A stretch of DNA of 32,536 nt from Microcaldota archaeon (GTDB taxonomy: Archaea > Micrarchaeota > Micrarchaeia > Micrarchaeales > Micrarchaeaceae). Position numbers and translations under genes: made by a program. Below are positions 1 to 32,536 of this stretch, piece by piece (positions within the stretch are counted from its first letter, which is position 1; each line of letters starts with the position of its first letter). Where the stretch lies: the NCBI GenBank assembly GCA_021848125.1, contig JAJZMY010000032.1, forward strand, positions 1-32,536. The letters run 5' to 3'. The notes under the pieces are model-generated. The model made no database searches and was not told the origin of the DNA. It worked only from the letters and a program-made list of their open reading frames with translations.

Positions 1-723
1 CCTAGCCTTCGCCCCTCACTGTCGGATGTGTTCTAGTTAGACGCCTTCGCCACTGTTGGTCCTTATAGGATTATAGGATTTTACCCCTTCCTAATAAGTA
101 CCTCTAACCTCACCCACTCCCTAGTCAATAGGTATCTCATGCACGCATTGATGTTGAGCACCAATATTTCACATGAGACTGTATTAACCAGCTACGAGCG
201 CTTTAAGCCCAATAATCGCGGATAGTATTTATGCTGCCGGTATTACCGTGGCGGCTGCCACCGGTCTTGCCCAGCACTTATTCGCCAAGCTTGCTATACT
301 TGGCAAAAGGTCTCAAAGAGACCACTCAGATTCCCCCCATCACACTTTCGTGCATTGTGGAGTTTGCGCGCCTGCTGCATGCCGTAGCACTAGGGCCCTT
401 GTCTCAGTGCCCTTCTCGGGGCTCATGCTCTCACATCCCCTACGGGTTATAGGTATGGTGGGCCGTTACCCCGCCATCTGCCTGATCCGACGCAGTCTTA
501 TCATAAAGCAGCACTGCTGCAATTTGCAACTTTTTCAGTTAGAACTCGTTCCAGAATTTCTAGCCTATATGGTTTTATCCTCAGTTTCCCAAGGTTATCC
601 CATTCTTTATGGTAAATTGACCACGTGTTACTGAGCCATACGCAGTCCGTGGAAGCCCACGGGCTTACTTGCATGGCTGTCGAAATCTGATAATACTATC
701 CTCCAGCAGCATCGACTGGAATT
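1..723 (-). rRNA. rrs: 16S rRNA, 5' part (3' part lies beyond the left edge)
   Basis: Read on the minus strand, this is the 5' half of a small-subunit rRNA gene. It begins near 723 with a divergent form of the archaeal 5' signature (TTCCAGTCGATGCTGCTGGA). It then shows landmarks including TGGCTCAGTAACACGTGG, CACTGAGACAAGGGCCC, GCAGCAGGCGCG and the 530-loop block at 243-261. The gene runs off the window at position 1, so the 3' half and any linked 23S are not visible. The first stem keeps pairing (TCCAG with CTGGA) although the bases differ from the usual TCCGG/CCGGA, which argues for a functional gene rather than sequencing noise. Several normally conserved positions differ; see the findings. 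Apparent reading frames inside it were dismissed. Confidence 0.97.
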
Positions 724-1417
724 ATTTAGATTTTAAATTGTTAAACAATTTAGCAATCTTTGCACACATTATGGATAAATATTTCTTTTTTGTTCCTTAA
801 AACTGCATCCAATTCCAATCAGGAATTTTCATATATAACCTCTTGGAAATATACTGCAGAAAAACTGCAGATATTCTGAATCAATCAAAGATTCAAAGAA
901 GCGTAATTTCAATTGAAAATAAAAAAATAAATATAAGTTGTTTAAATTAAAAATGCTTAATTAATTATTTAAAACATTATAAATTAAGCGCAAATAATAT
1001 TTTTATAATAAAGATTTATAAATTTTATGGTTTTTGATTAATAATTAAACAATTAAATGCAACAAAAAAAATGCAACAAAAATTAAAACGAATAAAAATA
1101 TATTAAACAAATTAAATCCAAATAACAAACCGGATAAAAATCAAATAAATATAAATAAATGAAACAAATTAAATAAAATCTAAATAACAATATCTAAAAC
1201 TCATATTATTTGCAATAAAAAACTATTTATATTTATGTAATAAATTAATGCTATATCCTCCTCACTAAATACTTGTTTTGAAAAAAATTACAAAAATATT
1301 TTTGCAGATTTTTGTTTTCTGATCAGTTTCAACATAATTAGACACGTGCAGTTTTGTACAAAAGCTTTAAATATGTAAAATAGGCATAAAAATAATTTAA
1401 TACTAAGGGTTGATAAT
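724..1417. other. rRNA leader/promoter region without genes
   Basis: No credible gene is seen in these roughly 700 AT-rich bases. The part nearest the 16S start should be the transcribed pre-rRNA leader on the minus strand. It holds three short inverted repeats in a row: AATTCC/GGAATT at 811-827, CTGCAG/CTGCAG around an A5 loop at 854-870, and GAATC/GATTC at 878-894. These may be processing or folding elements of the precursor. Several TATA-like tracts lie at about 1000-1030, but I cannot choose the rRNA promoter by eye. Near the right end, TTTAAATATG at about 1364-1375 is a plausible TATA element for the plus-strand gene that starts at 1418. Confidence 0.5.
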
Positions 1418-1759
1418 ATGATGAAATACAATAAAAAAGAAGATCATTCGATTGAAGGGTATATTGCAGAGCATACGAGAAACGAGGAGCAGATTAAATA
1501 TCTATTAAGAAATGGCGATCTGGCTACAAAAGCAATTGCAATGTTCAATCCATTAGTAGCAAATGAAATATCTAACAAACTTGATGAATTAAAAAAGGAC
1601 AAAAACGAGATCATTAGATATGATGCAGAATATATTGAAACAGCACTGATGCTGAGAATAGGTGCGCTTAGTATTGATGGCATTGCAGATAAAAAAGCAG
1701 AAGAATATAAAGAAATGCTGAAAAATGCCCCAAAACAAAAACAGATTTCAATTAATTAA
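1418..1759 (+). CDS. Hypothetical protein, mosaic paralog A
   Basis: A 113-residue, charged, probably helical soluble protein with no recognised family, signal peptide or membrane segment. Residues about 41-75 (FNPLV, NKLDELKKDKNEIIRYDAEY) are almost identical to the same stretch of the next gene, and the coding DNA there matches at 105 of 106 positions. The sequence before it is only loosely similar, and the tail after a shared IADKK motif diverges. AAGGGTTGATAAT precedes the ATG and may act as a weak ribosome binding site. The stop is 20 nt before the next gene's ATG, so the two are probably co-transcribed. The gene sits next to the 16S rRNA gene in an accessory-looking island with a toxin-antitoxin pair. 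Function unknown. Confidence 0.75.
   Translation: MMKYNKKEDHSIEGYIAEHTRNEEQIKYLLRNGDLATKAIAMFNPLVANEISNKLDELKKDKNEIIRYDAEYIETALMLRIGALSIDGIADKKAEEYKEMLKNAPKQKQISIN
1536..1641 (+). repeat. 106-bp direct repeat, copy 1 (inside paralog A)
   Basis: Bases 1536-1641 match 1955-2060 with one difference (AGTAGC here, AGTAAC in the second copy). Both copies lie in the same reading frame of adjacent paralogs. The flanking coding sequence is clearly diverged, so the block is far more similar than the genes that carry it. Confidence 0.95.
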
Positions 1760-1779
1760 TCATTTAAAAAGATGAGTAT

Positions 1780-2178
1780 ATGATAAGCTCAACAAAAACT
1801 TTCCAAAATTATGAAGGAAAAGAAGAATTAAGAAACCAATTGATTTTAAAAAATAAGAACTTAAAAACATTTTTAATGAATATGGCAGAATTAACTCAAA
1901 ATAAAGAATATCTTGAAAAATTAGTCAGAACCAATGATCCCTTTATAAAATTAGTTGCAATGTTCAATCCATTAGTAACAAATGAAATATCTAACAAACT
2001 TGATGAATTAAAAAAGGACAAAAACGAGATCATTAGATATGATGCAGAATATATTGAAACGCAGCAGATGATTATGCTTGAAGCACAAAACATAGACAGC
2101 ATTGCAGATAAAAAACAAGACGAAGAAAACAAAAGCACTGCATTGCTTAAATTTAAAAGAAAATACAGCATTAACTAA
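1780..2178 (+). CDS. Hypothetical protein, mosaic paralog B
   Basis: A 132-residue charged protein, paralogous to its upstream neighbour. The two align over most of their length: N-K-E-Y-L-E-K-L-V-R-T-N-D against N-E-E-Q-I-K-Y-L-L-R-N-G-D, then the nearly identical 35-residue core, then the IDSIADKK / IDGIADKK motif, and similar ends (KRKYSIN / KQISIN). Outside the core the proteins differ strongly. This copy has a longer N-terminus of about 20 residues. No family, membrane segment or catalytic motif is recognised. It follows paralog A by 20 nt and lies 46 nt before another small gene, so the three may form one transcript. Function unknown. Confidence 0.75.
   Translation: MISSTKTFQNYEGKEELRNQLILKNKNLKTFLMNMAELTQNKEYLEKLVRTNDPFIKLVAMFNPLVTNEISNKLDELKKDKNEIIRYDAEYIETQQMIMLEAQNIDSIADKKQDEENKSTALLKFKRKYSIN
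1955..2060 (+). repeat. 106-bp direct repeat, copy 2 (inside paralog B)
   Basis: The second copy of the block described at 1536-1641; one mismatch in 106 bases. Offset between copies is 419 bp. Confidence 0.95.
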
Positions 2179-2224
2179 ACAATTTAATTTGAAAAAATAT
2201 AAATCAATCTAAACTGGTAATTTT

Positions 2225-2491
2225 ATGGTGGAATCCTGCAAAAAAGATAAAGTAACTGGCAAACTCAAAGAGCCAGTAACAAGCACAATATACTATGAAT
2301 TATTTAAAAAATTAAGCAATAATGACAAAACTGCATGCAGCAAAAGCATTAAAATAAGCTATGCAAACAAAGAACTTATGTCTGATGAAACAAAAGAAAA
2401 AATCAAGAATGCTTTTTTAAGATCATACGGAGGAGATGAAAATTATAAAGATGCAGAATCAATAATCAGCATAAAAAATAATAATAAATAA
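2225..2491 (+). CDS. Small hypothetical protein (88 aa)
   Basis: An 88-residue, lysine-rich protein of unknown function. It has three cysteines/charged patches but no recognisable zinc motif, signal peptide or membrane helix. It lies 46 nt after paralog B on the same strand and may belong to that transcript. It shares no clear sequence with the two paralogs. Codon use is as AT-rich as its neighbours. Reality of the gene rests on an open frame of decent length in a strand-consistent cluster, so confidence is moderate. Confidence 0.55.
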   Translation: MVESCKKDKVTGKLKEPVTSTIYYELFKKLSNNDKTACSKSIKISYANKELMSDETKEKIKNAFLRSYGGDENYKDAESIISIKNNNK

Positions 2492-2595
2492 TTAGATTAT
2501 CTTATCCTCATTGAGTTAGCTTCTACTGCCTAAGGCTAATTAATAGTTAATGTTAGAATTAAACTTATTCCTCATATAAATTAATAGTTAAAGTT

Positions 2596-2702
2596 TGATA
2601 ATTATAGTTCACTGGAGTTATATTAGATAATTATCAAAAATGATAATTAACAAAAATATAAATACCTTTATTTTTAATATTAATTATCAAAAATGATAAT
2701 TA
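2596..2702 (+). promoter_or_regulatory. AbiE promoter with two identical palindromic operators and a half-site
   Basis: Two identical 22-bp palindromes lie at 2628-2649 and 2681-2702. Each has the arms TAATTATCA and TGATAATTA around an AAAA spacer. They are 53 bp apart, about five helical turns. A third element at 2596-2604 is an exact copy of one arm, TGATAATTA. A TATA-like box (AAATATAAAT, about 2654-2663) sits between the two palindromes, so a protein bound there would cover the promoter. The second palindrome ends on the first base of the probable ATG of abiEi (2702). AbiEi proteins are known to bind paired inverted repeats in their own promoter and repress it; that this happens here is inference. 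Further upstream, at 2538-2550 and 2579-2591, there is also a 13-nt direct repeat, AATTAATAGTTAA. Confidence 0.8.
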
Positions 2703-3319
2703 TGAATTCTAATAATTTTATAAATAAATTAAATGAATTGCATCTTGGAGTTTTTACAGACACTGATGCAAAAAAAATTATAAATAAAAATCAAAATTAT
2801 TGCAATCTTTATCTTTATAGACTTGCAAAAAAAAATTATATAATAAGGATCAGGAAGGGATTATATGCATTAAAAGAAAGCAGCAAATTTGAAATTGCAG
2901 GATCAATTATAGCAAATTCTTACATAACATCACTTGCTGCATTGTTCTATCATGAACTGGTAAATCAGGATCCGAACTTTATAGAAGTGGCAAATACTAA
3001 ATATTCAAAAACTTTGTACATAAAAAAAGATTTTGGCGCTATAAATATTGAATTAAAAAAATTGCCTAAAACTGCTTTTTTTGGATATTACAAAACAATG
3101 GGAAATATTGGAATGTTTTTCATTGCAGAACCAGAGAAAGCAATAATAGATATATTGCTTTTACATAATGAAGATTTACTTTCTTATGTAGAAGATGTAA
3201 TGAAAGAGCATAAAATAAATATTAATAAAGTTTTAAAATATGCTAAAATAACAGGGAAAAAATCAATACATGCAAGCATTATTAAAATTATAGAAAAATA
3301 TGAAATAAATATAGTATAA
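2702..3319 (+). CDS. abiEi: AbiEi-like antitoxin / autorepressor of a type IV toxin-antitoxin system
   Basis: About 205 residues. The N-terminal ~55 residues read as a winged helix-turn-helix (DTDAKKIINKN, LYLYRLAKKNYIIRIRKGLYAL), and the 'R.RKGLYAL' wing is typical of AbiEi-type regulators. The remainder (GSIIANSYITSLAALFYHEL, then FFIAEPEKAIIDILL) matches the usual antitoxin C-terminal domain with its 'A.PEKAI.D' element. An upstream in-frame ATG exists at 2693, but it lies inside the operator palindrome; ATG 2702 is preferred. The stop is 13 nt before the toxin start, giving a classic antitoxin-first operon. In known systems AbiEi counteracts AbiEii without binding it directly and represses the operon. 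Family identification is from sequence motifs only. Confidence 0.85.
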   Translation: MNSNNFINKLNELHLGVFTDTDAKKIINKNQNYCNLYLYRLAKKNYIIRIRKGLYALKESSKFEIAGSIIANSYITSLAALFYHELVNQDPNFIEVANTKYSKTLYIKKDFGAINIELKKLPKTAFFGYYKTMGNIGMFFIAEPEKAIIDILLLHNEDLLSYVEDVMKEHKININKVLKYAKITGKKSIHASIIKIIEKYEINIV

Positions 3320-3332
3320 TTTGGGAGCTAAA

Positions 3333-4544
3333 ATGTTAGATATGGATGCATTGAAAATATATTTGCAAGAACTTAATATGCAAAATATATGGCAGGTTGA
3401 GAGGGACTATATGCAACATGTAATCCTTTCTGCAATCTATTCGAGCAAAGAAGCTGTAATAGGGGCTAATTTAGTATTCAAGGGAGGGACTGATTTGCAA
3501 AAACAAAATATTATAGATAGATTCAGCATTGATTTAGATTTTACATCTAATTTAAATTTTGAAAATTTAAAGAATATTTTAAATTATGTAAAAAAATATT
3601 TGGAAGATCTTAATATAATTAATACTTATTCAATAGAAAAAAATGAAAAATCAGTTAATGTAAAATTTACTATAAATGGACCTGCATATGAAGTTAAAAA
3701 ATCAGACAATGCAAAAGTAGTAATAAGATTAGAAATAAGTTTACGGGAACAAATTATTCTTGAACCTGATAGGGGTACAAGAATAGTGCCAGTATATAAA
3801 GATATTAAACCGTATGTTCTTATTTCTATGGATATAAGTGAAATTGCTAGTGAGAAAGTTAGGGCAATAATAACAAGGAATAAACCGCGCGATGTCTATG
3901 ATTTGTGGATTTTGATAAAAAAAAGATACGATATATATGAATTTTTAGTAAGAAAAAAATTAGAAATATATGATATGGCATTTGCGTTGGATGAATTTAT
4001 TGAGAGAATGGAATTAAAAAGAATGGAATGGAATAGTGAATTAAAAAATTTATTGAATAGCTTTTCAGGAAATAATATAGATATGCCTGATTTTGATGCA
4101 GCAAAAAATGATATAATTAATTATTTTATAAATAATATAAGCATTAGCTTTGAATTTAATTTAAAAAATAATAAAAAAGAAGCAGCAAAAAATGAAAAAA
4201 GTTTAAAATTCCAATGTAATAAATTAATTGCACTCACACAAAAAAATGTGAAAATAACTGAATCAGCAGTATATCCTAATTTTAATTCAATACTTATTGC
4301 ATTTGCATATAAAAAATATAAAGCACTGTATCTTATTATAAATAAACATGGGGCTTCAGATGACGACGCAAAAAAAATAACTTTGGAATCAATTTGTTAT
4401 CCCATTACAACACAGAAAATTGGATTAAATATAGCAATTAAAAAGAATGGAGGATTGAATATCTGGTTACTTGCAGCAAATTCAGAATATAAGAAAATTA
4501 ATGAAAATATAGTTATTAATATTTTGCTAAAAGCTGTTGAGTAA
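3333..4544 (+). CDS. abiEii: AbiEii-like nucleotidyltransferase toxin with C-terminal extension
   Basis: About 403 residues from ATG 3333, chosen because GGGAG lies just upstream; an in-frame TTG at 3321 is less likely. Residues 49-69 carry the nucleotidyltransferase signature: FKGGTDLQK followed by RFSIDLDF, giving the G-G and D-x-D residues of the polymerase-beta fold. Around residues 180-200 comes the AbiEii hallmark SEKVRAI...KPRDVYDLW. These toxins transfer nucleotides to a target such as tRNA; the target here is unknown. Typical family members are near 300 residues. This one has about 130 further residues (about 270-403) with no recognised motif. It is the downstream partner of the AbiEi antitoxin. 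Confidence 0.87.
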   Translation: MLDMDALKIYLQELNMQNIWQVERDYMQHVILSAIYSSKEAVIGANLVFKGGTDLQKQNIIDRFSIDLDFTSNLNFENLKNILNYVKKYLEDLNIINTYSIEKNEKSVNVKFTINGPAYEVKKSDNAKVVIRLEISLREQIILEPDRGTRIVPVYKDIKPYVLISMDISEIASEKVRAIITRNKPRDVYDLWILIKKRYDIYEFLVRKKLEIYDMAFALDEFIERMELKRMEWNSELKNLLNSFSGNNIDMPDFDAAKNDIINYFINNISISFEFNLKNNKKEAAKNEKSLKFQCNKLIALTQKNVKITESAVYPNFNSILIAFAYKKYKALYLIINKHGASDDDAKKITLESICYPITTQKIGLNIAIKKNGGLNIWLLAANSEYKKINENIVINILLKAVE

Positions 4545-4640
4545 TTTACAAAAATTTATTTATAGAAAAGAATTTGTTCCAAAGTAGTTAATATATTATC
4601 CCGAAATAAGTTCCTCTCAGTAAATAAAATAAATGTTCTC

Positions 4641-4670
4641 GACGAAACATTATTTATGAGGAAATTAAAT
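4641..4670 (+). repeat. 30-nt repeat over the transposase leader and start codon, copy 1
   Basis: These 30 bases, from GACGAAACATTATTT through the ATG at 4656 to AGGAAATTAAAT, recur on the minus strand at 32506-32535 with one mismatch. Just upstream, AAATGTT and AACATT flank CTCGACGA as a small hairpin. The repeat probably marks the end region of one mobile element family. Confidence 0.85.
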
Positions 4671-5102
4671 TTAAGAAAAATGAGATGGATAATAAGGAAA
4701 ATGAATGAAGGAAATATATCGGTATACCAAATTGCAAAGCAACAAAATATTACTCCGAGATGGTGCAGGAAACTTTACAAAAAGCTTTCAAATACGCCAC
4801 TATACAGAATAAAAATCAAAAGACCAGGAAGAAAACCGAAAGAAATTCCAATAAATGAAATAAATAAAGTGAAAGAAATGAAGCAAATGTATGGATTTGG
4901 TGCAGTAAACTTAGAGTGTGTTTTAGACAATATTGGCATGCATATTCCACATAATAAAATACACAGAATTCTAAAAGAATGCAATCTTGCAAATAATGAG
5001 CCTTATGCATTGGTTTGTATATTCTCTCGCTTCAATCAATGTTATATATTATTTTTTGTGTTTTTATCTTGCACTTTCATATATTTCTGCAATTCCTCTT
5101 AA
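4656..5102 (+). pseudogene. Truncated DDE transposase, N-terminal helix-turn-helix part only
   Basis: The first ~115 residues resemble the DNA-binding part of IS481-type/retroviral-integrase-like transposases: a resolvase-like helix-turn-helix (GNISVYQIAKQQNITPRWCRKLYKKL), a basic GRKPKEIP linker, and a second motif (YGFGAVNLECVL, HNKIHRILKECNLANNEP). The catalytic DDE domain should follow, but after about base 5000 the frame continues into unrelated hydrophobic sequence and ends antisense to the next gene's 3' end. I therefore read this as a remnant whose meaningful part stops near 5001. The exact family is uncertain. It lies just after the toxin-antitoxin pair, fitting a mobile accessory island. 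Confidence 0.75.
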
Positions 5103-5627
5103 AAGAACATAGCTGACTAAAATTCCTGTTAAAATATATCCGATTAGCATATAATTTTTAATAAGAAAACTTTGCGTTATATACAGCCATGAAAGATACG
5201 AGAATGTAATTATTTTTACAACATTCACACCACCTCTTCCAATATTTGAGGAGTAGACAATTCTTGCGAATTTTGTTTTCATTTTTGATGATGTTCCTTT
5301 TGCAGCCATAAATGCATCTGCAAATGAATGTCTTAATACAATTAAAAGAAGAATAAACAATGGAATTAGGTGTATAAATACAAATAAAATCCAAAATACA
5401 AATTCAATAATTCTGTCGCCAGCAACATCAAGCCTTGCGCCATATTTTGATGGTTTTTTTCCAGTCTTGTTTTCATGTCTTGCAACAATGCCATCAATGC
5501 CATCCAGGCCAAACATTAACAAAATAATAAATAATGTTAGCAGCACATTAAATTTTATTAATACAAAATATACTACAACAAAAATGAGCGCTGTTCTAAA
5601 TAATGTTATTAAATCTGCGTATTTCAT
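5064..5627 (-). CDS. CDP-alcohol phosphatidyltransferase (archaeal phospholipid headgroup enzyme)
   Basis: A 187-residue integral membrane enzyme with about five or six hydrophobic segments. It carries the full family motif: D42, D45-G46, A49-R50, then G63, D67 and D71 (LDGIDGIVAR ... YGARLDVAGD). These aspartates bind the metal and the CDP-linked lipid. The spacer between AR and the second G is 12 residues, slightly longer than the usual 8-9. In archaea such enzymes join CDP-archaeol to an alcohol such as serine, myo-inositol phosphate or glycerol phosphate. The substrate cannot be told from sequence alone. Its 3' end overlaps the non-homologous tail of the transposase remnant. Confidence 0.9.
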   Translation of the reverse strand: MKYADLITLFRTALIFVVVYFVLIKFNVLLTLFIILLMFGLDGIDGIVARHENKTGKKPSKYGARLDVAGDRIIEFVFWILFVFIHLIPLFILLLIVLRHSFADAFMAAKGTSSKMKTKFARIVYSSNIGRGGVNVVKIITFSYLSWLYITQSFLIKNYMLIGYILTGILVSYVLLRGIAEIYESAR

Positions 5628-5867
5628 AATTTTATTTATAAAAAATAAATATTTATATTAACTTAAAAAATTAAAAAAAATATAAAGCAAAAATTAGAAT
5701 TAAATATTTGGAATAAAATTTTAGTAGATAGCTTTTTACAATAAAATATTGGATAAGCTATATAATAAATATTAAAATAAAAAAAGAAAATAAGAAACAA
5801 GAAAAAAATAAAAAAAAATAATAAACAAATTAAAAATATAAAAAGAAATTAAAATTCAATAAACTTA

Positions 5868-6104
5868 TTATTTTTTTCCTCTTTTTGCTTTATTTCTTTT
5901 CATAGGTGTCCTTGCAACAAAACCATTTTTATCAATAAAGTAAAGAAAGCCTTCTTCTCTTTCTACTCTTTCACTGCTTACTGCTCCTTTTCTTCCTCTG
6001 CTGTTTGATTTCATTGGGGATTTCCATACTCGACCATCCTTACCTAAATAATAAAGATAGCCATCTTCTCTTTCTATTTTTTCTTTTCCAATTCTTTCGG
6101 CCAT
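5868..6104 (-). CDS. Small basic protein of two 37-residue repeats
   Basis: A 78-residue, strongly basic protein. Residues 10-32 (IEREDGYLYYLGKDGRVWKS...PMK) recur at 47-69 (VEREEGFLYFIDKNGFVART...PMK) with a 37-residue period. Conserved positions are E-R-E, G, L-Y, K-D/N-G, V, and P-M-K. Each unit looks like a short beta-hairpin or beta-strand motif followed by a basic linker. No named family is claimed. A good ribosome site (GGTGA, six bases before the ATG) and a TATA-like ATTTAAATATAT upstream support expression as a single gene. Nucleic acid binding is a guess from charge and aromatics. Confidence 0.8.
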   Translation of the reverse strand: MAERIGKEKIEREDGYLYYLGKDGRVWKSPMKSNSRGRKGAVSSERVEREEGFLYFIDKNGFVARTPMKRNKAKRGKK

Positions 6105-6282
6105 AATTTCACCAATATTAATTAATAATTAATATAATGTACATATATTTAAATATATATCTAATATATCGACGAAAATAGAATAGGATTTAGTTTGATT
6201 TTTAATTTAAAAACAAATATTTTTATTAATTAATATTAGAATAAATTTAAATATAATTAGCTATAAACTATAAATTGATTTT

Positions 6283-7038
6283 ATGATCAAAATAATGCTC
6301 AATAAAAATGTTGATCTAGAAGATTATACTTTTTTAGAGGGTTTTCCTGGAGTTGGACTTGTGGGGGCAATGTCAATAAGTTATATTATTGAGAAACTTG
6401 AAATGCAATATATAGGCTATTTGGAAAGTAAAGAATTTCCGCCTCTTATTTCAATACATGAAACAATCCCAATGCCGCCAGTAAGAATTTATATATCAGA
6501 AAAATACAAATTAATTTCAATATTTGCAGAATTCTCAATACCAATTGAATTGACATATGAATTAGCTGATGAAATATTTCAATTTATAAAGGATCAGAAA
6601 ATATCTAAAATAATATCAATTTCAGGAATTCCGATAAATAAAAATGCAAATGAAAATGAACTTGATGAAAATAATGTATTTTTTGTCGCTTCTGATAAAA
6701 AATTAGTAAAACAAATTGAAAATTCAGAAATAAAACCAATTAGCGAGGGAATTTCAAGCGGAATAAATGCCCTATTGCTATTTAAAGCGCTTAGTAATAA
6801 TATAGATGCAATTAATATTTTAATCCCAATAGATCCTGTAGTTATTAACCCTAAATATGCTGAAAGCGCAATAAAAACAATTAATAAATTATTAGAATTA
6901 AATATAGACACGCAAGAATTGACAAAAGAAGCAAAAGATGCGTCATCAAAAATCCAGACAATAATAAAAAAAGGGAAAGAAACACATAAGCAATTGAAGA
7001 AAGCAATTGATGAGGCAGAGCCATCAATGTATGAATAA
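6283..7038 (+). CDS. PAC2 family protein (proteasome assembly chaperone-like)
   Basis: A 251-residue soluble protein. The N-terminal FLEGFPGVGLVGAMSISYII is the hallmark of archaeal PAC2 proteins, homologous to eukaryotic proteasome assembly chaperone 2. A central ISGIPI segment and an SGINALLLFKAL segment follow, as is usual in the family. The last ~45 residues (ELTKEAKDASSKIQTIIKKG...) form a charged probable coiled coil, also typical of archaeal members. Archaeal relatives have been studied as proteasome assembly factors, but the role of this group is not settled. An alternative ATG lies five codons in. It stands alone, upstream of a tRNA gene. Confidence 0.88.
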   Translation: MIKIMLNKNVDLEDYTFLEGFPGVGLVGAMSISYIIEKLEMQYIGYLESKEFPPLISIHETIPMPPVRIYISEKYKLISIFAEFSIPIELTYELADEIFQFIKDQKISKIISISGIPINKNANENELDENNVFFVASDKKLVKQIENSEIKPISEGISSGINALLLFKALSNNIDAINILIPIDPVVINPKYAESAIKTINKLLELNIDTQELTKEAKDASSKIQTIIKKGKETHKQLKKAIDEAEPSMYE

Positions 7039-7209
7039 TAAAATTATTAGTTATTTATTAATTGTAGGATTTTTGCTGGAATTTTCCTTTAATAAACTTT
7101 TTAAAGAACATTTGTTTATTGCTTATTATTTTTAAATATATATTTATTATTTTTTTACTTATATTTTTATAGATTTTTATGAATAAAATATATAAGTCCC
7201 AATAAATAT

Positions 7210-7312
7210 GCAGGAGTAGCAAAGTCTGGTTTGGTGTATGCCACAGAAAAATGCGCAGGACTTAAGATCCTGTGGCTTAGCGCCTTCGTGAGTTCGAATC
7301 TCACCTCCTGCA
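7210..7312 (+). tRNA. tRNA-Leu (anticodon UAA) with about 17 extra nt in the D-loop
   Basis: The acceptor stem GCAGGAG/CTCCTGC, T-arm GTGAG-TTCGAAT-CTCAC, and anticodon arm CAGGA-CTTAAGA-TCCTG are all perfect. A long variable arm (GGC..GCC) marks a class II tRNA. Anticodon TAA is at 7263-7265, discriminator A at 7312, and no CCA is encoded. The D-stem GCA/TGC encloses 30 nt, where about 13 are expected, so roughly 7230-7246 is extra. The gene is 103 nt, against about 85-88 for archaeal tRNA-Leu. A TATA-like AAAATATATAAG lies about 20 nt upstream. The extra bases may be an intron or an unusual D-loop. Confidence 0.93.
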
Positions 7313-7425
7313 ACTAGGTCTATAATCTTGATATAATTAAAAAAGTATTTATAAATTAAAAACAAAATAAAAATATTTGAAATATACTTATTTTAAATGC
7401 TAAAATTACTAAATTATGTGTTATT

Positions 7426-8862
7426 ATGCCACAAGAATACGATATTATTGTTGCTGGAGCTGGAATGGCCGGTTCAATTGCCGCCGCAGTATCTGCAAAA
7501 AAAGGATTAAAAGTATTGTTAATTGATAAAAATAAACCAGAAGAGCCTGGAAAGAAAACGAACTGGGGCTGGGTATGCGGAGATGCAGTTGCGCTGTCTC
7601 ACTTGAATTTTCTAAAATCAAAAATGAATATTGATTTTGCATATCCTGAACTTGATCTGAAAGTTGATGGTGTTTATGCAATTTCACCAAATTTTGAACA
7701 CAAATATTTATTTGATGGGGAAGGGTATATATTGAATAGGCCTTTATTTGAAAAAAAATTAATTGAGACAGCAATAAAAAATGGTGCTGAGTACATAACT
7801 GAATTTAGTGTTGAGGGCCCGATAATTGAAGACAATTTCATAAAGGGGATATTTGGTAGAAATAAAAATAAGGAGCTTGAAAAAATAAATTCAAAAATTA
7901 CAATAGATGCATTGGGGATTTCAACAGTATTAAGAAGAAAATTGCCTGAAAATCCATTTATTGATAAAACAATTGAAATTGATGATCTTGAATCAACAGG
8001 AAGATTTATTTATGAATTTGATGTTGAAAAACAAGACCTGAATTTTTATGATCCTAAAAGCGCATTAATACATTTAAATCAGGAACTGGCACCAGGAGGA
8101 TACGGGTGGGTATTTCCAAAAAGCAACAATAAAGTGAATATAGGAATTGGGGTGCAAAAGAAAAGTCTTGAAATTAGAAATAAAAAATTAAATAAAAATG
8201 ACAATCTGCAAAGCTTGATGAATAATTATGTTAAATTAAATCCAGTATTTAAAAATCTTCGCATCTTCAATGAATTTAATAATGGAATCGGATACTGGTC
8301 TGTTTCAGTAAGAAGGCAGATGGAAAGCCTTGTATTTAATGGATATATGGGTGCCGGAGACAGTATGGCAATGGCAAATCCAATAAGTGCTGGAGGAATC
8401 GGCCCTGCTTTTATTGCAGGGGCATTTGCTGGCGAAAATGCTGTAGCTGCAATTCAAAATAATGACATAAGTATAAAGGGATTATGGAATTATAATATTG
8501 ATTTTAATAATGAATATGGTAAAAAAACAGCAGGCCTGGAAGTTTTTAGAATTTACCTGCAGTCACTTAACAATAATATTATTAATTATGGAATGAAAAT
8601 GTTTTTAACATTAGAGGAAGCGAAGGCATTGACTTATGGAAATATCCCTGAATTGTCTCTTGCACAGAAATTTAAATTAATTTTGCAAGGCTCATCTAAT
8701 ATCAATGCATTTTCAAATCTATTATATGCTGTTAAAAAAATGAAGGAGTTTAATAAAATTTATGAAAAATATCCAGATATTAATGAATTTGAAAAATGGA
8801 AAAGTACAGTAAAGAAAAATATGGAAGAAGTTCGTAATTATTTTAAACCGAATCCTATTTAA
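7426..8862 (+). CDS. Geranylgeranyl reductase family FAD-dependent enzyme
   Basis: A 478-residue flavoprotein. The N-terminus has the Rossmann dinucleotide motif YDIIVAGAGMAGSIAA with an acidic partner strand ending LLIDKNKP. Near residues 300-345 is the second FAD motif, GAGDSMAMANPISAGGIGPAFIAG. This layout matches archaeal digeranylgeranylglycerophospholipid reductases, which saturate the isoprenoid chains of membrane ether lipids. With an HMG-CoA reductase and a prenyl synthase in the same window, a lipid role is likely. At 478 residues it is somewhat longer than many relatives (about 390-450), with an extended helical C-terminus. Other members of the family reduce different prenyl groups, so the exact substrate is inferred. 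Confidence 0.87.
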   Translation: MPQEYDIIVAGAGMAGSIAAAVSAKKGLKVLLIDKNKPEEPGKKTNWGWVCGDAVALSHLNFLKSKMNIDFAYPELDLKVDGVYAISPNFEHKYLFDGEGYILNRPLFEKKLIETAIKNGAEYITEFSVEGPIIEDNFIKGIFGRNKNKELEKINSKITIDALGISTVLRRKLPENPFIDKTIEIDDLESTGRFIYEFDVEKQDLNFYDPKSALIHLNQELAPGGYGWVFPKSNNKVNIGIGVQKKSLEIRNKKLNKNDNLQSLMNNYVKLNPVFKNLRIFNEFNNGIGYWSVSVRRQMESLVFNGYMGAGDSMAMANPISAGGIGPAFIAGAFAGENAVAAIQNNDISIKGLWNYNIDFNNEYGKKTAGLEVFRIYLQSLNNNIINYGMKMFLTLEEAKALTYGNIPELSLAQKFKLILQGSSNINAFSNLLYAVKKMKEFNKIYEKYPDINEFEKWKSTVKKNMEEVRNYFKPNPI

Positions 8863-8896
8863 TACTTTTAGTAGTAGTATATGTTATAATTATATT

Positions 8897-8940
8897 GACT
8901 AAACTACCCACCCGCAAGCGGCATGGGCTTTCTTGTTGAG
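8897..8940 (-). other. Hairpin resembling an IS200/IS605-type element end, solo
   Basis: A GC-rich island in AT-rich sequence. On the plus strand, CCCA-C-CCGC-AA-GCGG-CA-TGGG at 8907-8927 folds into a stem with small bulges. Read on the minus strand it gives GAAAGCCCATGCC ... GGGTGGGTAGTTTAG, which resembles the right ends of TnpB-carrying IS200/IS605 elements. No TnpA or TnpB gene lies near it, so it would be a solo remnant. It sits directly before the rpoK ribosome site and could instead be a leader structure. The assignment is from pattern memory and is tentative. Confidence 0.4.
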
Positions 8941-8954
8941 ATTAGGTGATAAAA

Positions 8955-9143
8955 ATGGAAAATGAAAATTATACAAAATTTGAAAAGGCAAGAATAATTG
9001 GAGCAAGAGCCCTTCAATTAGCATATGGCGCCCCCCCATTAATAAAAACAAATGATATTTTTGATCCTTTGGCGCTTGCTGAAGTTGAATTTAAAAAAAA
9101 TTTAATTCCAATAACAATAATAAGAAGCAGGAATGAAAATTGA
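8955..9143 (+). CDS. rpoK: DNA-directed RNA polymerase subunit K (Rpo6/Rpb6 homolog)
   Basis: A 62-residue protein from ATG 8955. The upstream GGTGAT (8945-8950) is a ribosome binding site complementary to the ATCACC of an archaeal 16S 3' end, so the overlapping in-frame GTG is not the start. The sequence TKFEKARIIGARALQLAYGAP, then LALAEVEF and LIPITIIRSR, is the conserved core of Rpb6/omega. The subunit clamps the largest polymerase subunit and helps assembly. In many archaea rpoK lies in a ribosomal protein/rpoN cluster. Here it stands alone, behind an odd GC-rich hairpin. Length is normal for the family. Confidence 0.95.
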   Translation: MENENYTKFEKARIIGARALQLAYGAPPLIKTNDIFDPLALAEVEFKKNLIPITIIRSRNEN

Positions 9144-9167
9144 AATTAAAAAAAGAAAGAATGTTTT

Positions 9168-9380
9168 TTATTTTAATAATTTTCTCAAAAAAACTTTGAG
9201 TTTGTTTTCTTTTTTTCCTTCATTTCTTAATTTTAAGAGCATTTCATTTATTTCTAATCTCTTCTCTGAATTTGATAAGTTTTTATTATAAATTATATCA
9301 TCAATGTTTTCCCATGTGTTTTTTGCCAAATGATGTTTAAATTTTTTATCATTAAACATAATTTCTATTGGTTTTGACAT
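9168..9380 (-). CDS. Small hypothetical protein (70 aa)
   Basis: About 70 residues, highly charged and lysine-rich, probably helical: HHLAKNTWENIDDIIYN, then NSEKRLEINEMLLKLRNEGKK. No family is recognised. ATG 9380 is preferred to an in-frame GTG at 9389 because GTGAT just upstream looks like the ribosome site. It converges with rpoK, leaving 24 bp between the stops. TCGACGAAT at 9442-9450 lies about 60 bp upstream of the start, similar to a motif upstream of the repeat protein at 5868-6104. Confidence 0.6.
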   Translation of the reverse strand: MSKPIEIMFNDKKFKHHLAKNTWENIDDIIYNKNLSNSEKRLEINEMLLKLRNEGKKENKLKVFLRKLLK

Positions 9381-9486
9381 TTTAATCACATTGTAAAATT
9401 ATGCAGATGTGATATATATTTATTAATAGAGTATAGGACAATCGACGAATTATTGTTTTTTAGCATATTGTCTGGATTTTTGATTC

Positions 9487-10260
9487 TTATTTACCCTCTA
9501 TTTTTCTGAACATAATATCTGCAATTAAAACTAAAACAACAGCAACTATAAATACAATTAATAAGTCAAATTGGACAGGATATACTGAAATTTTTGTCAA
9601 TGATCCTCTTATTCCATCAATAGCATAAAATAATGGATCTATCTTTGAAACTATTTGCAGCCATTCTGGTGTTGAGCTTGTTATTGGAAATAATGCACCG
9701 GAAAGAAAGAAGAGAGGCATAACTAAAAAATTCATTAATACTTGAAATCCTTCTATATTGTCAACATTAGTAGCAATTATAAGACCCATTCCAACAAATG
9801 TTACAGAGGTTAGAATCATAAATATTATTGCTGTTATAATTCCAAGAAATGTTATACTTTTAATAGAAATTATTCCAAAAAGCAAAACAATAATAAGAAC
9901 AATTAGTGCCATAATTACAGATATTGTAGTACTTCCAAAAATTTTGCCAAGAACTATTCCTATTCTTGATATTGGTGCAACAAGAATTTCTTTTAGAAAT
10001 CCAAACTGTCTGTCCCATATTACATTTATACCTGCAAATAAAGAATTAAAAAGAATTGTCATCCCCATTATACCTATTGCCATAAAGCTAAGATAAGAGA
10101 TATTATTTGTCATTTTGAATGCTGCATTTAAGCCAACCCCAACTATTGCAAGCCAGATAAATGGCTGTGCAATGCTTCCGACTAATCTTGATTTTGATTT
10201 AACGAATCTCAATATTTCTCTAAGCCATATAGTATATATTGCTTTTAATAAATTTGTCAT
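9487..10260 (-). CDS. ABC-2 type transporter permease
   Basis: A 257-residue membrane protein with about six transmembrane segments. An N-terminal amphipathic stretch (AIYTIWLREILRFVKSKSR) is followed by the core pattern of ABC-2 permeases: WDRQFGFLKEILVAPISR, and later FLSGALFPITSSTPEWLQIVSKIDPLFYAIDGIRG. These proteins form the membrane channel of exporters for drugs, lipids or polysaccharides. Its start overlaps the stop of the ATPase gene by 4 bp, so the two are translated as a unit. The cargo cannot be deduced. Confidence 0.93.
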   Translation of the reverse strand: MTNLLKAIYTIWLREILRFVKSKSRLVGSIAQPFIWLAIVGVGLNAAFKMTNNISYLSFMAIGIMGMTILFNSLFAGINVIWDRQFGFLKEILVAPISRIGIVLGKIFGSTTISVIMALIVLIIVLLFGIISIKSITFLGIITAIIFMILTSVTFVGMGLIIATNVDNIEGFQVLMNFLVMPLFFLSGALFPITSSTPEWLQIVSKIDPLFYAIDGIRGSLTKISVYPVQFDLLIVFIVAVVLVLIADIMFRKIEGK

Positions 10261-11267
10261 CGTCTGCCACCAAATTTCAATTTCATTTTTTCGCTTGCAT
10301 CTGGAGTTGAATCTCTTATATTCTTTCCAGTAAGACTTATGAATACATCTTCTAAAGTGTGTTGTTTAAGCGCTATTGAATTTATATTTATTTTTGATTT
10401 TGCTGCCAGCTCTACGATTTTAGGAATTAGTTTTGTACCATCTTTATTAACAATTATTTCCAGCCCGGTTTTGGTTTGCTTTATTGATTTTATGAATGCT
10501 GAATTTAAAAGAATTTTCTTGAATTCCTGCTTTTTTTCAATATTTATCAGTATAATATCTCCGCCAAATGAAGATTTTAATTCTTTTGGGGTTCCTGTTT
10601 TTATAATTTTTCCATGGTCTATTATTGATACTCTATTGCATAATTCATCTGCTTCTTCTAAATAATGAGTTGTAAGTATTATTGTAATTTTTTGCTTTTC
10701 ATTCAATTTTTTTATATAATCCCATATCTTTCTTCTTGTTTGTGGATCAAGACCTATTGTTGGTTCATCTAGAAAAAGTATTTTGGGTTCATGCATAAAA
10801 CTTCTGGCAATTTCAAGTCTTCTTTTCATTCCTCCTGAAAATGATTTTACTTGTTTGTCTGCTTTATCCTCCAGTTCAACAAGTTTTAAAACATTATTAA
10901 TTATTTGTTTTTTATTTACTTTGATATTATATAATCGCGCATGAAAATCAAGATTTTCAAACGCAGTAAGATCTTCATCTAATGTTGGATCTTGAAAAAC
11001 TATTCCGATCATCTGCCTTATAATATTTTTATTTATTATATCTTTATCAAATATCCTAACATTGCCGGATGTTAAGCTTAACATTGTTGTCAATATTAAA
11101 ATTGTAGTTGTTTTTCCAGCTCCATTTGGCCCTAAAAGACCATAAATTTCCCCTTCGTTTACTGAAAATGATATATTATTTACTGCTGTTAAATTACCAA
11201 AATTCTTTATAAGATTATTGACTTCTATTGCATAAATTTTATTTTTTGGATTTGCTTTATTAACCAT
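10257..11267 (-). CDS. ABC-2 exporter ATP-binding subunit (DrrA-like)
   Basis: A 336-residue ATPase. Walker A is GLLGPNGAGKTTT at about residues 43-55. The Q-loop is FQDPTLDEDLTAFENL. The ABC signature is SFSGGMKRRLEIARSF, Walker B is ILFLDEPTIGLDP, and the switch His is in TTHYLEEADEL. The C-terminal ~100 residues form the extra domain usual in DrrA-type ATPases, ending with LEDVFISLTGKNIRD. It is the first gene of a two-gene operon with the overlapping permease. Known relatives export daunorubicin-like drugs, lipids or other hydrophobic compounds. Confidence 0.94.
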   Translation of the reverse strand: MVNKANPKNKIYAIEVNNLIKNFGNLTAVNNISFSVNEGEIYGLLGPNGAGKTTTILILTTMLSLTSGNVRIFDKDIINKNIIRQMIGIVFQDPTLDEDLTAFENLDFHARLYNIKVNKKQIINNVLKLVELEDKADKQVKSFSGGMKRRLEIARSFMHEPKILFLDEPTIGLDPQTRRKIWDYIKKLNEKQKITIILTTHYLEEADELCNRVSIIDHGKIIKTGTPKELKSSFGGDIILINIEKKQEFKKILLNSAFIKSIKQTKTGLEIIVNKDGTKLIPKIVELAAKSKININSIALKQHTLEDVFISLTGKNIRDSTPDASEKMKLKFGGRR

Positions 11268-11370
11268 CAGACCATTTTATTAAAAGTAATAGTTTAATTT
11301 TAAACTAATTAAATTTATAAAATAAGATTATTAAATATTATTATTAAATATTTTTAAAATCTCTAAAAAA

Positions 11371-12558
11371 TTAGACTTCTAGAAATTCCCTTGCCTTTAG
11401 TATTGCCTTTTCCTTGTTTGTTTCAAGGCTTAATATCTCAAATAATTTATCAGTATTTATCAATGAAAAATCAAAATCAAGATCTTTTAGTTTTTTATTG
11501 AATAATATACCCCCCAATTCCTTTATTGGTATCTGATCAATCTTATTATCTCTTACTTCAATTATGCTTTTATCTTTATTTGGATCTGTTAATTCTTTTG
11601 CATTTATTGACAAATAGGCAGTATTTGAATATTTTATTTTTAATTTTTGAATTATTAAACTAAAATTTGACAGATTTGCAGAGCCTTTTAGATATATTTT
11701 TATGATCGGTTTTTCTTCTTTGTCCAAACTATTATCTATTTCTGATTCGCACTGCTCTAAAATTTGGCTATCATTAGCATTATCCAGTTCAATTGTTTTT
11801 ATTATAAACTTTCTTGAATTTATTTCAATAAATTCGTAACTATATTCTTTTGTGTCAAATAAAACAAAACCTTTTTTTTTCTCGGTATCATTTAGCTGGG
11901 TCAGTACAGTGCTTCCGGGAATAATTAGTTTCTTGCCATGGACATTCTCATAAAATAAATTATGCAGATGCCCGCATATATAAAGATCAAACTTGTCTGG
12001 AAGATCATTTAAATGCATAAAATTTTCATTGAATGGCAACAGTTCATATATGCTTTGGTGGAACATAAAAATATTGAACATATTCTTGATTGGCGTTGGA
12101 TTCAATTCACTTAGTTTTTGTTTAACACTATTATCAGACATTGCGCCTAAACCAAAAATAGAGATTATTTCATCATCTTTTTGGACTATTGTATATGCAC
12201 TGCTAGTATCAATAAGAAGGCCTGCAAGCGAAAGCAGTTTCATCGGGTTCTGCTTGTCTTGAGCAGTTGTTTCATGATTTCCAGGTATTGCTACTATTGG
12301 AACATTTGTAAATACTTTTGTTCCTTTTACTTCAATTACTTGCGCTTTCCAGTCTTTTTTAGATAGATCCCTAAATAAATTTATTGCTTCTGCAATAACA
12401 TCTGGCTTTGGATAATAAATATCAAAAATGTCGCCTGGGATCAGCACCATATCTGCAATTTCATTTGCAATATTCAATGCATTATATGCTTGTTTAAATG
12501 CATCCTCTCTAAATATATCATAACCTAAATGCAGATCAGACACAATAGCAATTTTCAT
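11371..12558 (-). CDS. mre11: DNA double-strand-break repair nuclease Mre11
   Basis: A 395-residue metallophosphoesterase. The phosphoesterase motifs are in order: SDLHLG (D8, H10), PGDIFD (D43), PGNHE (N94-H95), the FMFHQ histidine near 167, and ICGHLH near 195. After about residue 280 comes a capping/C-terminal region, ending with KAREFLEV. Mre11 is the nuclease of the Mre11-Rad50 complex and trims broken DNA ends. Length fits archaeal Mre11. Its partner rad50 is on the opposite strand about 5 kb away instead of adjacent. Its start overlaps the stop of the DHH phosphoesterase gene by 4 bp. HerA and NurA are not in the window. Confidence 0.92.
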   Translation of the reverse strand: MKIAIVSDLHLGYDIFREDAFKQAYNALNIANEIADMVLIPGDIFDIYYPKPDVIAEAINLFRDLSKKDWKAQVIEVKGTKVFTNVPIVAIPGNHETTAQDKQNPMKLLSLAGLLIDTSSAYTIVQKDDEIISIFGLGAMSDNSVKQKLSELNPTPIKNMFNIFMFHQSIYELLPFNENFMHLNDLPDKFDLYICGHLHNLFYENVHGKKLIIPGSTVLTQLNDTEKKKGFVLFDTKEYSYEFIEINSRKFIIKTIELDNANDSQILEQCESEIDNSLDKEEKPIIKIYLKGSANLSNFSLIIQKLKIKYSNTAYLSINAKELTDPNKDKSIIEVRDNKIDQIPIKELGGILFNKKLKDLDFDFSLINTDKLFEILSLETNKEKAILKAREFLEV

Positions 12559-13571
12559 TCAACCAATTTTTCTTTTGTTATTTTTTTATTTGTTTCAATC
12601 TTATTTAAAATTTTTTGTATAAATATATTAATAAATTCATCTTTTTTGAATTGCAGTGATCCGTATGCGCCTGCTGCGCAGGGATGCCCGCCGCCATTTC
12701 CATGTATTACATATGCAATTGATTTCATTATCTGGCCTAAATTAATATTTAGCTCTTTGTCCAATACAGGCCTTAACCTTGCTGAAAATGAAATTTCTTT
12801 ATTGCTTACTGAATAGAATAGGGCAATGTCGGCCCCTATTTTGATTGCATTGTCTGCTGCAATATTAGCATGTGCTTTTGTATCTCCAAAAAGAAATAAT
12901 ATATTATTTTTCAATATTAATGTTGACTCCAAAATCTCTTTTATTGTTCTTGCTCTCTCTTTTACATCAGAAATATGCATAAATTCATCTAATAAGGAGG
13001 GATAATCTATTTTTATTATTTTTAATAAATTGCCTATTTGAATAAATGTGTCTGCATTTGAATTTTTGAATTCAGCTGAATCAGAAATAATTCCTAGGGC
13101 AAGAAGCATTGCTAGATTTTTATCAATCTGCACATTGAATTCATTCAATAATTTATACACAATGCTTGTTGTTGATGAATAATTTTCATCGTCAAATACA
13201 AATAAATTGTCTTTTTTTATTTCTTTTGGAAAATGATGATCAATAATCAGAATGCTATTTTTAAATGTCTCGAGTTTTTCTTTTGATTCACCATATTCTC
13301 CAAAGTCATTTAAATCTAATAATATTATTAATTCAGCTGTTTCATCGAATAAATTCTTAATAGTAGGGTAATTTAATTTTTTTAGTATTGACAGGGAATT
13401 AGAAGTTATAAAATCAGGAGTTGCAATAACTGAATTTTTGAATAATAATGAGATCCCGAATGCTGAAGCAATTGAATCTGTATCACCAATTGAATGAAAG
13501 GATATTAGAGTTTTTTTATTGCTGTTATTTTTAATAAAATTTTTTAAATCCTCAAATTCCAATTTCTGCAT
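12555..13571 (-). CDS. DHH family phosphoesterase (RecJ/NrnA-like)
   Basis: A 338-residue protein with both halves of the DHH superfamily. The N-terminal catalytic motifs are SFHSIGDTDSIASA (H26, D30, D32), LLDLNDFG (D86) and IIDHH (111-113). The C-terminal DHHA1 domain ends in GNGGGHPCAAGAYG. Such enzymes hydrolyse phosphodiester bonds in short RNAs, single-stranded DNA or small nucleotides using manganese. The pairing with prefoldin beta next door is seen in many archaea. The substrate is not known. The stop overlaps mre11's start by 4 bp, and 17 bp separate it from pfdB, so pfdB-DHH-mre11 is probably one operon. Confidence 0.92.
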   Translation of the reverse strand: MQKLEFEDLKNFIKNNSNKKTLISFHSIGDTDSIASAFGISLLFKNSVIATPDFITSNSLSILKKLNYPTIKNLFDETAELIILLDLNDFGEYGESKEKLETFKNSILIIDHHFPKEIKKDNLFVFDDENYSSTTSIVYKLLNEFNVQIDKNLAMLLALGIISDSAEFKNSNADTFIQIGNLLKIIKIDYPSLLDEFMHISDVKERARTIKEILESTLILKNNILFLFGDTKAHANIAADNAIKIGADIALFYSVSNKEISFSARLRPVLDKELNINLGQIMKSIAYVIHGNGGGHPCAAGAYGSLQFKKDEFINIFIQKILNKIETNKKITKEKLVE

Positions 13572-13588
13572 ATTAACCTGAAATTAAA

Positions 13589-13939
13589 TTATTGTGTGCT
13601 GCTAGCTCCTTGTTCATTGAATATTTTTGTCAATTGTTCTCTTAATTCTTTTTCCCTTTCAATTGTTTTTTCCTGCTGCTTTGCAATTATGCTTAATCTC
13701 ATGCTTATTGATTCTTTCTTTTCTGCTATATCTGCTTTTGCTTTTTCAATTGTTGTTTCTATCATTACGCCCCCAATAATTTTATAGATTTTATTTGTTG
13801 CATTTTCTATTTCGCTTTCTGTGTCTTCGTATTCTTGCTTTTGGGCATTGAATTGCAGTTTCTGAAAGTCTAATGCCTGCAATTTCTCTTGTATGTCCTG
13901 ATATTCCTTTGATAATTTTTCTATTTCATTTTGTTCCAT
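13589..13939 (-). CDS. pfdB: Prefoldin subunit beta
   Basis: A 116-residue protein with two coiled-coil arms (residues about 1-45 and 75-110) around a short beta-hairpin centre, ATNKIYKIIGGVMIE. That centre matches the strand region of archaeal beta prefoldin. Four beta and two alpha subunits make a jellyfish-shaped chaperone that hands unfolded proteins to the thermosome. Length is standard. It is the first gene of a probable operon with the DHH phosphoesterase and mre11. Confidence 0.93.
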   Translation of the reverse strand: MEQNEIEKLSKEYQDIQEKLQALDFQKLQFNAQKQEYEDTESEIENATNKIYKIIGGVMIETTIEKAKADIAEKKESISMRLSIIAKQQEKTIEREKELREQLTKIFNEQGASSTQ

Positions 13940-14017
13940 AAAATCACATTAATATTTGATAGTTTAATATTAAATTAAACAATTATTATTTATAATATAT
14001 TATTTTATAGACTGTTG

Positions 14018-14063
14018 AATTTTGAGCTGCTGAAAATTTAAGATTTTCAACAGCCTCGAATTT
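14018..14063 (-). terminator. Long imperfect hairpin between nuoD and pfdB
   Basis: The left arm AATTTTGAGCTGCTGAAAAT (14018-14037) pairs with ATTTTCAACAGCCTCGAATTT (14043-14063) around a 5-nt loop. The stem is about 20 bp with one GU, two mismatches and a bulge. It lies about 55 bp beyond the nuoD stop and before the pfdB start, on the same strand. It could end the nuo transcript, stabilise its 3' end, or be a miniature mobile element. No T-tract of the bacterial intrinsic type is obvious. Confidence 0.5.
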
Positions 14064-14116
14064 TAATAAAATCAAAAATATTTTTAGTAAAGAGGGGCAG
14101 CTTGAAAAATAATTTA

Positions 14117-15220
14117 TTACTTATCAATTTCAGGCATTACAATATCCAAACTTCCAAGAATTGAAAACAGATCAGCAAATTTAGATCCAGTTGCCAGTTT
14201 TGGCAGCGCTGCCAGATTTGAAAATGCAGGAGACCTTAATGCAACTCTGTATGGTTTTTGAGGTGCTGGAATCATGTATATTAATCCTTCCCCTCTTGGC
14301 AGTTCTCTTTGTGTAATCACAATATCTGGTTTTGCAGGAGGGCCGATAAGCTTGATTGGCAGCCCAATAACATCTTTATTGCTTAAGCCATTATAGTAAT
14401 CAAGGCATTTTCTTATTATATATATGCTCTGGAATATTTCTTCATACCTCACTTTGTATCTGTCTAGGGAATCTCCATTTATCCTTATTGGGATTTTAAA
14501 ATTTATTTTATCATATGCATAATAAGGCTTTGATTTTCTTACATCTTCATGAATTCCTGATGCCCTTAATACTGGCCCTGAAACGCCATATGCAATTGCA
14601 ATATCTTTTGGCAAAACTCCTATGCGCTTTGTTCTCTGAATAAAAATAGAGCTGTCATCAATAATATCTTTGTATTGTGTTACTTTTGCTTCCAAATAAT
14701 CAGTCAATTTAAATGCCCTCTCAACAAAATCTTCTGGAATTTGCCTTGTCAATCCGCCAAGCCTGAAATTGACATAAAACATTCTGCTTCCTGAAATATC
14801 TTCTAATAATTTCAAGACTTCTGCCCGCTCCCTGAAAGCCCACATAAATATTGTAAACATCTGGCCAAGATCATTTAAAAACGTCCCAATCCATAGCAAA
14901 TGGCTTGCAATTCTTTGGAATTCCAGTAAAATCATTCGTATATATTGTGCTGCTTCTTTTACTTGGGTTTGCGTTGCCTGTTCAATACTTGCAACAAACA
15001 ATTCATCCCAGCCCATTGGAGCAACATAATCAATTTTTTCTAAAAACGGAGGGCTTTGCATATACATTCTATTTTCTAGAAGTTTTTCAACACCCCTATG
15101 CAAAAATCCAATTCTTGGCTCTATATTTTCTATTTTATCCCCATCAACATCAACAATTAATCTTAAAAGCCCATGTGTGCTTGGATGCATAGGCCCTATA
15201 TTAATTCTCATTATTGACAT
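14117..15220 (-). CDS. nuoD: NADH-quinone oxidoreductase-like complex I subunit D (49 kDa)
   Basis: A 367-residue protein with the NuoD start NIGPMHPSTHG, then PRIGFLHRGVEKL, a conserved RIASHLLWIG segment, and a C-terminus ending GSLDIVMPEIDK. The nickel-binding cysteine pairs of related [NiFe] hydrogenases are missing, so this is a true complex I/Fpo-type subunit. It sits with NuoB and NuoC in the quinone-binding connecting module. GGGAT precedes the ATG. It is the last gene of nuoABCD; a hairpin follows. The electron donor (NADH, F420H2 or ferredoxin) cannot be told from this subunit. Confidence 0.95.
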   Translation of the reverse strand: MSIMRINIGPMHPSTHGLLRLIVDVDGDKIENIEPRIGFLHRGVEKLLENRMYMQSPPFLEKIDYVAPMGWDELFVASIEQATQTQVKEAAQYIRMILLEFQRIASHLLWIGTFLNDLGQMFTIFMWAFRERAEVLKLLEDISGSRMFYVNFRLGGLTRQIPEDFVERAFKLTDYLEAKVTQYKDIIDDSSIFIQRTKRIGVLPKDIAIAYGVSGPVLRASGIHEDVRKSKPYYAYDKINFKIPIRINGDSLDRYKVRYEEIFQSIYIIRKCLDYYNGLSNKDVIGLPIKLIGPPAKPDIVITQRELPRGEGLIYMIPAPQKPYRVALRSPAFSNLAALPKLATGSKFADLFSILGSLDIVMPEIDK

Positions 15221-15229
15221 TTTATCCCA

Positions 15230-15610
15230 TTATTTGATTTTTTTATAATCTTTGTTCCATTCAAAGCTTTTTCTTAAAGGAAAATCAACCCCATTCCATT
15301 CATATAGCAATAATTTCTGCAGTTTTCTCTTGTTAAATTTTATTCCGAACATTTCAAAAATTTCCCTTTCATGCCAGTCTGCATTTGGAAATAATCTAAT
15401 GATCGAATCAATTTCTGGTTTGTTCGGATTTAATTTAAGTGTTATGAGTTCTTGTTCCTTTGATTCAACATTATACAAAATATAAACTAATTCCAAGTAT
15501 GTTGAATAATCATTTGCAAGAATTTTTTTTAAATAATCAAATCCCTTTGTTTTATATTTTTCTAATGTTTGAACTAATACTTCTTTCTGAATTTCCAATT
15601 TCATCACCAT
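15230..15610 (-). CDS. nuoC: Complex I subunit C (30 kDa)
   Basis: A 126-residue protein, short compared with the usual ~150-200. The conserved core is [24 protein letters not shown], followed by [17 protein letters not shown], matching the NuoC signature (HERE..DMFGI; PLRK). It supports the connecting module with NuoD and NuoB. The only in-frame starts are two ATGs at 15610 and 15604, so its first 51-59 bp must overlap the end of nuoB in another frame. It is 9 bp upstream of nuoD, consistent with tight co-translation. Confidence 0.93.
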
Positions 15611-16157
15611 TGATTTTTTTCTGCAGTTTAATTAAAGCTTCAAATAAATTTTCAGGCTTTGGCGGGCAGCCGGCAACATAAATGTCAACTGGCACTATTT
15701 GATCAACGCCTTTTATTATATTATAGCTTTCGAACCATGGGCCTCCGCAAACAGCACATTCTCCATAGGCAATAACATATTTAGGAGATAACATTTGTTC
15801 ATAAAGCCTTTTTATTCTTGGCGCTATGGATTTTGTAACCCATCCTGCAACAATCATAACATCGCACTGCCTCGGAGTTCCTCTAAATAAAAGGTAGCCT
15901 TTTCTTTCGGCATCTATTCTTTCTGCCCCGAAATCCATTAATTCTATTGCACAGCAGGCTAGCCCAAATAGCATAGGCCATACTGAATTTTTTCTGGACC
16001 ATGTTTTCAGGGAATTCGTATATTTCATCAGATCTTTTAATTTTAAAAACATGACATTTGGTTTTATTTCATTGCTTTTAAACATTAAATTTGTCATTTT
16101 CTGTTCTGCATTTATTATTTCTTCTGCATTACTTCCTGAATTAAATTCATCACTCAT
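15552..16157 (-). CDS. nuoB: Complex I subunit B (20 kDa, N2 iron-sulfur cluster)
   Basis: A 201-residue protein. It has all ligands of the terminal [4Fe-4S] cluster N2: C68-C69 in [12 protein letters not shown]134 in [11 protein letters not shown], and C164 in VAGCPPKPE. It passes electrons to quinone at the interface with NuoD. The N-terminal ~35 residues and the last ~20 ([18 protein letters not shown]) are extra relative to the core family. The tail is the part that overlaps nuoC. Its start overlaps the nuoA stop by 8 bp. Confidence 0.95.
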
Positions 16158-16506
16158 TTATTTCACTTGCAATTTTATAACCAATTAGCGAAAGCACCAT
16201 GCTAATTATTGAAATTGAAATTAATAATAAACTAGAGGTATACTGCAAGTAATTAGATACTGATGCCCATAAAAGCAAAATAATTACAATTATTTCGAAT
16301 GAAAGAAAAATTGAAAAAAATCCTAGGTATTCATTGTCAATATCTTTTGCAGAACCTATTACTTCTTCTCCACTTTCATATGGCGCCCCCTTAATTTTAT
16401 TATTCTTTGGATTTGGGCCTAATAATTTGGAGGTTAAAAGAAATGAAATTGGCATAAACAGTGCAAATAAGATGCCAATAACTAATATGAGATATGTAAA
16501 TAACAT
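16150..16506 (-). CDS. nuoA: Complex I subunit A
   Basis: A 118-residue membrane protein with three transmembrane helices. Between helices 1 and 2 is the family motif [13 protein letters not shown]. Helix 2 is [19 protein letters not shown], retaining the conserved glutamate (FDVE in typical members). NuoA ties the membrane arm to the quinone site. It is the first gene of nuoABCD and is divergent from a prepilin gene, with 125 bp of AT-rich shared promoter region between them. Confidence 0.92.
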
Positions 16507-16631
16507 TCAACCATTTTTTAATAAATAAGTGAATTTATAAATATAAACTAAATTATTTTAATAATATTGTATTTGTAAAATATTTAATGATTATTGATTG
16601 ATTTTATATATTTTTTTATGAATATTAATTT

Positions 16632-17174
16632 ATGCATAAAATAAAAAAATTAAAAGCGCAGAATGCAATTGAATTTTTAATAACATATTCATGGGCATTT
16701 CTTTTGATTACTGTCATGATTTCTGTTTTGGTTATATATTCATCAGCCCCAAAAGAAATTATTTCGTCAAGCTGTGTTGCATATTCTGGGTTTAATTGCA
16801 TTGACTCATTATTAAAAGAGACATATACTGCAAATGTTGCTACAGGATCAAAATTAATAATATTATTAAATGATAAACAGGTTGGAATAACAAATATTAC
16901 AAGTTTTAATGCAATTTTAGACACTGTAAAAAGCACATCTAGTTCATGTAAATCTGTTTCCGGATCAAATACATTGATATCTGGAGATATAACAAATTGT
17001 TCTGCAAGCTTCAATTCAATTTTTGGCATTGGGGCAGTGGAAACAGGAATATTTACAATAAAAGGAACTTTTTGTGCTCCTCAGATATCACAGATTAATA
17101 ATAATTCTGCAATATGCACAAATCCTGCAAATTATATAACAAATGGGTTTATCAGAGTTCAAGTTCAAAGCTGA
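16632..17174 (+). CDS. Prepilin-like protein with class III signal peptide
   Basis: A 180-residue protein. The N-terminus has a basic patch, then KAQNAIEFLITYSWAFLLIT, an archaeal class III (type IV pilin-like) signal. Cleavage would fall just before Q-N-A-I-E-F. The rest is a Ser/Thr/Asn-rich external domain with seven cysteines, including SSSCVAYSGFNC. Processed subunits build surface pili or related filaments. It resembles the pilin at 31684-32226: same length, same signal, and the same SC....G..C pattern. It stands alone and is divergent from nuoA. Confidence 0.85.
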   Translation: MHKIKKLKAQNAIEFLITYSWAFLLITVMISVLVIYSSAPKEIISSSCVAYSGFNCIDSLLKETYTANVATGSKLIILLNDKQVGITNITSFNAILDTVKSTSSSCKSVSGSNTLISGDITNCSASFNSIFGIGAVETGIFTIKGTFCAPQISQINNNSAICTNPANYITNGFIRVQVQS

Positions 17175-17272
17175 TTAAATATTTAATTATTGCAGTTGTT
17201 TTTTAATTTTGAATTTACTTTAAAATTAAGAAAATAAATAATAAAAATATAAGATTGTTTTTTAATGATTTA

Positions 17273-19582
17273 ATGCTTAGTGAATTAGAATTAATAAACT
17301 GGAAAACGCATAAAAATTCAGTGCTTTCTTTTCAAAAAGGTGTCAATTTAATTATAGGGATAATGGGCGCTGGAAAAAGCTCTGTTACTGATGCAATATC
17401 TTTTGCATTGTTTGGAACATTTCCTGATCTGACCCATAGAAGAATTAAATTAACAGGCCTCATAACAAATAAACCAAAACAGGAAAAATATTGCGAGGTT
17501 AGGCTTTCTTTTTCCAATAACTCGAGCCAGTATAAAGTGATAAGAAAAATAGATGAAAAAGGAAATTCAAGTGCAGTATTAAAAAAAAATAATAATACAG
17601 TTCAGGAACAATCAATAAAAGTGACTGAAGAAATTGAAACGATTTTAGGAATTAATTATGACACATTTTCAAAAGCAATATACTCTGAGCAAAATAGGCT
17701 GAATTATTTTTTGGATCTGCCAAAAAATGACAGAAAAAAGCAGATAGATGAAATGCTTGGCCTAAATCAATTTTCAACTGCGCAAGAAAATACAGTGAGC
17801 CTTATTAATAATATAAAAAATTCAATTCTTGATCAGGAAAAAACAATCTCTGCAATTGACATTAAACAGTTTGAAGAGCAGATTTCTAAATTAAAAAAAG
17901 AGTTTGAAGAAATTAAATCTGAACAAGACCAGTTAAAAAAAGAATTTTTAAGCCAGAATAATGAATTAAAAGTAAAACAATTGAAATTTGAAAAGGCAAG
18001 GCATGAAAATGAAATAAAGGAGCAGATTTCAAAGCAGATTATTGAAATAAAATCAAAAATTGATACATTAAAAATTGAATCAAACAAATTAATAATTAAT
18101 TTTGATGAAAAAGAGCTGAAACATGCTTTTGAAAAAAGCATGGAGGAAAAATTAGGATTGGAAAAACAACTGAAAGAACTTGACAACACCAAATCATTAA
18201 AATCAGACAAACTTAAAGATATTGAGCATGAAATAAAGCAAATTAAGGAAAATAAAATTGAAATACAGAATATTGAAAAAACTTTAAATCAGAATAATGA
18301 AAATGAAATTAAAAAAGAGATTGAAAATACAAAAAATTTAATTGAAAAATTAAATAGGGATTATGCATATTCAGAGGCATCAAAAAAAGAAATAAAAGAA
18401 TCAATCAAAAATTTGGATTTGAATAGGGAAAAATGCCCAGTATGCGATAGGGAACTTGATGAAGAAATGAGACATAATTTGATTATTAAAAAATCAGAAC
18501 AATTAATTGAAATTGATAAAAATATCAAGGAAACAAATAAAAAAATCATTGATTCGAATAGGCAGTTAAATGAGCATAAAGAAAAAGCAGACCAGTTGAT
18601 GCTATTAAAAAAACAAATAAATAAACTAAAAGAATTGATTAAAGATAGGAATATTGAGGAATATAACCAAAAATATGAGAATTTAAAATCAGAAATAGAC
18701 AGTATTAAAATTAAGATCAATGAGCATAATGAATCAAAAAATAATATAATAAATGAAATAAATAAAATAAACAATAATTTGGATCAATTAAACAAAAAAC
18801 AAGAATTGATGAAAAATATTGAAAAAAATGAAAATGAACTTGAAGCTAAACAAAAAAAATATTCAGAAATAACAATTGACAAAAATTTATTTGAAGCGCT
18901 TTATAATGAATTAAATGATTATAAAACATTGATAAAAACAAAGGAATTGAAAATTCAGTCAAACCAGAAATACATTAATAATTTAGAAGAGCAGATAAAT
19001 GAAAAAAACCTGCAGATTGAAAAATTCAAAGAGATTGAAAATAAAATAAAAATAAAGAAAAATAAATTAAATAATTTAAATAAATTTAAAAAAGCAATTT
19101 CAGAAATACAATTTTCTTTGAGAGACAGGCTTATTTTATCTGTAAATAAATTAATGGTGAATTTATGGGTCGAGCTTTACCCTTATAGCGATTTTAGCAG
19201 CATAAGACTGACGCCAAAAGAAGACGATTACTTGTTGGAAATAAATCAAAGAATCAACGACATGAATGAAAATTGGACTCCTGTAAACAGTATTGCGAGC
19301 GGAGGTGAAAAATCAGTTTCATCGCTGACTTTGCGCATTGCCTTATCAATGGTTATTGTGCCAAATTTAAAAATGCTAATACTTGATGAACCTACTCATA
19401 ATCTTGATGCAAATGGAATAAACAGCTTTATTCGAATATTAGACAATACGCTTCCAGAAATAATTGAACAAGTATTTGTAATAACCCATGATGAAAGCTT
19501 AAAACAAATGAATTCGGCAAACATTTATATCTTAGAAAGAGATAAAAATAATAATGAGCCCACAAAAATATTAAATATTTAA
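17273..19582 (+). CDS. rad50: DNA double-strand-break repair ATPase Rad50
   Basis: A 769-residue SMC-like ATPase. Walker A is NLIIGIMGAGKSSVTDAI near residue 25. Two long coiled coils flank a zinc hook at C388-P-V-C391. The signature is SIASGGEKSVSSLTLRIALS, and Walker B is MLILDEPTHNLD, with a downstream THDE switch histidine. ATG 17273 fits the family start (MLSELELINWKTH), so the upstream TTG at 17255 is disfavoured. With Mre11 it tethers and processes broken DNA. It is not adjacent to mre11. aIF5B follows 13 bp later on the same strand. Confidence 0.96.
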   Translation: MLSELELINWKTHKNSVLSFQKGVNLIIGIMGAGKSSVTDAISFALFGTFPDLTHRRIKLTGLITNKPKQEKYCEVRLSFSNNSSQYKVIRKIDEKGNSSAVLKKNNNTVQEQSIKVTEEIETILGINYDTFSKAIYSEQNRLNYFLDLPKNDRKKQIDEMLGLNQFSTAQENTVSLINNIKNSILDQEKTISAIDIKQFEEQISKLKKEFEEIKSEQDQLKKEFLSQNNELKVKQLKFEKARHENEIKEQISKQIIEIKSKIDTLKIESNKLIINFDEKELKHAFEKSMEEKLGLEKQLKELDNTKSLKSDKLKDIEHEIKQIKENKIEIQNIEKTLNQNNENEIKKEIENTKNLIEKLNRDYAYSEASKKEIKESIKNLDLNREKCPVCDRELDEEMRHNLIIKKSEQLIEIDKNIKETNKKIIDSNRQLNEHKEKADQLMLLKKQINKLKELIKDRNIEEYNQKYENLKSEIDSIKIKINEHNESKNNIINEINKINNNLDQLNKKQELMKNIEKNENELEAKQKKYSEITIDKNLFEALYNELNDYKTLIKTKELKIQSNQKYINNLEEQINEKNLQIEKFKEIENKIKIKKNKLNNLNKFKKAISEIQFSLRDRLILSVNKLMVNLWVELYPYSDFSSIRLTPKEDDYLLEINQRINDMNENWTPVNSIASGGEKSVSSLTLRIALSMVIVPNLKMLILDEPTHNLDANGINSFIRILDNTLPEIIEQVFVITHDESLKQMNSANIYILERDKNNNEPTKILNI

Positions 19583-19595
19583 AAATGTGATAAAA

Positions 19596-21329
19596 ATGAT
19601 AAGGCAGCCTATCATATGCGTAATGGGGCATGTTGATCATGGGAAAACAACACTGCTGGATAAAATTAGAAGTTCAACTATTGCTGCAAAAGAAGTTGGT
19701 GGAATCACGCAGCATATAGGCGCAAGCGAGGTCTCAATAGATATAATTAATAATATTTGCAAGCCAATTGATCAGACTTTTAATTTTAATCTGAAAATAC
19801 CAGGCCTTTTATTTATAGACACACCAGGACATGAGGCATTTACTAATCTAAGAAAAAGAGGAGGAAGCATTGCAGATATTGCAATACTTGTTGTTGATAT
19901 AATGGCTGGATTTGCGCCGCAAACAGTAGAGGCAATAAATATATTAAAAGAGTATAAAACACCTTTTATAGTTGCTGCAAATAAAATTGACTTGATAAAT
20001 GGATGGCACAAGACAGAGCTGACAAGCATAATTAGTGCATTAAAACAGCAGAACCAGCAGACGCTTGATCTGCTTGAAACTAAATTATTTGAATTAATGG
20101 GAAATTTAAGCGAGTATGGATTTAACAGCGAAAGATTTGACAGAATAACTGATTTTAAAACAGAAATTGCAATTGTTCCGATCAGTGCAAAAACAGGCGA
20201 AGGGCTTGCAGAATTGTTAATGCTAATTTCAGGCTTGTCTCAAAAATTTTTAGAAATGAAACTCAACATAGAAGTAAAAGGTCCTGGAAAAGGGAATATT
20301 ATTGAAAAAAAAGAAATTACAGGGCTTGGAACAACAATTGACATTATACTATACAATGGAAGCCTGCATATTAATGATATTATTGCATTTGCAACTCCAA
20401 CAGCAATTGCAACAGCAAAAATCAAGGCATTATTAAAACCAAGAGCATACAGACATGAAAATAATTTTGAATATTTAAAAGAAGTTTATGCTGCATGCGG
20501 TGTAAAAATCAGTGCAAACGGGCTTGAAGATGCATTGCCAGGCTCTCCAATAATACAGGCAATTAGTAATTCTTATATTGATGAAATAAAATCAGATATA
20601 AAAGACGTATTTGAAGTTGACAAAGTCGGGGTAATATTAAAAACAGATACAATTGGGAGCTTAGAGGCAATTTCCAGGCTGCTAAAAAATGAAAATTTTA
20701 ATATAGGAAAAAAGGCAATCGGCAACATAACAAAAAGAGATGTGCTGGATGCTTTTGCAATGAATGTCAAGGATCCTAATAATGCAATTATTCTTGGTTT
20801 CAATGTTTCAGTTGACAAAGATGCTGAAGAAGCAGCTGAAATGAGCAATGTAAAAATTATAAATGAAAATATTATTTATAAGATTATTGATGAATACAAA
20901 GAAGTTATAGAAAAAAATATGAAAAATAGAATGGGGGAAATAGAAAAGAAATTGGTATTTCCTGGAAAAATTTTGATTCTGCCAAATACATGTTTCCGTG
21001 TTTCGCATCCTGCTATTTTTGGCATCGAAATATTGGGTGGAAAAATAAAACCAGGATATGTATTAATAAATGAAGAAAATATGGTTATTGGGAAAGTAGA
21101 GGGAATAGAAAATGAAGGGACTCCGTTAACAATTGCAAAAAAAGGGGATAGAATTGCAGTTTCTGTAAGCGGAGCCGTATTTGGAAGGCAATTAAAAGAC
21201 GGGCTGATTTTATATTCAAAAATATCAAAAAATGATGAAAAACTGCTGATGTCTGAGTTTTCATATTTGCTTAATGATGAAGAAAAAGAATTATTGGGCC
21301 AGATTTCGCAGATAATGCAGAAAAAATAA
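19596..21329 (+). CDS. infB: Translation initiation factor aIF5B (IF-2 homolog)
   Basis: About 577 residues from ATG 19596, with GTGAT just upstream as the ribosome site; the in-frame GTG at 19587 is part of that site. GTPase motifs: G1 GHVDHGKTT (11-19), GGITQHIGA (switch I), G3 DTPGHEAF, G4 ANKID and G5 SAKTGEG. Domains II-IV follow, including the VGVILKTDTIGSLEAI stretch of domain III and the FRVSHPAIFGIEILGG beta barrel. It joins the ribosomal subunits during initiation. Length matches archaeal aIF5B. It is likely co-transcribed with rad50. Confidence 0.97.
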   Translation: MIRQPIICVMGHVDHGKTTLLDKIRSSTIAAKEVGGITQHIGASEVSIDIINNICKPIDQTFNFNLKIPGLLFIDTPGHEAFTNLRKRGGSIADIAILVVDIMAGFAPQTVEAINILKEYKTPFIVAANKIDLINGWHKTELTSIISALKQQNQQTLDLLETKLFELMGNLSEYGFNSERFDRITDFKTEIAIVPISAKTGEGLAELLMLISGLSQKFLEMKLNIEVKGPGKGNIIEKKEITGLGTTIDIILYNGSLHINDIIAFATPTAIATAKIKALLKPRAYRHENNFEYLKEVYAACGVKISANGLEDALPGSPIIQAISNSYIDEIKSDIKDVFEVDKVGVILKTDTIGSLEAISRLLKNENFNIGKKAIGNITKRDVLDAFAMNVKDPNNAIILGFNVSVDKDAEEAAEMSNVKIINENIIYKIIDEYKEVIEKNMKNRMGEIEKKLVFPGKILILPNTCFRVSHPAIFGIEILGGKIKPGYVLINEENMVIGKVEGIENEGTPLTIAKKGDRIAVSVSGAVFGRQLKDGLILYSKISKNDEKLLMSEFSYLLNDEEKELLGQISQIMQKK

Positions 21330-21413
21330 ATATTAAAAATAAAATAAAAACATAAAATATAAAAATATTAAAAAGCAATGAATAGGTATATTAATTAAAT
21401 TAATAATGATTTT

Positions 21414-22001
21414 ATGAATAAATTAGTTATTCTTATGGTTGTTGCTATTATAATAATTGTTTTAATAGCAATCATGTATAGCCAGAAACTGCCTTCAAAC
21501 TCTTCATCAATTAAACCAAATTCAACGTCAGCTTCAACTACATCTAAGCCAGTGGCCACAACAATACAGTCGAATACAGTATCTACAACAGCACAATCTA
21601 ATACAGTATCTACAACAATACCTTCTACAAACACAGCAAACTCATTAAATTATAGTTTTATCTCGGACATCAATATTGAATTTATTTATACAGGGCCTGC
21701 AACTAATAGTTCAAATGTCTCTTGCAATTATTACAATAACACAATCCCCTACACTTTTAATAACTATGAAAAATCCAAAGCAAGTTTTAGTATTAATCTG
21801 ACAATATCCACATCATCTTCATGTGGTTTAACAATTAGAAATATGAGTTCATTAACCAATGGATTTAAAGTTTTTTCAACAAATCCAGTGCTGCCTTATT
21901 ATATACCAGGCCACAATTCCCAAGCATTAATGCAAATAAATTTAACAACGCCTGCGTATAATTTTTCAGGGCCAGTGTCTATTATCATTCATGAGGTATA
22001 A
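21414..22001 (+). CDS. Membrane-anchored, Ser/Thr-rich surface protein
   Basis: A 195-residue protein. Residues about 4-22 (LVILMVVAIIIIVLIAIMY) form a single hydrophobic anchor or signal. A low-complexity Ser/Thr linker follows (about 28-77), with a 9-residue tandem repeat QSNTVSTTA/I at 52-69 that is also repeated in the DNA (27-nt unit at about 21567-21620). The C-terminal domain of ~115 residues has several N-x-S/T sequons and three cysteines, so it is probably external and glycosylated. No family is recognised. It could be a pilus accessory or an S-layer-associated protein. Confidence 0.75.
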   Translation: MNKLVILMVVAIIIIVLIAIMYSQKLPSNSSSIKPNSTSASTTSKPVATTIQSNTVSTTAQSNTVSTTIPSTNTANSLNYSFISDINIEFIYTGPATNSSNVSCNYYNNTIPYTFNNYEKSKASFSINLTISTSSSCGLTIRNMSSLTNGFKVFSTNPVLPYYIPGHNSQALMQINLTTPAYNFSGPVSIIIHEV

Positions 22002-22030
22002 TTTTAAAATATCATTAACAAAGGGCTTAG

Positions 22031-22540
22031 ATGCAGAAACATGATCAGATTGATCCAGTATTTACAAATATTGGAAACAAAAAAATAAGAAAAGACGATA
22101 TTATTTTAAATGCAATTGGGGGCCTTGATGAACTTAATAGTTTTATAGACATTTGTTACTGCAATATCAAGAACAATGATATGCTTAAAATTTTAAGCAA
22201 TATCCAAAACAATATATTTATTATAAATTCTGAATTAGTTTCAATTATAAATCCTGTATTTAAGCCTGACAACAAATTTACAAAAAAAGATGTTGAAGAA
22301 ATAGAAGTTCTAATACAAAAATTCGACCATGAATTGAAAAGACCAAAAAAATTTATTGTCTTTCATCAAACACAAGGCGCTTATTTGGGATATGCAAGGA
22401 CAATAGCAAGAAGGGCGGAAAGGGAATTAATACGTGCAAGTTCAAAATATAATATTAAAAATGAAATAATAGAATACATGAATAAATTATCTTTGCTGCT
22501 GTTTCTGATTGCTTTGTATATTACTATAAAAGAATTCTAA
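22031..22540 (+). CDS. Divergent PduO-type cob(I)alamin adenosyltransferase-like protein
   Basis: A 169-residue helical protein. RKDDIILNAIGGLDELNSFIDIC and FHQTQGAYLGYARTIARRAERELI match PduO-type ATP:cobalamin adenosyltransferases (K-D-D, G..DELNS, R...RRAER). The C-terminal YMNKLSLLLFLIALY corresponds to the usual LNRLSDLLF.LAR. Differences are visible. The N-terminal glycine-rich ATP loop (T-x-x-G-D-x-G-x-T) is reduced to TNIGNKKIR. The NRLSD arginine and aspartate are replaced by K and L. It may still bind cobalamin or nucleotide, or it may have changed function. No other cobalamin genes are nearby. Confidence 0.72.
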   Translation: MQKHDQIDPVFTNIGNKKIRKDDIILNAIGGLDELNSFIDICYCNIKNNDMLKILSNIQNNIFIINSELVSIINPVFKPDNKFTKKDVEEIEVLIQKFDHELKRPKKFIVFHQTQGAYLGYARTIARRAERELIRASSKYNIKNEIIEYMNKLSLLLFLIALYITIKEF

Positions 22541-22600
22541 AAAATATTGACTAATTATTATCTGTGAATAAAGATATATTTATTGAAAATTAGTAGACTA

Positions 22601-22675
22601 TGCTCTGATCGGGATTTGAACCCGAGTCCTAGCCGTGAGAGGGCTATATCCTTGACCGAACTAGACGATCAGAGC
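22601..22675 (-). tRNA. tRNA-Glu (anticodon CUC)
   Basis: On the minus strand the gene starts GCTCTGA and ends TCAGAGC plus discriminator A, a perfect 7-bp acceptor stem. The anticodon arm is TAGCC-CTCTCAC-GGCTA, with anticodon CTC. The T-arm is TCGGG-TTCAAAT-CCCGA. Length is 75 nt with a normal short variable loop and no intron. No CCA is encoded. Confidence 0.96.
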
Positions 22676-22756
22676 GCAGAAATTATTTAATACATTAATA
22701 AAATATTTATAATTATATTAATAAAATTTAATGTTTATATTAATATCAGTGACAGT

Positions 22757-24163
22757 ATGAAAAAAAATAAAAATGAAATTGTAGAAAAAGACATAGTTGG
22801 AGAGGTTATTGTTCCTTCTAATGTTTATTATGGGGTTGAAACAGAGAGAGCATTAAATAATTATAGAGTTTCTGGACTGCATATGCAAAGGGAATTTATC
22901 CAGATTTATGCACTTATTAAAAAATGCGCTGCAATATCAAACATGAACATAGGCAAGCTTGACAAAAAAAAAGCAAATGCAATAGTTGCTGCATGCGATG
23001 AAATAATTGACGGCAAATTGCTAGACCAATTTAAAATTGATATTTTTCAGGCTGGCGCAGGAACAAATATAAATATGAATGTTAATGAAGTTGTTGCAAA
23101 CAGGGCACTTGAAATCATTGGAAGTAAAAAAGGAAACTTCAATCTTATACACCCTAATGACCATATTAATATGTCCCAGTCAACAAATGACACAATGCCC
23201 AGTGTTATAAGGATCAGCACATTTATAGAAATAAAAAAACTGCTCATTCCTGCATTAAAAATTCTTGAAAAAGAATTAAACAAAAAGGCAGAAGATTTTG
23301 AAGAAATTATTAAAATTGGCAGGACTCATTTGCAGGATGCAGTGCCAATGAGCCTTGGCCAGGAATTATCAGGATATGCAGAAACAATATCATTGCTTAT
23401 TGACAATATTGAAAATACTGCAAATTATTTGCTTGAAATACCCATTGGTGGGACTGCAATAGGCACTGGAATAAATGCCTCACAAAAATATAGGCAGGAA
23501 ATAATAAAGCTGATAAATAATGAATTAAAAATGTTTAAAATAGATGAAAAATTCATACTTTCAAAAAATAGGTTTAGGGACACGCAAAATAGAGTTGCAG
23601 AAATGATTGTTAGTGATGCATTGAATAGCCTGGCAATTGGACTTAATAAAATTATAAATGATCTTGTGATTTTAGTTTCTGGACCCAGAACTGGAATCCA
23701 TGAATTGATTTTAAAGCCTGCGCAGCCGGGATCCTCAATAATGCCTGGAAAAATAAATCCATCTTACTTGGAAATGCAGAATATGGTTCTATTTCAAATT
23801 GAAGGAATAAATTATACTATTAGAAAAGCAGTTTCAAGCGCACAGCTTGAATTGAATGTATATATGCCGATAATTGCATACAATTTATTATTCTCAATAC
23901 GGATACTGTCAAATAGCATTAAGATTTTTAGCAAAAATGCAATCAGCGAATTAAAAGTTGATGTAGACAGAATTAATAAATATATTGAAAATGATTTGTC
24001 AATAGTTACTTCTTTAACACCTTATATAGGCTATGACAAAGCATCTGAGATCGTAATGAAAGCATATAAAGAAAACAAAACAATAATGCAGGTTTGCATG
24101 GAAATGAAAATTCTTAATGAAAAAAAATTAAATGAACTTTTAAACCCAGGGTCGCAAATTTAA
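22757..24163 (+). CDS. Aspartate ammonia-lyase / class II fumarase family enzyme, aspartase-like
   Basis: A 468-residue member of the aspartase/fumarase superfamily. The signature GSSIMPGKINP lies near residues 320-330. Other motifs are YYGVETERAL at the N-terminus, GAGTNINMNVNEVVANRALE, PNDHINMSQSTND (141-145) and GRTHLQDAVPM. The QSTND form with threonine is typical of aspartases, while fumarases usually have QSSND, so L-aspartate to fumarate plus ammonia is favoured. GGTAIGTG and 'SGYAETI' are closer to fumarase, so certainty is limited. Either activity feeds fumarate into central carbon metabolism. It stands alone, next to tRNA-Glu. Confidence 0.85.
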   Translation: MKKNKNEIVEKDIVGEVIVPSNVYYGVETERALNNYRVSGLHMQREFIQIYALIKKCAAISNMNIGKLDKKKANAIVAACDEIIDGKLLDQFKIDIFQAGAGTNINMNVNEVVANRALEIIGSKKGNFNLIHPNDHINMSQSTNDTMPSVIRISTFIEIKKLLIPALKILEKELNKKAEDFEEIIKIGRTHLQDAVPMSLGQELSGYAETISLLIDNIENTANYLLEIPIGGTAIGTGINASQKYRQEIIKLINNELKMFKIDEKFILSKNRFRDTQNRVAEMIVSDALNSLAIGLNKIINDLVILVSGPRTGIHELILKPAQPGSSIMPGKINPSYLEMQNMVLFQIEGINYTIRKAVSSAQLELNVYMPIIAYNLLFSIRILSNSIKIFSKNAISELKVDVDRINKYIENDLSIVTSLTPYIGYDKASEIVMKAYKENKTIMQVCMEMKILNEKKLNELLNPGSQI

Positions 24164-24197
24164 TTTAGAGGATATTGTAAAATACATAATAAGTATT

Positions 24198-24908
24198 TTA
24201 TTTTCTTATATGATCTGAAACTGCAGGCAGAGAATATCTTTTGCCAGATACATCTAATTTATGATTTATCCAGTCTTTTAAAGATTTTTGAAATCTTATT
24301 GCTGCATGCTTTTTGATGATCGCAGGATCAAAAGAAGAATATCTTGCCCTGACTGAATATTTTGACATAATGAATCCTGAATTACACCATGCAGATATTA
24401 GCTCGTCTGGAAAATTTCCGCTTTTTAAAGAAATATATGCTTCTGAATCATATCCACCTTGGCAGCAAAAATCTGTTTTTGCTCCGAGTTTATTGAGCTT
24501 TTCAATTGCAGGCGCAATTGCATTGTCTATTGCAACACGCACTCCATCAATATAAATAATTGTTGCAGGATGCTTGTTTTTTCTTAAAAGTTTTTTATTG
24601 CTTTCATTTCGCGCTGGTTTTTCATTTTTTATTTTTTTATTAGAAACAAACTTATATTCAAGTTTTAATAATTCCTTGAGCTCTTTAAAATCATGGCTGC
24701 AGAGTGGGCAGAAATTTAATTTTTCATAATCAATAGGAAAGTGGCTTAAATTTAAATTTTTATCGCAAAATGGGCATGATTGTAACCATTTTTCTTGCAG
24801 AGATTTATTTGTATTATTTTTAGACGAAAATTCAAGTATTTTTTGAATTGCATTCCGCAGCGCCTGTTCTTCATTTTGCAAGTGCTGGTTTTCAAATAAG
24901 AATCGCAT
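24198..24908 (-). CDS. Zinc-ribbon protein with a C-terminal 'CCQGG' domain, unknown function
   Basis: A 236-residue protein. Residues about 45-70 hold two CxxC pairs (SCPFCDKNL and NFCPLCSHDF), a likely zinc ribbon. A basic linker (about 90-112) follows. The C-terminal ~120 residues contain VRVAIDNAIAPAIEKLNKLGAKTDFCCQGGYDSEAYISL, in which the 'T..CC.G....AYI' pattern resembles small uncharacterised domains seen in bacterial and phage proteins. No catalytic role can be named. It lies 90 bp downstream of the HMG-CoA reductase gene on the same strand. Nucleic acid binding is a guess. Confidence 0.7.
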   Translation of the reverse strand: MRFLFENQHLQNEEQALRNAIQKILEFSSKNNTNKSLQEKWLQSCPFCDKNLNLSHFPIDYEKLNFCPLCSHDFKELKELLKLEYKFVSNKKIKNEKPARNESNKKLLRKNKHPATIIYIDGVRVAIDNAIAPAIEKLNKLGAKTDFCCQGGYDSEAYISLKSGNFPDELISAWCNSGFIMSKYSVRARYSSFDPAIIKKHAAIRFQKSLKDWINHKLDVSGKRYSLPAVSDHIRK

Positions 24909-24998
24909 GCTACCAAAAATAATACAATAAAATTTTATTGAATATATAATATACTTATTTGTTAATTTTTATTTTACTGACAAAGTGCGCATTGCAGT

Positions 24999-26264
24999 TT
25001 ATCCTCTTTTTATTGAACCATGGGCTTTTGAAAGCTCTTCTGCAGACAATGCAGCCAGGAGATTCAATTCTCCTGCAAGTACTGCTGCAGCAATTATTTC
25101 TGCAAATTTATATTTTGTAATTCCGTCATTATCATTTTCTCCATAAATCTTTGATGCTTTTAAAATCTCTTTTTGCGTTTCTCTTGCTGTTCCGCCGCCA
25201 AAAGTTCCTATTTCAAGAGCAGGGAGATTGATTGAGAAGTACAAATCTCCTTCTTCTGTTAACTCGGCATTGTCATATCCGCTTGTGCTGTCAACTATCT
25301 GGGCAACATCCTGGCCATAAGCAATAAATATTGCTGCCAGTATATTTGCCATATGCGCATTATTTCCTATTGTTCCTGCAAGGCTTGAGCCAATATAATT
25401 TTTAAGATAATTCATTTCAACTATTTTTTTAGGGCTGATTTTAAAATATTTTTCAACTGTTTCCTTTGAAATTACTGCTTCTGCAGAAATAGAAATCCCC
25501 CTCCCCATTATCTGGTTCATGAAGCCTGGCTTTTTATCTATGCACATATTTCCGCTTTCTGTAAAAAATCTGGAATTAATGTTTTGCTTTTGCAATTTTT
25601 CTATTAAATTAATTGTTGCTTCATGCGCTGCAATTGTTATCATATTCATGCCCATTGCTGCCCCTGTTGATGCAGCATATCTTATAAAAATAGATTTTCC
25701 AAAAACATATGTTGAAATTGTTTTTAAATTAATATAAGAACTTGACTTTAAAAAATCTTTTTTGATTTCATCAAAATTCTGTTTTATATAATCATTTATT
25801 TTGGAGGCATTTTTTAAATTATCTGCAATAATTATAACACTTCTTGTCATTTCATCTTTTAAAATTTTAGTTGAGACTCCTTTTTCATTTAATGCCTTTG
25901 CTGCCCTTCCAATTCCATCAACAAGTCGGCCTTCAGTTGTTGCAAGAAAAACAGGGCTAATTCCTTTTGCATAATCTCCATTAATATTTATTTCAACAAA
26001 GCCGAGAGGAACTTGTGTTGCTCCGATGATATTAGAAATATTTCTCTTTGCAGCATCATCAAGGTCTATTGTTGTTGATTTAATGTGCGTGAATGCTTCA
26101 ATCTCAATATTGTATTTATTAGACAAATACCTTCTTCTTACTTCTGCTGATTGATTTTCATTAAATCCTATTTTAGAAAGCTCATGTAATTTTATTTCTC
26201 CTTTTTTTATTTTTTCCAAAGCTTCTGATATTTGATTTTTATTAGTGCTTCCTTGATTTCTCAT
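24999..26264 (-). CDS. hmgA: Hydroxymethylglutaryl-CoA reductase, divergent class I type
   Basis: A 421-residue enzyme of the mevalonate pathway, making mevalonate from HMG-CoA for archaeal isoprenoid lipids. The catalytic residues are present: E111 in ATTEG, K244-K245 in NMCIDKKPG, D319 in YGQDVAQ, and the C-terminal histidine in AHGSIKRG. R120 of the HMG pocket is also kept. Unusual features are TGAAMGMNM in place of the usual cofactor-binding GDAMGMNM, ATTEGRLVDG in place of ATTEGCLVAS, and SNIIG in place of ENVIG. It follows korB by 31 bp on the same strand and may share its transcript. Confidence 0.92.
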   Translation of the reverse strand: MRNQGSTNKNQISEALEKIKKGEIKLHELSKIGFNENQSAEVRRRYLSNKYNIEIEAFTHIKSTTIDLDDAAKRNISNIIGATQVPLGFVEININGDYAKGISPVFLATTEGRLVDGIGRAAKALNEKGVSTKILKDEMTRSVIIIADNLKNASKINDYIKQNFDEIKKDFLKSSSYINLKTISTYVFGKSIFIRYAASTGAAMGMNMITIAAHEATINLIEKLQKQNINSRFFTESGNMCIDKKPGFMNQIMGRGISISAEAVISKETVEKYFKISPKKIVEMNYLKNYIGSSLAGTIGNNAHMANILAAIFIAYGQDVAQIVDSTSGYDNAELTEEGDLYFSINLPALEIGTFGGGTARETQKEILKASKIYGENDNDGITKYKFAEIIAAAVLAGELNLLAALSAEELSKAHGSIKRG

Positions 26265-26295
26265 TTTATCTTTTTTTATTTTTTTATATTAATCC

Positions 26296-27427
<1,132 letters not shown>

Positions 27428-27487
27428 TTTTACACCATTATATTATTATATTATTCATTAATTTAATATTTTATTTTAAACTTTAAT

Positions 27488-28216
27488 TCATAAACTTATA
27501 TTTATTTTTATATTTAATTTTTTAAGATCCTGTATCAGCTGGTTTAAGTTGCTAAATAAAATTCCATTCATTCCAAGTTTGATTGCAGCATCAATATTAT
27601 TTTTCTTGTCATCAATAAATATTGTTTCGTTTGCATGGGATTTTGTTTTTCTCAGTGCGTGCAGATATATTTCTGGATCCGGCTTTCTTGAATGTATATA
27701 GCAGGATGCAAATTTTCTGTCAATTCTGCAATTGCTTTTTTCAAGCTCCTTATTGCACATAATAAATCCTGTTCTAGTTATATTTGAAATAATATAAATA
27801 TTATAATTTTCCCATAAATTATTGATTAAATTTACCATATTCTGATCAGTTCTTAAAAAAATTTTAAAGCTCTTTTGCCAGTCTAATTTGTTTGGAGGGA
27901 TTTTGAATTCATTTGAAATCTGATTTAGAAAATTGCGTGTTGATATGTTTCCAAGCTCCAGCTCTTTTCTCAAAGGATTAACAAATGACTGGATTTTATT
28001 TATTGAGATGTTGTGTTTTTTTGATAAATAATCAAAATATTTTTCAGCAGGATAATGAATTATTACACCGCCAATATCAAAAATAATGGCTTTTATTGGC
28101 ATTTGCATATTTTGACTGCATTTATTTTCAGTTCTTATTAATTGATTTGCATTATTTTTGTTATTTTTGAGACCATTATACTCCTGCTCAATATTTTTAT
28201 ATATATTTTTCCGCAT
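27488..28216 (-). CDS. HAD superfamily hydrolase
   Basis: Up to 242 residues. The HAD motifs are AIIFDIGGVIIHY (motif I, nucleophile Asp), IYIISNITRTG (motif II Ser/Asn), HSRKPDPEIYLHAL (motif III Lys), and ETIFIDDKKNNIDAA (motif IV DD). A helical cap lies between motifs I and II, as in subfamily I phosphatases. The 36 residues before M37 are lysine/asparagine-rich and unlike the family. ATG 28108 or 28102, giving ~204-206 residues, is the likelier start. The substrate is unknown. It separates korA from korB. Confidence 0.85.
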   Translation of the reverse strand: MRKNIYKNIEQEYNGLKNNKNNANQLIRTENKCSQNMQMPIKAIIFDIGGVIIHYPAEKYFDYLSKKHNISINKIQSFVNPLRKELELGNISTRNFLNQISNEFKIPPNKLDWQKSFKIFLRTDQNMVNLINNLWENYNIYIISNITRTGFIMCNKELEKSNCRIDRKFASCYIHSRKPDPEIYLHALRKTKSHANETIFIDDKKNNIDAAIKLGMNGILFSNLNQLIQDLKKLNIKINISL

Positions 28217-28257
28217 AATATCTTATTTTTGATAAAAGTTCCAGGTTTTTTGTTAAA

Positions 28258-28327
28258 TTTTGCAAAAGCTTTTTTTAAAAGCTTTATTTCTTTTTTTGCA
28301 AAAGCTCTTTTCCAAAGAGCTTTATTT
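28258..28327. repeat. Tandem hairpin repeat after korA
   Basis: Two adjacent units share TTTTGCAAAAGC at one end and CTTTATTT at the other. Each has a perfect hairpin: AAAGCTTTT-TTT-AAAAGCTTT (28265-28285) and AAAGCTCTTT-TCC-AAAGAGCTTT (28301-28323). On the minus strand they begin directly after the korA stop. Bases 28258-28288 recur at 32304-32334 with one mismatch in 31. They may act as transcription terminators or 3' stabilisers, or may be small mobile repeats. Confidence 0.8.
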
Positions 28328-30226
28328 TTACACTCCGTCACTTAAGACAATTCTTTTTTCATCATTATTTATAATGCGCTTTATTGCGTCTTTTAATTCT
28401 TCTGTATTCATTTGGCGACCATTCCATTTAAGTATATAGTGCGTTGGGCTTATGTGCAGGTATTCACTGACAAATGAACCAAGCTGCGCAGTGTAATTAT
28501 TTTCAACATCAATTACTCTTTTTTTGTTTTGCAGCAATTCTGCAAGCCCTTTTGCTGGAAATGGAGTGAAAATTCTTATCTGCACTATCTGCAGTTTTAT
28601 TTTTTCCTTTGAAAGATCATCAATAATATCAATTAATGCTCCTTTTGGCGAACCAAAAGTTATAATTACATTTTCTGAATTGCTGTCGCCAAAAACATTG
28701 AATTTTTCATCATCATGTATTTCTTTTTCAGCCAATTCTAGTTTTTTCATTCTTTTGTCATACATTATTGTTCTGTTTGTTGAATTTTCTGAAACATGCC
28801 CTACTTCATTATGCTCGTCTCCTGAATACCATGCAATGCTGTTTCTCCCCAGTGGAACCCTTGGTGAAACAGGCCCGGCGTCCAACGCATACCTCTTGTA
28901 TTGCTTTTCCGGGTCAGGATCAGGATCTGCTAATTTTCCCCTGTCAATTTCTGTTTGCGAATAATCAAGATCTTTTATATCCAGTGTTGAATAGGTATTT
29001 GCAATTGCCTTCTCGATTATATGAATAACAGGAGTCTGGTATTTTTCAGCAAGATTAAATGCCAGGATTGCGTCATGGAAGACTTCTTTGTGATCTCCGC
29101 TAGCAAGGACTATTTTTGGAAACTCGCCGTGCCCGATATTGACTGCAAATTTAAGATCTGCCTGGCCGCTTCTAGTCGGCAGCCCTGTTGACGGCGCCCC
29201 CCTTAAGTAGTAAGTTACAACAATTGGAGTTTCTGTCTGGCCAGCCCAGCTCAGCCCTTCGCCCATTAAAGCAAATCCAGGGCCAGATGTTGCTGTTGCT
29301 GATCTTGCGCCTGTCAGCGCACTTCCGATTGCCATGCCGATTGCTGAAATTTCATCTTCTGCCTGGACAACAACAATAGACCTTGTGCCGTAATTGTTCT
29401 CATTTTTTGTGTCAACTGTTTGATTTGCCTCAAGATAAACGCTCTCGTCGCTTGCAGGCGTAATTGGATAGTAGCTCTGAAATGCTATGCCTCCTGCTAT
29501 TTTTCCCAGGGCTGCAGCAGTATTGCCATCAATTTGGATTCTTTCCTGTTTTTCCAGAGGATTGAGCCCAAAGACAGGCTTTACAAGACCAAATGCCTTT
29601 TCAGCAGCAAGATTATTCAATTGAATTACATCTTGTTTTTTTAGAAATATGTTTGCAATAGCCTGTATTAAAAAATTCCTGTCAAGACCAAGGAGCGCAA
29701 ATGAGACTGATGCTGCAATTGTATTCATTGACTTTTCAGCAATTGCTATGTTTATATTCTGTTCCTCTGCAACTTCGCGTATTATTTTTTCATAGTCAAC
29801 AGCAATTGTATTTATATTTTTGGTGTTTAAATATTTCACAACGCCTTCAACTGTTGGTTCGATTTTATTTGCTGCCATAAAATCAAGGATTTCTTTTTTT
29901 GTTTCAGGCTCCATACCAAGAACAGAATCAATGGTTTTTTTCTTTTTGGTCTCAGAATATATAAAATACTTTTTTGCCTGCTTGAAATGCTGGAAAACTG
30001 TTTCAGCATCGAATGTTGTTATTATGTCATAGTTTTCTGGAATGCTGTTGACTTTTTTGTCGCTCATTGATAATTCAAAATAACTATGCCTGCCTTTTAT
30101 TGTTGAATAGTATTCCCTGTTTCCAAATACATAATAGCCTGCGCTTGAAACTGCTTTTCCGAATAAAACTGATGCTGTATCAACTCCGCTTCCCTGTTCT
30201 CCACCTATCATCCATGTTATTTTCAT
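28328..30226 (-). CDS. korA: 2-oxoacid:ferredoxin oxidoreductase subunit alpha (fused gamma-alpha)
   Basis: A 632-residue subunit. Residues about 1-200 are the gamma domain (WMIGGEQGSGVDTASVLFGKA). The alpha part follows from about residue 230, with the hallmark YPITP at 253-257 (SYYPITPASDESVYLE). Next come GARSATATSGPGFALMGEG and ITFGSPKGALIDII, then a C-terminal domain (VENNYTAQLGSFVSEYL). This gamma-alpha fusion is the form found in many aerobic and thermophilic archaea. It pairs with KorB to reduce ferredoxin. The two genes are not adjacent here. A hairpin repeat starts immediately at its stop codon. Confidence 0.95.
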   Translation of the reverse strand: MKITWMIGGEQGSGVDTASVLFGKAVSSAGYYVFGNREYYSTIKGRHSYFELSMSDKKVNSIPENYDIITTFDAETVFQHFKQAKKYFIYSETKKKKTIDSVLGMEPETKKEILDFMAANKIEPTVEGVVKYLNTKNINTIAVDYEKIIREVAEEQNINIAIAEKSMNTIAASVSFALLGLDRNFLIQAIANIFLKKQDVIQLNNLAAEKAFGLVKPVFGLNPLEKQERIQIDGNTAAALGKIAGGIAFQSYYPITPASDESVYLEANQTVDTKNENNYGTRSIVVVQAEDEISAIGMAIGSALTGARSATATSGPGFALMGEGLSWAGQTETPIVVTYYLRGAPSTGLPTRSGQADLKFAVNIGHGEFPKIVLASGDHKEVFHDAILAFNLAEKYQTPVIHIIEKAIANTYSTLDIKDLDYSQTEIDRGKLADPDPDPEKQYKRYALDAGPVSPRVPLGRNSIAWYSGDEHNEVGHVSENSTNRTIMYDKRMKKLELAEKEIHDDEKFNVFGDSNSENVIITFGSPKGALIDIIDDLSKEKIKLQIVQIRIFTPFPAKGLAELLQNKKRVIDVENNYTAQLGSFVSEYLHISPTHYILKWNGRQMNTEELKDAIKRIINNDEKRIVLSDGV

Positions 30227-30284
30227 AAAATCAACATTTAATATTAAAAATAAAAATCAAATATTTATATAATTTATAAATTTA

Positions 30285-31301
30285 TTATTTGTTTCTGGAA
30301 TAAAGTTCGTTTATTGCTGATAGCAGTATTTGCTTGTATTCATTGTCTGGCAATTTATCTGTGTATTTTTCTATATTTTTCTTTGCATCTGCTGTGTATT
30401 TTTCCCCAATGTTTTTTACGAAATCTATGCTATTGTATTTGTCTATGACTTGCAGAAGAAAATTAATGTCTTCCTGTGTTTTTTGGTCCCTGGATTTTGC
30501 ATAAATTTCATTTATTTTGTCTTTTTCTTCAGGAGATGCGCTTTTATATGCATTAAGAATTATTAAAGTTATCTTGCCTTCGTACAAATCCCCATATTTC
30601 TGCTTGCCGAATATTTTTTCATCAGCAGTCATATCCAGGAGGTCATCAGCTATTTGAAATGATGCTCCTGCCGGCTTTCCTATGTCTTCTAATATTTTAA
30701 GCATTTCATTATCAGCACCAGCAATTATTGCACCTAATTGCATTGGACCGTATACTGTATAATAGCATGTTTTGCTGCTTATGATTTTAAAATAAAGCTC
30801 TTCATCAACATTCTTGAATGTTTTTTTATTATATATAAAATTAATATCCAGAAATTGCCCTTCAACTGTTTTTTCCATGATGTCATAAAATTTATCATAA
30901 AGCTCTGATCCATATTTATAGGCAATAAGATAATCTTTCAGCATTTTCCACATTATAATATGACCTGCATCACCAGCATTCAATGCAACTTCCATGCCAT
31001 ATAATTTATTCAGGGATTCTTTTCCCCTCCTTAAACTTGAATGGTCTTCAATATCATCATGAACCAGAATCCAGTCTTCAGACAACTGCATTGCTGCTGA
31101 AGGAATGATTAAATCATCTAGTTTTGCACCGAGCATCTGCCCTGTCAATAGAATAAGCCCCGGCCTCCTGTAACTGCCCTGCCTGTCAGAATATTCACGC
31201 GAAATTTTGTAATGTTCAACAGGATCCTTAACCTGAAAATATTCGCAAATTTTAGAATAAACTTTTTGCCTGTGCTGTTCTATATACTCTTTAAAATTCA
31301 T
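30285..31301 (-). CDS. idsA: Polyprenyl synthetase, probably geranylgeranyl diphosphate synthase
   Basis: A 338-residue trans-prenyltransferase. The first aspartate-rich motif is HDDIEDH (D82, D83, D86) and the second is IADDLLD. Other landmarks are GSYRRPGLILL near 42-52 and DLYEGKITL. The fifth residue before the first motif is W77. In archaeal C20 synthases an aromatic residue at that place limits chain length, so GGPP is the likely product. It would supply the chains for ether lipids together with the HMG-CoA reductase and the saturating reductase in this window. It lies 58 bp upstream of korA on the same strand. Confidence 0.92.
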   Translation of the reverse strand: MNFKEYIEQHRQKVYSKICEYFQVKDPVEHYKISREYSDRQGSYRRPGLILLTGQMLGAKLDDLIIPSAAMQLSEDWILVHDDIEDHSSLRRGKESLNKLYGMEVALNAGDAGHIIMWKMLKDYLIAYKYGSELYDKFYDIMEKTVEGQFLDINFIYNKKTFKNVDEELYFKIISSKTCYYTVYGPMQLGAIIAGADNEMLKILEDIGKPAGASFQIADDLLDMTADEKIFGKQKYGDLYEGKITLIILNAYKSASPEEKDKINEIYAKSRDQKTQEDINFLLQVIDKYNSIDFVKNIGEKYTADAKKNIEKYTDKLPDNEYKQILLSAINELYSRNK

Positions 31302-31683
31302 ATTATCCTTATTTTAATTTTAGCAGAAATAATAAAATATAAATAAATTAAAATATTAAAACTATTTAAAATAATAATTAAAAAAAATATAATTATTATA
31401 TTTAAATTAAATATTTAATAATAACAAAATATTAATGTCAAAGATTAAAAGCATTTAATATAATATCCTGCCAATTTATTTAATTATTAAAATTTATTAT
31501 TTTATATAATAATTTAAACGTTATTTAATAAATTTTACTTGCAATGCGATAAAAAACGAAGTTAAGTGATTAATAAAAATATTAAAAAGGCAGTAAACTA
31601 ATAAAAAATAATATATCAAATACTTAAGTTTCGTAAAAAAAATATAAAAAGGAATAATTAAATAAGAATTAATAAATGATTAT
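31302..31683 (+). promoter_or_regulatory. AT-rich divergent intergenic region with pilin promoter
   Basis: No gene is seen in these 382 bases. A clear archaeal TATA-like box, AATATAAAAAGG, lies at 31641-31652, about 32-40 bp before the pilin ATG. The promoter of the divergent prenyl synthase must be in the left part, but no single TATA element stands out among the A/T tracts. Confidence 0.55.
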
Positions 31684-32226
31684 ATGAACCCGCAGAATAA
31701 TAAATCAAAAAAAGCGCAGAGCGCAATGGAATATTTAATGACATACGGCTGGGCTATTTTAATAATAGCAGTTGTATTGGCAGCGCTTGACATGCTCGGT
31801 GTTTTTTCAGGATCAACATTCCTTGGAACTTCATGTCTTGCAACCCCAGGATATTCATGTTCATCGCCAATAATTTCAACAAATACATTAGGTGATAATT
31901 TGTTGAGTTTTAATTTCAGTGAAACTGGTCAAACTTTATATAATGTAAAATTTGCATGTGCAGCAACTTCAAATTCTATTACAGGATTGCCGAATTCAGG
32001 AACTTCGAATGCATTTTCTCCTGTAGTCGCTAATACTTTAATAAGTGGTAGTACAATAACTGTTACAGGCATAACATGTTTTGGAAGTAATGGCAATGCT
32101 TTTGCTAATAATCCAATTGGAACTGCATTTTCAGGACAAATATGGATGAATTATACTCAAACATCATCTACGACCACAGCAAATATAATTGCAATAATTG
32201 CAAAAGTAACTGCAAAAGTATCTTAA
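31684..32226 (+). CDS. Prepilin with class III signal peptide
   Basis: A 180-residue protein with a textbook archaeal prepilin N-terminus: KSKKAQSAMEYLMTYGWAIL followed by a hydrophobic helix to about residue 42. The prepilin peptidase site would be before QSAMEYL. The mature domain is rich in Ser, Thr, Gly and Asn and has four cysteines, two of them in TSCLATPGYSC. It shares length, signal and this cysteine spacing with the protein at 16632-17174. It probably forms surface filaments. A strong TATA box lies upstream and a hairpin repeat directly downstream. Confidence 0.9.
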   Translation: MNPQNNKSKKAQSAMEYLMTYGWAILIIAVVLAALDMLGVFSGSTFLGTSCLATPGYSCSSPIISTNTLGDNLLSFNFSETGQTLYNVKFACAATSNSITGLPNSGTSNAFSPVVANTLISGSTITVTGITCFGSNGNAFANNPIGTAFSGQIWMNYTQTSSTTTANIIAIIAKVTAKVS

Positions 32227-32230
32227 TTTG

Positions 32231-32334
32231 ATAAAACTTTAGCAACTTTGCTGCTAAATTTTGCAAACTTTATTTCTTGAGAACTTCTTTTTAAGAAGTT
32301 CATTTTTGCAAAAGCTTTTTTTAAAAGTTTTATT
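32231..32334. repeat. Tandem hairpin repeat after the pilin gene
   Basis: Three hairpins follow one another: TTTAGCA/TGCTAAA (32238-32258), GAACTTCTT/AAGAAGTTC around TTT (32281-32301), and AAAGCTTTT/AAAAGTTTT (32311-32331). Bases 32304-32334 match 28258-28288 with one difference. TTGCAAA and CTTTATTTCTT also recur between the two loci. It lies between the convergent pilin gene and the mevalonate kinase fragment. Confidence 0.8.
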
Positions 32335-32343
32335 GTTTGATTT

Positions 32344-32494
32344 TTATCTTTCAAATAAATAGCAATTAAGTATTTTTTGTATTTTTGCAATTGCAAATCT
32401 ATTAATTGTTATTGCAGCGCATTTTGCCATAAACAACAGCATGCTCTCCAAACAATTTCAGAACTCCAGGAGCCCTGGATAAAATATTGGCCAT
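32344..32494 (-). pseudogene. mvk: Mevalonate kinase, frameshifted N-terminal fragment
   Basis: On the minus strand, ATG at 32494 opens a frame reading ILSRAPGVLKLFGEHAVVYGK, the GHMP-kinase start typical of mevalonate kinase. The frame then meets a stop (MRCNNN). A one-base shift at an A4 run restores CAAITINRFAIAKIQK, which fits the next part of the family, before a stop at 32344. Only ~50 of about 300 residues remain, so the ATP-binding and catalytic regions are missing. The hairpin repeat begins just after it. Whether an intact copy exists elsewhere is unknown. Confidence 0.72.
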
Positions 32495-32505
32495 TATTTA
32501 ACACT

Positions 32506-32535
32506 ATTTAATTTCCTCATAAATAATATTTCGTC
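32506..32535 (-). repeat. 30-nt repeat, copy 2, upstream of the mevalonate kinase fragment
   Basis: Minus-strand copy of 4641-4670, with one mismatch (AAATATT here, AAACATT there). It includes the ATG and first codons of the transposase remnant (MRKLN), then diverges and stops within four codons. It lies 12 bp upstream of the fragment's ATG and continues to the window edge. Confidence 0.85.
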
Positions 32536-32536
32536 A

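Follow-up and report, generated by a model that had tools for sequence, protein, structure and literature searches.

Two identical palindromes stand ahead of an abiEi/abiEii-like gene pair in the window, the whole 32,536-nucleotide stretch of archaeal DNA analysed here. This arrangement raised the question of whether the AbiEi-like antitoxin reads them as the operator of its own operon, and whether the autoregulation known from bacteria has been carried over to a TBP/TFB-type promoter. An enrichment of AbiE in DPANN archaea has been reported (PMC12988326), and a literature search, confined mostly to papers outside subscription, found none on an archaeal AbiE operator or its regulation. The features of the locus, in which the intergenic region 2492-2701 precedes the gene pair, are listed below.

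Coordinates of the AbiE locus and its predicted control elements in the window
Feature	Position	Strand	Remarks
Isolated half-site TTTGATAATTAT, exact copy of an operator arm	2594..2605	+	12 bp; probably accessory or chance
Upstream operator O1 (predicted), TAATTATCAAAAATGATAATTA	2628..2649	.	abuts the presumed BRE, separated by 7 bp from the TATA box
Presumed BRE (TFB recognition element)	2650..2656	+	inferred from position only
TATA box TATAAATA	2657..2664	+	between O1 and O2
Downstream operator O2 (predicted), identical to O1	2681..2702	.	over the transcription start expected at about 2683-2690, into the start codon
abiEi-like antitoxin/repressor gene	2702..3319	+	205 aa; first of two co-directional genes
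Recognition-helix codons, residues 31-43 (NYCNLYLYRLAKK region)	2792..2830	+	helix H31-43 in the AF2 model
Codon of residue 36 (Leu)	2807-2809	+	covaries with an operator base
abiEii-like nucleotidyltransferase toxin gene	3333..4544	+	403 aa; PF08843, PADLOC AbiEii
C-terminal extra toxin domain, mainly beta	4089..4541	+	strands predicted from residue 268

The product of the first gene showed the AbiEi-type architecture of an N-terminal winged helix-turn-helix (wHTH) and a C-terminal domain, and matched PF13338 (1.3e-8, above the cut-off) and, over nearly its whole length, the PADLOC AbiEi profile (9.8e-24). While a PDB sequence search gave nothing useful, a Foldseek search with the AF2 model (mean pLDDT 96, 64-row alignment) found matches, the top one being the Streptococcus agalactiae AbiEi 6Y8Q (E 4.5e-9, 204 columns). 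The second product was identified as an AbiEii/DUF1814 nucleotidyltransferase by PF08843 (5.5e-25, 89 bits against a cut-off of 22.5) and PADLOC AbiEii (2.3e-58), and carried the invariant residues G51 G52 T53, D67, D69, K175, R186, D187 and D190 of the GGT, DxD and R-D-x-x-D motifs; its Foldseek matches were TglT/MenT3 and MenT4. The two genes are arranged in the AbiE order, with abiEi ending at 3319 and abiEii starting at 3333 in the same direction, and an AbiEii gene was found 3' of nearly all AbiEi homologs examined. By all sequence and fold tests run, except the NCBIfam equivalog cut-off missed by the AbiEi-like protein (20.7 vs 150 bits), the proteins are members of AbiE, a type IV toxin-antitoxin system, in agreement with the sequence-only reading, which had named an AbiE locus.

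The extra C-terminal domain of the toxin had no match in Pfam, and the fold search yielded nothing convincing for it. Similarly long toxins, of 390-407 aa, were also present in the window's clade (L010, L018, L060 and L070), and the other archaeal AbiEii examined were mostly 245-275 aa. As for the antitoxin start, position 2702 is the codon where the AbiEi proteins of homologs begin and is the one best backed by them; an in-frame ATG at 2693, inside the downstream palindrome, is the alternative, giving 208 aa.

O1 and O2 are perfect 22-bp palindromes of the form TAATTATCA-AAAA-TGATAATTA (9-4-9), lying 53 bp apart from start to start with a gap of 31 bp. When the local intergenic region was shuffled 5000 times with its dinucleotides preserved, no identical pair of 22-mers with 9-bp arms appeared. 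The two were the only 9-4-9 palindromes within the 32.5-kb window; as shuffled windows contained 0.73 on average, a lone palindrome of this type is unremarkable here and the significance rests on the pair. No further copy at up to one mismatch was found across the 776-kb genome assembly. Since the best-supported start codon is that at 2702, O2 ends exactly on the A of the ATG. The sequence-only reading had described twin identical palindromes at this distance, flanking a TATA element and ending downstream on the probable start codon, and all three points held. The homologs and the helix covariation described below make it very probable that both serve as AbiEi operators of a TATA-type archaeal promoter.

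This assignment was supported by conservation before archaeal homologs. Single-protein scans of genome and viral contig collections had returned no relatives; these came to light through searches of whole genomes and a query with an alignment, which yielded a first set of 80 AbiEi upstream regions from the same archaeal order and a pooled set of 172. The core ATCA-N1-5-TGAT was present in 35 regions of the first set, compared with a mean of 2.05 and a maximum of 8 in shuffles and with 2 of 228 control regions; in the pooled set it was found in 74 of the 172. It usually adjoins the BRE/TATA box, the archaeal operator unit being a compact palindrome of 16-22 bp, and it also precedes homologs in Woesearchaeota, Aenigmatarchaeota, Pacearchaeota, Thermoplasmata and others. 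When palindrome length was tested by shuffling at each locus, 35 of 80 reached p<0.05. Because such per-locus tests were only moderately significant in AT-rich DNA, we relied on the cross-locus core, the spacing and the covariation.

The sequence-only reading had staked itself on similar repeats before close homologs, and the closest complete homolog (L060/L101; 41% identity), from a different family of the same order, indeed repeats the whole layout, with twin TTATCAAAAATGATAA, TATAAATA between them and the downstream copy at the ATG. The centre of the upstream palindrome precedes the TATA start by 17 bp in L101 and by 18 bp in the window, and the downstream centre lies 10 bp before the ATG in both, the extra 9-10 bp of L101 falling between TATA and the second palindrome. 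Twin palindromes also straddle a TATA-like box in L106/L070 and L108/L017, and these loci form one supported clade on the tree together with L010, L116 and L020. Fewer than half of the loci carry twin copies, and in other subfamilies of AbiEi the palindromes differ or none was detected.

The distance between copies was examined by comparing the operator at each locus with the remaining sequence of that upstream region, a second copy being counted at 80% identity or more. A second copy was detected at 12 loci; it lay 62-63 bp away in nine, 53 bp in the window and elsewhere in the remaining two. L242 and L244, which are among these nine, came from the held-out set of 45 homologs, which were fetched after the spacing rule had been written down. 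As 62-63 bp corresponds to about six and 53 bp to about five turns of B-DNA, both sites would be on the same face of the helix. In a scan of mean identity over all offsets, 62-63 bp led the discovery set with a z of only 2.4 and took third place among the held-out loci; this mean profile is blunt because most loci have a single site, and the spacing claim thus rests on the loci with clear second copies.

Covariation pointed to the protein that would read the site. Among the first 60 residues of AbiEi, position 36 was the most informative on the operator base beside ATCA. Where this base was T on both sides (n=55), residue 36 was Leu in 48 proteins, Thr or Val in 3 and another residue in 4; where it was A on both sides (n=12), Thr or Val occurred in 11 and Leu in 1 (Leu/T and Thr-Val/A, Fisher p 7e-9). 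All four Ile36 proteins had mixed half-sites, one with A and one with T. On a tree built without the columns of the recognition-helix/operator covariation, the residue changed in the same direction in a mean of 3.6 of the four supported independent pairs and in the opposite one in 0.0 (median p 0.125). As four independent pairs are too few to reach 0.05, the covariation is strong but not conclusive; it is nevertheless the best evidence that the antitoxin itself would read the palindrome.

The isolated arm that the sequence-only reading had placed 45 bp further upstream was also considered. An exact arm is present, its 9-bp core at 2596-2604 lying, start to start, 45 bp upstream of the arm that it matches at 2641, while its statistical support was weaker than that of the pair: shuffling of the 136 bp upstream reproduced the 9-mer in 41 and the 12-mer in 1 of 5000 cases. 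No counterpart was seen in the upstream regions of L101/L060 or L106/L070. As a third operator it was rejected, as the implied centre would lie 45 bp from that of O1, or 4.3 turns, out of register with the other operator spacings.

The position of the operators relative to the promoter bears on the direction of regulation. The operator centre preceded TATA by 24 bp in 16 loci, by 26 bp in 9 and by exactly 9 bp in 10, the last overlapping the BRE (L239, L237, L243, L244, L245, L262, L269, L147, L200 and L204); in a further group the operator covers the expected start site, some 30-33 bp downstream of TATA. The positions over the BRE and over the start suit repression. At 24-26 bp the position does not fix the sign of regulation, because archaeal activators can also act there. 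AbiEi could accordingly be imagined as a two-way switch, activating from the upstream site by recruitment of TFB/TBP when antitoxin is low and repressing from the downstream site when it is high. Indeed, 24-26 bp before TATA, just upstream of the BRE, is the commonest position of single operators, the TATA octamers at these loci are near-consensus, and activators of the TFB-RF1 type act just upstream of the BRE (PMC5937170). However, a strong TATA box requires no activator, the operators centred 9 bp before TATA or lying over the start site at other loci fit repression, and the characterised AbiEi proteins cited here are all autorepressors (PMC3985639, PMC7319586). We regard this switch as unlikely.

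Negative autoregulation is the simplest account, because of the operator positions in the window and the proven autorepression by bacterial AbiEi. From the computed genes, repeats, conservation, spacing rule and helix-operator covariation we infer dimer binding, cooperativity, repression and the transcription start as follows. The winged-helix antitoxin would bind each 22-bp palindrome, probably as a dimer whose recognition helices would sit on the two TATCA/TGATA half-sites. Two bound dimers would then occupy the same helix face, one against the BRE and the other over the transcription start, and might jointly exclude TFB, TBP and RNA polymerase from the enclosed TATA box, by which the operon would repress itself. 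The cooperativity of AbiEi is suggested by helical phasing only. Taken as a whole, the reading of the palindromes as the AbiE operator, bound by cooperating AbiEi dimers in negative autoregulation of a TBP/TFB promoter, is in our judgement probable.

A reader other than AbiEi alone, either another host regulator or the toxin-antitoxin complex, would be in keeping with the frequent participation of toxins in type II systems. A global regulator is unlikely because the genome holds no other copy at up to one mismatch, residue 36 of AbiEi itself covaries with the site, the AbiEi gene of L108/L017 keeps twin operators without a neighbouring AbiEii, and the S. agalactiae toxin contributed nothing (PMC3985639); this explanation is thus very improbable. 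The downstream palindrome might instead act in translation control, as a hairpin in the 5' leader RNA that hides the start codon, the upstream copy being incidental. The lone 22-nt copy does fold with an MFE of -5.9 kcal/mol (z -3.7) and reaches into the ATG, but z fell to -1.6 with flanks and was -1.0 in L101. Moreover, much of the first arm would be untranscribed because the expected start site falls inside the palindrome, in most homologs the element lies upstream of TATA and outside the transcript, and the helix-operator covariation requires a protein reader, which leaves this alternative barely credible. An origin by chance, from low-complexity AT-rich sequence or from the remains of a mobile element can practically be dismissed, since, although the intergenic DNA is very AT-rich and an IS-like fragment lies downstream (4656-5102), the pair was absent from all 5000 shuffles, recurs before homologs of several phyla, including GC-richer genomes, and shows fixed spacing and covariation.

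The preferred reading, autorepression by AbiEi dimers, was then compared with known systems. In S. agalactiae, inverted repeats are the sites through which AbiEi represses its promoter (PMC3985639), and this system resembles the present one in the bicistronic antitoxin-toxin order, in the fold of its wHTH antitoxin (Foldseek 4.5e-9) and in two inverted-repeat elements located over the core promoter and start site near the first gene. Its operator is a single inverted pair of the 23-3-23 form, TGTTGCTTTTA-N27-TAAAAGCAACA (PMC3985639). The 23-bp half-sites with arms TGTTGCTTTTA are separated by 3 bp on a -35/-10 promoter and each binds one monomer (PMC3985639; Hampton 2018 as cited in PMC7319586). 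In contrast, each element in the window is itself a compact palindrome, with the core ATCA/TGAT and 9-bp arms spaced by 4 bp, and the two copies lie 53 bp apart on either side of a TATA box; two 23-bp inverted half-sites spaced by 3 bp over -35/-10/+1 were not found there. In Mycobacterium tuberculosis, several repeats likewise overlap the promoter before the gene of the AbiEi-type antitoxin Rv2827c (PMC7319586), but there four 23-bp repeats form two pairs; 13 bp separate the members of a pair and 4 bp the two pairs, binding shows negative cooperativity, and no ATCA/TGAT core was reported (PMC7319586).

As the 23-3-23 operator and the four 23-bp repeats both differ from compact 16-22-bp palindromes duplicated at 53 or 62-63 bp, the layout was not carried over from bacteria. 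The sequence-only reading, which had expected the same layout around an archaeal promoter, was thus very probably correct in proposing an AbiEi operator on such a promoter, as the homologs in several phyla and the helix covariation indicate, and incorrect in its geometry. Among archaeal regulators, repressors that block TATA/BRE or RNA polymerase, such as those of the TrmB family, are similar in placing a bacterial-type wHTH on a TBP/TFB promoter (PMC4158304); they are not toxin-antitoxin systems, and paired sites spaced by a set number of turns were not established here for them. The Sulfolobus antitoxin VapB14 shares a role in transcriptional regulation, while it is a type II antitoxin of an unrelated family (PMC10127717).

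The AbiE kind is already known, and the archaeal operator arrangement is a new variant; at the level of sequence, the predicted operator is real, conserved and testable. A more specific version, which we put forward only tentatively and consider somewhat doubtful, is that archaeal AbiEi would clamp or loop the TBP-bent core promoter through twin palindromes whole helical turns apart (five here, six elsewhere), with specificity largely set by residue 36. It includes a pair that brackets TATA in the window's clade and lies wholly upstream in other archaea, and a code in which Leu, Ile or Thr-Val at position 36 would read T, mixed or A next to ATCA. If the operator reading as a whole is right, Micrarchaeota, Woesearchaeota, Aenigmatarchaeota and others would share an operator open to testing, a rule for its spacing and a specificity code of a single residue. 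The same autorepressor family would then act at TBP/TFB promoters through its own operator geometry and not a bacterial copy, and archaeal AbiE promoters and their partners would become recognisable from sequence.

Several further observations were made on the locus and its relatives. Directly upstream of the AbiE locus, tandem small ORFs (1418-1759 and 1780-2178) share the near-identical stretch AMFNPLV[AT]NEISNKLDELKKDKNEIIRYDAEYIET and form a partial tandem duplication, their ends being different. An archaeal 16S rRNA gene, cut by the window start, occupies 1-722 on the minus strand, divergent from the AbiE side. The ORF downstream at 4656-5102 resembles the N-terminal part of an IS transposase and is apparently truncated, Pfam giving only weak HTH matches. 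At L108/L017, the twin operators before the AbiEi gene are 62 bp apart and no adjacent AbiEii was found; this AbiEi is possibly an orphan antitoxin or a solitary regulator. Different palindromes near TATA were observed in three further groups of AbiEi loci (L031, L034, L036, L053, L055 and L099; L033, L038 and L045; L039, L052 and L058), the forms seen in the other subfamilies being TATAAC-AATATA-GTTATA after TATA, AGGTTATA-AATA-TATAACCT containing the TATA box, and an ACC(A) type. The genome of the window (G000) encodes two more AbiEi relatives, at C4:1588-2160 and C31:76026-76550, and the former is preceded by a different palindrome, ACCATAAATGTGGT.
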